A stretch of 64,000 bases of DNA from Streptomyces solicavernae. Its GTDB lineage: Bacteria; Actinomycetota; Actinomycetes; Streptomycetales; Streptomycetaceae. Shown piece after piece: positions 1 through 64,000 of this stretch. A program made the position numbers and the translations under genes. Positions within the stretch are counted from its first letter, which is position 1, and each line of letters opens with the position of its first letter. The notes beneath the pieces were generated by a model that had not been told where the DNA came from, made no database searches, and saw only the letters and a program-made list of their open reading frames with translations. The DNA lies in the NCBI RefSeq assembly GCF_029968095.1, contig NZ_JASCIR010000002.1:248001-312000 (forward strand), written 5' to 3'.

Positions 1-44
1 AGTCGGCCTGAAGTCGGCCTGAAGTCGGCCTGAAGTCGGCCTGA
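1..44. repeat. 11-bp tandem repeat, 4 copies
   Basis: Four exact copies of agtcggcctga stand head to tail at the left edge of the window, so the array may continue outside. It lies just beyond the 3' end of the minus-strand transporter gene. It is one of many short tandem arrays at gene ends in this window. Confidence 0.95.
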
Positions 45-95
45 ACCCGGCCAGAGGGCGGGCATCCACGGCGATCAACCTGGTCGTAGGGATCG

Positions 96-1205
96 TCACC
101 GGCTGAGCCCCGGGCCCCCTCCGCCCGGGCCCGCGCCGTCCGGATCAGTGCCGTCCGGATCAGTGCCCTGGCCGACGCCCCGGTCGACGCCTCGGCCGGA
201 GCCCCGTCCCGGTGTCGGGTCGAGGTAGACCCGGCCGACCGCGGGGAGCAGGGTGCGCAGGCGGGACTCGGCCTCCTCGCAGGCCGACTCGATCTCGGCG
301 GCGGTCGACGCGTCCCGGAAGTCGACCTTCGCGGCGACCAGGATCTCGCGCGGGCCCTGGACGAGGGTGGTGAGTTCCAGGACGTCCTCGACGGGGCCGA
401 CGGCGAGCAGTTCCCGGCGCAGCGCGTCCCGCTTGGCTCGGGGCAGGGCGCGGCCGATGAGGAACTCGGTGTTGGATCGCCCCAGGACCCACGCCACGTA
501 CACGAGCAGCACGCCGATGAGGACCGAGGCGATGCCGTCCCACACGCCGGAGCCCGTGAGCTGGCCGCCGAGGAGGCCGAGGGCGGCGAGGGCGAGTCCG
601 GTGAGGGCCGCTGAGTCCTCCATGACGACGGCCTTCACGGCGGTGTCGGGGGTGTGGCGGAGGTAGTGCCGGACGGGCACGCGCCGGTCCCGCGCCTCGC
701 CCGCGGCCTGCTTGAGGCCGGTGCGCAGCGAGTACGCCTCCAGGGCGAAGGCGACGGCCAGGACGAGGTACGAGAGGAGCGGGTCGCCGGGCTCCTTGCT
801 GTGGGTGAGGGCGTGGATGCCGTCGTACAGGGCGAAGACGCCGCCGCCGACGAACGTGGCGACCGAGGCGAGCAGGGCCCAGATGTAGCGGGCGGGCCCG
901 TAGCCGAGCGGATGGTCCTCGTCGGCGGGCTTCTCGCTGCGGCGCAGGGCGGTGAGCAGCAGGAGCTCGGTGACGGTGTCGGCGACCGAGTGGCCCGCCT
1001 CGGACAGCATGGCGCTGGAGCCGCTGAGGACTCCGGCGACGGCCTTGGCGGCGGCGATGCCGAAGTTGGCGGCGGCCGCGACGACGACGGTGAACGTCGA
1101 CTCGTCGCCCGGCGCCGCACCCCGCCCGGCACCCCGCCCGGCGCCCTGCCCGGCGCCCCGCCCCGCGCCCTGTGCCTCACCCTGTGACTCGTCTCGTGGC
1201 TGCAT
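96..1205 (-). CDS. Cation diffusion facilitator (CDF) family transporter
   Basis: Predicted inner-membrane divalent metal/proton antiporter (369 aa). About six hydrophobic segments lie between residues 39 and 245. The second carries the metal-site pattern GHSVAD (H72, D76) and the fifth carries MEDSAAL (E196, D197), as in the ZnT9/SLC30A9-like CDF branch. A soluble tail of about 100 aa follows. Both ends are unusual: the first 34 residues are a Gly/Ala/Arg repeat (GAGRGAGQ-like), and the last 30 contain a repeated GTDPDG, both encoded by short DNA repeats. The ATG at 1205 has no clear Shine-Dalgarno sequence, so a start closer to residue 36 is possible. It is divergent from the LysR gene at 1340. 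The metal specificity cannot be read from sequence. Confidence 0.88.
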   Translation of the reverse strand: MQPRDESQGEAQGAGRGAGQGAGRGAGRGAAPGDESTFTVVVAAAANFGIAAAKAVAGVLSGSSAMLSEAGHSVADTVTELLLLTALRRSEKPADEDHPLGYGPARYIWALLASVATFVGGGVFALYDGIHALTHSKEPGDPLLSYLVLAVAFALEAYSLRTGLKQAAGEARDRRVPVRHYLRHTPDTAVKAVVMEDSAALTGLALAALGLLGGQLTGSGVWDGIASVLIGVLLVYVAWVLGRSNTEFLIGRALPRAKRDALRRELLAVGPVEDVLELTTLVQGPREILVAAKVDFRDASTAAEIESACEEAESRLRTLLPAVGRVYLDPTPGRGSGRGVDRGVGQGTDPDGTDPDGAGPGGGGPGLSR

Positions 1206-1221
1206 GCGCGGCAGTATGCCC

Positions 1222-1240
1222 GCTACGTATGAGCTACGTA
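1222..1240. promoter_or_regulatory. Candidate operator, two gctacgta boxes
   Basis: Two copies of gctacgta (1222-1229 and 1233-1240), each with a palindromic TACGTA core, are spaced 11 bp apart, one helical turn. They lie in the 134-bp divergent region, 17-35 bp upstream of the CDF start. Binding by the neighbouring LysR protein is an inference. Confidence 0.3.
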
Positions 1241-1339
1241 CGAGATGTCCGAGGCAGGCCGCGGGCCCGTGCCCCGGTGCGGGGGCGAGCGCCGTGCACC
1301 GCCTTTACCTGCGGCTTTCTTTCGCGTATCCATATCCGC

Positions 1340-2272
1340 ATGCTGTTGCGCCAGTTGGAGTACCTGAGTGCCCTGTCACGGGAGGGGCATTTCGGGCGCG
1401 CGGCGGAGGCCTGCCATGTCTCGCAGCCCGCGCTCTCCGCGGGCATCCGCAAGCTGGAGGCCGAGCTGGGCGTGCAGATAGTGCAGCGCGGCCGGCGCTT
1501 CGAGGGCTTCACGCCCGAGGGCAAGCAGGTGCTGGAGTGGGCGCACCGGATGCTCGCCGAGCAGGGCGAGCTGCGGCACGCGCTGGCCAGCATGCGCGGC
1601 GGCCTCTCCGGAGTGCTGCGCATCGGCGCGGTCCCGACGGCGCTCACGATCGCCTCGCAGCTGACCACGCCGCTGCGGGAGAAGCACGAGCGGGTGCGGT
1701 TCGCCCTGGAGTCGATGGCGTCGCGGGAGATCGTCAGCCGCCTCAACGACTTCGAGATCGACGCGGGGATGACCTACGTCGACGGCGAGCCGCTCGGCAA
1801 GGTGCGGGTGGTGCCGCTGTACCGGGAGCGCTACGTGTTCCTCACGCCCGGCGACGGACAGTTCGGCGGGCGGGACGCGCTCGGCTGGGACGAGGCCGCG
1901 CTGGCCCCGCTGTGCATGCTGACGCCGGTGATGCAGAACCGCCGCATCCTCGACGCCTGCTTCGCCGAGGCCGGGGCGCTGGTCAGTCCGGTCGTGGAGA
2001 CCGACACCGTCTCGGCGATCTACGCGCACGTCACGTCCATGCGGCTGTCCAGCGTCATCCCGCACGCCTGGCTGCACAACTACGGCGTACCGGAAGGCAC
2101 CCGCGTACTCCCGCTGCCGCGTCCCACCCGCTCCTGCCACGTCGGCCTCGTCCTCGCCGACCGGGACCCCGAGTCGATGCTGGCCCGCGCCCTGGTGGAG
2201 ACGGCGCGCGAGGTGGACCTGCACGGCGCCCTGGACGACACGCTCCGCCGCCACCTGGGCGCCCGCGTCTGA
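1340..2272 (+). CDS. LysR family transcriptional regulator (first copy)
   Basis: 310-aa LysR-type DNA-binding regulator. It has an N-terminal winged helix-turn-helix (residues 1-60, with AAEACHVSQPALSAGIRKLE as the recognition region) and a substrate-binding-like effector domain from about residue 90. The ATG at 1340 gives the canonical N-terminus MLLRQLEYLS; an upstream in-frame GTG would add 56 unrelated residues. No good ribosome binding site precedes it, so the transcript may be leaderless. It is a clear paralogue of the LysR gene at 2348-3277 (same MLLRQLEYL start and PALS-IRKLE helix) and converges on it. The target may be the divergent CDF gene, itself or the formate dehydrogenase genes. 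Confidence 0.92.
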   Translation: MLLRQLEYLSALSREGHFGRAAEACHVSQPALSAGIRKLEAELGVQIVQRGRRFEGFTPEGKQVLEWAHRMLAEQGELRHALASMRGGLSGVLRIGAVPTALTIASQLTTPLREKHERVRFALESMASREIVSRLNDFEIDAGMTYVDGEPLGKVRVVPLYRERYVFLTPGDGQFGGRDALGWDEAALAPLCMLTPVMQNRRILDACFAEAGALVSPVVETDTVSAIYAHVTSMRLSSVIPHAWLHNYGVPEGTRVLPLPRPTRSCHVGLVLADRDPESMLARALVETAREVDLHGALDDTLRRHLGARV

Positions 2273-2288
2273 CCCGCGAGGACCCGCG

Positions 2289-2354
2289 CCCGCGGCCCGC
2301 CTCCTGCGTGCCCGCGGCCCGCCTCCTGCGTGCCCGCGGCCCGCCTGCTACGTG
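2289..2354. repeat. 22-bp tandem repeat, 3 copies
   Basis: Units at 2289-2310 and 2311-2332 are identical. The third, 2333-2354, differs at two positions, and these create the TAG stop codon of the minus-strand LysR gene at 2348-2350. The array fills the gap between the two convergent LysR genes. Confidence 0.95.
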
Positions 2355-3277
2355 TGCCCCGCCCCGCTCGGCACCAGCTCCAGGGCGGCCGTGACATCCG
2401 TTCTGCGGGCGATGTCCGCGAGCGCCCGGGCGAGTACGGAGCCGGGCTCGCGGGCGGCGACGGCCAGGCCCATCGGCATCGCGTGCGTGGGCCCGGTCAT
2501 CGGCAGGGCACGCATGCCGTGCGGCACGCCGAAGACGTGCAGCCAGGTGTGCGGCACGATGCTGGCCCAGCGGCCGGTCCTGACATGGGCGAACAGCGCG
2601 GCCACCGAGTCCGTCTCGACCCGCGGGGAGACCTCAAGGCCCGCCTCCGCGAACACCTCGTCGAGCACCTGGCGGCCCTGCATCGCCGGGCTGAGCAGGC
2701 ACAGCGGCAGCCGTGCGGCCTGAGGCCAGTCGGCCGTGGCGTGCTCGGCGGAGGCGTCGGCGGCGTCGGTGAGCAGGACGTACCGCTCCTCGTACAGCGG
2801 GATCGTGCGCACGCTGTCCGGAAGTTCCCGGTGCAGGTATGTGATGCCCGCGTCCAGCTCGAAGCCCTGCACCTGCCGGACGACGTCCTCCGCCCGCAGG
2901 TCCGCCGTCACCTCGACGGTCACGAGCGGGTGGGCGGCGCAGAGCGGCGCGGTGAGCTGGGCGACGGCGCCGGAGGCGGTGGGTACGGAGCCGATGCGGA
3001 GGGTGCCGGAGAGGCCGGTGCGCAGGGCGGCGACCTCGCTCTTCATGGCGTCGCGGTCGGCCAGGATGCGCTGCGCCCAGACGACGATGCGTTCGCCCTC
3101 GGGGGTCAGGCCCTCGTACTTCCGGCCGCGCCGGACGAGGGGGACGTCGAACTCCTCCTCCAGCTTGCGGATGGCTTCGGAGAGGGCGGGCTGGGAGACG
3201 TAGCAGGCCTGCGCGGCCCGGGCGAAGTGCCGTTCGCGGGAGAGGACGAGGAGGTATTCGAGTTGACGGAGGAGCAC
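2348..3277 (-). CDS. LysR family transcriptional regulator (second copy)
   Basis: 309-aa LysR regulator: helix-turn-helix in residues 1-60 (AAQACYVSQPALSEAIRKLE) and effector domain from about residue 90. It lies downstream of fdhD on the same strand (79 bp gap filled by a 23-bp tandem repeat), so it may be co-transcribed with fdhF-fdhD and regulate them; that role is inferred from position. It is paralogous to the convergent LysR gene at 1340. Its stop codon lies in a diverged copy of a 22-bp tandem repeat. The ATG at 3277 gives the family's normal MLLRQLEYL start. Confidence 0.92.
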   Translation of the reverse strand: MLLRQLEYLLVLSRERHFARAAQACYVSQPALSEAIRKLEEEFDVPLVRRGRKYEGLTPEGERIVVWAQRILADRDAMKSEVAALRTGLSGTLRIGSVPTASGAVAQLTAPLCAAHPLVTVEVTADLRAEDVVRQVQGFELDAGITYLHRELPDSVRTIPLYEERYVLLTDAADASAEHATADWPQAARLPLCLLSPAMQGRQVLDEVFAEAGLEVSPRVETDSVAALFAHVRTGRWASIVPHTWLHVFGVPHGMRALPMTGPTHAMPMGLAVAAREPGSVLARALADIARRTDVTAALELVPSGAGHT

Positions 3278-3284
3278 GATTCGG

Positions 3285-3399
3285 GTCTACCGGAGGTTGA
3301 AGTACTGGTCTACCGGAGGTTGAGGTACTGGTCTACGGGAGGTTGAGGTACTGGTCTACGGGAGGCTGAGGTACTGGTCTACCGGAGGTACAGGCACTG
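3285..3399. repeat. 23-bp tandem repeat, 5 copies, overlapping the end of fdhD
   Basis: Units at 3285, 3308, 3331, 3354 and 3377, the last one diverged. On the minus strand each unit reads Gln-Tyr-Leu-(Asn/Ser)-Leu-Pro-stop in one frame. Because 23 is not a multiple of 3, the stop falls in a different frame in each copy. The stop codon of fdhD (3356-3358) is inside the fourth unit, so the last residues of FdhD are repeat-encoded. Confidence 0.95.
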
Positions 3400-4276
3400 G
3401 GCTGGCCGAGGGCTGGCCGACCGGCGCGGGCGCGAGCCGTTCGGTGTGCGTGTACACGTTCATGGACGAGCCCCGCAGGAACCCCACCAGCGTCAGACCC
3501 GCCTCGTCCGCCAGGTCCACGGCGAGCGACGAGGGGGCGGAGACGGCGGCGAGCATCGGGATGCCCGCCATCACCGCCTTCTGCACGAGCTCGAACGAGG
3601 CCCGCCCGGAGACCATCAGGACGGTGTCCCGCAGCGGCAGCGCCCCGCCCCGCAGGGCGTGTCCGACGACCTTGTCGACGGCGTTGTGCCGCCCCACGTC
3701 CTCGCGCAGGCAGATCAGCTCCCCGCCGGACGTGAACAGCGCGGCCGCGTGCAGCCCGCCGGTGCTGTCGAACACCCGCTGGGCGGCCCGCAGCTGTTCG
3801 GGGAGCGTGGCCAGGGTCTCGGGCGGGATGCGGAGCGGGTCGTCCGCGACGGCCCAGGTCGTCTGCGTACGGACGGCGTCGAGGCTGGCCTTGCCGCACA
3901 GGCCGCAGGACGACGTGGTGTAGAAGTTCCGCTCCAGGGAGGCGTCCGGTGCGGCCACGCCGGGGGCGAGGGCGACGTCCACGACGTTGTACGTGTTGCC
4001 GCCTCCCCCACTCTCCGAGCGGGAGGTGCCCCCGGCCGTCGCGCCCGCGCAGTACCGGATGCCCGCCACGTCACCGGCGCCGTGGACGACGCCCTCGCCG
4101 ACGAGGAACCCGGCGGCGAGGTCGAAGTCGTGGCCCGGGGTGCGCATGGTGATGGTCAACGGCCTTCCGCCGACGCGGAGTTCCATCGGCTCCTCGACGG
4201 TGAGCGTGTCGGGCCGGGTGGTGCTGCGGCCGTCCCGGATGCGCAGGACGGGCTTGCGCGCGGTCACACGTCCCAT
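3356..4276 (-). CDS. fdhD: Formate dehydrogenase accessory sulfurtransferase FdhD (copy 1)
   Basis: 306-aa FdhD. The family transfers sulfur from the IscS-type desulfurase to the molybdenum cofactor of formate dehydrogenase. Visible signatures are SSCGLCGKAS with the catalytic Cys pair C124/C127, the conserved EDVGRHNAVDK segment and the SGRASFEL and AVSAPSSLA blocks. It overlaps the 3' end of the formate dehydrogenase gene by 13 nt (start 4276, stop 4264), implying translational coupling. Two oddities: a Gly/Ser-rich insertion at about residues 82-93 that is absent from the second FdhD in this window and is encoded by a hairpin-like element (4002-4033), and a C-terminal tail ending in QYLSLP that is encoded by a 23-bp tandem repeat. 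Confidence 0.95.
   Translation of the reverse strand: MGRVTARKPVLRIRDGRSTTRPDTLTVEEPMELRVGGRPLTITMRTPGHDFDLAAGFLVGEGVVHGAGDVAGIRYCAGATAGGTSRSESGGGGNTYNVVDVALAPGVAAPDASLERNFYTTSSCGLCGKASLDAVRTQTTWAVADDPLRIPPETLATLPEQLRAAQRVFDSTGGLHAAALFTSGGELICLREDVGRHNAVDKVVGHALRGGALPLRDTVLMVSGRASFELVQKAVMAGIPMLAAVSAPSSLAVDLADEAGLTLVGFLRGSSMNVYTHTERLAPAPVGQPSASPVPVPPVDQYLSLP
4002..4033. repeat. Hairpin-like intergenic-type element inside fdhD
   Basis: A 32-bp stretch starting cctccccca and ending gaggtgccccc has complementary ends (cctccc/gggagg on the minus strand). It resembles hairpin repeats that recur between streptomycete genes. Here it lies in frame within fdhD and encodes roughly GGTSRSESGGG. The paralogous fdhD at 61388-62266 has only a few residues at this place, which supports insertion. 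Confidence 0.55.
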
Positions 4277-6597
4277 GCCGGGCTCCCTTCCTTCGCGCCC
4301 TGCGGCTCCTCGCCGGCGCGCGCGGGTTCCAGTCGTACGAGAACGCCCTTGGAGGTCGGGCAGTTGCTGATGTCGGCGACGCTGTCCAGGGGGACCAGGA
4401 CGTTGGTCTCGGGGTAGTACGCGGCGGCCGAACCGCGGCTCGCCGGATACGCGACGACGCGGAAACTCTCGGCCCGGCGCTCCCGCCCGTCGTGCCAGAC
4501 GCTCACCAGGTCCACCAAGTCACGGTCGGCCAGGCCCAGTTCGGTCAGGTCGTCGGGGTTGACGAGGACGACGCGGCGGGCGTTGTGGATGCCGCGGTAG
4601 CGGTCGTCGGGCGCGTACCAGACGGTGTTCCACTGGTCGTGCGAGCGCAGCGTCTGCAGCAGCAGATGGCCCTTCGGCACCTGTGGCATCGTGAACGCGT
4701 TGCAGGTGAACTGCGCCTTGCCGCTCGCGGTGCGGAACTCGTACGAGTTCACCGGGTTGGGCAGGGTGAACCCGCCGGGGACGGTGACGCGGGCGTTGAA
4801 GTCCTCGAAGCCGGGGACGACGCGGGATATCCGGTCCCGGATGGTGCCGTAGTCCTGCTCGAACTCCCCCCAGGGCAGGGCGGGTTCGTCGCGGAGCGTG
4901 GCGCGCGCCAGCCGGGAGACGATCGCGACCTCGCTGAGCAGCTCGGGCGAGGCGGGCGGGAGTTTGCCGCGGGAGGCGTGGACCTCGCTCATCGAGTCCT
5001 CGACGGTGATGAACTGCTCGACACCGCTCTGCACATCGCGGTCGCTGCGGCCGAGAGTGGGCAGGATCAGCGCGGTGTCGCCGCACACCGTGTGGGAGCG
5101 GTTCAGCTTCGTGGAGACGTGAGCGGTGAGCCGGCACCCGCGCATCGCCTCCTCGGTGACGGCGCTGTCGGGCGTCGCACGCACGAAGTTGCCCGCCACA
5201 CCCAGGAACACCTTGGCGCGTCCCTCGTGCATGGCGCGGATGCCGTCGACCGCGTCCAGGCCGTGGTGCGCGGGCGGCGTGAACCCGAACTCCTTCTCCA
5301 GGGCGTCCAGGAACGGCTGCGGCATCCGCTCCCACACGCCCATGGTGCGGTCGCCCTGGACGTTGCTGTGTCCGCGTACGGGACACACGCCCGCGCCCGG
5401 GCGGCCGAGGTTGCCGCGTGCGAGGAGGAAGTTGACGATCTCGCGGATGGTGGGCACGCCGTGCTTGTGCTGGGTCACGCCCATCGCCCAACAGACAATG
5501 ATCTTACGGGCGTTGAGGACCCGGTCGAACAGCTCGTCGATCTCCTCGCGCGGCAGCCCGGTCGCCGCCAGGACGTCGTCCCAGGACACCTTGCGGGCCT
5601 GCTCGGCGAACTCGGTGAAGCCGGAGGTGTGGGCGTCGATGAAGGCGTGGTCGAGGACCGAGCCGGGGGCCGCGTCGTCGGCCTCCACCAGCATCCGGTT
5701 CAGGACCTGGAACAGCGCGAGGTCGCCGCCTGCGCGGATGTGCAGGAACTGGTCGGCGATCTGGGTGCCCCGGCCGATGATGCCGCGCGCCTTCTGCGGG
5801 TTCTTGAACCGCATGAGCCCCGCCTCCGGCAGCGTGTTCACGGCCACGACCTGCCCGCCGCCCCGCTTGGTCTCCTCCAGGGCGGACAGCATCCGCGGGT
5901 GGTTGGTGCCCGGGTTCTGGCCCACGACGAACACCAGGTCCGACGCGTGGATGTCGTCCAGGGACACGCTGCCCTTGCCGATGCCCAGGGTCTCGCCGAG
6001 CGCGGAGCCGCTGGACTCGTGGCACATGTTGGAACAGTCGGGGAGGTTGTTGGTGCCGTACGCGCGGGCGAAGAGCTGCAGCAGGAACGCGGCCTCGTTG
6101 TTCAGCCGCCCGGATACGTAGAACAGCGCCTCGTCGGGGGAGTCCAGGCCGTTGAGTTCCCGGGCGAGGAGGGTGAACGCCTCGTCCCAGGCGATCGGCT
6201 CGTAATGCGTGCCGCCCGGCCGTTTCACCATCGGCTCGGTCAGACGGCCCTGCTGGTTCAGCCAGTAGTCGGACATGCCGTCGAGCTCGGCGATCGAGTG
6301 CTCGCGGAAGAACTCCCGGGTGACGCGGCGCGAGGTCGCCTCGTCGTTGATGTGCTTCGCGCCGTTCTCGCAGTACTCGTTCAGGTGCCGCTTGCCCGCG
6401 GGCGGCTCCGGCCAGGCACAGCCCGGGCAGTCGATGCCCTTGGCCTGGTTGATGTTCAGCAACGTCAACGCCGTACGCCGCACCGAGGTCTGGCCCAGCG
6501 AGTACTCAAGCGCGTGCGTCACCGCCGGAAAACCCGTCGCCCATGTCTTCGGCTCGGTCACCCTCAGGTCGTCGACAGGATCCTCATTGCTGCCCAT
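4264..6597 (-). CDS. FdhF/YdeP family molybdopterin oxidoreductase (formate dehydrogenase-like)
   Basis: 777-aa cytoplasmic molybdopterin (bis-MGD) oxidoreductase of the FdhF/YdeP type, predicted to oxidise formate or a related small substrate. Near the N-terminus is GIDCPGCAWPEP (C57, C60) with a further Cys at 76, a candidate iron-sulfur site. The segment PDCSNMCHESS holds C188 and C192; the latter is the likely Mo-ligating Cys. There is no selenocysteine. GQNPGTNHPR and the C-terminal molybdopterin-binding region (about 640-777) follow. The ATG at 6597 is chosen because it follows a GGAAAG motif and matches the usual N-terminus; an upstream in-frame start would add 36 unlikely residues. 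It overlaps fdhD by 13 nt and lies 148 bp after the NDH-2 gene. The true substrate is unproven, since E. coli YdeP is linked to acid resistance rather than formate use. Confidence 0.93.
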   Translation of the reverse strand: MGSNEDPVDDLRVTEPKTWATGFPAVTHALEYSLGQTSVRRTALTLLNINQAKGIDCPGCAWPEPPAGKRHLNEYCENGAKHINDEATSRRVTREFFREHSIAELDGMSDYWLNQQGRLTEPMVKRPGGTHYEPIAWDEAFTLLARELNGLDSPDEALFYVSGRLNNEAAFLLQLFARAYGTNNLPDCSNMCHESSGSALGETLGIGKGSVSLDDIHASDLVFVVGQNPGTNHPRMLSALEETKRGGGQVVAVNTLPEAGLMRFKNPQKARGIIGRGTQIADQFLHIRAGGDLALFQVLNRMLVEADDAAPGSVLDHAFIDAHTSGFTEFAEQARKVSWDDVLAATGLPREEIDELFDRVLNARKIIVCWAMGVTQHKHGVPTIREIVNFLLARGNLGRPGAGVCPVRGHSNVQGDRTMGVWERMPQPFLDALEKEFGFTPPAHHGLDAVDGIRAMHEGRAKVFLGVAGNFVRATPDSAVTEEAMRGCRLTAHVSTKLNRSHTVCGDTALILPTLGRSDRDVQSGVEQFITVEDSMSEVHASRGKLPPASPELLSEVAIVSRLARATLRDEPALPWGEFEQDYGTIRDRISRVVPGFEDFNARVTVPGGFTLPNPVNSYEFRTASGKAQFTCNAFTMPQVPKGHLLLQTLRSHDQWNTVWYAPDDRYRGIHNARRVVLVNPDDLTELGLADRDLVDLVSVWHDGRERRAESFRVVAYPASRGSAAAYYPETNVLVPLDSVADISNCPTSKGVLVRLEPARAGEEPQGAKEGSPAWDV

Positions 6598-6660
6598 TTT
6601 CCGTACTGCCTTTCCCCTGACCTTCGCTGCGGAGAAAGCTTCCGCCCGCCGTCCGCGGCG

Positions 6661-6709
6661 TGTCAAAGAGGGACTTTCGATGGGCCGATAGGCGCCGCTT
6701 ATCAAGCGG
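6661..6709 (-). promoter_or_regulatory. Candidate promoter/operator for the fdhF-fdhD genes
   Basis: On the minus strand there is a perfect TTGACA (6666-6661) upstream of the fdhF start. A perfect inverted repeat (ccgctt-atc-aagcgg on the plus strand, 6695-6709) lies just upstream of it. No good -10 hexamer is visible at 16-19 bp. The small hairpin could also attenuate readthrough from the NDH-2 gene. Confidence 0.3.
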
Positions 6710-6745
6710 TGCGGAGGGAATTCCCGGAATGCGGAGCGGACCTTC

Positions 6746-8113
6746 TCAAGCCGACTGCCTTTCCTCCGCCGCCCGTTCGACGATCTCCCGGATCGTGTCC
6801 CCCGTCAGATACATGTCCGTCTTCTCGAAGTCCTGCAGCGTCGCGGGCCGTTCCCACTGGAATCCGATGCGTACAAAATCGTCGCCCGCCACCGCGTTCA
6901 GCGCCCAGTTCGCGCCCGTACGGAAACGCGCCGTGAGGGTGCGGAGCGCCGCCAGATGGTAGCCGCGCGCCACCAACTGGGCGGGCGGGCCGGAGAGTTG
7001 GACGCCCAGCGGCTTCGACACCGCCTGCCAGCCGCCCAGGTCCACCACAAGCCCCAGGTCCTTGTGCCGGTACGGGGCCGGGCGTCCGCCCCGCAGCACG
7101 GCCGCCACATTGTGCGCCGCCGCCCAGCCCTGCCGCATCGCGTGCTGCGCCGTCGGCGGGCAGACCGCCTCGCCGCCCTTCGCCAGGTCCGGCACCGCCG
7201 CCGCGTCGCCGAGCGCGAACACCCCGTCGGCCCCGGGCACGGTCAGATCGGCGCCGACGACGAGCCGGCCCCGGCTGGTCTCCGCGTCGAGCGTCCCCAC
7301 CAGCGGGCTCGCCGCGACGCCCGCCGTCCAGATCAGGGTGCGGCAGGGCAGCATCCGCCCGTCCGTCAGCGTCACCGTGTCCTCGGTGGCCTTCGCCACG
7401 GACACCCCGAGCGACACGTGCACGCCGCGCCGCCGCAGCAGGTCGAGGGCCCTCGCACCGAGCCGGTCGCCGAGCTCGGGCATCAGCTTCGGCGCGATGT
7501 CGACGAGGTGCCAGGTGATCCACGCCGGGTCGAGCCCCGGATAGCGCCGCACCGCCGCCGAGGTCAGCCGCTGCAGGCACGCCGCGGTCTCCGTGCCCGC
7601 GTACCCGCCGCCCACCACCACGAACTGCAGCCGCGCCGCCCGCTCGGCGGGGTCGCTGCTCGCCGCGGCCAGGTCGAGCTGCGCGATCACGTGGTCGCGG
7701 ATCCACGCCGCCTCCGCCAGCGTCTTCACGCCGACCGCGTACCGGTCCAGGCCCGGGATGTCGAACTGGCGGGTGACGCTGCCCGGGGTCAGGACGAGGT
7801 GGTCGTACCGCTCCACCGTGGTCTCCCCGGTGATCAGCCGCACGACGACCGCCTTCGCCGCGGTGTCCACGCCCACCGCCGCACCCGGCACGACGCCGGT
7901 GCGGCGCAGCATCCGCCGCAGCGGCACGGCCACCGACTGCGGCGTCAGCACACCCGAGGCGACCTGCGGCAGCAGCGGCAGATACAGCTGGTGGGCCTGG
8001 GGCGTGACGATCCTGACCTCCGCCTCGCCGGGCCGCAGCAGCCGTTCCAGTTTGTGCGCGCACTCCAGGCCCGCGAAGCCGCCGCCGACGATCAGAATCC
8101 GGGGGACTGCCAT
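6746..8113 (-). CDS. NAD(P)/FAD-dependent oxidoreductase, type II NADH dehydrogenase-like
   Basis: 455-aa single-subunit flavoprotein of the NDH-2 family, which passes electrons from NADH to quinone without pumping protons at the inner face of the membrane. An FAD dinucleotide-binding fold starts at residue 6 (ILIVGGGFAGLECA), the NADH-binding fold lies at 164-180 (FVVVGGGYAGTETA), and the second FAD motif GVFALGDAAAVP at about 297-308. No membrane span is evident; these enzymes attach peripherally. The ATG at 8113 follows GGAGG at 8 nt spacing. It precedes fdhF on the same strand, which suggests a joint role in feeding electrons into quinone, although a shared transcript is not proven. A quinone reductase acting on another donor is the main alternative. 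Confidence 0.88.
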   Translation of the reverse strand: MAVPRILIVGGGFAGLECAHKLERLLRPGEAEVRIVTPQAHQLYLPLLPQVASGVLTPQSVAVPLRRMLRRTGVVPGAAVGVDTAAKAVVVRLITGETTVERYDHLVLTPGSVTRQFDIPGLDRYAVGVKTLAEAAWIRDHVIAQLDLAAASSDPAERAARLQFVVVGGGYAGTETAACLQRLTSAAVRRYPGLDPAWITWHLVDIAPKLMPELGDRLGARALDLLRRRGVHVSLGVSVAKATEDTVTLTDGRMLPCRTLIWTAGVAASPLVGTLDAETSRGRLVVGADLTVPGADGVFALGDAAAVPDLAKGGEAVCPPTAQHAMRQGWAAAHNVAAVLRGGRPAPYRHKDLGLVVDLGGWQAVSKPLGVQLSGPPAQLVARGYHLAALRTLTARFRTGANWALNAVAGDDFVRIGFQWERPATLQDFEKTDMYLTGDTIREIVERAAEERQSA

Positions 8114-8125
8114 GTGCTGCGCCTC

Positions 8126-8189
8126 CTGATGTCACTCGCCCTGATGGATGTCGCTCGCCCTGATGCCGCTCGCCCTGATGTCACTCACC
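8126..8189. repeat. 15-bp tandem repeat, 4 copies
   Basis: Units of the type ctgatgtcactcgcc at 8126, 8141 (with a 4-bp insertion), 8160 and 8175. They lie between the start of the NDH-2 gene and the end of the upstream thioredoxin-fold gene. Confidence 0.9.
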
Positions 8190-8203
8190 GCGGCCGGTTC
8201 GGT

Positions 8204-8800
8204 TCACTGCGGGATCTGCTCAAGGAATTCCTGCACCGAGATCGCCGCGCCGCGCGCGAATCCGCCCTCGGCCCGCACCAGGGTCAGCTCCTCGCCGTCG
8301 AGCCGCGCGGCCGGCGTCTCCAAAACCCCGTACGCGCCGAAAGCCCCGGTGGCCTCACCGGCCCAGTGCACATACGTATGCGCGGTGACCTTTCCGTCGA
8401 ATTCCGGGGAGCGCAGCCCGTCCACCTTTCCCGCGAGGGACAGCAGCACCGCCGGATCCGAGAAGCGGTCGAACCCCGGCGGGAACGGCTGGCCCGCGAA
8501 AAGTGCGGCGAGGTAGTCGGCGAACTGCCGCTGGCCGACGTCGCCCGCCGCGCCCAGGGCACTCAGCGCCCGTACGGAACCGCTGCCGCCGACCGTGCCG
8601 TCGAGGAGCGCCGCGAAGTGGAAGTGCAGGACGAAACGCCCTTCGTCTGCGGCCTGCCGCATGGTGCTCAGCAGGCCGTCCATCGCATAGCGGCTCGACC
8701 GGTCCCGCAGTTCGAGAAACAGATCGAGCGTGCGTGCGTTGTCGGGATTTCCGTAACGGAGAGTGGCGCCGTCCGGGCCTGTCGCGTTAGCCGGATGCAT
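8204..8800 (-). CDS. DsbA/thioredoxin-fold protein lacking the CxxC motif
   Basis: 198-aa protein whose overall pattern (a first strand around LRYGNP, a helix after LELRD, then an all-helical insertion rich in FADYLAALFAG, a GKVTAHTYV segment and a late GVLETPAARLDG) resembles DsbA-like thioredoxin-fold proteins of actinomycetes. The place where the CxxC pair would lie reads RDRSSRY (residues 32-38), with no cysteine, so a disulfide-exchange role is unlikely. The ATG at 8800 is the most sensible start, but its ribosome binding site is weak. No signal peptide is seen, so it is probably cytoplasmic. It is on the same strand as, and 90 bp upstream of, the NDH-2 gene. The fold assignment is moderate and the function unknown. 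Confidence 0.7.
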   Translation of the reverse strand: MHPANATGPDGATLRYGNPDNARTLDLFLELRDRSSRYAMDGLLSTMRQAADEGRFVLHFHFAALLDGTVGGSGSVRALSALGAAGDVGQRQFADYLAALFAGQPFPPGFDRFSDPAVLLSLAGKVDGLRSPEFDGKVTAHTYVHWAGEATGAFGAYGVLETPAARLDGEELTLVRAEGGFARGAAISVQEFLEQIPQ

Positions 8801-8947
8801 GCATTCGAGCGTGCCACGCCGGTCCGGGAGGCACGAGTCGACCACGGTCCCGGAGCACATTTCCCGACGCGAATTCCGCCCGCGCGCACCGCGCATTTCT
8901 CGGCCTTTCCACGGTGGTTCTCCGGTTGCGCGCGTACGGGGGCGGGG

Positions 8948-8954
8948 CTTGAGT
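8948..8954 (+). promoter_or_regulatory. Half HAIR (HspR-like) site upstream of the Clp remnant
   Basis: CTTGAGT is the left half of the HspR operator pattern CTTGAGT-N7-ACTCAAG. The right half is not preserved. It lies 63 bp before the remnant's start codon. It may be a decayed heat-shock operator, or chance. Confidence 0.25.
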
Positions 8955-9016
8955 TGAAGGACCGTGGCTGACCTCCCGCTTGCCCTGCGCACCTGCCCGA
9001 CGCACCTGGAGCTGTC

Positions 9017-9971
9017 GTGTCGATGTCCTCCTTCGGTTCTGGCCCCTCCGACCCGTTCAGTGAGATGTTCAACCGGTTCTTCGGCATGTCGCCGCAGTCC
9101 TCGCCGCCGGCGGTGCAGCGGGTGCCGATCGGGCGCCTCCTGACGGAGTCCTCGCAGGAACTCCTGAACCTGGCGGCCCGGCGCGCCGCCGACGACGGCA
9201 CCGCGGACCTGGACACCGAACACCTCCTGTGGGCCTGCACCAAGGTGGACCCGGCGCGCTCCCTGCTCGCCCAGGCCGGGCTGGACCCGCAGGCCCTCGG
9301 CGACCGGATCGCGAAGGTGCTGCCCAGCGAGTCCGGCCGGCCCTCGGCGGAACCCGGCCTGACCCCCGCCGCCAAGCGCACCCTCGGCAGCGCGTACGCC
9401 CTGTCCCAGCAGGCGGGCGTCTCGTACATCGGCCCCGAGCACGTCCTCGGCGCACTCCTGGACGACACCGACTCGGGCGCGGGCCGGTTCCTGCGCGCCG
9501 ACGGTCGACTTCCGGCACTGCGTCGTCATCATGACGTCCAACATCGGCGCGTACCGCATCCTCGCCCACGAGGGCGACGCCGCCGAGCTCAAGGACGAGC
9601 TGATGGAGGACCTGCGGGGCCGGTTCCTGCCCGAGTTCCTCAACCGCATCGACGACATCATCGTCTTCCACAGCCTCACCCAGGACGACCTCGCGCAGAT
9701 CGTCGACCACCTGCTGCGGCGCAGCGAACACCGCGTCCACGCACAGGGGTTGAAGCTGGAGGTCACCGAGGCCGCGAAGAAGCTGCTCGTCGCCCACGGG
9801 TACAAGCCCGAGTTCGGCGCCCGCCCGCTGCGCCGCACCATCCAGACCGAACTCGACAACCGCATCGCCGCGCTGCTCCTCGGCGGCGAGGCGGACCCCG
9901 GCGACACGATCGTCGCCGACGTCGAGAACGACTCCCTGCACTGTTCGATCCGCAAGGCCGAGGCGGCCTGA
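9017..9971 (+). pseudogene. Internally deleted Clp (ClpB/ClpC-type) ATPase remnant
   Basis: The 5' part (9017 to about 9500; GTG start behind GGAG) encodes an intact double Clp N-domain: LLTESSQELLNLAARRA and a second repeat ending PEHVLGALL. At about 9500 the reading switches frame to TVDFRHCVVIMTSNIG, the region after Walker B of the second AAA domain. It then continues through FLPEFLNRIDDIIVFH and EFGARPLRRTIQ to a stop at 9971. A normal family member is roughly 840 aa; about 500 residues, including both Walker A sites, are missing. The two parts are in different frames, so no working ATPase can be made. Either a real deletion at a short homology (gccgacgg-like) or an assembly collapse would explain this. 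Confidence 0.85.
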
Positions 9972-9988
9972 CCGGCGGAGGAGGACCC

Positions 9989-10270
9989 ATGGCACACCAC
10001 CACAAACCCAACAGGGCGGTCGAAGGAGAACCGGGCACGGGCCAAGGCCGGGGGATGCCCCGGCGGCCCGACGAGCGGCAGCTGGAACAGCGCACGGACC
10101 GCGAGCGGCGCGCGGCCGGCCTGGACGGTCCCGTACGCCTGAGCGCGGATGCGCAGTACGAGGAGGTGCACGCGGAGATCGACCACCAGGTCGGCCGGGG
10201 CGAGCTCCGCGCCGGCCACATGACCCGCAAGGCGCGCGACCCGTACCCGCCCAGCCGCTACGGGCGCTGA
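9989..10270 (+). CDS. Hypothetical small charged protein
   Basis: 93-aa hydrophilic protein, rich in Arg, Glu and His, starting MAHHHKPNRA. The ATG at 9989 has an excellent ribosome binding site (GGAGGAGG). No membrane segment, signal or known domain is visible; the middle (about 50-80) could form a helix. It follows the Clp remnant by 17 bp and was probably co-transcribed with the intact ancestor. It is in the same frame as the 5' part of the Clp remnant, which stays open through the whole interval, so a readthrough chimera is theoretically possible. Confidence 0.7.
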   Translation: MAHHHKPNRAVEGEPGTGQGRGMPRRPDERQLEQRTDRERRAAGLDGPVRLSADAQYEEVHAEIDHQVGRGELRAGHMTRKARDPYPPSRYGR

Positions 10271-10294
10271 GCACCGCGGGCCGCAACGGGGACG

Positions 10295-10336
10295 GGGCGC
10301 CGAGCGCACGGCCGAACCTGCCGAACGTCGGCGCCC
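10295..10336. terminator. Putative bidirectional terminator
   Basis: Perfect 9-bp arms gggcgccga (10295-10303) and tcggcgccc (10328-10336) lie between two convergent genes. A second, shorter G/C stem (ccgcccc...ggggcgg) follows within about 35 bp. There is no T-tract, which is usual for actinomycete terminators. Confidence 0.45.
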
Positions 10337-10377
10337 GGTGCCCCTCCGCCCCTGGCTCCCTGGCCGGGGGCGGAACC

Positions 10378-10851
10378 TCAGCCCCGCCCCCCGATGGAAA
10401 CGATCACCGCCGTGGCGGGCCCGTCCGGGGTGTCGTAGTGGACGCTGTCGCCCGTGCGGAGGCCGAGGAGGGCGCCGCCCAGCGGGCTGTCGGAGGTGAC
10501 AAGCGTCGGGTCGAGCGCCTCGGCCACCTCGCCGATCTGGACCGTCTCCTCGCTCCCGTCGGCGAACCGCAGCGCGACGCTGCTGCCCACCCCGACCTGG
10601 TCCGTGCGCGCGGGCCCCGCCACGTCGGCCTGGTGGAGGCGGACCGCCAGGTCCTTGATCCGGACGTCGAGGTGCGAGAGCCGCTCCGCGCGCTCCAGCT
10701 CGTCGGCCCGGTCGGCGTGGTCGCCCGCCGTGTCTGAGACGGTCCCCGCCAGGGACTCGGCGACCAGACGGCGTTCGGCGCGCAGGCCGGCGAGCTCCTG
10801 CTCGATCGCCAGTCGGGCCTCGGCACTGATCGGCTGGGCGTCACCGCTCAT
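10378..10851 (-). CDS. GreA/GreB family transcription elongation factor-like protein
   Basis: 157-aa protein with the GreA/GreB layout: an N-terminal helical hairpin (about residues 10-80, ending DVRIKDLAVRLHQADV) and a C-terminal FKBP-like domain (about 85-157) with DSPLGGALLGLRTGDSVHY. Family members bind RNA polymerase and stimulate cleavage of backtracked RNA, or inhibit it in the Gfh1-type branch. The acidic tip expected between the two helices (near residues 42-52, SDTAGDHADRADE) has several acidic residues. The ATG at 10851 follows GGAG at 5 nt. A 12-bp tandem repeat lies directly upstream and may sit in the promoter or leader. Confidence 0.85.
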   Translation of the reverse strand: MSGDAQPISAEARLAIEQELAGLRAERRLVAESLAGTVSDTAGDHADRADELERAERLSHLDVRIKDLAVRLHQADVAGPARTDQVGVGSSVALRFADGSEETVQIGEVAEALDPTLVTSDSPLGGALLGLRTGDSVHYDTPDGPATAVIVSIGGRG

Positions 10852-10870
10852 GGCTGCTCCTGGGTGGGAA

Positions 10871-10918
10871 GGGCTGTGGGAGGGGCTGTGGGAGGGGCTG
10901 TGGGGGGGCTGTGGGAGG
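10871..10918. repeat. 12-bp tandem repeat, 4 copies
   Basis: Units of gggctgtgggag (10871, 10883) followed by two slightly diverged copies up to 10918. It lies 20 bp upstream of the Gre-like start codon, in the region where its leader or promoter should be. Confidence 0.9.
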
Positions 10919-11062
10919 GGAGGGGAAACGCGCCCCTCAGGCCAACAGCTCCCATTACACGCGCGTCACGCCGAGTCCGCGACACGGCGTGTCGGCAGGT
11001 GACAGGGTTGGCAACGACGAGCAGCCGAGCAGACCGGGACGACCGAGCAGACCGGCATGACC

Positions 11063-11134
11063 GAGCACGCAGGGACGGCCGAGCACACCGGGACGGCCGA
11101 GCACGCCGGGACGGCCGAGCACACCGGGACGGGA
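11063..11134 (+). repeat. 18-bp tandem repeat, 4 copies, in frame with the M55 peptidase
   Basis: Units at 11063, 11081, 11099 and 11117, of the type gagcac(g/a)c(a/c)gggacggcc. In the frame of the downstream peptidase each encodes Glu-His-(Ala/Thr)-Gly-Thr-Ala. Looser copies precede it from about 11020. An in-frame ATG at 11057 would attach the repeat to the enzyme as an N-terminal tail. Confidence 0.9.
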
Positions 11135-11140
11135 GACCGC

Positions 11141-11983
11141 ATGAAGATCCTCATCAGCGCCGACATGGAAGGCGCCACCGGCGTCACCTGGCCGGCCGAC
11201 GTACTGCCGGGAACCCCGCAGTGGGAACGCTGCCGCGCGATGTTCACCTCCGACGTGAACGCGGCCGCGCTCGGCTTCTTCGACGGCGGCGCCGACGAGG
11301 TGCTGGTCAACGAGGCCCACTGGACCATGCGCAACCTGCTCCTCGAACAGCTCGACGAGCGCGTCCAGATGCTCACCGGGCGGCACAAGTCGCTCAGCAT
11401 GGTCGAGGGCGTGCAGTACGAGGACGAGCGGGCCGTCGACGGCATCGCGTTCGTCGGGTACCACACCGGCGCCGGGGCGGACGGCGTTCTCGCGCACACC
11501 TACCTGGCCAACTCCATCACCGGCGTCTGGCTGGGCGGCGAACGCGCCGGCGAGGGCCTGCTCAACTCCCATGTGGTGGCCGAGTACGGCGTCCCCGTCG
11601 TGCTCGTCACCGGAGACGACCTGACCTGCGAGGACGCCCTCGGCTACGCGCCGGAGGCGCTGAAGGTCGCCGTCAAGGACCACGTCTCGCGGTACGCGGC
11701 GGTCTGCCGCACCCCGGCCCGTACCGCCACCGACATCAGGGCCGCCGCGAAGGAGGCGGCCGCGCTCGCGGTGCGCCATGAGCCGGTGCACGCCGGGCCG
11801 TTCACCGTGGAGGTCGAGTTCGACGCCGCGCACCTCGCGATGGCCGCGACGGTCGTGCCGGGCGTACGGCAGCACGCGGAGCGCAGGGTGATGTACACCA
11901 GCGAGACGATGTACGAGGGCATCCGCACGTTCAAGGCCGTCACCACGATCGTCTCGGCCGCAGTGGAGGAGCAGTATGGCTGA
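11141..11983 (+). CDS. M55 family metallopeptidase (DppA-type D-aminopeptidase)
   Basis: 280-aa zinc D-aminopeptidase, predicted to release N-terminal D-amino acids from short peptides. The ATG at 11141 places the ligands as in DppA: D8 and E10 (ISADMEGATG), H60 (NEAHWT), H108 (GYHTGAGA), and E134 or E138 (GGERAGEG) further on, with H119 as a catalytic candidate. It has a GGGAG ribosome binding site. A longer in-frame start at 11057 would add a repeat-encoded tail and break this register. The gene heads a same-strand peptidase series (M20, S9, S66). Its stop and the next start lie in a perfect 19-bp tandem duplication. D-Ala-D-Ala type cell-wall peptides are a plausible but inferred substrate. 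Confidence 0.93.
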   Translation: MKILISADMEGATGVTWPADVLPGTPQWERCRAMFTSDVNAAALGFFDGGADEVLVNEAHWTMRNLLLEQLDERVQMLTGRHKSLSMVEGVQYEDERAVDGIAFVGYHTGAGADGVLAHTYLANSITGVWLGGERAGEGLLNSHVVAEYGVPVVLVTGDDLTCEDALGYAPEALKVAVKDHVSRYAAVCRTPARTATDIRAAAKEAAALAVRHEPVHAGPFTVEVEFDAAHLAMAATVVPGVRQHAERRVMYTSETMYEGIRTFKAVTTIVSAAVEEQYG

Positions 11984-12003
11984 GGAGGAGCAGTATGGCT
12001 GAG
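11966..12003 (+). repeat. Perfect 19-bp tandem duplication at a stop/start junction
   Basis: gaggagcagtatggctgag occurs at 11966-11984 and again at 11985-12003. Each copy holds both TATGGCTGA (end of the M55 gene) and ATGGCTGAG (start of the M20 gene). With one copy, the two genes would overlap by 8 nt; the duplication separates them by 11 bp. Confidence 0.98.
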
Positions 12004-13347
12004 GAAGCGATCGCAGGGGCGCCGGGCACCGGGGTGGACGCGCAGGCGCTCGACGAAGTCGTGCGTTTCACCAGCGAGTTGATCCGTATCGACACCACCA
12101 ACCGGGGCGGCGGCGACTGCCGCGAGCGCCCCGCCGCCGAGTACGCGGCCGCTCAACTCGCCGGCGCGGGCCTCGAACCGGCCCTCCTGGAGCGCACCGA
12201 GGGCCGCACCAACGTCGTCGCCCGCCTCCCCGGCACCGACCCGGGCGCCGACGCGCTGCTCGTCCACGGCCACCTGGACGTCGTCCCCGCCGAGGCCGCC
12301 GACTGGCAGGTCGACCCGTTCTCCGGCGAGGTCCGGGACGGCGTCGTCTGGGGCCGGGGCGCGGTCGACATGAAGAACATGGACGCGATGATCCTCGCGG
12401 TCGTACGCGCCTGGGCCCGCGCGGGCGTACGGCCACGGCGCGACCTCGTGATCGCGTTCACCGCCGACGAGGAGGCCAGCGCGGTCGACGGCTCCGGCTT
12501 CCTCGCCGACCGGCACCCCGGCCTCTTCGAGGGCTGCACGGAGGGCATCAGCGAGTCCGGCGCCTTCACCTTCCACGCCGCGCCCGACCTGCAGCTCTAC
12601 CCGATCGCCGCGGGGGAGCGCGGTACCGGCTGGCTGAAGCTGACCGCGCGGGGCCGGGCCGGGCACGGCTCGAAGGTCAACCGCGCGAACGCGGTGTCCC
12701 GCCTCGCGGAGGCCGTCGCGCGGATCGGCGCGTACGAGTGGCCGGTGCGCCTCACCCCGACGGTGCGCGCGTGCCTCGCCGAACTGGCGCGGCTGCACGG
12801 CCTGCACGTGGACGTGACCGCCCCGGACTTCGACGCGGACGTCCTGATCGGCAAGCTGGGCCGCGCCGCGGAGCTGGTCGAGCCGACCGTGCGGGGGAGC
12901 GCCAACCCGACGATGCTGCGGGCCGGTTACAAGGTCAACGTGATCCCCGGCGTGGCCCAGGCGCACGTCGACGGTCGCTTCCTGCCGGACGGCGAGGAGG
13001 AGTTCCGCGCCACCCTCGACGCGCTGACCGGGCCGGACGTGGACTGGGAGTTCGACCACCGCGAGGCCGCCCTGGAGGCGCCGGTCGAGTCGCGGACGTT
13101 CGCGCGGATGCGGGCCGCGGTCGAGGAGTTCGCGCCTCAGGGGCATGTGGTGCCGTACTGCATGTCCGGCGGCACGGACGCCAAGCAGTTCTCCCGCCTC
13201 GGCATCAGGGGGTACGGCTTCTCCCCGCTGCGGCTGCCGCCCGGCTTCGACTACCAGGCGCTTTTCCACGGCGTGGACGAACGGGTGCCGGTCGACGCGC
13301 TGCACTTCGGGGTGCGGGTCCTGGACCGGTTCCTGCGGACGGCTTAG
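11995..13347 (+). CDS. M20/M25/M40 family metallo-hydrolase
   Basis: 450-aa cytoplasmic zinc peptidase or deacylase of the M20 family. Metal and catalytic motifs are HGHLDVVP (H91, H93, D95), GRGAVDMKN (D125) and the ADEEAS catalytic/ligand pair (E159, E160). The dimerisation lid lies about residues 210-330, and a late zinc ligand is expected near FHGVDERV. The ATG at 11995 has a strong GGAGGAG site created by the tandem duplication at 11966-12003. It follows the M55 aminopeptidase and probably shares its transcript; together they could degrade peptides containing D-residues. Substrate specificity is not readable; succinyl-diaminopimelate or acyl-amino-acid hydrolysis are alternatives. Confidence 0.92.
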   Translation: MAEEAIAGAPGTGVDAQALDEVVRFTSELIRIDTTNRGGGDCRERPAAEYAAAQLAGAGLEPALLERTEGRTNVVARLPGTDPGADALLVHGHLDVVPAEAADWQVDPFSGEVRDGVVWGRGAVDMKNMDAMILAVVRAWARAGVRPRRDLVIAFTADEEASAVDGSGFLADRHPGLFEGCTEGISESGAFTFHAAPDLQLYPIAAGERGTGWLKLTARGRAGHGSKVNRANAVSRLAEAVARIGAYEWPVRLTPTVRACLAELARLHGLHVDVTAPDFDADVLIGKLGRAAELVEPTVRGSANPTMLRAGYKVNVIPGVAQAHVDGRFLPDGEEEFRATLDALTGPDVDWEFDHREAALEAPVESRTFARMRAAVEEFAPQGHVVPYCMSGGTDAKQFSRLGIRGYGFSPLRLPPGFDYQALFHGVDERVPVDALHFGVRVLDRFLRTA

Positions 13348-13380
13348 GTCCTGTCCCGCGAAGATCCGCCGGACAGGCCC
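13347..13380 (+). terminator. Putative terminator hairpin after the M20 gene
   Basis: A 10-bp stem (13347-13356 with 13371-13380, one G-U pair; cctgtcc/ggacagg core) with a 14-nt loop begins at the stop codon of the M20 gene. It would partly insulate the S9 peptidase gene. Confidence 0.4.
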
Positions 13381-13450
13381 CAGGCAAGCGAACGGCTTCG
13401 GGACAGTTCCCCGCGCCCCGACGGGGCACGTGAATTCAGCCCCTCCGGCG

Positions 13451-13490
13451 AGGACTTCGGGAAGGGACGGGTGGGGAAGGAAGAACCCGG
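13451..13490 (+). repeat. Dispersed ttcgggaagggg element, copy 1
   Basis: Contains gacttcgggaaggga, then a G-rich stretch and ggaagaaccc. Related sequences occur at 30433, 50320 and, inverted, at 61221. This copy lies just upstream of the S9 peptidase start. Confidence 0.6.
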
Positions 13491-13517
13491 CGCACTCGAC
13501 CACAGAAAGTGGGGGAC

Positions 13518-15521
13518 ATGATCAACACCGCTCCGTACGGGGCATGGGAATCACCCATCGACGCCGAGCTCGCGGCCGCCCACGACGGCGCCCCGGAGTA
13601 CCTCGCCTTCGTCGGTGAAGAAGTGTGGTGGACGGCGCCCCGCCCCACCGAGTCCGGCCGCCGCGCCCTCGTCCGCAGAGCCCCCGACGGCACCGAGGAG
13701 CCGGTGCTGCCGCCACCGTGGAACGTCCGCAGCCGCGTCGTCGAGTACGGCGGCGTGCCCTGGACCGCGGTGCCCGGACCGGACGGCGGCCCGCTGCTGG
13801 TCTTCGTGCACTTCGCCGACCAGCGCCTCTACGCCTACGAGCCCGACCGCCCCGGCGCCGTGCCCCGCCCCCTCACCCCCACCTCCCCGCTCGGCGGCGG
13901 ACTGCGCTGGGCCGACCCCGTGCTCCGGGCCGACCTGGGCGAAGTCTGGTGCGTACGGGAGGAGTTCACCGGCGAGGGACCGAGCGACGTGCGCCGCGGC
14001 ATCGCCGCCGTACCGCTCGACGGATCCGCCGCCGAGGACCGCGCGCGGGTGCGGGAACTCACCGACGGCCCGCACCGCTTCGTCACCGGCCCCCGGCTGA
14101 GCGCCGACGGCCGCCGCATGGCGTGGCTCGCCTGGGACCACCCGAGGATGCCGTGGGACGGCACGGAACTCCGCGTCGCCGAACTGGACGCGGACGGCAC
14201 CGCGTACGGGGCACGGACCGTCGCGGGCGGCCCCGACGAGGCGATCGCCCAGGCCGAATGGGCCGAGGACGGCACGCTCCTTTACGCCTCGGACCGCACC
14301 GGCTGGTGGAACCTGTACCGGACCGACGTACCCGGGAACGCCGGCGCCCCCGCCGGACCCCCGCTCGGACTCTGCCCCCGTGACGAGGAGTTCGCCGGCC
14401 CGCTGTGGCAGGTGGGCCTGCGCTGGTTCGCGCCGCTCGCGGGCGGCCCGATCGCCGTGCTCCACGGCCGGGGCGCCACCGCCCTCGGCATCCTCGACCC
14501 CGGAACCGGAGAGGTCGCCGACGCCGCCGGACCCTGGACCGAGTGGTCGCCGACCCTCGGCACGAACGGCACGCGCGTCGTCGGCGTCGGCGCGGGCCCG
14601 CACACCGCCCCCGAGGTCGTCGAACTGTGCACGGCGACCGGCCGCGCCCGCGCCATCGGCGCCCGGCACACCGACCCGGTGGACCCCGCGTACTACCCCG
14701 AGCCGCAGATCCGCACCTTCGCGGGACCCGGCGGCCGGGACGTGCACGCGCACGTCCACCCGCCGCGCAACCCCCGCCACCGCGCCCCCGACGGGCACCT
14801 CCCGCCCTATGCGGTGTGGGTGCACGGCGGGCCCACCGGCCGCGCGCCGCTCGTCCTCGACCTGGAGATCGCCTACTTCACCTCGCGCGGCATCGGCGTG
14901 GTCGAGGTCGACTACGGCGGGTCCAGCGGGTACGGCAGGGAGTACCGGAACCGGCTGCGCGAGCAGTGGGGCGTCGGGGACGTCGAGGACTGCGCCGCCG
15001 TCGCCCGCGCCCTCGCCGACGAGGCCGCCGCCGACCCCGGGCGGATCGCGATCCGCGGCGGCAGCGCGGGCGGCTTGACGGCGGCCGCCTCCCTCGCCAC
15101 GGCCGACGTCTACGCCTGCGGCACCGTCAAGTACCCGGTCCTCGACCTCACCGCGTTCGCCACCGGCGAGACCCACGACTTTGAAGCGCACTACCTGGAG
15201 TCCCTGGTCGGCCCGCTCGCCGAGGTCCCGGCCCGCTACCGCGACCGTTCGCCGGTACGGCGCGCGGACCGCGTCACCGCCCCGTTCCTGCTGCTCCAGG
15301 GCCTGGACGACGTGATCTGCCCGCCCGCGCAGTGCGAGCGGTTCCTGGAGCAGATGAAGGGCCGCGGCGTGCGGCACGCCTACCTCGCCTTCGCCGGAGA
15401 GGGCCACGGCTTCCGCCGCGCGGACACCATGATCCGCGCCGTCGAGGCCGAACTCTCCCTGTACGCCCAGGTGTTCGGGTTCGAGCCGGCGGGCGTGCCG
15501 CGCCTGGAGCTCAAGGCGTGA
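13518..15521 (+). CDS. S9 family peptidase (prolyl-oligopeptidase/acylaminoacyl type)
   Basis: 667-aa serine peptidase: an N-terminal beta-propeller (about residues 30-390, with repeated WYNLY/DGTLLYASD-like blades) and a C-terminal alpha/beta-hydrolase domain. The catalytic triad is read as Ser516 (RGGSAGGL), Asp598 (QGLDDVICP) and His630 (GEGHGF). It is cytoplasmic, with no signal peptide. The ATG at 13518 is preceded by GGGGG. The stop codon overlaps the GTG of the LD-carboxypeptidase gene by 3 nt (GTGA junction), a sign of translational coupling. The substrate is probably short peptides; dipeptidyl- and acylaminoacyl-peptidases share this architecture. Confidence 0.93.
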   Translation: MINTAPYGAWESPIDAELAAAHDGAPEYLAFVGEEVWWTAPRPTESGRRALVRRAPDGTEEPVLPPPWNVRSRVVEYGGVPWTAVPGPDGGPLLVFVHFADQRLYAYEPDRPGAVPRPLTPTSPLGGGLRWADPVLRADLGEVWCVREEFTGEGPSDVRRGIAAVPLDGSAAEDRARVRELTDGPHRFVTGPRLSADGRRMAWLAWDHPRMPWDGTELRVAELDADGTAYGARTVAGGPDEAIAQAEWAEDGTLLYASDRTGWWNLYRTDVPGNAGAPAGPPLGLCPRDEEFAGPLWQVGLRWFAPLAGGPIAVLHGRGATALGILDPGTGEVADAAGPWTEWSPTLGTNGTRVVGVGAGPHTAPEVVELCTATGRARAIGARHTDPVDPAYYPEPQIRTFAGPGGRDVHAHVHPPRNPRHRAPDGHLPPYAVWVHGGPTGRAPLVLDLEIAYFTSRGIGVVEVDYGGSSGYGREYRNRLREQWGVGDVEDCAAVARALADEAAADPGRIAIRGGSAGGLTAAASLATADVYACGTVKYPVLDLTAFATGETHDFEAHYLESLVGPLAEVPARYRDRSPVRRADRVTAPFLLLQGLDDVICPPAQCERFLEQMKGRGVRHAYLAFAGEGHGFRRADTMIRAVEAELSLYAQVFGFEPAGVPRLELKA

Positions 15522-16450
15522 GGGCCCTGACCCGCCCCCGCCGGCTCGTCCCCGGCGACCGGGTGGCCGTCGTCGCGCCCAGCGGGCCCGTGCCCCGGGA
15601 CCGGCTCGCCGCCGGGCTCGACGTGCTGCGCGGCTGGGGCCTCGACCCGGTCGTCGCACCCCATGTCCACGCCGGACACGGGCGGTTGGGGTACCTGTCC
15701 GCCGCCGACCGGGAGCGCGCCGCCGACCTGGAGCGGGCCTGGTGCGACCCCGCCGTCGCGGCCGTGCTCTGCGCCCGCGGCGGCTACGGCGCCCAGCGCA
15801 TGGTCGACCTGCTCGACTGGGACGCGCTGCGCGCCGCCGGGCCCAAGGTGCTGGTCGGCTTCAGCGACATCACGGCCCTGCACGAGGCGTTCGCCCTGCG
15901 CCTCGGCCTCGTCACCCTGCACGGCCCGATGCCGGCCGCCGCGGACTTCCTCGCGAGCGCGCGGGCCCGCGACCACCTGCACGCCACGCTGTTCGCGCCC
16001 GAGTCGACCCGTACGGTCCGCGGCCTGCCGGGCGTCGCCCCGCTCGTCCCCGGGCGCACGAGCGGCGTCACCTTCGGCGGCTGCCTGGCCCTGCTCGCCG
16101 CGGGCCTGGCCACGCCGACCGGCCGCTCCTCGGGCCGCGGCGGCCTGCTGTGCGTCGAGGACACCGGCGAGGACCCGTACCGCCTGGACCGCAACCTCAC
16201 CCAACTCCTCCGCTCCGGGCTGCTCGACGGCGTCGCCGGGGTCCTCCTCGGCTCGTGGGCGGAGTGCGGCCCGTACGCGGAGGTCCGCGCCGTACTCGCC
16301 GACCGCCTCGGCACCCTCGGCGTCCCGGTCGTGGAGCGCTTCGGCTTCGGGCACTGCGCGGACGCGGTGACGCTGCCGCTGGGGGTGCGGGCGGAGCTGG
16401 ACGCGTCCGCGGGTGAACTGCGGCTCGCGGAACCGGCGTTGCGGGGGTAG
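15518..16450 (+). CDS. S66 family LD-carboxypeptidase
   Basis: 310-aa serine peptidase of the LdcA/MccF family. LdcA removes the terminal D-alanine from murein tetrapeptide; MccF-like members cleave microcin-type acyl-adenylates. The nucleophile is Ser116 in VGFSDITALHEAF; the Glu of CVEDTGEDPYRLDR and the His of FGFGHCAD complete the Ser-Glu-His triad. The GTG start at 15518 overlaps the TGA of the S9 peptidase, so the two are made together. It is cytoplasmic. With the M55 D-aminopeptidase and M20 enzyme nearby, recycling of D-amino-acid-containing cell-wall peptides is the simplest role; immunity to a peptide-nucleotide antibiotic is the alternative. Confidence 0.92.
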   Translation: MRALTRPRRLVPGDRVAVVAPSGPVPRDRLAAGLDVLRGWGLDPVVAPHVHAGHGRLGYLSAADRERAADLERAWCDPAVAAVLCARGGYGAQRMVDLLDWDALRAAGPKVLVGFSDITALHEAFALRLGLVTLHGPMPAAADFLASARARDHLHATLFAPESTRTVRGLPGVAPLVPGRTSGVTFGGCLALLAAGLATPTGRSSGRGGLLCVEDTGEDPYRLDRNLTQLLRSGLLDGVAGVLLGSWAECGPYAEVRAVLADRLGTLGVPVVERFGFGHCADAVTLPLGVRAELDASAGELRLAEPALRG

Positions 16451-16485
16451 GGCGCTCTCCGGTCCGCGGGCGCCCGGGGCGCCGT

Positions 16486-16531
16486 CCGGCTGCGGCGCCG
16501 CCGTGGTCGCCCGCGCAGTTCCCCGCGCCCC
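16486..16531. repeat. Dispersed intergenic element (inverted copy)
   Basis: The segment cggctgcggcgccg ... cgcgcagttccccgcgccc is the reverse complement of a sequence found directly after dnaK (37992-38037). Both copies lie just downstream of a gene's 3' end. Confidence 0.65.
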
Positions 16532-16623
16532 CGGCGGGGCATGCGCCCCGGCCCGCCTCACTACGCCACCCTCGCCTTCACTGAATCTCCGTCAATTACA
16601 CCGACGCACCCCGTGCACGACCG

Positions 16624-16647
16624 TTGACCCCGTCATGACACGTGTCA
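16624..16647 (+). promoter_or_regulatory. Candidate promoter with 12-bp palindrome for the S15 peptidase
   Basis: A TTGACC (-35-like, 16624-16629) is followed by the perfect palindrome TGACACGTGTCA (16636-16647), which would lie between the -35 and -10 positions. No convincing -10 is seen. A repressor site overlapping the promoter is the inference. Confidence 0.35.
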
Positions 16648-16708
16648 CAGCATGAGCGCGGCCCCGGCTTACCCGGCGGTAATTTCGCTCACTCGTGGAG
16701 GTCGTGCG

Positions 16709-18541
16709 TTGTCCCGTTCCGGTGCGCGTTCCCGTATCCCCCTGACCCTCTCCGTCGGCATCGCCGCGGCCGCCGTCTCCGCACCCCTCGCCCTCGCGGC
16801 CCCCGCGCACGCGGCACCCGGCACCCAACAGGCCGCCGCCGACGGGGAGTTCACCGTCACCCCGCTGAAGTTCACCGTCGACGCGGGCGGCCGCACCTGC
16901 ACCGTGGACGCCGACCTCTACCGGCCCGCCGGGGTCGACGCCGAACACCGGGCGCCCGCCGTCCTCACCACCAACGGCTTCGGCGGCAGCAAGGCGGACG
17001 GGTCCACGGACGCCACCGCCGGGGCCTTCGCCGAGCGCGGCTACGTGGCGCTCGCCTACTCCGGGCTCGGCTTCGGCAAGTCCGGCTGCCCGATCTCCCT
17101 CGACGCCCCGGAGCACGACGGCCGCGCCGCCTCCCACCTGGTCGACTTCCTCGCCGGGACGCGCGCCGCCGACGACGGCACGAAGGCCGACTACGTCAGC
17201 GCGGACGCGGCGGGCGACCCGCGCGTCGGCATGATCGGCGGCTCGTACGGCGGCGCCATCCAGCTGGCGACGGCCGCGCAGGACCGCCGGGTCGACGCCC
17301 TCGTACCGCTGATCACCTGGAACGACCTCGCGTACTCCCTCGACCCGAACAACGCCGCCCAGTCCCAGGAGTTGGGCGGCGTCTCCTCCGACACTCCCGG
17401 CGCGTACAAGTACCAGTGGACAGGCGGCTTCTTCCTCATCGGCGAGGCGCAAGGACTGCTCCACCCGAGCCTCGACCCGTCCCGGCTCGGCGACTCGGGC
17501 TGTCTGCACTTCGTGGCCGGCGCCTGCGAGACGAAGCGGCTGCTCGACCAGAAGCGGTACCCCGCCGAGCGCACCGCCGAGATGCTGCGGTATGCACGCA
17601 GCGTCTCGCCCGTCTCCTATCTGGACCGGGTGCGTGCGCCCACGCTGCTCGTGCAGGGCCAGGCGGACACGCTGTTCAACCTCAACGAGGCGACGGCGAC
17701 GTACGAGACGCTGAAGGAGCAGGGCACCGAGACCAAGATGATCTGGCAGTCCTGGGGCCACAGCGGCGGCATGACCGACCCCGCGTCCGGCGAACTGAAC
17801 CTGGGCGAGGGCAACTTGGAGACCTCCTACGTCGGCAAGCGCATCCTCGCCTGGTTCGACCGCTACCTGCGGCACCAGAAGGGCGTCGACACCGGGCCGG
17901 ACTTCGCGTACTACCGGGACTGGCGGCCGGGCCCGGACGCCTACGGCACGGCGGACACGCTGCCGGCGCTGTCGCAGACGCTGTACCTGTCCGGCGACGG
18001 CAAGCTCGTCGACGACCGCGCCAAGGTGGCCCGCGGCAGCCGCGAGTACCGCAACCGGCTGGTGCCGACCAGCCACTCGGAGAGCTCCCTCGCCGGGATC
18101 ATCGGCCTCGGCGACCCGGCCCCGCGCGACACCGAGGGCACCTATCTCGACTGGACCAGCGAACCCCTCACCGAGGCCACCGATGTCGTCGGCGCCCCGA
18201 AGGCCACCCTCAAGGTGATCTCGCCGAAGACCGAGCGGGTGCAGGACTCCGGGGACGCGGCGGACCAGCTGGTGCTCTTCGCGAAGCTGTACGACGTGGC
18301 GCCCGACGGCACGAAGACCCTGGTGCACCGCCTCGTCGCGCCCGCGCGTGTGCCGGACGTGACCCGCGAATTCACCGTGACCCTGCCGGGCATCGTGCAC
18401 CGCTACGAGAAGGGCCACCGCCTGCAGTTCGTGATCGCCGCCAGCGACGACGCGTACTACGGCAACCGGGGCGTGAAGCCGGTGACCGTCACCCATGAAC
18501 CCTCGGACACGGGAGTGCTGCGGCTGCCGGTGGTGCGGTAG
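16709..18541 (+). CDS. Secreted S15-type X-Pro dipeptidyl-peptidase / CocE-like hydrolase
   Basis: 610-aa exported serine hydrolase. The TTG at 16709 is taken as start because GGAGG lies 7 nt before it; the product then begins with an Arg-containing leader, a hydrophobic core and an AHA cleavage site near residue 37. The catalytic domain has Ser179 (GGSYGGA), Asp320 (QGQADTLF) and His351 (WGHSGG). A C-terminal jelly-roll domain (about 440-610) is typical of S15/CocE proteins. Actinomycete homologues remove N-terminal dipeptides after proline outside the cell. It lies downstream of the intracellular peptidases but has its own promoter-like region. A CocE-type esterase activity cannot be excluded. 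Confidence 0.9.
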   Translation: MSRSGARSRIPLTLSVGIAAAAVSAPLALAAPAHAAPGTQQAAADGEFTVTPLKFTVDAGGRTCTVDADLYRPAGVDAEHRAPAVLTTNGFGGSKADGSTDATAGAFAERGYVALAYSGLGFGKSGCPISLDAPEHDGRAASHLVDFLAGTRAADDGTKADYVSADAAGDPRVGMIGGSYGGAIQLATAAQDRRVDALVPLITWNDLAYSLDPNNAAQSQELGGVSSDTPGAYKYQWTGGFFLIGEAQGLLHPSLDPSRLGDSGCLHFVAGACETKRLLDQKRYPAERTAEMLRYARSVSPVSYLDRVRAPTLLVQGQADTLFNLNEATATYETLKEQGTETKMIWQSWGHSGGMTDPASGELNLGEGNLETSYVGKRILAWFDRYLRHQKGVDTGPDFAYYRDWRPGPDAYGTADTLPALSQTLYLSGDGKLVDDRAKVARGSREYRNRLVPTSHSESSLAGIIGLGDPAPRDTEGTYLDWTSEPLTEATDVVGAPKATLKVISPKTERVQDSGDAADQLVLFAKLYDVAPDGTKTLVHRLVAPARVPDVTREFTVTLPGIVHRYEKGHRLQFVIAASDDAYYGNRGVKPVTVTHEPSDTGVLRLPVVR

Positions 18542-18598
18542 CCGTACGGGCCGGGGGTTAGGGCCTGTCCGGCACATTCAGCCCCTCCGGGGGAAAGT

Positions 18599-18952
18599 TC
18601 AGGCCGCCGGACGCCGGTCCGCGTACTCGAAGATCGCGCCGTCCGGGTGCAGCGCGATCAGGTTGCGGCCCACCGGCGTCGCCACGGGGCCCGCGACGAC
18701 GCGGCCGCCCGAGGCGGTGAGGACCTTCTGGGCCTCGTCCACGTCCGGCACGGCCACCGTCGCCGTCACCTTGCGCAGCACCTCCAGCTCGGCGGCGGGA
18801 CCGCTCATCAGGAGGAAGCAGCCCACCGCGGCCACGGACACCCCACCGCGGTCGGAGCGTTGCGCCGCGGCGCCGGTCAGCTGCTCGTAGAACGCGACGG
18901 CGGCGTCCAGGTCATCGACGCAGATGCGCAGCGTGGTACCCAGGATTTCCAT
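18599..18952 (-). CDS. VOC (glyoxalase/bleomycin-resistance fold) family protein
   Basis: 117-aa small protein with two beta-alpha-beta-beta-beta modules: MEILGTTLRICVDDLDAAVAFYEQLTG at the start and a second module from about residue 60 ending NLIALHPDGAIFEYAD. The family includes glyoxalases, dioxygenases and antibiotic-binding proteins, and the few possible metal ligands do not identify a reaction. The ATG at 18952 gives the standard start; a longer ORF would add 14 residues. It converges on the S15 gene. Confidence 0.85.
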   Translation of the reverse strand: MEILGTTLRICVDDLDAAVAFYEQLTGAAAQRSDRGGVSVAAVGCFLLMSGPAAELEVLRKVTATVAVPDVDEAQKVLTASGGRVVAGPVATPVGRNLIALHPDGAIFEYADRRPAA

Positions 18953-19091
18953 ACGGGGCAGGGTAGTTGGCGTACCCGGCCAGGCGCACCTCACTCCGCG
19001 TACGCCGCCGCCCCCTCCCGCCCCGCTGAATCACCTTCCAGGGGTGGATTCCGGCCGCGTGCCGGGCCCGCCGTGGCGGAGGCGGGTGTGC

Positions 19092-19937
19092 TCACACCCG
19101 GCAGAGCAGCTCCCCGTGCAGCACCGCGAACCACCCGTCCGCCTGCTCGCCCCACGCCCGCCACGCGTCCGCGATCGCGGCCAGCCGTGCCGCGTCCGCG
19201 TGGCCGGACTCGGTGGCGCGGCGGGCGTACGAGGAGTCAGTGGTGCGCTCGGCCCACAGGCCGCTCCACCAGGCGCGCTCGTCCGGTGTGCTGAACGTCC
19301 ACGTCGAGGACGACGCCGTGATGTCGGTGAAGCCCGCCTCCAGGGCCCAGGACTTGAGCCTGCGGCCCGCGTCCGGCTCGCCGCCGTTGGCGCGCGCCAC
19401 CCGCTCGTACAGCTCCAGCCAGTCGTCCAGGCCGGGCGTGTGCGGGTGCCAGGTCATCGCCGCGTAGTCGGAGTCGCGTACGGCGACGATGCCGCCGGGC
19501 CTCACCACGCGCCGCAGCTCGCGCAGCGCCTGCACCGGGTCGCCGACGTGCTGCAGCACCTGGTGGGCGTGGGCCACGCAGAAGGTGTCGTCGGGGAAGC
19601 CGAGGGCGTGCACGTCGGCGACCGCGAACTCCACGTTGTCCAGGCCCCGTTCGGCCGCAGTGGCGCGGGCCTGCTCCAGGACCCCGGGCGCCGCGTCGAC
19701 GCCGGTGACGTGGCCCTCGGGGACCAGGGCGGCCAGGTCTGCGGTGATGGTGCCGGGTCCGCAGCCGACGTCCAGGATGCGCATGTGCGGCTTCACTGCG
19801 CCGACCAGGTACGCGGCGGAGTTGGCGGCGGTCCGCCAGGTGTGCGAGCGCAGCACGGACGCGTGGTGCCCGTGGGTGTAGACGGCGGCCTCCCTCGGCA
19901 TGGCGGTCTCCCTCGGCATGGCGGTCTTCCTCGGCAT
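19092..19937 (-). CDS. Class I SAM-dependent methyltransferase
   Basis: 281 aa if the first of three repeated ATGs is used. The SAM-binding motif I is ILDVGCGPGTIT, motif II is VTGVDAAPG and the post-motif is AHQVLQHVGDP, as in UbiE/COQ5-like methyltransferases; the methyl acceptor is unknown. The start is peculiar: an 18-bp tandem repeat provides three in-frame ATGs (19937, 19919, 19901), each 6 nt after its own GAGGAAG or GAGGGAG sequence. The protein may therefore begin MPRKTAMPRETAMPREAAV or at a later Met. It is divergent from the ABC-F gene at 20104. Confidence 0.9.
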   Translation of the reverse strand: MPRKTAMPRETAMPREAAVYTHGHHASVLRSHTWRTAANSAAYLVGAVKPHMRILDVGCGPGTITADLAALVPEGHVTGVDAAPGVLEQARATAAERGLDNVEFAVADVHALGFPDDTFCVAHAHQVLQHVGDPVQALRELRRVVRPGGIVAVRDSDYAAMTWHPHTPGLDDWLELYERVARANGGEPDAGRRLKSWALEAGFTDITASSSTWTFSTPDERAWWSGLWAERTTDSSYARRATESGHADAARLAAIADAWRAWGEQADGWFAVLHGELLCRV

Positions 19938-19952
19938 GGCGGTCTTCCTCGG
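19890..19952 (-). repeat. 18-bp tandem repeat reiterating a ribosome binding site and start codon
   Basis: Three full units (19890, 19908, 19926) and a half unit. Read on the minus strand, each contains accgccATGccgaggaag-like sequence, so every ATG is preceded by an SD supplied by the previous unit. As 18 is a multiple of 3, all ATGs are in the methyltransferase frame. Confidence 0.97.
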
Positions 19953-20103
19953 TTGGCCGGCCGCTGGACGGCCCGGACGCGATGCCCGCACCGTACGCGA
20001 CCATGTCGAATAATGAGACCCATCGTCTCGCAGTACGGACAGCGGGGCTGGGGGCGGAAACGCGTTTGCCCCGCTCGCGGCCGCCCGTCGAGAATGCGGA
20101 ACC

Positions 20104-21723
20104 ATGGGTCACTTGGAAGCCGCACACCTCGAATACCACCTCCCCGACGGGCGCACGCTGCTCGGCGACGTCTCGTTCCGGGTCGGTGAGGGGGCGGTCG
20201 TCGCCCTCGTCGGGCCGAACGGCGCCGGGAAGACGACCCTGCTGCGGCTCCTCTCCGGCGAGCTGCAGCCGCACGGCGGCGCCGTCAACGTCACCGGCGG
20301 CCTCGGCGTCATGCCGCAGTTCGTGGGCTCCGTACGCGACGAGACCACCGTCCGCGACCTGCTCGTCTCCGTCGCCCCGCCGCGCATCCGGGAGGCCGCG
20401 CAGGCCGTCGACGCCGCCGAGCACGCGATCATGACCGTCGACGACGAGGCCGCCCAGCTCCAGTACGCGCAGGCCCTCTCCGACTGGGCCGAGGTCCAGG
20501 GCTACGAGGCCGAGACCGTGTGGGACATGTGCACCACGGCCGCCCTCGGCGTCCCGTACGACAAGGCCCAGTTCCGCGAGGTCCGCACCCTCAGCGGCGG
20601 CGAGCAGAAACGCCTGGTCCTGGAGTCGCTGCTGCGCGGCACCGACGAGGTGCTGCTCCTCGACGAGCCGGACAACTACCTCGACGTGCCCGGCAAGCGC
20701 TGGCTGGAGGAAAAGCTCAAGGAGACCCGTAAGACCGTCCTCTTCGTCTCCCACGACCGCGAACTCCTCGCCCGCGCCGCCGAGAAGATCGTCAGCGTCG
20801 AACCGGGCCCGGCGGGCGCCGACGCCTGGGTGCACGGCGGCGGCTTCGGCACGTACCACGAGGCCCGGCGCGAACGCTTCGCCCGCTTCGAGGAGCTGCG
20901 CCGCCGCTGGGACGAGAAGCACGCCCAGCTGAAGAAGCTCGTGATCAACCTCCGCCAGGCCGCCGCCGTCAGCCACGAGATGGCGTCCCGGTACGCGGCC
21001 GCGCAGACCCGGCTGCGCAAGTTCGAGGAGGCCGGGCCGCCGCCCGAGCCGCCCCGCGAGCAGGACATCACGATGCGCCTGCACGGCGGCCGCACGGGTG
21101 TGCGCGCCGTGACCTGCGCGGCCCTCGAACTCACCGGCCTGATGAACCCGTTCGACCTGGAGGTCTTCTACGGCGAGCGGGTCGCGGTCCTCGGCTCCAA
21201 CGGCTCCGGCAAGTCCCACTTCCTGCGCCTGCTCGCCGGTGACGGTGTGGCCCACACGGGGCAGTGGAAGCTCGGCGCGCGCGTCGTCCCCGGCCACTTC
21301 GCGCAGACCCACGCCCACCCGGAGCTGTTCGGCCGCACCCTCCTCGACATCCTGTGGCGCGAGCACGCCCAGGACCGGGGTGCGGCGATGTCCCGGCTGC
21401 GGCGGTACGAGCTGACCGCCCAGTCCGAGCAGCACTTCGAACGGCTCTCCGGCGGCCAACAGGCCCGCTTCCAGATCCTGCTCCTCGAACTGGAGGGCTG
21501 CACGGCCCTGCTCCTCGACGAGCCGACGGACAACCTCGACCTGGAGTCCGCGGAGGCCCTCCAGGAGGGCCTGGAGTCCTTCCAGGGCACGGTCCTCGCG
21601 GTCACCCACGACCGCTGGTTCGCGCGTTCCTTCGACCGGTATCTGGTGTTCGGGGCGGACGGCCGGGTGCGGGAGTCCCCGGAACCGGTGTGGGACGAGC
21701 GCCGGGTCGAGCGCGCGCGCTGA
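20104..21723 (+). CDS. ABC-F family ATP-binding protein
   Basis: 539-aa protein with two ABC ATPase domains and no membrane segments, typical of ABC-F ribosome-associated factors. Domain 1: Walker A GPNGAGKTT (37-45), signature LSGGEQKR and Walker B LLLDEPDNYLD. Domain 2: GSNGSGKS, LSGGQQAR and LLLDEPTDNLDL. The interdomain linker of about 80 residues is charged and helical (EELRRRWDEKHAQLKK), as required to reach the ribosomal P/E site. Members regulate translation or protect ribosomes from antibiotics; which of these applies is not evident. It is divergent from the methyltransferase gene. Confidence 0.92.
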   Translation: MGHLEAAHLEYHLPDGRTLLGDVSFRVGEGAVVALVGPNGAGKTTLLRLLSGELQPHGGAVNVTGGLGVMPQFVGSVRDETTVRDLLVSVAPPRIREAAQAVDAAEHAIMTVDDEAAQLQYAQALSDWAEVQGYEAETVWDMCTTAALGVPYDKAQFREVRTLSGGEQKRLVLESLLRGTDEVLLLDEPDNYLDVPGKRWLEEKLKETRKTVLFVSHDRELLARAAEKIVSVEPGPAGADAWVHGGGFGTYHEARRERFARFEELRRRWDEKHAQLKKLVINLRQAAAVSHEMASRYAAAQTRLRKFEEAGPPPEPPREQDITMRLHGGRTGVRAVTCAALELTGLMNPFDLEVFYGERVAVLGSNGSGKSHFLRLLAGDGVAHTGQWKLGARVVPGHFAQTHAHPELFGRTLLDILWREHAQDRGAAMSRLRRYELTAQSEQHFERLSGGQQARFQILLLELEGCTALLLDEPTDNLDLESAEALQEGLESFQGTVLAVTHDRWFARSFDRYLVFGADGRVRESPEPVWDERRVERAR

Positions 21724-21756
21724 TTTCCCCGCCCCCCGCCCCGCGCCCCTGTGGGG

Positions 21757-23373
21757 TTACCCCGGCGGAGGCGGGGGCTTCGGGGCACCCTCCGGCGGCG
21801 CAAGCTTCGCGTACGAGGGAGCCGACGAGGGAGTCGACGGGAGAGTCGGCGAGGGCGCCGCGCCCTCGCCGGGCTCCGGGGCGCCGTCCCGCGGAAAATA
21901 CGCGTCCCGCCCCGCCCCCGGATCCCACCCCGCATCCACCACCCGCTTCTGCATCACGATCGCCGCCACCAGCACCACACCCCCGACGACCAGCATCAGC
22001 ACGACACCCCCGACCTCCCCCGCCTGCGCCGCGTACCCGACGACCGAGCCGAACCAGCCGAAGTCCGCGTCGCCGAACGTCGTGTTCTCGTCGCCGAACG
22101 CGCCGAGCACCTTCAGCAGCAGCGCCGGCAGGAACGTGATCAGGACACCGTTGAGGAACGCCCCGACCACCGCCCCGCGCCGCCCGCCCGTCGCGTTGCC
22201 GTACACCCCGGCCGCGCCGCCCGTGAAGAAGTGCGGCACCAGACCCGGCAGGACGAGCGCGAGCCCGAACGCCGGGTTGAACACCGCCGTCAGCAGCCCC
22301 AGGCTGACCAGGCCGCCGATGAAGCTGGCGATGAACCCGATGAGCACCGCGTTCTGCGCGTACGGGAAGACGATCGGCGCGTCGAGGGACGGCACCGCCC
22401 CCGGCACCAGCTTCTGCGCGATGCCCTGGAACGCCGGCACCAGCTCGCCGAGGATCGTCCGGACGCCGAAGAGGATCACCGCGACCGCGATGCCGAACTG
22501 CAGGCCCTGCATCACCGACTGCATCAGGTAGTCGCCGACGTCCGCGGCCGCCGGGGCGGTGTCGCTCGCGAACGCCTTGAACGCGGTCTCCTCGCCCGCC
22601 TTCACCAGGAACACGACCGCCATGACGAGATAGATCAGCAGCATCGACAGGGCGGTGGCCACCATCGAGTCACGCAGGAACCGCAGCCCCTCCGGCAGCT
22701 TCATGTCCTCCGTCGACCGGCTCTTCCTGCCGACCAGCTGACCGGCCGCGCCCGCCGCGATGTACCCGGCGGTGCCGAAGTGCCCGATCGCCACGGTGTT
22801 GTTGCCGGTCACCCGCTTCGTCCACGGGTGCGCGAACGCAGGCATCGCGACCAGCATGATGCCGAGCAGCACCCCGCCGACGACCACCACGACCACCGAG
22901 GCGTGTCCGGCCGTCGCGAGCACCATCGTCAACAGCGTTGCCATGAACAGCATGTGATGCCCGGTCAGAAACACGTACCGCAGCGGTGTGAACCGCGCGA
23001 GCAGCAGGCTCACCGCGAAGCCGAGGATCATCAGCCACGCCACCCGCGCCCCGTACTCGGCCTGCGCGATGCCGACGATCGCCTCGTTGGTGGGGATCAC
23101 GCCGTGCGCGCCGGTCGCGCCCTGGATCATCACGCCGAGCGGGGCGAGCGAGCCGACGACGAGGCTCGCGCCCGCGCCGATCAGCAGAAAGCCCAGCGTG
23201 GCCTTGATGGCGCCGCCGACGACCTGCCCCACCGACCTGCGCAGCGCGATCAGGCCGGCCGCGGTGATCAGCCCGATCAGATAGGCCGGGACGCTGAGGA
23301 TCTCGTTGACGAGGAACTTCGCGATCGATACGAGTACGTCCACGCCGTCACTCACTCCCGTCCACGCCGTCAC
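21757..23373 (-). CDS. PTS ascorbate-type (UlaA/SgaT family) permease subunit EIIC
   Basis: 538-aa integral membrane protein with about ten or more hydrophobic segments, e.g. LIGLITAAGLIALRR, VVVVVVGGVLLGIML and VVLMLVVGGVVLVAA. It matches the UlaA/SgaT EIIC family, which moves L-ascorbate or a related sugar acid across the membrane with phosphorylation. The last 45 residues are an extended Pro/Ser/Ala-rich tail (PSPTLPSTPSSAPS) not needed for transport. The GTG at 23373 overlaps the stop of the EIIAB gene by 4 nt (GTGA). A perfect 22-bp duplication across that junction makes further in-frame GTGs at 23355 and 23343, so the exact start is ambiguous. Confidence 0.9.
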   Translation of the reverse strand: MTAWTGVSDGVDVLVSIAKFLVNEILSVPAYLIGLITAAGLIALRRSVGQVVGGAIKATLGFLLIGAGASLVVGSLAPLGVMIQGATGAHGVIPTNEAIVGIAQAEYGARVAWLMILGFAVSLLLARFTPLRYVFLTGHHMLFMATLLTMVLATAGHASVVVVVVGGVLLGIMLVAMPAFAHPWTKRVTGNNTVAIGHFGTAGYIAAGAAGQLVGRKSRSTEDMKLPEGLRFLRDSMVATALSMLLIYLVMAVVFLVKAGEETAFKAFASDTAPAAADVGDYLMQSVMQGLQFGIAVAVILFGVRTILGELVPAFQGIAQKLVPGAVPSLDAPIVFPYAQNAVLIGFIASFIGGLVSLGLLTAVFNPAFGLALVLPGLVPHFFTGGAAGVYGNATGGRRGAVVGAFLNGVLITFLPALLLKVLGAFGDENTTFGDADFGWFGSVVGYAAQAGEVGGVVLMLVVGGVVLVAAIVMQKRVVDAGWDPGAGRDAYFPRDGAPEPGEGAAPSPTLPSTPSSAPSYAKLAPPEGAPKPPPPPG

Positions 23374-23384
23374 TCACTCCCGTC
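23341..23384 (-). repeat. Perfect 22-bp tandem duplication at the EIIAB/EIIC junction
   Basis: Bases 23341-23362 and 23363-23384 are identical. The unit contains the Gly-Ser-Glu end of EIIAB, its SD-like GGGAG and the GTGA stop/start overlap, so the translation-start region of EIIC has been doubled in place. Confidence 0.98.
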
Positions 23385-24170
23385 CGCGCCGGACACGTCG
23401 TACGTGTCCCGCAGCACCCCGTCCACCTCGCCCGTGGAGGTGAAGTCCTCGACCACCTTCACCGGGACGCCCACGTCGCCGAGGGTGCGGGCGATCTCCC
23501 GCGAGGTGAGGATCGCGGCCGCCTCGGACGCCTTGCCCTTGGCGGAGATCGTGTCCGTCGCCTCCACGGTCACGTACCGCGACCAGCCCCAGCGGTCCAG
23601 GACCTGCTCCAGGGTGTTCTTGAGGAACAGGCTGGTGCCGACGCCGTTGCCGCACACGGTGAGGATCTTGTGCATCCCGTGCCCGGAAGGCGCAGTCCTC
23701 GTCCGGGCCTTCGCCGGCCGGGCGGTTCCGCTCAGCACCGCGTGCAGGGCCTGCGGGGTGGGCGCCTCGCGCAGCGCGGCCGCCGTCGCCGGGTCGCCGA
23801 GCAGCCGCGCCAGGGCGGCCATCGCGGCGGTGTGCTCGCTCGCGTCCTTCGCGGCCAGGCCTACGACCAGCTCCACCGGGTCGTTCGTCTCGTGCCCGAA
23901 CTCCACCGGCTCCGCGAGCCGCACCCACGCCATCCCGGTCCGCAGCACCGCGGGCGAGGGGCGCGCGTGCGCGAAGGCGAAACCGGGGGCGACCACGATG
24001 TACGGGCCGCTCGTAGCGACGTTCTCGATCATCTCCGTGGTGTACGCCTCGGTGCTCGCGCCCGTCGCAACCATCAGGTCGCCCACGGCACGCACCGCGC
24101 CCCGCCAGTCGGCCGCGCGGACATCGAGTCGTACCGCCTCCACGGGAAGCAGGTCACTCAGCTCAGCCAT
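23370..24170 (-). CDS. PTS EIIA-EIIB fusion (ascorbate/galactitol type)
   Basis: 266-aa cytoplasmic phosphotransfer protein. The EIIA domain (about 1-150) has the phospho-acceptor His68 in FAFAHARP; the EIIB domain (about 166-266) starts KILTVCGNGVGTS with phospho-Cys173. They pass phosphate from HPr to the sugar carried by the EIIC gene that overlaps downstream. The ATG at 24170 is the obvious start; longer open frame upstream is antisense to other genes. No EI, HPr or catabolic lactonase gene is adjacent. Ascorbate as the substrate is an inference from EIIC similarity. Confidence 0.92.
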   Translation of the reverse strand: MAELSDLLPVEAVRLDVRAADWRGAVRAVGDLMVATGASTEAYTTEMIENVATSGPYIVVAPGFAFAHARPSPAVLRTGMAWVRLAEPVEFGHETNDPVELVVGLAAKDASEHTAAMAALARLLGDPATAAALREAPTPQALHAVLSGTARPAKARTRTAPSGHGMHKILTVCGNGVGTSLFLKNTLEQVLDRWGWSRYVTVEATDTISAKGKASEAAAILTSREIARTLGDVGVPVKVVEDFTSTGEVDGVLRDTYDVSGADGSE

Positions 24171-24261
24171 GCAAAGGATCTTCGCACGGGTGCGCGGATC
24201 CGTCGCCCCGTGGAGAGTAGGCATCACGGGTACCGCGCCCGACGCCCCGAAGGAGACGGAC

Positions 24262-24486
24262 ATGACCGGAGTGGACCCCGCGCAGCTCGACGACCGGACG
24301 CTGCTGCGCGAACTGCAGACCCTGCACAACACCCGCCACGACACACTCCTGCACGGCTCCGACGAGGCCCTCACGGCGCACACCGCACGCCAGACGGCCC
24401 TGGAGAACGAGTACCTGCGCCGCCACCCGGACCGGCCCATCGCCTCGGCCCGCACACGCGACGGCGCCCGGGCGAGGAAGGACTGA
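24262..24486 (+). CDS. Small conserved actinomycete protein (DUF6158-like)
   Basis: 74-aa hydrophilic, mostly helical protein (MTGVDPAQLDDRTLLRELQT). It has an AGGAG ribosome binding site ahead of the ATG at 24262. The pattern resembles short conserved actinomycete proteins of unknown function; I recognise the family only tentatively. It is followed 5 bp later by the TIGR03086-type gene, so the two are likely an operon. Confidence 0.75.
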   Translation: MTGVDPAQLDDRTLLRELQTLHNTRHDTLLHGSDEALTAHTARQTALENEYLRRHPDRPIASARTRDGARARKD

Positions 24487-24491
24487 CCGCC

Positions 24492-25067
24492 ATGGCACAC
24501 AGGACACTGCTCGCCCGGCACGCCGAGGCCCTCGACGCGTTCACCGACCGCGTGCACAAGGTCGCCGCCGACCAGTGGGACGCGGCCACCCCCTGCACGG
24601 ACTGGACCGTCCGCGACCTCGTCAACCACCTCACCGCGGAACAGCTGTGGGTCCCGCACCTCGTCCGCGACGGCGCCACGATCGCGTCCGTCGGCACGGC
24701 CTACGACGGCGACGTGCTCGGCGACGACCCCGTCGCGACCTGGGACGAGGCCGCCGACGCCGCCCGCGCCGCGTTCGCCGGACCCGGCGCGCTCGACGGC
24801 ACGGTCCACCTCTCCTACGGCCCGTCGCCCGCCGCCCACTACTGCGGCCAGATGGTCACGGACCTCGTCGTCCACGCCTGGGACCTGGCCCGCGCGATCG
24901 GCGCCGACGAGCAACTCCCGCGCCCGCTGGTCGACTTCGCGGTCCGCGAGGTCTCCCCGTACGCGGCCGACCTCACGAAGAGCGGCCTCTTCGCGCACCC
25001 GGTGGAACCACCCCCGAACGCGGACGTCCAGACAAAGCTCCTGTGCCTGCTGGGCCGGCGCCCATAG
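24492..25067 (+). CDS. TIGR03086-type metal-binding (DinB-like fold) protein
   Basis: 191-aa helical protein of the mycothiol-dependent maleylpyruvate isomerase-N/DinB-like group. Recognisable blocks are CTDWTVRDLVNHLTAEQ (one His ligand) and VVHAWDLARAIG (second His), with a further His earlier in the chain. Such proteins bind a divalent metal and may use mycothiol; the reaction is unknown. The ATG at 24492 lies 5 bp after the small upstream gene. Its TAG stop (25065-25067) is inside the first unit of a 16-bp tandem repeat. Confidence 0.85.
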   Translation: MAHRTLLARHAEALDAFTDRVHKVAADQWDAATPCTDWTVRDLVNHLTAEQLWVPHLVRDGATIASVGTAYDGDVLGDDPVATWDEAADAARAAFAGPGALDGTVHLSYGPSPAAHYCGQMVTDLVVHAWDLARAIGADEQLPRPLVDFAVREVSPYAADLTKSGLFAHPVEPPPNADVQTKLLCLLGRRP

Positions 25068-25157
25068 CCCCGAAGGCCCATAGCGCCGAAGGTCCATAGC
25101 CCCGAAGGCCCATAGCACCGAAGGCCCATAGCCCCGAAGGCCCGCAGCACAGAAGGA
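25062..25157 (+). repeat. 16-bp tandem repeat, 6 copies, containing a stop codon
   Basis: Units ccatagccccgaaggc and close variants start at 25062, 25078, 25094, 25110, 25126 and 25142. The TAG that ends the TIGR03086-type gene is the tag of the first unit, and five of the six units keep it. No gene lies between here and 25312; the remaining sequence is the leader of the next gene. Confidence 0.96.
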
Positions 25158-25311
25158 CCGCAGCCAACCGACGGTAACCGGCCCGGCTACGCCCGCCCCC
25201 CACCGCAGACCCCCCGAATGGTGCCCGCTCACAGGCGGTTGAGGAACGCTCAGGTTTCCATGGCTCCAAGGCGCCGCCCCCCACCGCGCCCCAGGTCCCG
25301 AAGGAGCCCCC

Positions 25312-25875
25312 ATGCGTACCGCCCGATCCCTCGCCGCCACCACCGCAGCCTGCGCGGTCGTCCTCGGCGCCGCCCCCTTCGCCGCCGCGGGGGAGACCTC
25401 CGCCGAGGTCAGCCCCCGTACCGTCGCACCCGGCGGGACCCTGACGATCTCCGTGTCCTGCCCGTCGACCGGGGGCAACCCCGCGCCCGGCAGCATCGCC
25501 GCGAACTCGCAGGCCTTCGCCAAGGGCAGCGTCCGGCTGCGCAAGGTCAAGAACGCCTCGGTCCCCGGCGTCGGCCCCGCCTACCGCGGCACCGCCCGCA
25601 TCGCCGACACCCGCGGCTCCACCGGCAGCGGCCCCAACGGCGTGGGCGGCAAGTCCGAGTGGACCGTCGACGGGTCCTGCCCGCACGACGGCCAGTGGAG
25701 CGCGAGTTTCACCGTCTCCCGCGCGTCCCACCAGAACAAGGGCGTACGCGGCGGCCTCGGCGGCAGCTTCACCGACTCGCAGACCACGATGCTCACCGGC
25801 GGCGTCCTCATCGCCGGCGCCCTCGGCTACGCGTACTACCGCACCCGCCGCCGGGAAGAGCCCCCGCAGGACTGA
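25312..25875 (+). CDS. Secreted/cell-surface hypothetical protein with C-terminal membrane anchor
   Basis: 187-aa protein. It has an N-terminal signal peptide (MRTARS, a hydrophobic core, cleavage near AAA-GE at about residue 27), an extracellular beta-rich domain with two Cys (SVSCPSTGG and DGSCPHDG, likely a disulfide), and a C-terminal transmembrane helix (LTGGVLIAGALGYAYY) followed by a basic tail RTRRR. This topology suits a surface-anchored protein. The ATG at 25312 follows AAGGAG. No known enzymatic domain is seen. It stands alone between two tandem-repeat-rich gaps. Confidence 0.8.
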   Translation: MRTARSLAATTAACAVVLGAAPFAAAGETSAEVSPRTVAPGGTLTISVSCPSTGGNPAPGSIAANSQAFAKGSVRLRKVKNASVPGVGPAYRGTARIADTRGSTGSGPNGVGGKSEWTVDGSCPHDGQWSASFTVSRASHQNKGVRGGLGGSFTDSQTTMLTGGVLIAGALGYAYYRTRRREEPPQD

Positions 25876-25975
25876 ACGGCGGCGGGGCCGGCGGGGCTGC
25901 GGCGCGGCGCGGACGGCGGTAAGCAGGGACCTACGGACGCGCGTGCGGACGTTCACCACTCTCGCGGAGGCTGGC

Positions 25976-27223
25976 ATGCGGCGGACGGACCCGGCGGGCC
26001 ACGGACCCGTCCGCTACGCGCCGCCCGCACCCGAGCAGGGCCTGCCCGTGCTGCCCCGCCTCGCCGAAGTCCTCGCCGCGGCGCCCGACCGCGCACCGGC
26101 CGAAGTGCCGGGCGGCTCGGAGGAGTTGCGGCACGCGGCGAGCGGCTACTGGCGGCGCCGCGGACTGCCCACCGACCCCGGCCGCACCGCCGCCGCCCCC
26201 GGCGCGGCCCCGCTGCTGCTCGCCGTGACCACCGCGCTCGCCGGTGACGTACTGCTGCCCCGGCCGTGCCCCGCCTGGTGGGCGCCCGCGGCGCGGCTCG
26301 TCGGCCGGCGCACGTACTCCGTGGCCACGCCCGCCGAGTGCGGCGGGGTTCCCGACCCGTACGCCCTGCTCGAAACGGTACGGAGAGTGCGCGCCGAGGG
26401 CGGGCGGCCGCGGGTGCTGCTGCTCAGCGTCGCCGACGACCCGACCGCCACCGTCGCGCCGCCCGAGGTGCTGCACGAGACCGTCGAGGCCGCGCTCGGC
26501 GAAGGGCTGCACATCGTCTCCGACGAGACCTGGCGCGACACGCTGCACGACCCGCACGACACCGTCCTCATCAGCCCCGCCGAGATGGCCCCGGCCCATG
26601 TCACCGTCCTCGCCGACCTCGCGGGCGGCCTGCTGCCCGGCGACTGGCCCGCCGCACTCGCCCGCTTCCCCGACACCCCGGACGGAGCCGAGCTGCGCGC
26701 CCGCGCCCTGGACGCGCTCACCGGGCTCGGCGCGGTCGTCGCCGCCCCGGTGTCGGCGGCCGCCGCGTACGCGCTCGCCGAACCCGAGGAGGTCACCGCG
26801 CGCCGCGCCGCCGCCGTCGCCCTGCACGCGCGCGTGGCGGCCGCCGCGTACCGGCTCGTGCGGGACGCCGGGGCGTTCGCCCGCCCGCCGCAGGCCGGCC
26901 GGCACCTGTACGCGGACCTGGGACCGCTGCGGGCCGGGCTCGCCCGGAGCGGGGTCGGCGACGCGATGGAGCTGGAGGACCACCTCACCCGGGCCCTCGG
27001 CACGCCCGTGCCCGGCGGTCACCGCTTCGGCGACGAGCTGGGCGCGCTGCGCGTCCGCGTCTCCCTCGCGCCGCTGACCGGACGTACGCCCGAGGAGCGG
27101 CTGGCGACGCTCACCGCACCGGAGCCGCTCGCATTGCCGCACGTACAGGGAGCGTTGAGCATGTTCGGAGCGGCCCTGGACGCGGTCCGGGACGACGCCC
27201 CACGAAGGGAGCCGCCTCGATGA
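25976..27223 (+). CDS. Lysine-free aminotransferase-fold protein (probably non-catalytic)
   Basis: 415-aa protein resembling fold-type I aminotransferases: the segment HIVSDETWRDTL (D183) matches the pyridine-nitrogen-binding Asp motif of aspartate aminotransferases, and a C-terminal small domain follows. The PLP-binding lysine expected about 30 residues later is replaced by VLADLAGGLLPGDW. I find no lysine (and no asparagine) anywhere in the deduced protein, so it cannot form the PLP Schiff base. The ATG at 25976 is used because GGAGG lies 5 nt before it. It is translationally coupled (ATGA) to the metallo-hydrolase gene downstream. It may be a structural or regulatory partner. Confidence 0.75.
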   Translation: MRRTDPAGHGPVRYAPPAPEQGLPVLPRLAEVLAAAPDRAPAEVPGGSEELRHAASGYWRRRGLPTDPGRTAAAPGAAPLLLAVTTALAGDVLLPRPCPAWWAPAARLVGRRTYSVATPAECGGVPDPYALLETVRRVRAEGGRPRVLLLSVADDPTATVAPPEVLHETVEAALGEGLHIVSDETWRDTLHDPHDTVLISPAEMAPAHVTVLADLAGGLLPGDWPAALARFPDTPDGAELRARALDALTGLGAVVAAPVSAAAAYALAEPEEVTARRAAAVALHARVAAAAYRLVRDAGAFARPPQAGRHLYADLGPLRAGLARSGVGDAMELEDHLTRALGTPVPGGHRFGDELGALRVRVSLAPLTGRTPEERLATLTAPEPLALPHVQGALSMFGAALDAVRDDAPRREPPR

Positions 27224-28428
27224 CGCAGCAGTCCGAGTCGACGCCCACTCCTTCCGCGGCCTCTCCCTCCCGTCCCGCGGCCTCCCGTCCCGCGGCCTCC
27301 CGTCCCGCGGTGACCGCGCCCCCCGTGGAACGGCTCCCCGAGGCCGCCCTGCTCGGCGACGTACGCCCGCTCGGAGGCGTACGCCCGCTCGGCGAGGTGC
27401 GCCGCTGGCCGAGGAGTTTCGCGGACCGGCTGACGGCGCCGCTGCCCGGCGTGAAGGCGCTGGCCCGCTTCGCCCGCGAGGGCGCCACCCGGCCCGACGC
27501 GAAGGGGCTCGCCGACATCCCCCTGCTGCCCTTCGAACCGGGCCCGCTGCCCCGGCCCACCGCCACCGACCTCGCGGTCACCTGGGTGGGGCACGCCAGT
27601 TGGGTCGTCGGCATCGGCGGCCTCACCGTGCTCACCGACCCCGTGTGGTCACGCCGCATCCTCGGCATCCCCGCCCGGATCACCCCGGCGGGCGTGGCCT
27701 GGCCGGCGCTGCCGCGCATCGACGCCGTCGTCATCAGCCACAACCACTACGACCACCTCGACGCCCCCACCCTGAAGCGGCTGCCCCGCGACACTCCGCT
27801 GTTCGTCCCGGCCGGGCTCGGCCGCTGGTTCCGGCGCCGCCGCTTCACGTGCGTGACGGAGCTCGACTGGTGGGAGGCGGTCCAACTGGCCGGGGTGCGC
27901 TTCGACTTCGTGCCCGCCCACCACTGGTCCAAGCGCACCCTGACCGACACCTGCCGCTCCCTGTGGGGCGGTTGGGTCCTCACCGACCAGGGGACCGGCC
28001 GCACGCTGTACTTCGCGGGCGACACGGGCTACGGCCGCTGGTTCACGGAGATCGGCCGCCGCCACCCCGGCATCGACCTGGCGCTGCTGCCGATCGGCGC
28101 GTACGACCCGCGCTGGTGGCTCAGCGACGTCCACTGCGACCCGGAGGAGGCGGTACGCGCGGTGACGGACCTCGGCGCGGCCCGCCTGGCCCCGATGCAC
28201 TGGGCCACGTTCCTGCTCTCCGCCGAGCCGGTCCTCGAACCCCTGGGGCGGGTACGCCGCGCGTGGGCGGAGGCGGGCCGCCGGCGCGAGGACCTGTGGG
28301 ACCTGGGGGTGGGCGCTTCGCGGGTATTCGGCTCCGCGGCCGAGTCGGCGGCGTCCTTGGCGTCGGAGGAGGCGGCGGAGGCGGCGGACTCGGCCGAGCA
28401 GGCCGGGAGCCGCGTGGCGGGGGCCTGA
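27220..28428 (+). CDS. MBL-fold metallo-hydrolase, NAPE-PLD-like
   Basis: 402-aa metallo-beta-lactamase-fold hydrolase of the N-acyl-phosphatidylethanolamine phospholipase D/UlaG-like group. The metal motif SHNHYDHLD (H174, H176, D178, H179) is intact, with later ligands around AHHWSKR, FAGDTGYG and APMHWATF. The first 60 residues are low complexity and repeat-encoded (ASRPA x3, then VRPLG x2), and the C-terminus is an Ala/Glu/Ser tail. The ATG at 27220 overlaps the stop of the lysine-free aminotransferase-like gene by 4 nt. A lipid phosphodiester is the likely substrate class, by family only. Confidence 0.9.
   Translation: MTQQSESTPTPSAASPSRPAASRPAASRPAVTAPPVERLPEAALLGDVRPLGGVRPLGEVRRWPRSFADRLTAPLPGVKALARFAREGATRPDAKGLADIPLLPFEPGPLPRPTATDLAVTWVGHASWVVGIGGLTVLTDPVWSRRILGIPARITPAGVAWPALPRIDAVVISHNHYDHLDAPTLKRLPRDTPLFVPAGLGRWFRRRRFTCVTELDWWEAVQLAGVRFDFVPAHHWSKRTLTDTCRSLWGGWVLTDQGTGRTLYFAGDTGYGRWFTEIGRRHPGIDLALLPIGAYDPRWWLSDVHCDPEEAVRAVTDLGAARLAPMHWATFLLSAEPVLEPLGRVRRAWAEAGRRREDLWDLGVGASRVFGSAAESAASLASEEAAEAADSAEQAGSRVAGA
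27266..27310 (+). repeat. 15-bp in-frame tandem repeat, 3 copies
   Basis: cctcccgtcccgcgg at 27266, 27281 and 27296, inside the metallo-hydrolase N-terminus. It encodes Ala-Ser-Arg-Pro-Ala three times. Confidence 0.95.
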
Positions 28429-28432
28429 GACC

Positions 28433-29086
28433 TCAGGCCCCGGAAGCCCGAGCCCCCCGCATCCGTCGCCAGACCGCCGGCCCCGTGCTGATGGCGATCG
28501 TCAGTGCGACGGCCGCCACCACGCCCTGCCACGGTTCCGGGAACAGGGAGCCGCCGAGGATGCCGATCACCTGGTACGTCGCCGCCCACGCCAGGCACGC
28601 CGGTGCGTTGCCGCGTACGAAGCGCCGTAGGGGCATCTTCGCGAGCAGGCACGCCAGCATCACCGGGATCCGCCCGGCCGGCAGGAGCCTGGACAGCACC
28701 AGGACCGCCACCCCGTGCGCGTCCAGCCTGGCCCGCGCCCGCGCCAGCCGTTCCTCCGGCGCCCGCTCGCGCAGCGCCCGCAGCCAGCGCGAGCCGTTCT
28801 TCGAGCGCAGGCCGCGCCGGCCGAGCCAGTACAGGCCGACGTCCCCGAGGAACGCCGCGCCCGCCGCCACCAGGAACACGAACAGCAGCGACAGCGGCGC
28901 CGAGTGATGGAACGCCACCACCGCCGCCGAGCTCACCAGGGCCCCCGTCGGCACCACCGGCACCAGCGCGCCGATCACCACAAGCAGGAACAGCGACGGA
29001 TAGCCCACCGCCTGCTGCGTCGACTCGGTCGGCACCTGCGCCGCCAGCTCCCGCCCGAGCTCCCACCCCCGTACGCCGAGCTTCAC
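28433..29086 (-). CDS. DedA family membrane protein (VTT domain)
   Basis: 217-aa inner-membrane protein of the DedA/SNARE-associated (VTT) family, whose members flip undecaprenyl phosphate or phospholipids. Hydrophobic segments lie at about 30-70, 72-95, 130-160 and 170-195. The signature region FLGDVGLYWLGRRG and the reentrant-loop motif SRLLPAGRIPVMLACG-like (here SRLLPAGRIPVMLACLLAK) are present. It overlaps the upstream metallo-hydrolase gene by 4 nt (ATGA), so the two are coupled. It ends 4 bp from the convergent NAPE-PLD-like gene. A shared role in envelope lipids is inferred. Confidence 0.9.
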   Translation of the reverse strand: MKLGVRGWELGRELAAQVPTESTQQAVGYPSLFLLVVIGALVPVVPTGALVSSAAVVAFHHSAPLSLLFVFLVAAGAAFLGDVGLYWLGRRGLRSKNGSRWLRALRERAPEERLARARARLDAHGVAVLVLSRLLPAGRIPVMLACLLAKMPLRRFVRGNAPACLAWAATYQVIGILGGSLFPEPWQGVVAAVALTIAISTGPAVWRRMRGARASGA

Positions 29087-29856
29087 TTGGCGACCTCCGG
29101 GCGGACGCTCTCGCCGTGCCCGAGCCGGTGCACGGCCACCTCCGGTGCGAGCCGGGCCGCCTGCCGGGCGAACTCGTCACCCGGCGCGTGGAACTCGTGC
29201 GGCCGGACCGCGTCCAGGCCGATCGGCCAGTACGTGCCGTAGTGCACCGGCACCGCGGACCGCGGCGCGATCCGGGCAAGCGCCACCGCCGCGCGCCGCG
29301 CGTCCAGGTGCCCGTGCCCGAGGTACGGCCCCCAGCCGCCGACCGGGAGCAGCGCCACGTCCACCTCGCCCACCTCGTCCGCGAGCGAGTCGAACAGGCC
29401 GGTGTCCCCCGCGAAGTACGTGCGTGCGGCGCCGCTCACCACGAAGCCGAGCGCCGGACAGCGGTGCGGTCCGAGCGGCAGCCGCCGTCCGTCGTGCAGC
29501 GCGGAGACCGCCCGTACCGTCAGCCCGCCCACCGGCACCTCGTCGCCGGGTGCGACCTCCGTGACGTCGAGGCCGGTGAGGCGGCGCAGGCCCGGCACCG
29601 CCTCCGGGGCGCCGCGCGGCACCAGGAGCCGGGTGCCGGGCGGGAGTTCGGCGAGCGAGGGCAGGTGCAGGTGGTCGGCGTGCAGGTGCGAGACGAGCGC
29701 GACGTCCGCCACCCGCGCGCGCGGCGCCGGCGCGCCCCCGCGGCGCCGCCGCAGATGGGCGAGGCGGCGGGCGAACAGCGGATCGGTGAGGACCCGTACG
29801 CCCGAGTCCTCGACCGTGCACGTGGCATGGCCCCACCAGGTGATCTCCACCGGCAC
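29083..29856 (-). CDS. MBL-fold metallo-hydrolase (UlaG-like)
   Basis: 257-aa metallo-beta-lactamase-fold hydrolase. The metal ligands HLHADH (H57, H59, D61, H62), FAGDTGLFD and VPVHYGTYWPIG are intact. It lacks the long N-terminal extension of the paralogous enzyme at 27220. UlaG-type lactonases act on ascorbate 6-phosphate, and other members of the group on phospholipids; an ascorbate-type PTS lies 5 kb away, but the tighter link is to the overlapping DedA gene. The ATG at 29856 begins the normal fold (MPVEITWWGHATC). Confidence 0.88.
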   Translation of the reverse strand: MPVEITWWGHATCTVEDSGVRVLTDPLFARRLAHLRRRRGGAPAPRARVADVALVSHLHADHLHLPSLAELPPGTRLLVPRGAPEAVPGLRRLTGLDVTEVAPGDEVPVGGLTVRAVSALHDGRRLPLGPHRCPALGFVVSGAARTYFAGDTGLFDSLADEVGEVDVALLPVGGWGPYLGHGHLDARRAAVALARIAPRSAVPVHYGTYWPIGLDAVRPHEFHAPGDEFARQAARLAPEVAVHRLGHGESVRPEVAK

Positions 29857-29901
29857 GTACGGCCTCCTTCCGCCCTTGCGCGGTCTGCTCCGAGCCTACG
29901 G

Positions 29902-29972
29902 CCAGGGCCTGCCGTTCGGATCTGGCCGGATCCGGTCCGCGCCCGCGGCAAGGTCCGAACGGCAGGCCCTGG
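29902..29972. repeat. Perfect 19-bp inverted repeat with 33-bp spacer
   Basis: Left arm ccagggcctgccgttcgga (29902-29920) is matched exactly by its reverse complement at 29954-29972. The spacer (29921-29953) has further small palindromes (tggccgga, ccggatccgg). It lies between divergent genes and ends 39 bp before the resolvase-like gene. It could be an operator, a recombination site or the ends of a tiny mobile element. Confidence 0.95.
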
Positions 29973-30010
29973 TAGTAGGGTCGGCGGACGCAGGGACAGG
30001 AGGGGACGGC

Positions 30011-30415
30011 ATGGGGGAGCTGAAGGTGGCGGCCATCGCCAGCCTGATGCCGCTGGAGGAGCTGGACCGGGAGCCGTTCCTCGTGGACTCCCGCAGCCAG
30101 TACGCCATGTGCGCGCGCTGGGCCGCGGACCGCGGTTACGTGGTGACACGTGAACTGCTCGTGCACCGGCTGCGCACCGACCACCTCAGCCTCTGGGCGG
30201 ACGTCGAGGCGGGCCTCGTCGACCTGTTCGTGACGCCGAGCCGGCGCGTCCTGGAGCGGGCCCTCGCCTCGGTGGACGAGTTCACCCGGGAGTGCGTACG
30301 GCGCGGGGTGCGCGTGGAGACGGCGGGCCTCGACGAACCGTCGTACGACGCGGAGATGAAGGCGCGGGTGCATCGGAGGCTGTCGATGCCGACGGCGGGG
30401 TACGACGGCTGCTGA
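30011..30415 (+). CDS. Small protein resembling the serine resolvase catalytic domain
   Basis: 134 aa. The order of motifs recalls the N-terminal domain of serine recombinases: an early strand (KVAAIASLMPLEEL), SRSQYAMCARWAADRGYVV (compare the Q...A...GY segment), and GLVDLFVTPSRRVLERALAS followed by ECVRRGVRVETA (compare the D-R-L-R helix E region). There is no DNA-binding C-terminal domain, and the nucleophilic serine and catalytic arginines are not clearly kept, so it is either a relic or a stand-alone protein of changed function. The ATG at 30011 has AGGAGGGG upstream. A perfect 19-bp inverted repeat lies just upstream. Confidence 0.6.
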   Translation: MGELKVAAIASLMPLEELDREPFLVDSRSQYAMCARWAADRGYVVTRELLVHRLRTDHLSLWADVEAGLVDLFVTPSRRVLERALASVDEFTRECVRRGVRVETAGLDEPSYDAEMKARVHRRLSMPTAGYDGC

Positions 30416-30432
30416 GCCTGCCCGGCCGACGG

Positions 30433-30480
30433 CGGTCTTTCGGGAAGGGGCGGGAAGGGGCGGGAAGGGGAACGAAACCA
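30433..30480 (+). repeat. Dispersed ttcgggaagggg element, copy 2
   Basis: cggtctttcgggaagggg is followed by two extra gcgggaaggg units and gaacgaaacc. It fills the gap before the next plus-strand gene. Compare 13451, 50320 and 61221. Confidence 0.65.
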
Positions 30481-30557
30481 GCCCGCCCGGCGCCCCCGTG
30501 GCAGGCTGGGACCGGGCCCGACCCCGAGAACCCCGGGCACCGGAACGTGAGGTGGAC

Positions 30558-32765
30558 GTGGCCGACAGCAAGTGGCGCCAGACCGGACGGGCCGCACTGC
30601 GCATCGGCGCCGTCTGGGCGATCAGCACCGTCACGATGCTGGTCCTCGCCGGGCTCCTGCCGGAGTTCCGGCTGCAGTCGGAGAGCGGCGACAGCGCCAC
30701 CCGCATCGGCATCACCGCCGCCATCGGCGCCGGCGTCTTCGGACTGCTCACCGCCCTGGTGTGGCCGCTGGTCGTCCGCGCGCTGCTCCTGGTCCCCGCC
30801 CTGGTCCTGGGCCTGCTCGTGTTCTTCCTCAACGGCTCCCTGCTGCTCGTCGCGCTCAGCCTGATCCCGGACGGGCGCGGCGAGTCCGACCCGCAGACCG
30901 CCGTGGTCGTCGCCGCCGCGATGTCCGCCGTGGCCTCGGCCGCGTCCACCGCGCTCGCCGTCCGCGACGACACCGCGTACCGCCGCAGGCTCTACCGCCT
31001 CGCCGACCGGCGCCGCCGCCGGGACGCCGCGATCGCCGGACCGCGCACCACCGGCACCGTCTTCCTGCAGCTGGACGGCGTCGGCCACGGCGTGCTGCGG
31101 GACGCCGTCGCGCAGGGCCTGATGCCGACCGTCGCGGGCTGGCTCGGCGCACGCCCCGGCGCCCGCCCCGGCGAGGTCCCCGGCGAGAGCCCCAGCCACC
31201 GCCTCACCCCGTGGCGCACCGACTGGTCCAGCCAGACCGGCGCCAGCCAGCTCGGCATCCTGCACGGCAGCAACCACGACGTGCCCGCCTTCCGCTGGCT
31301 GGAGAAGGAGCACGGCGAGGTCGTGGTCTGCAACCGGCCCGCGAGCGCCGCCGAACTCCAGCGCCGCGCCGTCGCCCGCACCGGCGACGCGGGCCTGCTC
31401 ACCCTCGACGGCGCCAGCCGCGGCAACCTGTTCAGCGGCGGCGCCGACCAGCTCGCCCTGGTCCTCTCGGTCGCCGCCCGCCGCGGCCGCGCCAACCGGT
31501 CCCGCGCCGGGTACTTCGCGTACTTCTCCGACCCGGCGAACGCCGTCCGCACCGCGATGTCCTTCGTCGCCGAGGTGATCCGCGAGCTCGCCCAGTCCAC
31601 CCGCGCCCGCCTGCGCCGCACCCGCCCGAGGGTGAGCCGCGGCGGCCTCTACCCGTTCATCCGCGCGTTCGCGACCGTCGTCGAACGGGACGTCGTCGTC
31701 GCCGCGGTGATCGGGGACATGCTCGCCGGGCGCAGCGCCGTCTACGCGGACCTGGTGGCGTACGACGAGGTGGCGCACCACTCCGGGCCGCGCAGCCGGG
31801 ACGCCGAGCGGGTCCTGGCCCGCCTCGACCGCTCGCTGGCGCTGCTCGCCAAGGTCGCCGAGCACGCGCCCCGCCAGTACCGCATCGTGCTCCTCTCCGA
31901 CCACGGCCAGAGCCCCGGCGAGACGTTCCACGCCCGCTACGGCCTCACCCTCGGCGACCTGGTGCGGGCCGGCTGCGGGCTGCCCGTGCCGCGCCGCGCC
32001 CGGCGCACCCACAGCGGCGCGGAGGCGCGCGCCGCCGTCCTCGCCGCGCTGCACCGGCCGGTGGAGGAGGGCGGCGAGCAGCGCAGGCCCGCGAAGCGCC
32101 GTGAGCCCGTCGTCCTGGCCTCCGGCAACCTCGGCCTGGTCTCCTTCCCCGACGTACGCGGCCGGATGACGCGCGAGCAGATCGACCGCCGCCACCCCGC
32201 GCTCCTGCCCACCCTGGCCAACCACCCGGGCATCGGCTTCCTGCTGGTCCGCAGCGAGGAGCACGGCCCGCTGGTGCTCGGCGCGCGCGGCGCCGAGATC
32301 CGCCTCGACGAGCTCCCCGACGACCCGGACCCGGCCCGACTCCCGGAGCCGCTGCGGGATTTCGGCCCGGCCGCGGTGACCGCGGTGCGGCGCACGGACG
32401 GCTTCCCGCACGTCGCCGACATCATGGTCAACTCCTCGTACGAACCGGGGGACGGTGCGGCGGGCGACGGCGAGGTGCTGGCCTTTGAAGAGCAGATCGG
32501 CTCGCACGGCGGCCTCGGCGGCGCCCAGGGCAGGCCCTTCCTGCTCTCCCCGTACACGCTGTCGCCGCCGGTCGGGGACGGGGTGGAACTCGTCGGCGCC
32601 GAGCAGGTGCACCGGGTCCTTCGCCGCTGGCTGCGCGAGGCGGCGGACGGGCCGCAGGTGCCGCTGGCCGCGGCGATCGACGGTACGGAGAATCGGCGCC
32701 CGCCCGCACCCGAAGGTGAAACTTTTGCGGCTGACAACCGAGCCGTGGAGGACAAAACCCACTGA
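30558..32765 (+). CDS. Phage-holin-like membrane domain fused to an alkaline-phosphatase-like phosphodiesterase
   Basis: 735 aa. The first 150 residues hold about four hydrophobic segments (ISTVTMLVLAGLL, FGLLTALVWPLVV, ALLLVPALVLGLLVFFLNG, VVVAAAMSAVASAAS), like the four-helix phage holin superfamily. The rest is an alkaline-phosphatase-fold domain: FLQLDGVGHGVL (metal Asp and neighbouring nucleophile region), LVAYDEVAHHSGP and LLSDHGQSPGETF are typical metal ligands. This points to a membrane-anchored metal-dependent phosphatase or phosphodiesterase; whether it faces inside or outside is unclear. The GTG at 30558 is the likely start. It probably acts on envelope or nucleotide substrates, unproven. 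Confidence 0.85.
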   Translation: MADSKWRQTGRAALRIGAVWAISTVTMLVLAGLLPEFRLQSESGDSATRIGITAAIGAGVFGLLTALVWPLVVRALLLVPALVLGLLVFFLNGSLLLVALSLIPDGRGESDPQTAVVVAAAMSAVASAASTALAVRDDTAYRRRLYRLADRRRRRDAAIAGPRTTGTVFLQLDGVGHGVLRDAVAQGLMPTVAGWLGARPGARPGEVPGESPSHRLTPWRTDWSSQTGASQLGILHGSNHDVPAFRWLEKEHGEVVVCNRPASAAELQRRAVARTGDAGLLTLDGASRGNLFSGGADQLALVLSVAARRGRANRSRAGYFAYFSDPANAVRTAMSFVAEVIRELAQSTRARLRRTRPRVSRGGLYPFIRAFATVVERDVVVAAVIGDMLAGRSAVYADLVAYDEVAHHSGPRSRDAERVLARLDRSLALLAKVAEHAPRQYRIVLLSDHGQSPGETFHARYGLTLGDLVRAGCGLPVPRRARRTHSGAEARAAVLAALHRPVEEGGEQRRPAKRREPVVLASGNLGLVSFPDVRGRMTREQIDRRHPALLPTLANHPGIGFLLVRSEEHGPLVLGARGAEIRLDELPDDPDPARLPEPLRDFGPAAVTAVRRTDGFPHVADIMVNSSYEPGDGAAGDGEVLAFEEQIGSHGGLGGAQGRPFLLSPYTLSPPVGDGVELVGAEQVHRVLRRWLREAADGPQVPLAAAIDGTENRRPPAPEGETFAADNRAVEDKTH

Positions 32766-32851
32766 TTTGGTGCAGCGTTCAACGTGCCCGACTATGAGCC
32801 GTCGCCCGGCGATCCCGGGCGGACCCAGCACGACGAAAGGCGCACCACCCC

Positions 32852-34312
32852 ATGCACGACACCGGACCCGCATCGACCCCGGATCCGGTTCCGGTACCGG
32901 CTTCGGCTCCAGCTCCGGCTCCGGCAGACCGAGGCGAGGCCGCTGAGATCGAACGGCGCGGAGAACTCGGCAAGCACGCCCGCCGCTTCGGACTCCCCAT
33001 CGCCACCTGCCTGGTCATGGGCAACATCATCGGCGGCGGCATCTTCCGCCTCCCGCACGACGTCGCCTCCTACGGCACCATCAGCCTCGTCGCCTTCGCC
33101 GTGCTCACGCTCGGCGCGATCGCCCTCGCCCTGGTCTTCGGCCGGCTCGCCCAGCGCGACCCGCGCACCGGCGGCCCGTACGTCTACGCCCGCGAGGCCT
33201 TCGGCGACTTCGCCGGGTTCCTCGCCGCCTGGTCGTACTGGATCACCTCCTGGGTCTCCAACGCCGCGCTCGCCGTGGGCGCCGTCGGCTACCTCAACCT
33301 GCTGATCGACATCGACGGCCACTGGTGGACGATGTGCCTGGCCGCGCTCGTCGTCCAGTGGCTGCCGGGGCTCGCGAACCTCGCGGGTACGCGGTACGTG
33401 GGCGCGGTCCAACTCGTCGCGACCGTACTGAAGTTCGCGCCGCTGCTGCTCGTCGCGATCGGCGGGCTGTTCTTCTTCGACGCGGACAACCTGGGCCCGT
33501 TCCGGGCCGACCCGGACGCGAGCCCCGTCGGCGCCGTCTCGGCCGCGGCCGCGCTGCTGCTCTTCAGCTACCTCGGCGTGGAGTCCGCCGCCGTCAGCGC
33601 CGGTGAGGTGCGCGACCCGCGGCGCAACGTCGGCCGCGCCACCATCCTCGGCGTGCTCGGCGCCGCCTTCGTCTACCTGCTCGGCACGCTCGCCGTCTTC
33701 GGCACCGTCCCGCACGAACGCCTCATCGACAGCGAGGCCCCGTTCTCGGACGCGGTGAACGCGATGTTCGGCGGTACGTGGGGCGGCTCGCTCGTCGCCG
33801 TCGCCGCGGTGGTGTCCATCCTCGGCGCGCTCAACGGCTGGACGCTGCTGAGCGCCCAGGCACCGTTCGCCGCGGCCAAGGACGGCCTGTTCCCGGCGGT
33901 CTTCCTGAAGAAGCAGCGCGGCGTCCCCACCGCCGGCGTCGTGATCACGGTGATCCTCGCCTCGCTGCTCACCGTGTACAACTACGCCTCCGGCGAGGGC
34001 AAGGGCGACACCGAGGTCTTCACGCTCCTCGTCACGGTCACCACCTTCATGGCCACCGTCCCCTACCTCCTCGCCACCGCCGCCCAGATCTACCACCTGC
34101 TCTCCGGCCGGGCCGACCGCGTCCACCGCCCCCGCCTCGTCCGCGACGCGGTGATCGCCGCGACCGCCTGCGCCTTCTCCCTGTGGCTGGTCGGCGGCGC
34201 GGGCTACGCGGCGGTGTACCAGGGCGTGATCTTCCTCTTCGCGGGTGTGGTGGTGTACGCGGTGATGTCGGCCCGTAGGGAGAGGTCCGGGGCGGCGGAC
34301 CGGGAGGCCTGA
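32852..34312 (+). CDS. APC family amino acid permease (basic amino acid antiporter-like)
   Basis: 486-aa inner-membrane transporter with about 12 transmembrane segments starting at residue 48 (FGLPIATCLVMGNIIGGGIF, containing the GxIIGxGIF substrate-binding motif of the APC fold). The overall layout is like the ArcD/AdiC branch that exchanges arginine, ornithine or agmatine. The first 45 residues are a Pro/Ala-rich tail (PVPVPASAPAPAPA) from a 6-bp DNA repeat. The ATG at 32852 has only a modest AAAGG site. It is probably monocistronic; no arginine catabolic genes are adjacent. Confidence 0.9.
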   Translation: MHDTGPASTPDPVPVPASAPAPAPADRGEAAEIERRGELGKHARRFGLPIATCLVMGNIIGGGIFRLPHDVASYGTISLVAFAVLTLGAIALALVFGRLAQRDPRTGGPYVYAREAFGDFAGFLAAWSYWITSWVSNAALAVGAVGYLNLLIDIDGHWWTMCLAALVVQWLPGLANLAGTRYVGAVQLVATVLKFAPLLLVAIGGLFFFDADNLGPFRADPDASPVGAVSAAAALLLFSYLGVESAAVSAGEVRDPRRNVGRATILGVLGAAFVYLLGTLAVFGTVPHERLIDSEAPFSDAVNAMFGGTWGGSLVAVAAVVSILGALNGWTLLSAQAPFAAAKDGLFPAVFLKKQRGVPTAGVVITVILASLLTVYNYASGEGKGDTEVFTLLVTVTTFMATVPYLLATAAQIYHLLSGRADRVHRPRLVRDAVIAATACAFSLWLVGGAGYAAVYQGVIFLFAGVVVYAVMSARRERSGAADREA

Positions 34313-34400
34313 ACCCCGGGGGCCGGTCGCGGAGTTGATCAGAGGGCCGCCTAGGGTCGTACGGTCCCACCCCTCGTACCTCTCGACCGCAGGAGCCCCG

Positions 34401-34712
34401 TTGAGCCAGAAGACCCGCGCGCAGGACCCGTCGACCCCGGCCTCGGGGGAGCGGCGGCAGGGGCCCATTCCCCAAAGTGAACTCGCCGTATGGATCGTGG
34501 CCATCCTGGGCTCCTGGTTCATCCTGGTGTTCTCGCTGCTGCAGCACCGCCACCAGTGGCTGACCGGGGTGAACGTGATCGCGGTCCACCTCGGCCTGTT
34601 CACGCTCCTCAACGCGGGGCGCCTGGGCCGTCCCGGCCTGGCCCGGGCGGCCCGTATCGTCCCCGCGGTGACGCTGGCGGCGAGCGTGGCGGCGCTGGCG
34701 TTCGTCCGCTAG
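34401..34712 (+). CDS. Small membrane protein, two transmembrane segments
   Basis: 103 aa. The TTG at 34401 is preferred because AGGAG lies 6 nt before it; the ORF upstream is not protein-like. A polar N-terminus of about 30 residues is followed by ELAVWIVAILGSWFILVFSLL (first span), VIAVHLGLFTLL and VTLAASVAALAFVR (last span). No known domain is seen. Its TAG stop is formed in the first unit of a 7-bp tandem repeat whose CTAG core makes stops on both strands. Confidence 0.75.
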   Translation: MSQKTRAQDPSTPASGERRQGPIPQSELAVWIVAILGSWFILVFSLLQHRHQWLTGVNVIAVHLGLFTLLNAGRLGRPGLARAARIVPAVTLAASVAALAFVR

Positions 34713-34735
34713 CGGCTAGCGGCTAGCGGCTAGCG
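34708..34735. repeat. 7-bp tandem repeat (gctagcg), 4 copies
   Basis: gctagcg at 34708, 34715, 34722 and 34729. The palindromic CTAG supplies TAG on both strands; it ends the plus-strand membrane protein (34710-34712) and the short minus-strand frame (34723-34725). Confidence 0.97.
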
Positions 34736-34842
34736 TCCCGGCCCGCCCGCGCCGCCTCCATCGGCCTGCGCCGCCCCGCCCGCTCCAGGGCGTACGCGCC
34801 CGCCACCGTGACCAGCCACACCGCCGGGCCGAACAGCGCCAT
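34723..34842 (-). CDS. Possible short hydrophobic protein
   Basis: 39-aa frame starting MALFGPAVWLVTVAGAYALE, then a basic tail ERAGRRRPMEAARAGRD. It would be a single-span membrane miniprotein. It converges on the small membrane protein gene, and its stop is in the shared CTAG repeat. The ribosome binding site is weak and there is no family evidence, so it is tentative. Confidence 0.35.
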   Translation of the reverse strand: MALFGPAVWLVTVAGAYALERAGRRRPMEAARAGRDASR

Positions 34843-34932
34843 CGACGCACCGAGTCGACCAAAGCAGCCCCCTGCCGCACCGATCGGACCGCTTAGGCTC
34901 CTCTCACCACCTGGCTCGACTGAGGAGTACCC

Positions 34933-35481
34933 GTGTCCGACCCCGCCCCCGCGTACCCGTACGCCGAATCCCACGACGCGGACGGAACCCCGGCCCCGCA
35001 CCCGCTGCTCGCCCCTGTGCTCGGGCTGCTCGGGCGGTGGCGGGGCCGCGGGGAGGGCGCGTACCCGACGCTCGATGCGGACTTCGCGTACGCGCAGGAG
35101 GTCACGTTCAGCCACGACGGCCGCCCGTTCCTGCGGTACGAGGCCCGGGCCTGGCTCATCGACGCCGCCTCCGACGACGCGCCGCTGCGGCCCGCGGCCC
35201 GGGAGAGCGGCTGGTGGCGGCTGCAGCCGGACGGGCGCGTGGAGGCGCTGATCACGCAGCCCACCGGCATCGCGGAGATCGCGTCCGGCCACGCGGGCGA
35301 CGGCACGGTCGACCTCACCACGCACCAGGTGGCGACCACCCCCACGGCCAAGCCCGTCGAGGCCACCCGCCGCCGCTACACCTTGACGGCCCCCGGCACC
35401 CTCACGTTCGTGCACGACATGGCGGCGGTGGGCCGGCCGATGCAACATCACCTCGCGGCCCGCCTCCACCGCGAGAAGTAG
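34933..35481 (+). CDS. Nitrobindin-like heme-binding (FABP-type) protein
   Basis: 182-aa beta-barrel protein of the DUF1794/THAP4-like nitrobindin family. The family signature GxWxGxG is present as [11 protein letters not shown] near residue 40. The C-terminal [20 protein letters not shown] contains the His that binds ferric heme. Such proteins bind and detoxify NO or peroxynitrite in the cytoplasm, which would suit a nitrate-respiring organism (narGHJI starts 2.6 kb downstream), though that link is inference. The GTG at 34933 follows GAGGAG. Confidence 0.9.
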
Positions 35482-35592
35482 CCCCGGCGCGCAGCGCGCC
35501 CTCGCGTACGGAGTGTCCGATTCGGTCCGGTGTGGTCGGATGGGACCGGCGCTTCCGCAGCGCTCGAACCGTCCGCACAGGAAGGAACCGTC

Positions 35593-36021
35593 GTGGCCAC
35601 GATGCGCACCGCGCACACCGTCTGGGAAGGCAACCTGCTGGAGGGCACCGGCAAGGTCGCGCTCGACTCGTCCGGGATCGGGCAGTACCCGGTGTCCTGG
35701 CCGTCCCGGGCCGAGGAGCCGAACGGGAAGACCAGCCCCGAGGAGCTGATCGCCGCCGCCCACTCCAGCTGCTTCTCGATGGCGCTCTCGCACGGCCTGA
35801 GCCAGGCCGGGACGCCGCCCACCAAGCTCGTCACGCAGGCGGAGGTCACCTTCCAGCCGGGCGAGGGGATCACCGGGATCCTGCTGATCGTCGAGGGCGA
35901 CGTGCCCGGTCTCGACCAGGCCGCGTTCCTCAAGGCCGCCGAGGACGCCAAGGCCAATTGTCCGGTCAGCCAGGCGCTGTCCGGTACGGAGATCTCGCTC
36001 CGGGCCAATCTGGCTGCCTGA
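35593..36021 (+). CDS. OsmC family peroxiredoxin
   Basis: 142-aa OsmC/Ohr-type thiol peroxidase. The two redox cysteines are in AAHSSCFSMALSHGL and ANCPVSQAL, spaced about 65 residues apart as in OsmC. It reduces organic hydroperoxides as a homodimer. The GTG at 35593 is preceded by GGAAGG; the longer open frame upstream is not protein-like. It lies directly upstream of dnaK but is separated from it by a heat-shock-type operator region, so the two are not necessarily one unit. Confidence 0.92.
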   Translation: MATMRTAHTVWEGNLLEGTGKVALDSSGIGQYPVSWPSRAEEPNGKTSPEELIAAAHSSCFSMALSHGLSQAGTPPTKLVTQAEVTFQPGEGITGILLIVEGDVPGLDQAAFLKAAEDAKANCPVSQALSGTEISLRANLAA

Positions 36022-36092
36022 CTCCGGCCCTTCGTCCGCCGTCGTCGTCCGGTGCCCCCCGCCGGACGGCGGCGGCGTCGCCGTATCGGGGC

Positions 36093-36113
36093 ATTGACAT
36101 AACGGCACTCAAG
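36093..36113 (+). promoter_or_regulatory. Degenerate HAIR (HspR) operator overlapping a TTGACA -35 upstream of dnaK
   Basis: ATTGACA-N7-ACTCAAG: the right half matches the HspR operator exactly (ACTCAAG), while the left half keeps only TTGA. The same left half is a perfect TTGACA hexamer. The site lies 54-74 bp before the dnaK start. HspR repression of dnaK at this kind of site is established in streptomycetes; its action here is inferred. Confidence 0.55.
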
Positions 36114-36166
36114 TTTTGTGCTGGAGGTAGGAAGCGGAGTGATGCGGCGCCCGGAAGGGGACTGAC

Positions 36167-37991
<1,825 letters not shown>

Positions 37992-37993
<2 letters not shown>

Positions 37994-38037
37994 GGGCGCG
38001 GGGAACTGCGCGACCGGCCACGACGGCGCCGCAGCCG
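37992..38037. repeat. Dispersed intergenic element (direct copy)
   Basis: Begins at the dnaK stop: ggggcgcggggaactgcgcg ... ggcgccgcagccg. Its reverse complement is at 16486-16531 after the LD-carboxypeptidase gene. Similar sequences are common after streptomycete genes and may act in 3'-end formation. Confidence 0.65.
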
Positions 38038-38074
38038 AACGACATCTCCGGGGCTCGGGCGCGGGGCCCCAGGC

Positions 38075-38800
38075 TCACAGCTTGCTCTTCTCCCAGCCCC
38101 GCCGCTCCGGCCGCGCCCCCAGCTGTCCCTCGTCGCGCGAGCGGTACACCACGTACGGGCGGAACAGGTACTGGACCGGCGCGCTGAACATATGGATCAG
38201 GCGGGTGAACGGGACCAGGGCGATCAGGAGCAGGCCGACGACCGCGTGGATCCGGTAGAGGAGCGGGACCCCGGCCATCCGGTCGATGTCCGGTTGCAGC
38301 GTGAAGAGGCTGCGGACCCAGGGGGCGATGGTCTGGCGGTAGTCGTAGCCCTCGCTGACCGAGGAGTGAGCGAGCTTGGCCCACATGCCGAGGACGATCG
38401 CCGCGAGCAGCACCAGGTACATCACCTTGTCGTTGGCGGTCGTCGCCTTGAAGACGGGCGCGTTGGTGCGGCGCCGGTAGAGCAGCATCAGGATGCCGAG
38501 GACCGCGAGGACGCCCGCCGCCGTGCCGCCGTACAGCGAGAGCAGGTGGTACGTGTGCTCGTTGAGGCCGACGTTGTCGGTCCACCGCTCCGGCACGAAC
38601 AGGCCCATGACGTGGCCGACGACCACGAACAGGATGCCGTAGTGGAACATCGGCGAGGCCACGTTCAGGAGCCTCGACTCGTACACCTGGGACGAGCGGG
38701 TGGTCCAGCCGAACTTGTCGTAGCGGAACCGCCAGATCGTGCCCGCGACGAGCAGGACGACCGCGATGTACGGCAGGGCGCCCCACAGCAGCGTCTTCAT
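38075..38800 (-). CDS. narI: Respiratory nitrate reductase gamma subunit (cytochrome b) NarI
   Basis: 241-aa membrane anchor of the nitrate reductase; it takes electrons from quinol and passes them via two b hemes to NarH. Five hydrophobic segments are seen (e.g. LLWGALPYIAVVLLVAGTIW and VVGLLLIALVPFTRLIHMF). The heme ligands are His in SPMFHYGILFVVVGHVMG and in RIHAVVGLL...RLIHMFSAP. The start overlaps narJ by 4 nt (ATGA). It is the last gene of narGHJI. Confidence 0.95.
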   Translation of the reverse strand: MKTLLWGALPYIAVVLLVAGTIWRFRYDKFGWTTRSSQVYESRLLNVASPMFHYGILFVVVGHVMGLFVPERWTDNVGLNEHTYHLLSLYGGTAAGVLAVLGILMLLYRRRTNAPVFKATTANDKVMYLVLLAAIVLGMWAKLAHSSVSEGYDYRQTIAPWVRSLFTLQPDIDRMAGVPLLYRIHAVVGLLLIALVPFTRLIHMFSAPVQYLFRPYVVYRSRDEGQLGARPERRGWEKSKL

Positions 38801-39384
38801 GAGTGCCCTCCGACGGTCAGGTACGGGTCCAGGCCCACCTCCTCACGCGGCGGGCCCGAGCGGGCGAGCGCCCGGGCCTCCGCGCGGTCCTTGGGGGAGG
38901 GGCCGGGCAGCGTGCCGCAGATGGCGTCGAGGACCGTCGCGTACGGCGTGCCGTGTTCGGTGAGGGCGAGCCGCAACAGCTCCAGACCGGCCCGGTGTTC
39001 CTCCAGGAGGACCGGCCCGGCCACGGCGGAGAACTCCAGGACCGCCGGCAGGAAGTCCGGCAGCTCCTCGCCGGTGAAGTCCAGGCCGTGCGCCCGGTAC
39101 GTCTCCTTGAACCGCACCAGCGTCATGCCGCGCCGGCGCGTGTCCCCGTCCCGCCACCAGCTCAGGTACAGGGAGTGCCGGTTCTTGAAGTCGAAGACCT
39201 GGACGTAGTGGGCCGCCAGTTCGCGCGGGCTCGTGGACTCCGCGTACGTGAGGAACGCGTCGAGGGCGGGCGGGGCCGCGGCCCGCAGGAGGGGGAGGCG
39301 CTCGCGGAACGCGTCGTCGGGGTAGGCGAGGCAGAGCGCCGCCGCCTGGTGGATCAGGGTGTGCTCGGGGCGGACATGGCTCAC
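38797..39384 (-). CDS. narJ: Nitrate reductase molybdenum cofactor assembly chaperone NarJ
   Basis: 195-aa all-helical TorD/NarJ-type chaperone that holds apo-NarG until the Mo cofactor is inserted and the complex joins NarI. Typical features are the FDFKNRHSLYLSWW motif and a DFLPAVLEFSAV helix. It overlaps narH upstream and narI downstream by 4 nt each, so all four subunits are translationally coupled. Confidence 0.94.
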   Translation of the reverse strand: MSHVRPEHTLIHQAAALCLAYPDDAFRERLPLLRAAAPPALDAFLTYAESTSPRELAAHYVQVFDFKNRHSLYLSWWRDGDTRRRGMTLVRFKETYRAHGLDFTGEELPDFLPAVLEFSAVAGPVLLEEHRAGLELLRLALTEHGTPYATVLDAICGTLPGPSPKDRAEARALARSGPPREEVGLDPYLTVGGHS

Positions 39385-41027
39385 TGCTGCTCCCGTACGT
39401 CGTCGGGCTCTTCGTCGGAGGTCTGGCGCTTGCGCGCGGCGTGGAAGTTCTCGATGGTCACCAGCGGCAGCTGTTTGCCGCCGGAGTCCTGGCCGAACGG
39501 CCCGTCGCCGCCCATGCCGGGGCCGTCCGCGTGGTCGAGCGAGCAGGTGTCCGGGACCGCCGACTCCTCCAGGCGCCGGGCGTCGCCGACGGCCGCGGTG
39601 GGGATGACGTAGCGGTCCTCGTACTTGGCGACGGCGAGCAGCCGGTACATCTCCTCGATCCCGGGCCCGTCCATGCCGACCGCCTCGGCGATCGCGCGAT
39701 CCGGCCGCTCACCGAGGTTGACCGCCCGCATATGGGCGCGCATCGCGGCGAGTTTCGTCAGCGACGACCGTACGGGCCCCACATCGCCCGCAGTGAAGAT
39801 CTCCGCCAGGTACTCCAGGGGGATGCGGAGCGTGTCGATCGCGCCGAACAGGTTGTCCGCGTCCTCCCCGTCGTGCCCGGTCTCGGTGAGCGCGTCCACC
39901 ACCGGGGAGAGCGGCGGGATGTACCAGACCATCGGCATCGTGCGGTACTCCGGGTGCAGCGGGAGCGCCACCTTGTACTTGCTGATCAGCGCGTGCACGG
40001 GGGAGCGGCGGGCCGCCTCCACCCAGTCGTACGGGATCCCGGCCCGCTCGGCCGCCTGCCGCACCCCGGCGTCCTCCGGGTCCAGGAACACGCCCAACTG
40101 GGCCTCGTACAGGGCCTGTTCGTCCTGCGTGGACGCGGCCTCGGTCACCTTGTCCGCGTCGTACAGGATCACCCCGAGATAGCGGAGCCGGCCCACACAC
40201 GTCTCCGAGCAGACCGTCGGCAGGCCCACCTCGACGCGCGGATAGCAGAGCGTGCACTTCTCGGCCTTGCCGGTGGCGTGGTTGAAGTACACCTTCTTGT
40301 ACGGGCAGCCCGTCACGCACTTGCGCCAGCCGCGGCAGCCGTCCTGGTCGACGAGGACGATGCCGTCCTCCGCCCGCTTGTACATCGCCCCGGACGGGCA
40401 GGACGAGACGCAGGACGGGTTGAGGCAGTGCTCGCAGATCCGCGGCAGATAGAACATGAAGGTCTGCTCGAACGCGAACTTGACTTTGTCCGCGGCCTGT
40501 CGGGCCTGCTCGTCGGCCTCGGCCTGCCGAGCCTGCCGGCGGACCTTCTCGACCATCGGGTCAAGGTCGCCGTACTCGGGCGCGCCGCCCAGGTTGTCGT
40601 CCCAGTTCGAGGACCACTCGACCTTCATCGGCTTGCCGTCGATCAGCGAGCGCGGCTCCGCCACCGGGTAGTCGTCGCCGAGCGGGGCGTCGGTGAGGTT
40701 CTTGTAGTCGTACGTCCAGGGCTCGTAGTAGTCCTTGATCTCCGGGAGCTTCGGGTTGGAGAAGATGGAGAGCAGGGACTTGATACGGCCGCCGTTCTTC
40801 AGTTTCAGGGCGCCGCGCCTGTTCAGCTCCCAGCCGCCCCTCCACTTCTCCTGGTCCTCGTAGCGCCGCGGATAGCCCTGGCCCGGGCGGGTCTCGACGT
40901 TGTTGAACCAGACGTACTCCATGCCGTTGCGGTTGGTCCACGCCTGCTTGCAGGTGACCGAGCAGGTGTGGCAGCCGATGCACTTGTCGAGGTTCATGAC
41001 CATCGCGATCTGTGCCATCGGGCGCAT
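39381..41027 (-). CDS. narH: Respiratory nitrate reductase beta subunit NarH
   Basis: 548-aa iron-sulfur electron-transfer subunit on the cytoplasmic side. Four clusters are indicated by CIGCHTCSVTC, CEHCLNPSCVSSCP, CRGWRKCVTGCP (a Trp replaces one Cys, giving the [3Fe-4S] centre) and CTLCYPR...CSETCVGRLRY. The ATG at 41027 forms TGATG with the narG stop. The last 40 residues are charged and extend past the conserved region. The open frame continues far upstream antisense-like through narG; that part is not coding. Confidence 0.96.
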   Translation of the reverse strand: MRPMAQIAMVMNLDKCIGCHTCSVTCKQAWTNRNGMEYVWFNNVETRPGQGYPRRYEDQEKWRGGWELNRRGALKLKNGGRIKSLLSIFSNPKLPEIKDYYEPWTYDYKNLTDAPLGDDYPVAEPRSLIDGKPMKVEWSSNWDDNLGGAPEYGDLDPMVEKVRRQARQAEADEQARQAADKVKFAFEQTFMFYLPRICEHCLNPSCVSSCPSGAMYKRAEDGIVLVDQDGCRGWRKCVTGCPYKKVYFNHATGKAEKCTLCYPRVEVGLPTVCSETCVGRLRYLGVILYDADKVTEAASTQDEQALYEAQLGVFLDPEDAGVRQAAERAGIPYDWVEAARRSPVHALISKYKVALPLHPEYRTMPMVWYIPPLSPVVDALTETGHDGEDADNLFGAIDTLRIPLEYLAEIFTAGDVGPVRSSLTKLAAMRAHMRAVNLGERPDRAIAEAVGMDGPGIEEMYRLLAVAKYEDRYVIPTAAVGDARRLEESAVPDTCSLDHADGPGMGGDGPFGQDSGGKQLPLVTIENFHAARKRQTSDEEPDDVREQQ

Positions 41028-44000
41028 CAGTACTCGACCTCCTGGTTGCGGCGGCGGATGACCGTCACCTCGTCGCGCTGGTTGCCTGTCGGACCCAAGT
41101 AGTTGAAGGCCCAGGAGAGTTGGGCGTAGCCGCCGATGAGGTGGGACGGCTTCATCAGGACCCGGGTCAGGGAGTTGTGGATGCCGCCGCGCTTGCCGGT
41201 GGTCTCCGTCCTCGGCACGTTCACCGTCCGTTCCTGGGCGTGGTGCATGTAGACCGTGCCCTCGGGCATGCGGTGCGAGACGATCGCGCGGGCCACCACC
41301 ACACCGTTGCGGTTGACGGCCTCGATCCAGTCGTTGTCCGCCACGCCGATCGCGGCCGCGTCCTGCGGCGACATCCAGATGCACTGCCCGCCCCGGGACA
41401 GCGACAGCATGAACAGGTTGTCCTGGTACTCGGAGTGGATGGACCACTTGTTGTGCGGGGTCAGATAACGGACCGTGACCTGCTTCTGCCCGTCGGGGCC
41501 CAGCTCCGGTTCCCCGAACAGGCGGTTCATGTCGAGCGGCGGCCGGTACACGGGCAGCGCCTCGCCGAGTTCGTGCATCCAGTCGTGGTCCAGGAAGAAG
41601 TGCTGGCGCCCGGTGAGCGTGTGCCAGGGCTTCAGGTGCTCCGTGTTGAGCGTGAACGCCGTGTAGCGCCGCCCGCCGGACTCGCTGCCCGACCACTCCG
41701 GCGACGTGATCACCGGCACGGGCGCCGCCTGCGTGTCCGCGTACGTGATGCGCTTGCCCTCGGCCTCCGCCGCCAGGTGGGCCATCTCCTGCCCGGTGCG
41801 CTTCTCCAGGGTGTGGAAACCCTGCGTGGCGAGGCGGCCGTTGGTGGTGCCGGACAGGGCGAGGATCGTGTTGCAGGCCTTCACCGCGGTGTCCAGGAGC
41901 GGCCGCCCGTCCGCGGGCCCGCCGCGCGCCCGCCCGTTGCGCTCGCCCAGGTCGTCCACCTCGTGGTCGGGCCGCAGCGCGATGCCCTTCGCGGGCAGGC
42001 CCAACTCCTCGACCAGCGGGCCGAGGGACGCGAACTTGTCGCCGATCGCCGTGTAGTCCCGCTCCACCACCGTCAGGTTCGGCATGGTCTTCCCCGGCAC
42101 CGGTTCGCAGTCCCCGCGCTTCCAGTCCCGTACGACACCTCCCGGCTGGGCCGTCTCGCCCGGGGTGTCGTGCTGCAGCGCGGTGGCCACCAGGTCCTTG
42201 CGTACGCCGAGGTGCGGTGCCGCCAACTCGCTGAGCTTTCGGGCGAGTTGGAGGAACGTCTCGAAGTCGGTGCGCGCCTGCCAGGGCGGGTCGACGGCCG
42301 GGGTGAAGGAGTGCACGTACGGGTGCATGTCCGTGGACGACAGATCGTGCTTCTCGTACCAGGTCGCGGCGGGCAGGACGACATCGCTCAGGAGTGTGGA
42401 CGAGGTCTGCCGGAAGTCCAGGGAGAGCAGCAGGTCGAGCTTGCCCTCGGGCGCCTCCTCGTGCCAGGTCACCTCGCTCGGCCGCTCGTCCGGGCCGGCC
42501 TCCTCGGCGCGCAGCGACGAATGAGTGCCGAGCAGATGCCTGGTGAAGTACTCGGCACCCTTCGCGGACGAGCCGAGCAGGTTGGCCCGCCACAGGGTCA
42601 GCACACGCGGCCAGTTCTCCGGCGCGTCCGGGTCCTCGCAGGCGAACTTGAGGCTGCCGTCCCTGAGTTGGGCGACCGTGTCGGCCACGTCCTGCTCGCC
42701 GAGGTCCAGGGAGTTCCGGTCGAACGTCGGGTACGACGGCATCCAGCCGAGCCGCGCCGACTGCGCCAGGCAGTCCGCCCCGGTCATCCCGTCGAAGCGG
42801 CCCTCGCCCAGCGGCGAGGCGAGCACATCCGCCGCGAAGCGGTCGTAGCGCCACTGGTCGGCGTTGAGGAACCAGTAGGCGGCGCCGATCATCTGCCGCG
42901 GCGGCCGCGACCAGTCGCCCGCGCCCGCGAGCGTCGCCCAGCCGGTGACCGGGCGGCACTTCTCCTGCCCGACATAGTGGGCCCACCCGCCGCCGTTGCG
43001 GCCCTGGCAGCCGGTCAGGGTGAGCAGCGCGAGGAAGCCGCGGTAAATGGTCTCGGAGTGGAACCAGTGGTTGGTGCCCGCGCCCATAAGGATCATGCAG
43101 CGCCCGCGTGACTGCTCGGCGGTCCGCGCGAACTCCCGGGCGATCTTCACGGCCTTCGCCGCCGGTACGGAGGTGTGCGCCTCCTGCCAGCCGGGCGTGC
43201 CGGGCGAGTCGGTGTCCTCGTACGACTGCGGCCACGCGCCGGGCAGGCCCTCGCGGCCCACCCCGTACTGGGCGAGCAGCAGGTCGAAGACCGTGGTGAC
43301 CAGCGGTCCTTCCCGGCCGCCGAGCCGGGTTGCGGGCACACCCCGGGCGAGCACCTCGCCGCGCCCCTGACCGTGCGCCCCGCCGTCCGTGTCGAAGCGG
43401 GGCAGCAGCACCTCGACTCCGGTCGCGAAGTCCTGCCCGTGCAGGGAGAGTTGCGGCGAGACCGAGCCCAGCTGCAGATTCCACTTGCCCTTGCCGGACT
43501 CGGTCCAGCGGAAGCCCAGCGAGCCGTTGGGCACGGCAGGCTGCCCGGTGTTCTCGTCGAGCACGACGGTCTTCCACGCGCCGCCCTCGCCGTCGTCGCC
43601 CAGGTCCGAGGAGCGCAGGAACTTGTCCGGGACGTAGGAGCCGTCCTTCTCCTTGAGCGTCACCAGGAACGGCAGGTCCGTGAACTTGCGGACGTAGTCG
43701 TCGAAGAACTCCGTCTTCCTGTCGACGAAGAACTCCTTGAGGATGACGTGCCCCATCGCGATCGCCAGGGCGCCGTCCGTCCCGGGATGCGGGTGCAGCC
43801 ACTCGTCGGCGAACTTCGCGTTGTCCGCGTAGTCCGGCGCCACGACCACGACCTTCTGGCCCCGGTAGCGTGCCTCGGCCATCCAGTGCGCGTCCGGCGT
43901 CCGCGTCACCGGGACATTCGAACCCCACATCATCAGATAGGCCGCGTCCCACCAGTCACCCGACTCCGGTACGTCGGTCTGGTCGCCGAAGACCTGCGGG

Positions 44001-44704
44001 GAGGCAACGGGGAGGTCCGCGTACCAGTCGTAGAACGACAGCATCGGCGCGCCGATGAGGGAGTGGAAACGGGCGCCCGCCGCGTGCGACACCATCGACA
44101 TCGCCGGAATCGGCGAGAACCCCGCGATCCGGTCGGGGCCGTACTTCCTGATGGTGTGGACATGCGCCGCCGCGACGATCTCAAGCGCCTCGTCCCACGT
44201 CGCCCGCACCAACCCGCCCTTGCCGCGCGCCACTTGGTACGTACGCCGCCGCTCCGCGTCGTCCTGGATGTCCGCCCAGGCGAGCACCGGGTCCTTCCAC
44301 CGCTGCTTCGCCTCGCGGTACAGGTCGAGCAGCACGCCCCGGACGTACGGGTAGCGCACCCGCGTCGGCGAGTACGTGTACCAGGAGAACGCGGCGCCGC
44401 GCGGGCAGCCGCGCGGCTCGTACTCGGGGCGGTCCGGGCCGACCGACGGGTAGTCCGTCTGCTGCGTCTCCCACGTGATGATGCCGTCCTTGACGTACAC
44501 CTTCCAACGGCAGGAACCCGTGCAGTTCACGCCGTGCGTGGAGTTCACCACCTTGTCGTGGCTCCACCGGTCCCGGTAGAACGCGTCCGCCTGCCGGCCG
44601 CCGGACCGCTCGATGCTGTGCAGGTCGGGCGCCGCCTTGCCGCGCCGGAAGAACCTGCCGGCGCGCAGCAGCGCGGCGCCCGGTTCCGTCACATGGTCGG
44701 TCAC
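41027..44704 (-). CDS. narG: Respiratory nitrate reductase alpha subunit NarG
   Basis: 1225-aa catalytic subunit carrying bis-MGD molybdenum and the FS0 [4Fe-4S] cluster; it reduces nitrate to nitrite facing the cytoplasm. The N-terminal HGVNCTGSCRWKV with a later GCPRGAAF forms the His/Cys3 FS0 site. SFYDWYADLPVASPQ and GSNVPVTRTPDAHW surround the Asp that binds Mo. Length and order match Streptomyces NarG. It starts the narGHJI operon. No narK, fnr-like or two-component gene is adjacent in the window. The ATG at 44704 has GGAGC-like sequence upstream. Confidence 0.96.
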   Translation of the reverse strand: MTDHVTEPGAALLRAGRFFRRGKAAPDLHSIERSGGRQADAFYRDRWSHDKVVNSTHGVNCTGSCRWKVYVKDGIITWETQQTDYPSVGPDRPEYEPRGCPRGAAFSWYTYSPTRVRYPYVRGVLLDLYREAKQRWKDPVLAWADIQDDAERRRTYQVARGKGGLVRATWDEALEIVAAAHVHTIRKYGPDRIAGFSPIPAMSMVSHAAGARFHSLIGAPMLSFYDWYADLPVASPQVFGDQTDVPESGDWWDAAYLMMWGSNVPVTRTPDAHWMAEARYRGQKVVVVAPDYADNAKFADEWLHPHPGTDGALAIAMGHVILKEFFVDRKTEFFDDYVRKFTDLPFLVTLKEKDGSYVPDKFLRSSDLGDDGEGGAWKTVVLDENTGQPAVPNGSLGFRWTESGKGKWNLQLGSVSPQLSLHGQDFATGVEVLLPRFDTDGGAHGQGRGEVLARGVPATRLGGREGPLVTTVFDLLLAQYGVGREGLPGAWPQSYEDTDSPGTPGWQEAHTSVPAAKAVKIAREFARTAEQSRGRCMILMGAGTNHWFHSETIYRGFLALLTLTGCQGRNGGGWAHYVGQEKCRPVTGWATLAGAGDWSRPPRQMIGAAYWFLNADQWRYDRFAADVLASPLGEGRFDGMTGADCLAQSARLGWMPSYPTFDRNSLDLGEQDVADTVAQLRDGSLKFACEDPDAPENWPRVLTLWRANLLGSSAKGAEYFTRHLLGTHSSLRAEEAGPDERPSEVTWHEEAPEGKLDLLLSLDFRQTSSTLLSDVVLPAATWYEKHDLSSTDMHPYVHSFTPAVDPPWQARTDFETFLQLARKLSELAAPHLGVRKDLVATALQHDTPGETAQPGGVVRDWKRGDCEPVPGKTMPNLTVVERDYTAIGDKFASLGPLVEELGLPAKGIALRPDHEVDDLGERNGRARGGPADGRPLLDTAVKACNTILALSGTTNGRLATQGFHTLEKRTGQEMAHLAAEAEGKRITYADTQAAPVPVITSPEWSGSESGGRRYTAFTLNTEHLKPWHTLTGRQHFFLDHDWMHELGEALPVYRPPLDMNRLFGEPELGPDGQKQVTVRYLTPHNKWSIHSEYQDNLFMLSLSRGGQCIWMSPQDAAAIGVADNDWIEAVNRNGVVVARAIVSHRMPEGTVYMHHAQERTVNVPRTETTGKRGGIHNSLTRVLMKPSHLIGGYAQLSWAFNYLGPTGNQRDEVTVIRRRNQEVEY

Positions 44705-44893
44705 CGCAGAGCTCCCTCGGAACGTGGGACAACGCCTCCGGCGAACGTAAGCGGGATGCGGGGCGGCTACATCTTCGCGGGGGCCGTCCGGGGCTCGCTT
44801 ACCCCTGACGTAATCGACGGTCCCGACCGCGCCCGGCAGAGTCGTCGTACCGGGCCCGAGCCGATCGTGGCCGCCGACCGAGAGGAACCGATC

Positions 44894-45295
44894 ATGTCGA
44901 CTCCTTCGCTCACCCTGCGCCGCCTCCTCGCCCTCGACGCCGTGGGCACCGGCGCCAACGGCCTTGCCTACACCGCCGCCTCCGGGCCGCTGGGCCGGTT
45001 CCTCGGCGTCGACCCCGGGCTGCTGCTCGCCCTCGGCCTGGGGCTCGCGCTCTACGCGGGCGGCGTCGGGCTGCTCGCCACCAGGTCGAGGCCGCCGGTA
45101 CTCGCCGTGAACGCGGTCGTCGACATCAACGCGGTCTGGGCCGCGCTCAGCCTCGTCGCGCTCGCCGCGTGGCTGGAGCCGAGCGCGGCGGGCGCCGTGT
45201 ACATCACGGTGCAGGCGCTCGTCGTGGCCGCCTTCGCCGTCGCGCAGTACGTGGCCCTGCGGGGCGGGCGGGCCGGGGTGCCGGTCAGGGCATGA
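44894..45295 (+). CDS. Small integral membrane protein, four spans
   Basis: 133 aa with about four transmembrane segments (LLALGLGLALYAGGVGLLA; VVDINAVWAALSLVALAAW; VYITVQALVVAAFAVAQYV) and short loops. No cofactor or catalytic motif is visible. It is divergent from narG (189 bp apart) and its tail overlaps the convergent MmyB-type regulator by 11 bp. The ATG at 44894 has GAGAGGAA upstream. Function unknown. Confidence 0.8.
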   Translation: MSTPSLTLRRLLALDAVGTGANGLAYTAASGPLGRFLGVDPGLLLALGLGLALYAGGVGLLATRSRPPVLAVNAVVDINAVWAALSLVALAAWLEPSAAGAVYITVQALVVAAFAVAQYVALRGGRAGVPVRA

Positions 45296-46106
45296 GCTCC
45301 CGCAGATGCTTGGCCGTCGCCGGGTCGGCCGGGAGCAGCGTCTCCACGGCCAGCTCGGCGACCGTCACGTCCAGCGGCGTGTTGAACGTCGCGATCGACG
45401 ACACGAACGACAGCTGCCGGCCCTGGTGCTCCAGGCGCAGCGGCAGCGCGAAGTACGGCACCGGCGGCTCGTCCGGGTCCGGCCGCTCGCCCGGGTCCGC
45501 CACCGGGTAGGCCGCGACCTCCTCGTACAGCTCGCGCAGCGCGTCCGAGCGGTGCAGGGCGATCTGGTGCTCCATCTGGTCAAGGAGATGCGCCCGCCAC
45601 TCGCCCAGGTTGCGGACCCTCGCGGCCAGGCCCTCCGGGTGCAGGGTGAGGCGCATGACGTTCAGCGGCGGCGCGAGCAGGTGCTCCGGCACGCCGTCGA
45701 GGAGCATCGCCATGCCCCGGTTCGCGGCCACCACGTCGTACCTCGCGTCCACGACCAGGGCCGGGTACGGCTCGTATCCCTGAAGCAGCTGGTCGAGGCC
45801 GGTGCGCAGGGCGTCCAGGGACGGGTCGTCGAGCGGGGTCTCCGGGAAGCGCGGCGCGTACCCGGCGGCAAGGAGCAGCGCGTTCCGCTCCCGCACGGGG
45901 ACGTCCAGGTGGTCGGCGAGGCGCAGCAGGAACTCCTCGCTGGGGCGGGAGCGGCCGGTCTCCACGAAGCTGATGTGCCGGGCCGAGGAGTCGGCGCGCA
46001 GCGCCAGCTCCAGTTGGCTGATGCGGCGCCGCTGCCGCCAGCCGCGCAGGAGCGGGCCGACTCCCTTGTCCCGTACGGCAGTTGGCCTCCGTTGGGTGCT
46101 GGTCAT
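45285..46106 (-). CDS. Helix-turn-helix regulator with MmyB-like ligand-binding domain
   Basis: 273-aa transcription factor. The XRE-type HTH lies about residues 18-75 (RISQLELALRADSSARHISFVETGRSRPS). The C-terminal MmyB-like domain (about 100-270) has WLLDGVPEH-like and PYFALPLRLEH segments and is known in the family to bind a fatty acid. Such genes often control a neighbouring short-chain dehydrogenase; here the closest genes are the membrane protein it overlaps and phhB. The ATG at 46106 gives the standard start. Confidence 0.9.
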   Translation of the reverse strand: MTSTQRRPTAVRDKGVGPLLRGWRQRRRISQLELALRADSSARHISFVETGRSRPSEEFLLRLADHLDVPVRERNALLLAAGYAPRFPETPLDDPSLDALRTGLDQLLQGYEPYPALVVDARYDVVAANRGMAMLLDGVPEHLLAPPLNVMRLTLHPEGLAARVRNLGEWRAHLLDQMEHQIALHRSDALRELYEEVAAYPVADPGERPDPDEPPVPYFALPLRLEHQGRQLSFVSSIATFNTPLDVTVAELAVETLLPADPATAKHLRELMP

Positions 46107-46187
46107 GACAGGACGGTAACCGATCCGGGGCGCGGCGGCTGTGGCAGGCTGACGGCGAGGCCCCGTACGACTTTGAGGAGCACGGCC

Positions 46188-46499
46188 ATGGCACTGGCAC
46201 CGCTGTCGCAGCAGGAGATCGACGACCGGCTCGCGGAGCTGCCCGGCTGGGAGTTCCGGGACGAGAAGCTGCGGCGCACCTACCGCCTCGGCTCGCACTT
46301 CGCGGCGGCGGCGCTGGTGCTGCACATCGCGCAGGTGCAGGACGAGCTGGACCATCACTCGGACCTGACGCTCGGGTACAACAAGGTCGCGCTGTCCGTG
46401 AACACCCACAGCGTGGGCGGGGCGGTCACGGAGAAGGACTTCGGGCTGGCGGGACGGGTGGAGGCGCTGTCCCAGGGGCACGGGGTCAAGGCGACGTGA
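46188..46499 (+). CDS. phhB: 4a-hydroxytetrahydrobiopterin dehydratase (PhhB/DCoH family)
   Basis: 103-aa pterin-4a-carbinolamine dehydratase: dehydrates 4a-hydroxytetrahydrobiopterin after aromatic amino acid hydroxylation. The active-site signature ELDHHSDLTLGYNKV holds the conserved His pair. Full length for the family. The ATG at 46188 follows GAGGAG. No phenylalanine hydroxylase gene is adjacent. Its TGA stop is the first of four reiterated in an 11-bp repeat. Confidence 0.92.
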   Translation: MALAPLSQQEIDDRLAELPGWEFRDEKLRRTYRLGSHFAAAALVLHIAQVQDELDHHSDLTLGYNKVALSVNTHSVGGAVTEKDFGLAGRVEALSQGHGVKAT

Positions 46500-46538
46500 G
46501 GGCGGCATGAGGGCGCCATGAGGGCAACGTGAGGCGGC
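46495..46538 (+). repeat. 11-bp tandem repeat, 4 copies, reiterating a stop codon
   Basis: Units cgtgagggcgg, catgagggcgc, catgagggcaa and cgtgaggcggc at 46495, 46506, 46517 and 46528. The TGA of the first unit terminates phhB; each unit carries another TGA. Confidence 0.93.
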
Positions 46539-46636
46539 GTGCCGGACCTTGCCGGAACCGCAACAGGATTCGCCCGGCACATCCACGTACGCGCACGCTG
46601 GCCCCCGTACACGTACCACCTGAGGGGCGACCACAC

Positions 46637-47581
46637 ATGGGCGATCACCGGCACGGCCACGGCGCGCACGGCCAAAGCACGGATGAGCAGGGCACGCACG
46701 AGCAGGGCACGCACGAGTGCCCCGCGCACGGCCACGCGCACGCGGACGTCGACTGGGCGGAGATGAGCGCGAGCCTGGAGCGGCGGGCCGAGGCGTATGC
46801 GCCGCTGACCGCGCAGATCATCGAGCAGGTACGGGCCGTGCAGCCCCAGCCGCGCCGGATCGTCGACGCGGGCAGCGGCCCCGGCGTCGTGACCTGCGCG
46901 CTCGCCGCCGCCTTCCCGCAGGCCGAGGTCGTCGCCGTGGACGGCACGCAGGCCCTGCTCGACCTGACCGCACGGCGGGCCGAACGCGTGGGGCTCGGCG
47001 ACCGGGTCCGTACCCGCCTCGCCGACCTGCCCGACGGCCTCGCGGACCTCGGCGGGGCGGACGTGATCTGGCTCGGCCTCGCCCTGCACCACCTCGGCGA
47101 CCAGCGCGCCGCGCTCGCCGAGTTCGCCCGGCACCTCGCGCCCGGCGGGGCCCTCGTCCTCCTGGAGGGCGGGCTTCCGGCGCGCTACCTGCCGCGGGAC
47201 ATCGGCATCGGCCGCCCCGGACTGCAGGCCCGGCTCGACGCGGCCCAGGAGACCTGGTTCAACGAGATGCGCGCCGCCCTGCCCGACGCCAAGGACGAGG
47301 TCGAGGACTGGGGCGCGCTGCTCACCGCCGCCGGACTCGCGCACGTCGAGACCCGCACCCATCTGCTCGACCTGCCCGCGCCCGCCTCCGGCACGGTCCG
47401 CGCCCATGTCGCCGACGTCCTCGGGCGACGCGCCGGCGGCCTGCGCGAGGGGCTTGACGCGGACGACGCCGCCACCGTCGGCCGGCTCCTCGACCCGGAC
47501 GACGAGGCGGGCCTCGACCGGCGGCCGGACGTGTTCCTCCTGGCCACCCAGACCGTGCATCTCGGGAAGCGGGCCGCCTGA
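46637..47581 (+). CDS. Class I SAM-dependent methyltransferase with His-rich N-terminus
   Basis: 314 aa. The methyltransferase core is recognised by RRIVDAGSGPGVVTCAL (SAM motif I), VVAVDGTQALLDL and WLGLALHHLGDQ. In front of it is an unusual 37-residue tail with nine histidines and one cysteine (DHRHGHGAH and PAHGHAHAD), partly made by a 15-bp in-frame repeat (HEQGT). The tail looks able to bind Ni, Zn or Co. The ATG at 46637 follows GAGGGG. The substrate is unknown. The TGA stop lies in the first unit of an 18-bp tandem repeat. Confidence 0.88.
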   Translation: MGDHRHGHGAHGQSTDEQGTHEQGTHECPAHGHAHADVDWAEMSASLERRAEAYAPLTAQIIEQVRAVQPQPRRIVDAGSGPGVVTCALAAAFPQAEVVAVDGTQALLDLTARRAERVGLGDRVRTRLADLPDGLADLGGADVIWLGLALHHLGDQRAALAEFARHLAPGGALVLLEGGLPARYLPRDIGIGRPGLQARLDAAQETWFNEMRAALPDAKDEVEDWGALLTAAGLAHVETRTHLLDLPAPASGTVRAHVADVLGRRAGGLREGLDADDAATVGRLLDPDDEAGLDRRPDVFLLATQTVHLGKRAA

Positions 47582-47623
47582 CACGCGCGGGCCCGCTGAC
47601 ACGCGCGGGCCCGCTGACACGCG
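47578..47623 (+). repeat. 18-bp tandem repeat (2.5 copies) containing a stop codon
   Basis: ctgacacgcgcgggcccg at 47578 and 47596, plus ctgacacgcg at 47614. The TGA of the first unit ends the methyltransferase gene. Confidence 0.96.
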
Positions 47624-47626
47624 TAC

Positions 47627-47702
47627 GAGCACGGCGGAGCCGCCGTGCTCCTACGCCGGCGGAGCCGCCGTCCGGAACACCTCCGGGCGGCGGCTCCGCC
47701 GG
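47627..47702. terminator. Double hairpin bidirectional terminator
   Basis: First hairpin: gagcacggcg-gagc-cgccgtgctc (47627-47650, 10-bp perfect stem). Second: a 21-bp stem (47656-47676 with 47682-47702, one G-U pair) and a 5-nt loop acacc. Both lie between the convergent methyltransferase and aldo/keto reductase genes. Confidence 0.85.
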
Positions 47703-47724
47703 TGCCGTGTGCGACTCGGCCGCC

Positions 47725-48558
47725 TCAGACCACGTCGAACGTCGCCGGGTCCGGGCCCAGCCGCTTGCCCTCGTCGAGCGCCGCGATCGCGGTCAGGTCC
47801 TCGTCGTCGAGCTCGAAGCCGAACACGTCGAGGTTCTCCCGGATCCGGGACGGCGTCACGGACTTCGGGATCACCACGTTGCCCAGCTGGAGGTGCCAGC
47901 GCAGCACGACCTGGGCCGGGGTGCGGTCGTGCTTGCGCGCGATCGCCACGATCGTCGGCACGTCGAGCAGGCCCTTGCCCTGGCCGAGCGGCGACCAGGC
48001 CTCGGTCGCGATGCCGCGCCGCGCGTGCGCCGCGCGGGACTCGGACTGCTGCAGCTGCGGGTGCAGCTCGATCTGGTTGAGCGCCGGCACGACCGACGTC
48101 TCGCCGAGCAGCCGCTCCAGGTGCTCGGGCAGGAAGTTCGAGACGCCGATGGCCTTCGCGCGGCCGTCGGCGTAGATCTTCTCGAACGCCTTGTACGTGT
48201 CCACGTACTCGTCCCGGGACGGGAGCGGCCAGTGGATCAGGTACAGGTCGACGTGGTCCAGGCCGAGCTTGTCGAGGGAGGCGTCGAAGGCGCGCAGCGT
48301 CGAGTCGTAGCCCTGGTCGGAGTTCCACAGCTTGGTGGTGACGAACAGCTCGTCACGCGCGATGCCCGACGAGGCGAGCGCCCGGCCCGTGCCCCTCTCG
48401 TTCTCGTACGCGGCGGCCGTGTCGATGCTGCGGTACCCGGCCTCCAGGGCGGTGCCGACCGCGCGCTCCGCCTCGTCGTCCGGCACCTGCCAGACGCCGA
48501 AGCCGAGCTGCGGCATGGCGACGTCGTTGTTGAGGGTGATGGTGGGGACCTTGCTCAC
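47725..48558 (-). CDS. Aldo/keto reductase
   Basis: 277-aa NADPH-dependent oxidoreductase with the TIM-barrel AKR fold. The catalytic tetrad is visible as Asp and Tyr in YRSIDTAAAYENE, Lys in VTTKLWN and His in YLIHWPLP; the cofactor-binding PKSVTPSRIRENL closes the barrel. It resembles the AKR5-type 2,5-diketo-gluconate/methylglyoxal reductases. The GTG at 48558 is the start. It is convergent with the His-rich methyltransferase, separated by a strong double hairpin. Confidence 0.94.
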   Translation of the reverse strand: MSKVPTITLNNDVAMPQLGFGVWQVPDDEAERAVGTALEAGYRSIDTAAAYENERGTGRALASSGIARDELFVTTKLWNSDQGYDSTLRAFDASLDKLGLDHVDLYLIHWPLPSRDEYVDTYKAFEKIYADGRAKAIGVSNFLPEHLERLLGETSVVPALNQIELHPQLQQSESRAAHARRGIATEAWSPLGQGKGLLDVPTIVAIARKHDRTPAQVVLRWHLQLGNVVIPKSVTPSRIRENLDVFGFELDDEDLTAIAALDEGKRLGPDPATFDVV

Positions 48559-48633
48559 GAGCTCTCGATCCTTCGGTGGTGGGTGGTACTCACATCGTCA
48601 ACGATCTCTCCCTGCCGTGCATTCCGGTTCCCG

Positions 48634-48740
48634 GGCGCGTGCAGGGCCTATCCCCGCGGGCGCGTGCAGGGCCTATTCCCGCGGCACGTGCAGGGCCTAT
48701 TCCCGCGGCACGTGCAGGGCTTATTCCCGCGGCACGTGCA
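48634..48740. repeat. 24-bp tandem repeat, 4.4 copies
   Basis: Units start at 48634, 48659, 48683 and 48707, with a partial copy at 48731. The core is gcacgtgcagggcctattcc. It sits between the stop of the ABC ATPase gene (48745) and the start of the aldo/keto reductase gene. The repeated GCACGTGC palindrome could bind a regulator. Confidence 0.95.
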
Positions 48741-48744
48741 CGGC

Positions 48745-49530
48745 TCACGCCGTCGACCGCGCCGGGAGCCCCAGATACGCCTCCCGCACCCTCGGGTCGG
48801 CCCGCACCTCGGCCGGGGTGCCCTCCGCCAGGACCGCGCCGAGGTCGAGGACGACGACGCGGGCGCACAGCTCCATGACGAACGCCACATTGTGCTCGAC
48901 CAGCAGCACCGCACAGCCCGTCTCGTCCGCGAGATGCCGTACGACGGCCGACAGCTGGGCGCGCTCCGCGGCCGTCATCCCCGACGCGGGCTCGTCCAGG
49001 AGCAGCAGCCGGGGCGGGTCGGCGAGGGCCCGCGCCAGCTCGACCATGCGGGCCCGGCCGACCGGCAGGGCGCCCGCGCTGCCGTCCGCCAGGCCGTCGA
49101 GACCGCACTCCTTGAGCACCTCCGACGCCCTTGCCCGGCGGGCCCGTTCACGCCTGCGGCGGCCGGGCGCACCGACCGCGTCGGCCACGAGCCCGCCCCC
49201 GCCGCCGCGCCACTCCTGGGCCACCAGCAGATGGTCGGCGACGGTCAGCTGGCCGAAGAGCTGCTGACGCTGGAACGTACGCCGCATGCCGTGCCGGGCC
49301 CGCCAGACGGTGGAGCGCCGGGTGATGTCGGCCCCGTCGAGCAGGACGCGGCCGGAGTCCGGGCGGCGGATACCGGAGACCACGTCGAACAGGGTGGTCT
49401 TCCCGGCCCCGTTGGGCCCGATAAGGCCGCAGACCTCGCCGGGGCGGACGGCGATCCGCGCGTCCCGCAGGGCCCGTACGCCGCCGAACCGGACGTCGAT
49501 CCCGCTCGCTTCGAGCACGTGATGCTTCAT
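48745..49530 (-). CDS. Branched-chain amino acid ABC transporter ATP-binding protein, LivG type
   Basis: 261-aa ABC ATPase: Walker A GPNGAGKTT, signature region LPVGRARMVELARAL (LSGGQ is altered to LPVGR), Walker B LLLLDEPASGM and switch His in VEHNVAF. The family powers uptake of branched-chain amino acids or related polar compounds. The ATG at 49530 overlaps the stop of the LivHMF fusion by 4 nt. It is the last gene of the livK-livHMF-livG operon. The altered signature motif is worth noting but is seen in some LivG proteins. Confidence 0.9.
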   Translation of the reverse strand: MKHHVLEASGIDVRFGGVRALRDARIAVRPGEVCGLIGPNGAGKTTLFDVVSGIRRPDSGRVLLDGADITRRSTVWRARHGMRRTFQRQQLFGQLTVADHLLVAQEWRGGGGGLVADAVGAPGRRRRERARRARASEVLKECGLDGLADGSAGALPVGRARMVELARALADPPRLLLLDEPASGMTAAERAQLSAVVRHLADETGCAVLLVEHNVAFVMELCARVVVLDLGAVLAEGTPAEVRADPRVREAYLGLPARSTA

Positions 49531-52259
49531 GGCCCGCTCACCTCTGTACGTGTGTCGTTCCCCTCGGTGCGTGTGTCGATCCCCAGGTACGCCTCCGTCA
49601 GCCGGTCCGCCTCGACCTCCGCGCGCGGGCCGCACCAGGAGACGCGGCCCTGGGCCAGGTACGCGACCCGGTCGGCGACGCCCAGGATCTCGGCGGCCTT
49701 CTCCTCGACGAGCAGCAACGCCGTACCCGCGTCCCGCAGTTCGGTCAGCAGCCGGAACACCTCGTCGACGACGCGCGGTGCGAGTCCGAGGGACGGCTCG
49801 TCGGCGATCAGCACCTTCGGTGGGCGCTGCAACAGCGGGGCGAGGGCGAGGAGTTGCTGCTCACCGCCGGAGAGCGAGCCGGCGCCGACGGTGCGGCGGG
49901 CGGCGAGCGCGGGGAACCGCTCGTACACCGCGTCGCGGTCGGTGCGGTGCGGCAGGTGCAGGGTGAGGTTCTCGTCGATGGTGAGTGCCGGGAAGATGCC
50001 GCGGCCTTCGGGGGCGAGGAGGACGCCTTCGCGGGAGCGGTGGACGGGGGTTTGCCGATTTGCGTCCCGGCCGTCCATCAGCACCTGGCCGGTGCGGGGC
50101 GTCAGGAGTCCGGCTGCTACTCGGCAAGTGGTGGTTTTTCCTGCGCCGTTGGGGCCCAGAAGGGCGAGGATTTCACCCCGGCGAACGGTCAAGGTCACGC
50201 CGTGGAGGACGGGGGCTCCGTCGTATCCCGCGTGTATCTCGTGGAGAGTGAGGGCGCTGTCTTCCTCTGCCGCGTATGAGGACGAGCCCGGAGGGCGATC
50301 TGCGATGCGGCTGTCCGCAGGACTTTCGGGAAGGGGCGGGGCAGGGGAAGAAGAGACCCGGTGCCGATGCCTCCGTACCGACACCGCCGCGCAATACCCG
50401 TCCGGGTCGTTCGCCAACGCCAGCCCCGCCAGCCCGAAAAGAATCACCGGCAGATGCGCGGACTCCGTCACGTAGTCCGCGATCAGGTGCGGGGCGAGCG
50501 CGAACACCAGCCCCGCCACCACCGCGAACTGCGGCCGCCGCACGCCCGCCGCCACGACCACCGCGAGCCAGATCAGGCCCGTCATCGCGGTGAAGTCGGT
50601 TGCGGTGATCCGGGTGTTGTACGAGGCGTACATGACCCCGCCGAACCCGGCGAGCCCCGCCGACAGCGTGAACAGGAGCAGTTTCGTACGGACGACGGAG
50701 ACGCCGGAGGCCATCGCCGCCGCAGGAGCGGACCGTACGGCGAGCATCGCGCGCCCCGTGGGCGAGTTGCGCAGCGCGCTGAGGGCCGCCACGACCGCCG
50801 CGACGAGGACGAGCAGGGCGACACCGAGGGCCCGGTCGTCGCCCAGGTCCACGGGACCGAAGACCGGCCGCGGGATCGCCCAGCCCGTGTCGCCGTTCCT
50901 CAACCACCCCGTCTGGAAAAGCACTTGGTCGGCGAGAAACGCGAGCGCGAGCGTCGCGAGGGCGAGGGAGCGGCCGCCCAGGCGCAGCGCGGGCAGCGCG
51001 ACCAGGGCGCCGAGCAGCGCGGCCGCACACGTACCGACGAGCGTCGCACCGAGGAACGGCCAGCCCTGACTCATCAGCAGCCCGGCGACCAGGGCCGCGC
51101 CCGTGACGAACGTGGCCTGCGCGAGCGAGACCATCGCGCCCAGCCCCGTGACCACCGTGAAGGAGAGGAAGACGAGCGAGACGGCGAGGCCCTGGGCCAG
51201 GATGCCGCTCCAGAACGGGGTCGTGACCGTGTAGAAGGCGATCGCGAGCAGTGCCGCGCCCGCCGCCCACGGCCCCCAGCGCCGTCCCCATGAACGGCCC
51301 GCGAGATAGTCCGGCGGCGGCGCGTCCACGGCGGCGGTGCCCGCGGTGCGCTGCCGCCGGGCCATGAGCAGCAGCCCGGCGAAGAGGATCAGGAACGGCA
51401 CGGCCGTACGGAATCCGGTGAGGCCGTCGGCGAACGAGGCGTACCCGGCGACGAGGTTCTGCAGGACTCCGAGCGCCAGGCCGCCCGCGAAGGCGAGCGG
51501 GATGGAGGCGAAGCGGCCGAGGACGGCGGCGGTCGCGGAGACGAAGAGGAACAGGGTGAAGTCGTGGGCGGAGAGCCCGAGGAGCGGAGTTGCCAGCACT
51601 CCCGCCAGACCCGCGAGCGCGGACGACAGCATCCATGCCACCGACGACAGCCGGTCGGCGCTCATGCCGCGCAGCTCGACCAGGGAGCGGTTGTCGACGA
51701 CGGCGCGCAGGCGAAGCCCGAGCGGGGTGTGCCGGAGGAGCAGCCACAGGCCCGCGGCGACCACGGCCGTGGTGACCCAGGTGATCAGCTGGTCCGAGTC
51801 GACGCCCACGCCGTCCATCAGCTGCCAGGACACGGCGGGGCTCGGCCCGACGCCGGGCAGCCCGAACTGGTTCTCGGCGGGTTGCACGGGCGCGCCCGCC
51901 TGCTCAAGCAGCTCGACGATCCACAGGCCGAGCGCGGGCAGCGCCACCAACAGGCCGATGGTGGCGACTATTTGGGCCGTCTCGCCGACCTTGGCCAGCT
52001 TGCGGAACATCAGCCGGTCCAGGCCCCAGCCGAGCCCCGGCGCGACCACGCAGACGAGCAGCAGCGCGGTCGGTACGGCGGGCCAGCCGAAGGCGGAGTG
52101 CAGTTCGTGGAAGGCGAGCGCGCACAGGTACGCGGTCGCGCCGTGGGCGAAGTTGAAGAGCCCGGACGCCGAGTAGGAGAGCACGAGCCCGGTGGCGAGC
52201 AGCGCGTACAGCGCGCCCGAGACGAGACCGCTGAGGACGAAACCGAGAAGGTCAGCCAT
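49527..52259 (-). CDS. LivH-LivM-LivF triple fusion: branched-chain amino acid ABC permeases plus ATPase
   Basis: 910 aa in one uninterrupted frame. Residues 1-300 are a LivH-like permease (GLVLSYSASGLFNFAHG is typical), 335-615 a LivM-like permease (LSFTVVTGLGAMVSLAQATF), 616-668 a Pro/Ser-rich linker, and 669-910 a LivF-like ATPase (Walker A GPNGAGKTT at 702-710, LSGGEQQLLALA, LIADEPSLGL). The complex imports branched-chain amino acids or similar small molecules with the LivK protein upstream and the LivG ATPase overlapping downstream. The LivM-LivF linker is encoded by a copy of a dispersed element found between genes elsewhere in the window. The ATG at 52259 follows a GGGCGG site, 11 nt after the livK stop. 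Confidence 0.93.
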   Translation of the reverse strand: MADLLGFVLSGLVSGALYALLATGLVLSYSASGLFNFAHGATAYLCALAFHELHSAFGWPAVPTALLLVCVVAPGLGWGLDRLMFRKLAKVGETAQIVATIGLLVALPALGLWIVELLEQAGAPVQPAENQFGLPGVGPSPAVSWQLMDGVGVDSDQLITWVTTAVVAAGLWLLLRHTPLGLRLRAVVDNRSLVELRGMSADRLSSVAWMLSSALAGLAGVLATPLLGLSAHDFTLFLFVSATAAVLGRFASIPLAFAGGLALGVLQNLVAGYASFADGLTGFRTAVPFLILFAGLLLMARRQRTAGTAAVDAPPPDYLAGRSWGRRWGPWAAGAALLAIAFYTVTTPFWSGILAQGLAVSLVFLSFTVVTGLGAMVSLAQATFVTGAALVAGLLMSQGWPFLGATLVGTCAAALLGALVALPALRLGGRSLALATLALAFLADQVLFQTGWLRNGDTGWAIPRPVFGPVDLGDDRALGVALLVLVAAVVAALSALRNSPTGRAMLAVRSAPAAAMASGVSVVRTKLLLFTLSAGLAGFGGVMYASYNTRITATDFTAMTGLIWLAVVVAAGVRRPQFAVVAGLVFALAPHLIADYVTESAHLPVILFGLAGLALANDPDGYCAAVSVRRHRHRVSSSPAPPLPESPADSRIADRPPGSSSYAAEEDSALTLHEIHAGYDGAPVLHGVTLTVRRGEILALLGPNGAGKTTTCRVAAGLLTPRTGQVLMDGRDANRQTPVHRSREGVLLAPEGRGIFPALTIDENLTLHLPHRTDRDAVYERFPALAARRTVGAGSLSGGEQQLLALAPLLQRPPKVLIADEPSLGLAPRVVDEVFRLLTELRDAGTALLLVEEKAAEILGVADRVAYLAQGRVSWCGPRAEVEADRLTEAYLGIDTRTEGNDTRTEVSGP
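50320..50360 (+). repeat. Dispersed ttcgggaagggg element inside the LivHMF linker, copy 3
   Basis: gactttcgggaaggggcggg, then gcaggggaagaagagacccg. Read in the gene's (minus) direction it encodes SSSPAPPLPESP of the linker. The other copies (13451, 30433, 61221) are intergenic. Confidence 0.7.
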
Positions 52260-52270
52260 CGGTGGCCGCC

Positions 52271-53530
52271 CTACTTGAAGGGGATGGGTTCGTAGCACCG
52301 ATACGGCGACGACACCTCGTACCGGCCGTTCTTGAGCTGCACGAGCGCGCCGCAGCCGAAGGACTCCTTCTGGCCCATGGGCAGTTCGCGGTCGCCGACC
52401 AGCGTGCCCTTGTCCTTGAAGCCTTTGGCGGCCTCCTGGAAGGAGGCGGTGGTGAGGTCGCGGCCGGCCTTCTCGGCGATGGCGAGGAACAGGTCGGCGG
52501 ACATATAGCCCGTCATCATGTGCATGTTGAGAGGCACGTCCTTGCCGGCGGCCTTCCTGATGTCCGCCTTGAACTGCTTCATCCGCGCGCTGTCCGATTC
52601 GAACGGCTCGAAGGTGAGCAGCACATGCACCCCGTCGAGCGCCTTCCGGCTGGTGCTCTTGGCGAGCAGCCCGGGGTCGTAGTCGGTGGGGTCGGTGAGG
52701 ACGCCCTGGTAGCCGGTCCGCTTGAGCGCCGTGAACAGGCCGATGTTGTACGGGGTCTGCATCACGGAGACCACCGCGTCCGGCGCCTTCCCGCCGTCGC
52801 TGCGCAGGATCTCCTTGGTGTACGCGGACCAGTCGCTGGGCGTGGACGTCGCGGGGACGACGGCCTTCGCGTACGTCACGTCGAAACCGGCGGCGGCGAA
52901 GCCCTGCTTGTAGGTGCGGATGGCGAAGGTGCCGGCGTCGTTGTCGTTGGCGAGGATCGCGACGGACTTGCCCCGCGCGCCGCCCATCACCTCGGCCAGG
53001 CCTTTCTGCCAGGCCTGGGTGAGAGTGCCGCCCGGCATCGGGACCAGGCAGCCGGTGAAACCGTAGATGTACTCGGGCCCGCAGAACTGCGGGACGGTGC
53101 CCCAGCCGAACGTCGGCACCTGCTCCTTGTTCAGGAAGTCCGCGCCGGAGAAGGTGACCGAGCTCATCGGGGAGATCGCGAACACCTTGTCCTGCTGGAC
53201 GAGTTTGCGGGCCGCGGCGAGGTTCTTGGCGGGGTTCTGGCCGTCGTCCTCCGCGCCCAGGTAGTCGATCTTCCGGCCGTTGACGCCGCCCTCGGCGTTG
53301 GCGCGGTCGTAGCGGGCCTTCGCGCCGAGGTCGGTGTCCCGTTTGCTGTACCCGCTGGACGTGGTCATGGAGACGATGCCGCCGACCTTGATGCTGTCGT
53401 CGCTCACGCCGCGCGCCGAACCGCCCTTGTCTCCGCCGGAGGCGGAGGTGGCGGCGGAGTTGCAGGCGGTCGCGGCGAGCAGCAGGGCGGCAGCGGCGGC
53501 GAAGGTGCGGGTGCGGTTGCGTCGAGGCAC
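52271..53530 (-). CDS. Branched-chain amino acid ABC transporter substrate-binding lipoprotein (LivK type)
   Basis: 419-aa secreted lipoprotein. The signal peptide ends in a lipobox (LLLAATAC, lipidated Cys at about 23), anchoring it to the outer face of the membrane. The mature part is a two-lobed periplasmic-binding fold (IKVGGIVSMTTSSGYSKRD at the start; DYLGAEDDGQNPAKNLAAARKLVQQD). It captures an amino acid, amide or similar ligand for the LivHMF/LivG complex encoded downstream. The GTG at 53530 is the start. Two direct repeats upstream may be its operator. The ligand is not determinable. Confidence 0.92.
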   Translation of the reverse strand: MPRRNRTRTFAAAAALLLAATACNSAATSASGGDKGGSARGVSDDSIKVGGIVSMTTSSGYSKRDTDLGAKARYDRANAEGGVNGRKIDYLGAEDDGQNPAKNLAAARKLVQQDKVFAISPMSSVTFSGADFLNKEQVPTFGWGTVPQFCGPEYIYGFTGCLVPMPGGTLTQAWQKGLAEVMGGARGKSVAILANDNDAGTFAIRTYKQGFAAAGFDVTYAKAVVPATSTPSDWSAYTKEILRSDGGKAPDAVVSVMQTPYNIGLFTALKRTGYQGVLTDPTDYDPGLLAKSTSRKALDGVHVLLTFEPFESDSARMKQFKADIRKAAGKDVPLNMHMMTGYMSADLFLAIAEKAGRDLTTASFQEAAKGFKDKGTLVGDRELPMGQKESFGCGALVQLKNGRYEVSSPYRCYEPIPFK

Positions 53531-53574
53531 TGGCCTGATCCCTCCGTCGAAGTGAGGGGGATTCTGCGGGCAAC

Positions 53575-53621
53575 CTGATGAACCGTCAAGAACTGACGCA
53601 TCGGTAACTGATGAACCGTCA
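53575..53621. promoter_or_regulatory. Candidate operator: two 14-bp direct repeats, 33 bp apart
   Basis: ctgatgaaccgtca at 53575-53588 and 53608-53621, i.e. three helical turns apart, with a related gaactgacgcatcgg between them. They lie 45-91 bp upstream of the livK start and are the only candidate operator in the gap before the acyl-CoA synthetase gene. Confidence 0.5.
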
Positions 53622-53653
53622 GGACCTGGTGCAGGTGAGGTTCAAGCCGAGGG

Positions 53654-55477
53654 TCAGGCGCGGTAGAGGGCCTCCACCTCGGCCGCGTAGGTCTGCTCGA
53701 TCGCCTTCCGCTTCAGCTTCAGGGACGGGGTCAGCAGCCCGTGCTCCTCGGAGAACTGGTGCGCCAGTATCCGGAACGTACGGATCGACTCGGCCTGCGA
53801 GACCAGCGTGTTCGCCGCGACCACCGCACGCCGGATCTCCGTCTCCAGGTCCGGGTCGCGGACCAGGTCGGCGGGGTTCAGCGTCGGCTTGCCGCGCATG
53901 TTCAGCCAGTGCTCGACGGAGTCGGAGTCCAGCGTCACCAGGGCCGCGATGTACGGCCGGTCGTTGCCGACGATGATGCACTGGGCGACCAGCGGATGGT
54001 CCCGTACCCGCTCCTCCAGCTGCGAGGGCGAGACGCTCTTGCCGCCGGAGGTCACGATGATCTCCTTCTTGCGGCCGGTGATCGTCAGATAGCCGTCCTC
54101 GTCGAGGTGGCCCAGGTCGCCGGTGGCGAGCCAGCCTCCGTGCAGCGCCTCGTCGGTGGCCTTCGGGTTGCCCAGATAGCCCTGGAAGACATGGCCGCCG
54201 TGCAGCCACACCTCGCCGTCGTCCGCGATGTGCACCGTCGCACCCGGGATCGGACGGCCGACCGTGCCGAAGCGGGTCTGCTCCGGCGGGTTGGCGGTCG
54301 CGGCGGCGGTCGACTCGGTGAGCCCGTACCCCTCGAAGATCAGCACGCCCGCGCCCGCGAAGAACAGGCCGAGCCTGCGGTCCATGCCGGAGCCGCCGGA
54401 CATCGCGTGCCGCACCCGGCCGCCCATCGCCGCGCGGACCTTGGAGTACACCAGCTTGTCGAAGAGCTGATGCTGCATCCGCAGCGCCGCCGAGGGGCCC
54501 GAGCCGGTGCCGAAGGCCTTGTGCTCCATCGCGTCCCAGTACTTCACCGCGACCTCGACGGCCTTGTCGAACGGCCCGAGCTTGCCCTCCGTCTCGGCCT
54601 TCCTGCGGGCCGCGTTGAAGACCTTCTCGAAGATGTACGGCACGGCCAGGATGAACGACGGCCGGAACGCGGCCAGGTCGGGCAGCAGCGCGGCCGCGTT
54701 CAGGTTCGGCTGGTGCCCCAGCTTGACCCGGCCGCGAACCGCCGCGACCTCCACCATCCGCCCGAAGACGTGCGCGAGCGGCAGGAAAAGCAGCGTGGAC
54801 GCCTCGTCGCCGCGCTTGGAGTGGAACACCGGCTCCCAGCGGCCGAGCACGGTGTCCGCCTCGTACATGAAGTTGGCGTGGCTGATCACGCAGCCCTTCG
54901 GGCGGCCCGTCGTACCGGAGGTGTAGATCACCGTCGCGACCGAGTCCGGCGTGACCGCGCGGCGGTGGCGGTGCACCACCTCGTCGTCGATGTGCTCGCC
55001 CGCGGCCCGCAGTTCACCGACCGCGTCCGAGTCCAGCTGCCAGAGGCGGCGCAGCGCGGGCAGCCGGTCGATGACCGAGCCGATCGTCATCGAGTGGTCC
55101 TCGTGCTCCACGACGCAGGCCGAGACCTCGGCGTCGTACAGCATCCAGAAGACCTGGTCGGCGGAGGATGTCGGGTAGACCGGCACGACCTGCGCGCCGA
55201 CGGTCCACAGGGCGAAGTCGAAGAGCGTCCACTCGTAGCGCGTACGGGACATGATCGCGACGCGGTCGCCGAACCGTACGCCCTGCGCGAGCAGGCCCTT
55301 GGCCAGGGCGAGGATCTCGTCGCGGAACTCTGCGGCGGTGACGTCCTGCCACACGCCGTCGGTCTTGCGTCCCAGGGCGATGCGCAGGGGGTCTTCGAGG
55401 GCATGGCCGAAGACGGCATCGGCCAGACCGCCCACCGGCGGCGCCGACGCCAGGGGAGGTGAGGTGAACTCGCGCAA
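53654..55477 (-). CDS. Long-chain acyl-CoA synthetase (AMP-forming)
   Basis: 607-aa adenylate-forming enzyme (FadD15-like) that activates fatty acids with ATP and CoA. Signatures are the P-loop YTSGTTGRPKG, the A5 motif GYGLTESTAA, the TGDLGHLDEDG motif and a C-terminal domain with TLKRK-like lysine (SLKLKRKAIEQ). The TTG at 55477 is chosen because AAGGAG lies 5 nt before it and the product then starts LREFTSPPLA, normal for this family; a GTG/ATG start further up would add 33 unlikely residues. An inverted repeat (55652-55665) lies in its upstream region. Confidence 0.94.
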   Translation of the reverse strand: MREFTSPPLASAPPVGGLADAVFGHALEDPLRIALGRKTDGVWQDVTAAEFRDEILALAKGLLAQGVRFGDRVAIMSRTRYEWTLFDFALWTVGAQVVPVYPTSSADQVFWMLYDAEVSACVVEHEDHSMTIGSVIDRLPALRRLWQLDSDAVGELRAAGEHIDDEVVHRHRRAVTPDSVATVIYTSGTTGRPKGCVISHANFMYEADTVLGRWEPVFHSKRGDEASTLLFLPLAHVFGRMVEVAAVRGRVKLGHQPNLNAAALLPDLAAFRPSFILAVPYIFEKVFNAARRKAETEGKLGPFDKAVEVAVKYWDAMEHKAFGTGSGPSAALRMQHQLFDKLVYSKVRAAMGGRVRHAMSGGSGMDRRLGLFFAGAGVLIFEGYGLTESTAAATANPPEQTRFGTVGRPIPGATVHIADDGEVWLHGGHVFQGYLGNPKATDEALHGGWLATGDLGHLDEDGYLTITGRKKEIIVTSGGKSVSPSQLEERVRDHPLVAQCIIVGNDRPYIAALVTLDSDSVEHWLNMRGKPTLNPADLVRDPDLETEIRRAVVAANTLVSQAESIRTFRILAHQFSEEHGLLTPSLKLKRKAIEQTYAAEVEALYRA

Positions 55478-55610
55478 TGGTTCTCCTTGTGGCGCTCCAC
55501 ACAGCGCGGGTGACGGTACCCCACGCGGCTCCCGGGCGGGAGGGGGTGGCGCTTCCGGGATTTTTGGCATCGCCACAGGTCAGGCGGCGAAATGAGGGGA
55601 CAGGGGTGGA

Positions 55611-55646
55611 GGCGTGGGCGCAGGCGTGGGCGGAGGCATGGGCGGA
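55611..55646. repeat. 12-bp tandem repeat, 3 copies
   Basis: ggcgtgggcgca, ggcgtgggcgga and ggcatgggcgga in tandem between the LysR and acyl-CoA synthetase genes. Confidence 0.93.
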
Positions 55647-55651
55647 ATCTT

Positions 55652-55665
55652 ACTTACGGGTAAGT
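55652..55665. promoter_or_regulatory. Candidate operator acttac-gg-gtaagt
   Basis: A perfect 14-bp palindrome located 175-188 bp upstream of the acyl-CoA synthetase TTG. Its outer bases overlap TAAGAT on the minus strand, a plausible -10 element. TetR-type fatty-acid repressors of actinomycetes bind TTAC/GTAA palindromes, so this may control the synthetase gene. Confidence 0.5.
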
Positions 55666-55772
55666 TTCGGTGCCGTAATCTCCACGGGATCTATACGGGG
55701 TAGTCACGCTGTGTGCCCCTGCCCGGCTGATCCGGGCCGGCATGGCGGGAGTCTCCCCTGCGCGCGGTGCCC

Positions 55773-56645
55773 TCAGCGGCCCCGGTGCAAGCGGTCGCCG
55801 CCCGCCAGGATCGCCGAGGCCAGCGCGTCCGCCGCCTCCTGCGTCCGCGCCGCCCGCGTGCGGCCGTGGCGGAGGACGAAGTCGACCTCGCCGAGGTCCG
55901 GGAGGCCCGAGCGGATGCGGGACAGGCCCGGCGGGATCAGGCTGCGGGTGTGGGCCATCACGCCGAGGCCCGCGCGGGCCGCCGCCACCAGGCCGTTGAG
56001 GCTGCCGCTGGTGCAGGCCACGCGCCACGCCCGGCCGTGTCGCTCCAGGACCTCAAGGGCACGGGCCCGCGTGATGCCGGGCGGCGGATACACGATCAGC
56101 GGGACCGGCTCCTGCGGGTCGATCCGCAGCCGCTCCCCGCCCGACTCCGCACCGACCCACACCAGCTCGTCCCGCCACACCAGCGTCCCGTCCGCCCCCG
56201 CGTGCCGCTTGGCGAGGACCAGGTCGAGCCGCCCGTCCGCGAGCCTGCGGTGCAGGGTGCCGGACAGCTCGACCGTCAGCTCCAGGTCGACCTCCGGGTG
56301 CTCGCGCCGGAACGCCTTGAGGATCTCCGGGAGTTCGGTGAGGACGAAGTCCTCCGAGGCCCCGAACCGCAGCCGCCCGCGCAGCCGCGTCCCCGCGAAG
56401 AACGCCGCCGCCCGCTCGTGCGCCTCCAGGATCGTGCGGGCGAAACCGAGCATCGCCTCGCCGTCCTCGGTCAGCTCCACGCTGTGCGTGTCCCGGGCGA
56501 AGAGCGTGCGGCCCGTCGCGTCCTCAAGGCGCCGCACGTGCTGGCTCACCGTCGACTGCCGCAGACCCAGCCGGCGCGCGGCCCGCGTGAAGCTCAGCGT
56601 CTGCGCCACGGCCAGGAACGTGCGCAGCTGCCCCGGGTCGTACAT
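55773..56645 (-). CDS. LysR family transcriptional regulator (third, unrelated copy)
   Basis: 290-aa LysR regulator: HTH region LSFTRAARRLGLRQSTVSQHVRRLE in residues 17-41, effector domain from about 90 (GRLRFGASEDFVLTELPEIL). It is not closely similar to the two LysR proteins at the left end. It is divergent from the symporter gene at 56853, the usual arrangement for an LTTR and its target; a palindrome at 56679-56697 in the shared region fits an LTTR box. Confidence 0.93.
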   Translation of the reverse strand: MYDPGQLRTFLAVAQTLSFTRAARRLGLRQSTVSQHVRRLEDATGRTLFARDTHSVELTEDGEAMLGFARTILEAHERAAAFFAGTRLRGRLRFGASEDFVLTELPEILKAFRREHPEVDLELTVELSGTLHRRLADGRLDLVLAKRHAGADGTLVWRDELVWVGAESGGERLRIDPQEPVPLIVYPPPGITRARALEVLERHGRAWRVACTSGSLNGLVAAARAGLGVMAHTRSLIPPGLSRIRSGLPDLGEVDFVLRHGRTRAARTQEAADALASAILAGGDRLHRGR

Positions 56646-56678
56646 GACACAGAGGCTAGGCCCTGTGGGCCTGCGCGG

Positions 56679-56697
56679 CTATCGGCGATCGCGATAG
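56679..56697. promoter_or_regulatory. Candidate LysR-type operator
   Basis: ctatcg-gcgatcg-cgatag, a 19-bp inverted repeat 34 bp upstream of the LysR start, in the divergent region with the symporter gene. It fits the palindromic AT-ended LTTR box pattern. Confidence 0.5.
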
Positions 56698-56780
56698 CAG
56701 TCAGTCCCGTATCCCGGATTCCCGATCACGGGGAACTGGAGGACGATGGAGAGGGCACGCTCCGCACCGCGCGCCCGTCC

Positions 56781-56824
56781 CGGCCCACCGACTCCCGGCC
56801 CCCGACTCCCGGCCCACCGACTCC
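56781..56824 (+). repeat. 15-bp tandem repeat, 3 copies
   Basis: cggcccaccgactcc at 56781 and 56810 with a 14-bp variant between them. It is in the leader of the symporter gene. Confidence 0.92.
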
Positions 56825-56852
56825 CCGACCACCGCACTGGAGCACAGCGCAC

Positions 56853-57932
56853 GTGAAACGCCCGACCTGGCCGTCCCGGCTGCCGATCGACCCGTACGTC
56901 CTGCTGCTGCTCGGCACGGTGGGGATCGCCGCGCTTCTGCCCGCGCGCGGCACGGGCGCCGACGTCGCCTCCGGCGCGGCCACCGCGGCCGTCGCCTTCC
57001 TGTTCTTCCTCTACGGGGTCCGCCTCTCCACCCGCGAGGCGCTCGACGGGCTGCGCAACTGGCGGCTCCACCTCACCGTCATCGCCTGCACCTTCGCCGT
57101 GTTCCCACTGCTCGGCCTGGCCGCGGGCGGGCTCGTGCCGTACGTCCTGACGCCCGCGCTCTACAGCGGCTTCCTGTTCCTGACCCTCGTACCGTCGACC
57201 GTGCAGTCCTCGATCGCGTTCACCTCCATCGCGCGCGGCAACGTGCCCGCCGCGATCTGCGCCGGGTCGTTCTCCTCGCTCGCCGGGATCGTGCTCACCC
57301 CGCTGCTCGCGGCCGGGCTGATCGGCGGGCACGCCGGGTTCTCCGCGGACTCGCTCGTGAAGATCGTGCTGCAGCTGCTCGTGCCGTTCCTCGCCGGGCA
57401 GTTCCTGCGCCGCTGGATCGGGCCGTTCGTCGCCCGGCACAAGAAGGTTCTGGGGTGGGTGGACCGCGGCTCCATCCTGCTCGTCGTGTACGCCGCGTTC
57501 AGCCAGGGCATGGTCGCCGGGATCTGGCACCAGGTCACCCCGCTGCGGCTGCTCGCGCTGCTCGGCGTGGAGGCCGTGCTGCTCGCCGTGATGCTGACAC
57601 TCACCTGGTTCGGGGCGAAGCGCCTCGGCTTCGGGCGGGCCGACCGGGTGGCGATCCAGTTCGCCGGGTCGAAGAAGTCCCTGGCGGCCGGGCTGCCCAT
57701 GGCGAGCGTCCTGTTCGGCGCGCAGGCCTCGCTCGCGGTGCTTCCGCTGATGCTGTTCCACCAGATGCAGCTGATGGTCTGCGCCGTCATCGCCAAGCGC
57801 CGCTCCCGCGACCTGGAGGCCTCGCCCGACGCCGCACCGCCCGCGCCGGAGCCGGACCCCGGTCCGATCAGTCGCCTGGAGCGAGCCGCAGCCGCAGGAA
57901 CCGTGGCCGGTACAGCGACACGTTCCGGCTGA
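56853..57932 (+). CDS. Bile acid:sodium symporter family transporter (SLC10A7-like)
   Basis: 359-aa membrane protein with about ten transmembrane segments, beginning YVLLLLGTVGIAALLP. The motifs FLTLVPSTVQSSIAFTSIARGN and FAGSKKSLAAGLPMASVLF match the two discontinuous-helix motifs of the BASS/SLC10 fold. Bacterial members transport pantoate, keto acids or steroids rather than bile acids. The GTG at 56853 is the start (TGGAG upstream). Its C-terminal tail overlaps the convergent DUF4185 gene by 65 bp. It is probably controlled by the divergent LysR gene. Confidence 0.9.
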   Translation: MKRPTWPSRLPIDPYVLLLLGTVGIAALLPARGTGADVASGAATAAVAFLFFLYGVRLSTREALDGLRNWRLHLTVIACTFAVFPLLGLAAGGLVPYVLTPALYSGFLFLTLVPSTVQSSIAFTSIARGNVPAAICAGSFSSLAGIVLTPLLAAGLIGGHAGFSADSLVKIVLQLLVPFLAGQFLRRWIGPFVARHKKVLGWVDRGSILLVVYAAFSQGMVAGIWHQVTPLRLLALLGVEAVLLAVMLTLTWFGAKRLGFGRADRVAIQFAGSKKSLAAGLPMASVLFGAQASLAVLPLMLFHQMQLMVCAVIAKRRSRDLEASPDAAPPAPEPDPGPISRLERAAAAGTVAGTATRSG

Positions 57933-59145
57933 CGTTGGCCTGCGCGGCCCGCGGGTCCGGGTCCAGCCAGTTCACGTCGTAGCTGAGCAGCAGCCGGCCG
58001 TCGTCGCCGCGCAGCGCCGGGTGCGCCTGCGGGTTGTAGACGGCCGTGCGCTGCTGCGGCGCGCTGTCCGCCGGCAGCGGCGGCGTGAACCCCTTCGCCG
58101 GGCCGTGCCACGGGCCGGACGGGGCGCACGACCAGTACGACGTGATCGTCGACAGGCCCTCCACCCCCGCCGCCATGGTGAACAGCACCCACGTCCCCTC
58201 GTCCCGTACGACGGTGTACGCGCTGCCCACGCCCTTCTTCGCCCCGTCCCCGAGCACCGGCGCCGCCCGGTCGCCCCAACCCTCGCCGTCCCAGTACCGC
58301 CAGGCGCCGGGCTCGGCGAGCCGCCCGCGCGGGACGCGCGCCAGGAACGCCTGCGACGCGGCCCCCGTCGCCGTCTTCCCGTCGTTGCCGCCGAAGACGT
58401 ACGTGTACTCCTCGCCGTCGACCGCGGTCGTCCCGTACAGGACGCGCTCGGCCGGGTCCTGGACCGTGCTCTGGTCGGAGACCCGGACCACGCCCTCCAG
58501 GCGCAGGCCGGGCAGGGAGAGGGTGGCGACCTCCGTGGCCAGCGGCAGGCCGTAGATCCACGGGCCGGTGCCGGTGGCGCGGGTCCAGAGCAGGACCCGG
58601 ACCACCTGCTCGGCGGAGCCGGGGGAGCGCGGCTCGACCTTCGCCGCGACCGGCCAGCGCCACTGCCCGGCCGCCGGATCGGCGAACACCGGCGCGGGCA
58701 GCGTCCGCTCAAGACGGCCCGAACGGTCCATCACCACCGCTGAGTTGCGTACGAAGGGTGCGCTGCCGTCGCGCCAGGAGTGCGGCTGGCCCGACCGGTT
58801 CGGCGGCGCGTGCACCCGGCCGAGGAACGTGTCCGAGAAGAGCCACAGGACCCGGCCGTCCGGGAGGCGCACCGAGTGCGTGCCGTCGCCGCCGGACCAG
58901 TCGTCGGCGCGCGACGCGTCGTCGCCGTACCGGGTGAACTCCCCGGTCGTGCCCTGGTCCGGCGCCCAGGACGCCACCTTGCGCGGGGCGCACGCGGCGC
59001 CGGCCTCCCGGCCGTCCGTCGCCGGGAGGGCGGCGAGCAGGGCGCCCACCAGGACCGCGGCGAGCAGCAGCACCACACCGGCGCCGAACTGCCGCCGCCG
59101 GCCCGCGGGAACCCTCGTACGCTTCGTACGCTCAGCGGCCGACAC
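57868..59145 (-). CDS. Exported DUF4185 (beta-propeller) protein
   Basis: 425-aa protein with an N-terminal Arg-rich stretch and one hydrophobic segment (FGAGVVLLLAAVLVGALLAAL), acting as signal anchor, and an extracellular five-bladed-type propeller. The DUF4185 region has VWLFSDTFLG-like WLFSDTFLGRV, VYNPQAHPALRG and LLLSYDVNWLD segments; some relatives are glycoside hydrolases acting on arabinan or fructofuranose. The GTG at 59145 is the start. It ends 10 bp upstream of the convergently placed symporter overlap and is followed in the same direction, upstream, by the sialidase gene, so it is likely the second gene of a sialidase-DUF4185 unit. Confidence 0.88.
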   Translation of the reverse strand: MSAAERTKRTRVPAGRRRQFGAGVVLLLAAVLVGALLAALPATDGREAGAACAPRKVASWAPDQGTTGEFTRYGDDASRADDWSGGDGTHSVRLPDGRVLWLFSDTFLGRVHAPPNRSGQPHSWRDGSAPFVRNSAVVMDRSGRLERTLPAPVFADPAAGQWRWPVAAKVEPRSPGSAEQVVRVLLWTRATGTGPWIYGLPLATEVATLSLPGLRLEGVVRVSDQSTVQDPAERVLYGTTAVDGEEYTYVFGGNDGKTATGAASQAFLARVPRGRLAEPGAWRYWDGEGWGDRAAPVLGDGAKKGVGSAYTVVRDEGTWVLFTMAAGVEGLSTITSYWSCAPSGPWHGPAKGFTPPLPADSAPQQRTAVYNPQAHPALRGDDGRLLLSYDVNWLDPDPRAAQANVSRNVSLYRPRFLRLRLAPGD

Positions 59146-59155
59146 GCACCGGACG

Positions 59156-61078
59156 TTAACGGCTGCCGTTGATCCGGTCCATGGGCAGCCACAGCACGGT
59201 GCCGCGTGTCACAGCGGACTTGGCACGTCCCTGCTGTCCCTGCCGTCCCAGGCGTTTCACCTCGGCGTCGCTCAACGCCCGGTCCCAGACCCGGACTTCG
59301 TCCAGCGCACCGGCGAAGTGCTGGCGGCTGTCGACGCGTTGGCCGATGTGCACCCCGAACCCGGAGGTGCGGGTCACCGAGCCTGGAGCGGCGGCCGTGG
59401 CGGCCTTCGCGCCGTCGACGGTCAGGCTGAACTCTCCACCCGAACGGCGCAGTACGGCGTGGTGCCATGCCCCGTCGTTGTGCGCGGAGGGGCTGCGCAC
59501 CCATGCCGAGCGGGGCGCGGCGGCCCCGTCCCTGGCGGTCATCAGGCCGGTGATCCGCCCCGAGCCGGGCTCCGCGCGCAGCCACACCTGCGGCTGGTTG
59601 GTGCCGACCCCGCCCATCCACAGCAGCGGATGGTTCCCGCTCGCCGCCGAGTAGCGGAACCACACGGACGCCGTGAAGTCCTTCTCGTACAGCGGGAGTT
59701 GCGAGCGGTAGGGCAGGCGTACGGCGTCGTCCCGGCCGTCGAGGGCGAGCGCCCCGCCGAACCGGCCGGGGGTCTGCCGGGCGCCGCCGAGCACGGCCCC
59801 GCCGGGCGCGCCGGACGCCAGGTCGGGGGTGGTCGGGTCGGGGCCGCGGCGGGGCTTCAGCCAGTCCTCGGTGAAGCGGGCGAAGCGGATCTCGTCGCGC
59901 GCGTCCACCGCGCCGCCCTCGTAGAGGAGGCCGACGGTCGCCGGGGAGCTGTCCGCGCCGCCGATCGCCACCATGTCGGAGTAGCCGGACCAGTCGGTCG
60001 TCACGACCGTGCCGCGGTCCACGCTCTCCCAGGTGCGGCCCTCGTCGTACGAGGAACGCACCATCATCGTGCGCCGCCGGTCCGGGTCGGCCGGGCAGGA
60101 GAGCAGCATCCGGCTCTCAAGGCCGACGGTGGCGCACTGCACTTGGGGTGCGTACAGGTCCGGGATCGCGCGGAACTTGCCGTCGAAGGTCGCGCCGCCG
60201 TCGCGGCTCACGGCGTGCGTGCGGTGGCCCAGGTCGGTGCCGTCCTGCTCGCGGCCGCTGACGTAGATCTCGCCGTTGCCCCGCTCGGTGAGCGTCACCT
60301 CGGAGGGCTTCTGGCGGAACGTGCCGTCCTGCGCTATCGGCCAGGAGTCGGTCGCGCCGATCTTCCAGGTGTCGCCGCCGTCGTCGCTGAGGATCAGGGC
60401 GGCGTGGTTGGCGGTGACCCGACTGCCGTTCCACGTCTCGGTGTTGACGCCGAACACGAGCCGCCCGGCATGCGGCCCCTGCTTCAGCTGGATGCCGTGC
60501 ACGGGGCCGGTCGCGTACCAGGAGTTCCAGTGCTCGGGCAGGATCTGGTCGCTCAGGTCGCGGGGCTTCGACCAGGTGCGGCCGTCGTCGTCGCTGTACT
60601 GGAGGTGCGGGGTGCGCTCACAGGGCACGTCGCAGTTGCCGCCGCCGGGCTTGCCCGGGTTCCAGGTCTCGGCGAGCAGGATCCGGCCACTCTCGCGGTC
60701 CACCATGGGCGCGGGGTTGCCGTGGGTGTCACCGGCGCCCTCGTTGATCACCTGGAGCGGGCCCCAGGTGCGGCCGCCGTCGGTGGAGCGTTTGAGGACG
60801 AGGTCTATGTCGCCCGCGTCGGTGCAGTCGTTGACCCGGCCCTCGGCGAAGGCGAGCAGGGTCCCCGCCTTCGTCTGGACGACGGCGGGGATGCGGAAGC
60901 AGGCGTAGCCCGGGTCCTGGGAGGCCTTGAAGAGGACCTGCTGCGTGAAGTCCGCGGCGCTCGGTGCGGCCTGCGCGGTGGGTGCGGCCACGGCGAGGGC
61001 TGCGAGTGCGGCGAGGAGGGGGCGTAAGGCCCTGCGGGGACGTGCTTTTGGGAGTCGTGCGCGGAGTCCGGACGGCAT
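59156..61078 (-). CDS. Secreted exo-alpha-sialidase with C-terminal LamG-type domain
   Basis: 640-aa GH33-type sialidase. The signal peptide is cleaved near AQA-AP (about residue 37). The six-bladed propeller contains the sialidase hallmark FRIP (61-64) and at least four Asp-box motifs (STDGGRTWG, SDDDGRTWS, SDDGGDTWK, SRDGGATFD). A concanavalin/LamG-like carbohydrate-binding module follows from about residue 420 (FTASVWFRYSAASGNHPLLWMGG). It would cleave terminal sialic acid or a related sugar outside the cell. It lies 10 bp upstream of the DUF4185 gene, so the two are probably co-expressed on a glycan substrate. A perfect inverted repeat sits in its promoter region. Confidence 0.93.
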   Translation of the reverse strand: MPSGLRARLPKARPRRALRPLLAALAALAVAAPTAQAAPSAADFTQQVLFKASQDPGYACFRIPAVVQTKAGTLLAFAEGRVNDCTDAGDIDLVLKRSTDGGRTWGPLQVINEGAGDTHGNPAPMVDRESGRILLAETWNPGKPGGGNCDVPCERTPHLQYSDDDGRTWSKPRDLSDQILPEHWNSWYATGPVHGIQLKQGPHAGRLVFGVNTETWNGSRVTANHAALILSDDGGDTWKIGATDSWPIAQDGTFRQKPSEVTLTERGNGEIYVSGREQDGTDLGHRTHAVSRDGGATFDGKFRAIPDLYAPQVQCATVGLESRMLLSCPADPDRRRTMMVRSSYDEGRTWESVDRGTVVTTDWSGYSDMVAIGGADSSPATVGLLYEGGAVDARDEIRFARFTEDWLKPRRGPDPTTPDLASGAPGGAVLGGARQTPGRFGGALALDGRDDAVRLPYRSQLPLYEKDFTASVWFRYSAASGNHPLLWMGGVGTNQPQVWLRAEPGSGRITGLMTARDGAAAPRSAWVRSPSAHNDGAWHHAVLRRSGGEFSLTVDGAKAATAAAPGSVTRTSGFGVHIGQRVDSRQHFAGALDEVRVWDRALSDAEVKRLGRQGQQGRAKSAVTRGTVLWLPMDRINGSR

Positions 61079-61128
61079 GCTGAGACCTGCCCTTCAGCTG
61101 TGCTGCGCGGCATCTGATTTCGCGTCAT

Positions 61129-61154
61129 CCGGACATCCCACGTCCAATGTCCGG
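61129..61154. promoter_or_regulatory. Candidate operator for the sialidase gene
   Basis: Perfect inverted repeat ccggacat-N10-atgtccgg, 51-76 bp upstream of the sialidase start. On the minus strand it overlaps TTGGAC, a possible -35. GntR or ROK-type sugar repressors bind such sites. Confidence 0.5.
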
Positions 61155-61220
61155 TTTGGAGACCGTACTTGGGGTGGCAGTCGCCGACAAGGACCTGTGC
61201 GTGGGGGATGGTGGCGGCCT

Positions 61221-61253
61221 TGTGCTTCCCCTCCCCGCCCCTTCCCGAAGGAC
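61221..61253 (-). repeat. Dispersed ttcgggaagggg element, copy 4 (inverted)
   Basis: Reverse complement reads ccttcgggaaggggcgggg, then aggggaagcac. It lies in the sialidase upstream region. Confidence 0.65.
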
Positions 61254-61319
61254 CTGCGGTCGGCCACGGGGGCCGGCCCCCGGACTGGGCAAGGGACGTC
61301 CGAGGGAACGCGTGCCGGG

Positions 61320-61355
61320 CCCGGCCGGTGCAGGGGGCGCTCCTCACCGGCCGGG
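61320..61355 (-). terminator. Putative terminator after fdhD copy 2
   Basis: Stem cccggccggtg (61320-61330) pairs with caccggccggg (61345-61355), 14-nt loop, beginning 33 nt after the fdhD stop codon in its direction of transcription. Confidence 0.6.
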
Positions 61356-61387
61356 GCCCCGCCGCCGTGTAGGCGGGCGGGTCGCAG

Positions 61388-62266
61388 TCAGCCCTGCAGG
61401 GCGATGCGATGGTCGCCCGCGTACACGTTCATGGAGGCGCCGCGCAGGAAGCCCACAAGCGTGAGCCCCGACTCGGCCGCCAGGTCCACGGCGAGGGAGG
61501 ACGGCGCCGAGACCGCGGCGAGTACCGGAATCCCGGCCATCACGGCCTTCTGCGCCAGCTCGAACGAGGCGCGCCCGGAGACAAGCAGGATCGTGCGGGC
61601 CAGCGGAAGGCGGCCGTCCTGCAGGGCGCGGCCGACCAGCTTGTCGACCGCGTTGTGCCGCCCCACGTCCTCCCGCACGTCGATCAGCTCGCCGTCCTCC
61701 GTGAACAGCGCCGCCGCGTGCAGGCCCCCGGTCCGGTCGAAGACCCGCTGGGCCGCCCGCAGCCGGTCGGGGAGGCAGGCGAGCAGTTCGGGGTCGAGCC
61801 GGACCGGGGGAGTGCTGCGTTTCTGGTGGTCCGCGCCGTGCGTGCCGTCGCCGGCCGCGTCGTCGATGGGCCAGCGCGCCGTGGTACGTACGGCGTCCAG
61901 GCTGGCCTTGCCGCAGAGACCGCAGGACGAGGACGTGTAGACGTTCCGTTCCAGGGTGATGTCCGGGAGGACGACGCCGGGCGCGGTCGACACGTCCACC
62001 ACGTTGTACGTGTTGGAGCCCTCCGCCGTGGCGCCCGCGCAGTACACGATGGAGCGCAGCTCGTCCGCGTCGCCGAGGACGCCCTCGCTCACCAGGAACC
62101 CGGCGGCGAGCGCGAAGTCGTCGCCCGGTGTGCGCATCGTGATCGCGAGGGGCTTGCCGTTCAGGCGGATTTCCAGCGGCTCCTCCGCGACCAGCGTGTC
62201 CGGGCGGGTCGAGACCGCCCCGTCCCGGACACGGATGACGCGGCGTCGCTCGGTGACGCGTCCCAT
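61388..62266 (-). CDS. fdhD: Formate dehydrogenase accessory sulfurtransferase FdhD (copy 2)
   Basis: 292-aa FdhD with the catalytic pair C115/C118 in SSSCGLCGKAS, the REDVGRHNAVDK motif and SGRASFELAQK. It is paralogous to the FdhD at 3356-4276 (identical start MGRVT and blocks) but lacks the Gly/Ser insertion near residue 82 and instead has a charged insertion around 130-150 (GDGTHGADHQKRS). It starts 7 nt after the stop of the iron-sulfur FDH subunit gene and is likely co-translated with it. The gene stands exactly where the molybdopterin catalytic domain of an NAD-linked FDH would be encoded. Confidence 0.95.
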   Translation of the reverse strand: MGRVTERRRVIRVRDGAVSTRPDTLVAEEPLEIRLNGKPLAITMRTPGDDFALAAGFLVSEGVLGDADELRSIVYCAGATAEGSNTYNVVDVSTAPGVVLPDITLERNVYTSSSCGLCGKASLDAVRTTARWPIDDAAGDGTHGADHQKRSTPPVRLDPELLACLPDRLRAAQRVFDRTGGLHAAALFTEDGELIDVREDVGRHNAVDKLVGRALQDGRLPLARTILLVSGRASFELAQKAVMAGIPVLAAVSAPSSLAVDLAAESGLTLVGFLRGASMNVYAGDHRIALQG

Positions 62267-62273
62267 CAGGTGA

Positions 62274-63134
62274 TCAGTCCCGGTTCTGTACGTGTTGGTA
62301 GCCGAAGCGGCCCTTGATGCAGAGGTTGCCGTGGGTCACCGGATTGTCGTGCGGCGAGGTGACCTTGACGATCTCATTGTCCTGCACGTGCAGCGTCAGA
62401 TTGCAGCCCACACCGCAGTACGCGCACACCGTGGTCGTCTCCGTCTGCGCCTCCTCGTCCCACGTACCGGCCGCCCGCATGTCGAACTCGGACTTGAAGC
62501 TCAGCGCGCCCGTGGGGCACACCTCGATGCAGTTGCCGCAGTACACGCACGCCGAGTCGGTGAGCGGGGCGTCGTGCTCGACGGCGATCCGGGCGTCGAA
62601 GCCGCGCCCGGCGACGGCGATGGCGAAGGTGTTCTGCCACTGCTCGCCGCAGGCGTCCACGCACTTGTAGCAGAGGATGCACTTGTCGTAGTCGCGTACG
62701 TACAGGTCGTTGTCGACCTTCGGGGACTCGTTCAGGCGGGCCGCGTCCGGGCCGAAGCGGCCGGGCTTCGCCTCGTACTCCTTCAGCCACTCCTGGACGC
62801 GCGGCGTGGTCGACAAGTCGACCGAGGACGCGAGGAGTTCGAGGACCAGCCTGCGGCTGTGCCGGGCGCGCTCGGTGTCCGTGCGGACCGCCATCCCGGG
62901 CTCGGCCCTGCGGGAACAGGCGGGTGCCAGGGTGCGTGCGCCCTCGACCTCCACCACGCACACCCGGCAGGCGTTCTTGGGGGTGAGTGTGTCGCCCTCG
63001 CAGAGCGTCGGGATGTCCTTGCCGGCGGCCCGGCAGGCGTCCAGGACGGTGGCGCCCTCGGGGACCCGGACCGGTTCGCCGTCGAGCGTGAACTCCACGA
63101 GGCGACGCGGCGGCTGCAGCGGAATGGCGGTCAT
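62274..63134 (-). CDS. NAD-linked formate dehydrogenase iron-sulfur subunit lacking the catalytic domain
   Basis: 286 aa. The order is that of the N-terminal third of FdsA/HoxU-like FDH alpha subunits: a [2Fe-2S] domain (C45, C56, C59, C73), two ferredoxin [4Fe-4S] clusters (C152-C162 and C196-C206) and then the [4Fe-4S] motif that normally opens the molybdopterin domain (C237, C240, C244, C272). It stops at CIKGRFGYQHVQNRD, where the catalytic domain would begin. It would pass electrons between a catalytic partner and the NuoF-like subunit upstream. The ATG at 63134 is one of four near-identical start regions in a tandem array; only this one leads into the domain. Confidence 0.93.
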   Translation of the reverse strand: MTAIPLQPPRRLVEFTLDGEPVRVPEGATVLDACRAAGKDIPTLCEGDTLTPKNACRVCVVEVEGARTLAPACSRRAEPGMAVRTDTERARHSRRLVLELLASSVDLSTTPRVQEWLKEYEAKPGRFGPDAARLNESPKVDNDLYVRDYDKCILCYKCVDACGEQWQNTFAIAVAGRGFDARIAVEHDAPLTDSACVYCGNCIEVCPTGALSFKSEFDMRAAGTWDEEAQTETTTVCAYCGVGCNLTLHVQDNEIVKVTSPHDNPVTHGNLCIKGRFGYQHVQNRD

Positions 63135-63251
63135 GCGTACGCTCCCAGAAGGTCGAGGCGGTCGATGGCGGTCATGCGTAGTCCCGAGACGGCCGGTGGC
63201 GGTGGCGGTCATGCGTACGTCCCGAGACGGCCGGTGGCAGTCATGCGTACG
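63124..63251 (-). repeat. Reiterated stop/start region, 4 copies, 32-41 bp apart
   Basis: Copies of ggcggtcatgcgtac occur at about 63126, 63167, 63204 and 63236 (minus strand: gtacgcATGACCGCC). The one nearest the NuoF-like gene contains that gene's TGA overlapping an ATG (ATGA); the one farthest holds the used start of the iron-sulfur gene. An original 4-nt gene overlap appears to have expanded to about 107 bp. Confidence 0.92.
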
Positions 63252-64000
63252 TTCCAAGGCGGTCGATGGCCGACTCGACGGCGTTCCACGCGGTCTGGCC
63301 GAGGCCGCAGATCGAGGCGTCCTTCATGGCCCGCCCCACGTCCCGCAACAGCGCGATGTCGTCCGCCGCGGCGGCCCCCGTACGCTCGGCGATCCGGTGC
63401 AGCGCCTCCTCCTGCCGTACGGTGCCGACCCGGCAGGGCACGCACTGTCCGCAGGACTCGTCGCGGAAGAACTCGGCGATACGGAGGAGCAGGCGGGGCA
63501 GCGGGACGGTGTCGTCGAGGGCGAGCACGACGCCCGAGCCGAGGGTGGTGCCGGCCGCGCGCGTCCCCTCGAAGGTCAGCGGGATGTCCAGCTCGTCGCC
63601 GCGCACGAAGCCGCCCGCGGCACCGCCGAGCAGTACCGCCCTCAACTGGTCCGGCTTGCCCGCGAGTTCGAGCAGATCGCCGAGGGTCGCGCCGAACGGC
63701 AGCTCGTAGATGCCGGGGCGTTCGACCTTCCCGGAGACGCAGAACAGTTTCGGCCCGGTGGAGGCGGGGGTGCCGATGGCCGCGTACGCCTGCGCGCCCA
63801 TGGTCAGGATCGGCAGGACGTTCACCAGCGTCTCGACGTTGTTGGCGGTCGTCGGCTTGCCGAACAGGCCCTTCTCCACGGGGAACGGCGGCTTGGAGCG
63901 GGGCTCGCCCCGGTAGCCCTCGATGGAGTTGAACAGCGCGGTCTCCTCACCGCAGATGTACGCGCCCGCGCCGCGCCGGATCTCGATGTCGAAGGCGTAG
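63241..64000 (-). CDS. NuoF-like NADH-binding subunit of NAD-linked formate dehydrogenase (partial)
   Basis: The C-terminal 252 codons (5' end outside the window) of the flavin/NADH-binding subunit. The FMN/iron-sulfur motifs are GAGAYICGEETALFNSIEG, PRSKPPFP and GLFGKPTTANNVET, and the C-terminal [4Fe-4S] cluster is SCGQCVPCRVG plus a late Cys in ASICGLG. It would reduce NAD+ with electrons from formate oxidation, or the reverse. Its TGA is in the first copy of the reiterated stop/start array leading to the iron-sulfur subunit gene. A NuoE-like gene is expected further upstream. Confidence 0.94.
   Translation of the reverse strand, partial: YAFDIEIRRGAGAYICGEETALFNSIEGYRGEPRSKPPFPVEKGLFGKPTTANNVETLVNVLPILTMGAQAYAAIGTPASTGPKLFCVSGKVERPGIYELPFGATLGDLLELAGKPDQLRAVLLGGAAGGFVRGDELDIPLTFEGTRAAGTTLGSGVVLALDDTVPLPRLLLRIAEFFRDESCGQCVPCRVGTVRQEEALHRIAERTGAAAADDIALLRDVGRAMKDASICGLGQTAWNAVESAIDRLGTYA

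Follow-up and report, generated by a model that had tools for sequence, protein, structure and literature searches.

A predicted NAD-linked formate dehydrogenase with its alpha subunit divided between two genes in Streptomyces solicavernae and related bacteria

How can a formate dehydrogenase (FDH) module operate when its iron-sulfur gene ends just where the catalytic domain should begin? The question was raised by a locus at one end of a stretch of 64,000 nucleotides of Streptomyces solicavernae DNA (the window, contig C12:248001-312000), whose preliminary description reported an NAD-linked FDH module with no catalytic subunit. Sequence past the window edge was examined as locus L009, and the genes of the whole cluster are collected in Table 1. 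The short iron-sulfur gene (FeS) was confirmed by its open reading frame and by Pfam, which found Fer2_4, two stretches of ferredoxin-type Fer4 and, at residues 232-284, PF04879 (Molybdop_Fe4S4), that is, by domain, a [2Fe-2S] cluster, two ferredoxin-type clusters and the Mo-proximal [4Fe-4S] cluster. The clean stop that had been noticed is also real: the protein ends in CIKGRFGYQHVQNRD with the stop codon directly after, Pfam found no molybdopterin domain (PF00384) in it, its end falls where the Mo-proximal [4Fe-4S] domain would give way to the molybdopterin domain, and fdhD starts 7 nt downstream. The FdhD protein matches PF02634 and reaches 392 bits on the NCBIfam model NF001943 (cut-off 269). 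The diaphorase had been described as NuoF-like, and NuoF domains are indeed present, but NuoF alone is wrong, as the gene encodes a NuoE-NuoF fusion (nuoEF) with PF01257, PF01512, PF10531 and PF10589 in one protein. The window edge falls within this gene. About 1.2 kb beyond the edge lies another gene, cat, whose product carries PF00384 and PF01568 and lacks PF04879. The order of the cluster is panE - cat - nuoEF - FeS - fdhD, with nuoEF placed between cat and FeS and 9 nt between the end of cat and the start of nuoEF. The module looked catalyst-free because the window stops inside nuoEF, before cat, and the reported absence was an artefact of that edge. A full-length FDH catalytic subunit just upstream of the diaphorase gene would have contradicted the preliminary description; what lies there is the complementary piece, not a full-length gene.

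Table 1. Genes of the cluster. Positions without a prefix are those of the window; C12 is the contig and L009 the locus examined past the window edge.
Feature	Position	Strand	Basis or remark
fdhD, formate dehydrogenase accessory sulfurtransferase, 292 aa	61388..62266	(-)	PF02634, NF001943
FeS, N-half of FDH alpha (predicted), 286 aa	62274..63134	(-)	ORF, Pfam, TIGR01591
nuoEF, C-terminal part (whole diaphorase 661 aa)	63241..64000, extends to C12:313226	(-)	Pfam
cat, catalytic C-half (predicted), 663 aa	C12:313236-315227 = L009:4737-6728	(-)	outside window; active-site Cys in NNVDSCNRTCHAPSV
panE, PanE/ApbA-type gene	L009:6725-7714	(-)	4-nt overlap with cat; outside window

The two proteins fit end to end on known alpha chains. 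On the NCBIfam Fdh-alpha model TIGR01591 (672 positions), residues 235-286 of FeS align with positions 1-52 and residues 25-654 of cat with positions 51-672, and on R. capsulatus FdsA (6tg9_A) FeS residues 13-286 cover 25-307 and cat residues 25-654 cover 307-932, with no gap. By itself, cat scores 611 bits on TIGR01591, below the cut-off of 666 bits, the first 50 positions of the model lying in the other gene. The single-chain alpha of FdsABG enzymes (NuoG-like N-part, Fe4S4 and Mo domains) was not found in this cluster, and two genes stand in its place. On this evidence, the predicted FDH alpha is made of two complementary genes in reversed order (C-half, diaphorase, N-half, fdhD), in agreement with the earlier proposal of a split FDH in need of a separate catalytic partner. 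The active site of cat is of the FDH type, with Cys or Sec followed by His and the arginine of RGQNN; NRT(C/U)H and RGQNNVQGGGDMG are invariant across 26 aligned cat proteins, and so are the four Fe4S4 cysteines and CxKGRFG across 33 aligned FeS proteins. The AlphaFold2 model of cat (pLDDT 76.4, pTM 0.80) found E. coli FDH-H (1fdi) as its top Foldseek match (E 9.6e-54). The model of FeS was poor (pLDDT 67.8, pTM 0.57), and its top structural matches, RaFDH (9ktl), HydABCSL (7t30) and RcFDH (6tg9), came from this poor model with an rmsd near 9. In FDH-H, a single domain is built from the first 60 residues and later segments of the chain, and on that model the two halves must dock tightly.

A molybdoenzyme split in the same way might act on a substrate other than formate, given that the activity of the locus is predicted from sequence and that cat also scores 371-398 bits on NasC and NasA models. 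However, the Fdh-alpha model is the best one for cat by more than 200 bits, the Cys/Sec-His motif is that of FDHs, fdhD adjoins the split module in 12 loci of the family sample (cut by a contig end in L049), and the data on an enzyme named FDH3, in the available passages of the paper describing it (PMC7176365), favour formate. Another substrate is quite improbable.

The predicted split FDH was then followed through related genomes. In a sample of 150 genomes of the family, FeS had matches at E<=1e-30 in 27. Twelve of them contain the intact split module, our genome and 11 others at 84-92% FeS identity, and in these 12 loci FeS is 286-288 aa long with the same end point. The stop of FeS is not a chance event, since 12 loci of the family end at the same place. 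Three further genomes (L051-L053) have only C-terminal pieces of FeS, beside fdhD, and the remaining 12 have identities of 36-42%, those examined (e.g. L054-L056) being FDH loci of canonical order.

This distribution decided on the catalytic partner that the preliminary description had favoured, a 777-aa protein encoded at about 4264-6597. Its gene lies on the same contig, about 57 kb from FeS, and resembles cat in encoding a molybdopterin oxidoreductase; like the split module, it has an fdhD at its side (an fdhD-like ORF at 3356-4276). Nevertheless, it belongs to a different family, TIGR01701 FdhF/YdeP (901 bits, cut-off 582), of which cat is not a member (273.6 bits), it is matched at E<=1e-100 in 150/150 family genomes against 12/150 with the intact module, and the complementary half of FeS is found in the same gene cluster as FeS. 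The FdhF/YdeP-type protein was ruled out as partner by its presence in every genome of the family sample; that the diaphorase and FeS work with it is very improbable, and the predicted partner is cat. It is just as improbable that FeS is a decaying or truncated full-length alpha: some Streptomyces do have only FeS pieces beside fdhD (L051, L052, L053, L183, L191) and our own genome also encodes a canonical FDH (nuoE, nuoF and a full-length alpha in a 954-aa frame; C22), but a pseudogene split by a frameshift or a stop was ruled out by the reversed order of the halves, which no single such event yields, and by their being intact and conserved in many lineages, with cat forming one clade (SH-aLRT 100), so that the locus is, as first described, not a frameshifted relic.

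Beyond the family, 396 genomes of the phylum contained an extra tier of FeS proteins with 57-75% identity. From this tier 22 loci were fetched, cat was in reach in 20, and all 20 were ordered cat - nuoEF - FeS. A scan of named genomes, from which the best 80 of 560 relatives were taken, placed 71 of these in the split clade by FeS identity; cat was within the locus in 57 of the 71 and upstream in 57/57, and in these 57 loci FeS stopped 0-69 aa past the matched region. The named and the other genome sets, which may overlap in species, were pooled, and in 89/89 fetched loci where both halves could be reached (named ones from the best 80 of 560) the halves are separate genes with cat upstream; a fused gene of the split clade was found in none of the 89. 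Within Actinomycetota, split loci were found in Acidimicrobiia, Thermoleophilia, Streptomyces, Streptosporangium, Nonomuraea, Amycolatopsis, Kutzneria and Pseudonocardia. Outside it they come from binned MAGs assigned to Acidobacteria, Chloroflexi, Gemmatimonadetes, Planctomycetota, Hyphomicrobiales and Bacillota, together with a Chthonomonas MAG and a delta proteobacterium MAG. The split arrangement occurs in several bacterial phyla, the cases outside Actinomycetota being MAGs as binned.

The two halves also occur together. With clade thresholds of more than 800 bits for cat and more than 230 bits for FeS, the 396 genomes contained cat in 40, FeS in 41 and both in 38. FeS without cat was found in three (G295, G345, G274) and cat without FeS in two (G408, G376), and in four of these five (G408, G376, G295, G345) a contig stops in or beside nuoEF. 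In two genomes, G642 (Halopolyspora algeriensis) and G715, the opposite strand carries cat at a distance of about 11-16 kb, and because of this distance and orientation a fused or read-through chain is excluded there. A few loci are without cat; in L172, for example, nuoEF and FeS are present and its genome gave no cat match. Frame changes occur inside nuoEF in L040, inside panE in L041 and inside cat in L097. The FeS protein is matched in 218 plasmid records, always below 60% identity, and three that were examined carry full-length or unannotated alphas.

The cat genes fall into two types according to the active-site codon, which was read in 85 of the 89 fetched loci (named ones from the best 80 of 560; L097, L138, L160 and L180 were untypable). 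An in-frame TGA (UGA) marks 54/85 as Sec-type, and TGC or TGT marks 31/85 as Cys-type, our own gene (TGC) included. The UGA occupies the position of the active-site Cys codon of our genome, in the context NNxDSCNRT[U]HAPSV. About 20 nt past it, a SECIS-like hairpin with a GGTCT loop and 6 bp or more of stem is present in 52/54 Sec-type genes, and a stem of at least 3 bp in 0/31 Cys-type genes (none in 29, 1 bp in 2). The hairpin was called by our own stem count, not by Rfam, a search of which at the gathering threshold gave no SECIS match in nine loci. A tRNA-Sec of at least 60 bits, a threshold picked after the scores were known, was found in 19/19 Sec-type genomes tested and in 4/12 Cys-type genomes; at E<=0.001, 34/34 genomes and 14/14 controls match, presumably via other tRNAs, and that threshold does not discriminate. 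The best tRNA-Sec score of our own genome is 41 bits, below the cut-off of 47. The UGA, the SECIS-like hairpin and the tRNA-Sec that characterise a selenoprotein FDH are seen in relatives and not for our own cat. Active recoding of the UGA, to which these features point, speaks strongly for the split genes being functional.

An enzyme of this kind may already have been seen, as an FDH of three subunits. Three Sec-FDHs were described in Actinomycetospora chiangmaiensis DSM 45062 (PMC7176365). In the passages available, FDH3 (FdhA3/FdhB3/FdhC3) consists of a Sec-containing subunit of 640 aa and two others of 614 and 316 aa, is termed cytoplasmic and NAD+-dependent by the authors, and has all its subunits in the proteome, 3.1-, 2.8- and 2.2-fold up on 2-HIBA; formate removal by this organism is reported there as selenium-dependent (PMC7176365). 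Because the membrane-bound FDH1 was likewise up (PMC7176365), the selenium-dependent removal of formate is, on these passages, not assignable to FDH3 alone. With its start choices open, the split locus of genome G744 allows exactly 640, 614 and 316 aa. The likeness of FDH3 to the split FDH comes from these matching lengths, not from a comparison with the named FDH3 sequences (WP_084681743.1, WP_018332443.1, WP_018332444.1), and FDH3 carries Sec where our cat has Cys. The main-text passages of PMC7176365 contain no remark on a split, nor does the term 'iron-sulfur' appear in its main text. A split alpha is likewise undescribed in those passages that were available of PMC7325909, PMC8808070, PMC13332983, PMC9751293, PMC10100899 and PMC13397495, and a full-text search of the open-licence literature found no description of it.

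Where did the two chains come from? For cat, a quick tree with long branches flagged was built from 100 domains; it included 36 split loci picked for spread and left out 10 named non-split rows (near-copies or fragments). All 36 split rows fell in the one clade, whose sister is a group of unsplit FdhF-type selenoproteins, f18 (100), and which stands apart from the FdsA-type alphas. In an equally quick tree of 93 N-parts, again with long branches flagged, the split FeS rows formed one clade (99), with three Chloroflexota loci as sister (99). In these loci FeS already stands as a gene of its own and lacks the Fe4S4 domain, and their catalytic domain was placed among the FdsA-types in the cat tree. 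The different nearest relatives of FeS and cat suggest an assembly from two sources. Over its 50 columns the Fe4S4 domain resembles FdsA: mean identity is highest with the Chloroflexota rows (0.657), lower with FdsA-types (0.533) and lowest with f18 (0.491), and over the same 50 columns the nearest non-split row was of FdsA-type in 35/35, being Chloroflexota L193/L195 in 28/35. The best-likelihood tree of these 50 columns joins the split rows with f18, and the alternatives are not rejected (p-AU 0.37-0.56, p 0.76). The module may be a chimera of an f18-sister selenoprotein cat that lost its own [4Fe-4S] domain and an FdsA-like [4Fe-4S] domain on a NuoG-like protein, a reading whose chances we put slightly short of even. 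If true, the Mo site and the first electron acceptor would sit on proteins inherited separately, which makes a natural split selenoenzyme, and the nearest relatives of the NuoG-like part would be the Chloroflexota modules.

In conclusion, the cluster very probably encodes a cytoplasmic, NAD-linked Mo (or W) FDH with an alpha subunit whose division into two genes falls within the Mo-cofactor module. The basis for this prediction, at the level of sequence, is the separate genes, their exact complementarity, the conserved cluster and active-site residues, the co-occurrence of the halves, and Sec with a SECIS-like hairpin. The 663-aa cat would hold bis-MGD (its active-site residue being Cys in our gene and Sec in most relatives) and oxidise formate, the 286-aa FeS protein would supply the Mo-proximal [4Fe-4S] cluster, with its CxKG lysine, as first electron acceptor and add a short cluster wire on the separate chain, the NuoE-NuoF fusion would hand the electrons via FMN to NAD+, and FdhD would activate the cofactor. 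We infer the docking of the halves, the electron path, the direction (formate to CO2) and the metal. The split FDH is widespread, conserved and natural, a variant of a known enzyme and not a separate kind. Metal-dependent FDHs are of interest for CO2 reduction and difficult to dissect, and a natural split between the Mo chain and the first iron-sulfur relay would allow a direct test of how much of the Mo module needs covalent joining, as well as the swapping of relays and the separate loading of clusters and cofactor. It is also a warning for annotation: cat scores below the curated Fdh-alpha cut-off and the UGA appears as a false stop in Sec-type genomes, with the result that complete enzymes may resemble orphan diaphorases. 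An origin of the Cys forms from Sec forms is testable within the split family.

Compared with known systems, the split FDH has the same three functional modules as FdsABG(D) of R. capsulatus and Cupriavidus necator (6tg9, 6tga, 6vw7). In contrast to FdsA, which is one chain of 958 residues, its alpha is spread over two genes in reversed order; moreover, NuoE and NuoF are fused and the His-Cys3 cluster motif is missing from FeS. By pattern match, this [4Fe-4S] motif is present in 0/89 split FeS proteins (named loci from the best 80 of 560), in 18/18 actinobacterial and 24/24 Bacillota fused alphas, in our own canonical alpha and in 1/3 plasmid FdsA references, and is absent in the Chloroflexota sister. 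With two of the three plasmid references lacking it, the motif may not define the FdsABG family. The 572-aa beta subunit of MeFDH1 of Methylorubrum extorquens (7vw6, 8j83) matches the fused diaphorase, whereas its alpha, of 989 aa, is a single chain. A plasmid relative (L246) has one 'subunit E' gene beside a full-length alpha. E. coli FDH-H (FdhF), the closest fold to the cat model, and HDCR FdhF (7qv7), the best sequence match of cat, hold the [4Fe-4S] domain and the Mo cofactor in one chain, unlike the split cat, which is without that domain. The unsplit f18 selenoproteins (L256-L262) are about 49-52% identical to our cat and have the Fe4S4 domain fused and fdhD upstream; the fetched stretches of these loci gave no match to the NuoG-like FeS or to nuoEF. 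A molybdopterin catalytic chain spread over two polypeptides is known from formylmethanofuran dehydrogenase FwdB/FwdD, where the separate part is the C-terminal dinucleotide-binding domain, whereas in the split FDH it is the N-terminal [4Fe-4S] domain.

Among the split formate dehydrogenase (FDH) loci, a gene for a PanE/ApbA-type dehydrogenase accompanies 30 of the 31 whose catalytic half (cat; 663 aa in S. solicavernae) has cysteine in the active site, but none of the 54 with selenocysteine. In Halopolyspora (L168/L291), which is of the selenocysteine type, panE precedes nuoEF, the fused diaphorase gene, and cat is located elsewhere. Reduced loci were also found in Streptomyces and relatives (L051, L052, L053, L183 and L191), where pieces of the gene for the iron-sulfur half (FeS) are retained next to fdhD, and cat and nuoEF have been lost; in L183, a deletion has fused panE to the end of nuoEF.

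The S. solicavernae locus itself carries two short tandem arrays. The array at the nuoEF/FeS junction repeats the stop-start ATGA overlap; a plain 4-nt overlap of these genes is present in 29/34 loci compared. The array in cat encodes three copies of RTPKTY, a repeat absent from the cat starts of the 11 family relatives compared.

Features of the window and of L009, the stretch of the same contig that continues beyond its end
Feature	Location	Strand	Context
Tandem array, 21-nt unit, 3.2 copies	L009:6648-6715		within start of cat
Tandem array, 38-nt unit, 3 copies	window 63124-63238 (L009:2625-2739)		nuoEF/FeS junction
Further PF00384 match	window about 42239-44362	-	inside 1445-codon open frame

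Judging from its length, the frame with the further PF00384 match probably encodes a respiratory nitrate reductase alpha chain, the name being a guess. The NCBIfam model TIGR01591 has a curated cut-off of 666 bits, and the catalytic half of the split enzyme reaches only 611 bits against it, so that automatic naming by this model would fail to recognise it as Fdh-alpha.

In L056 (genome G042), a canonical-type FDH alpha gene is broken by a local duplication with a change of frame, exactly at the boundary between the Mo-proximal [4Fe-4S] and molybdopterin domains, an interruption that may be an assembly error. The modular FDHs of Chloroflexota (L193, L195 and L196) represent a possible intermediate arrangement: their iron-sulfur gene is separate and devoid of the Mo-proximal [4Fe-4S] domain, whereas their catalytic gene includes one.
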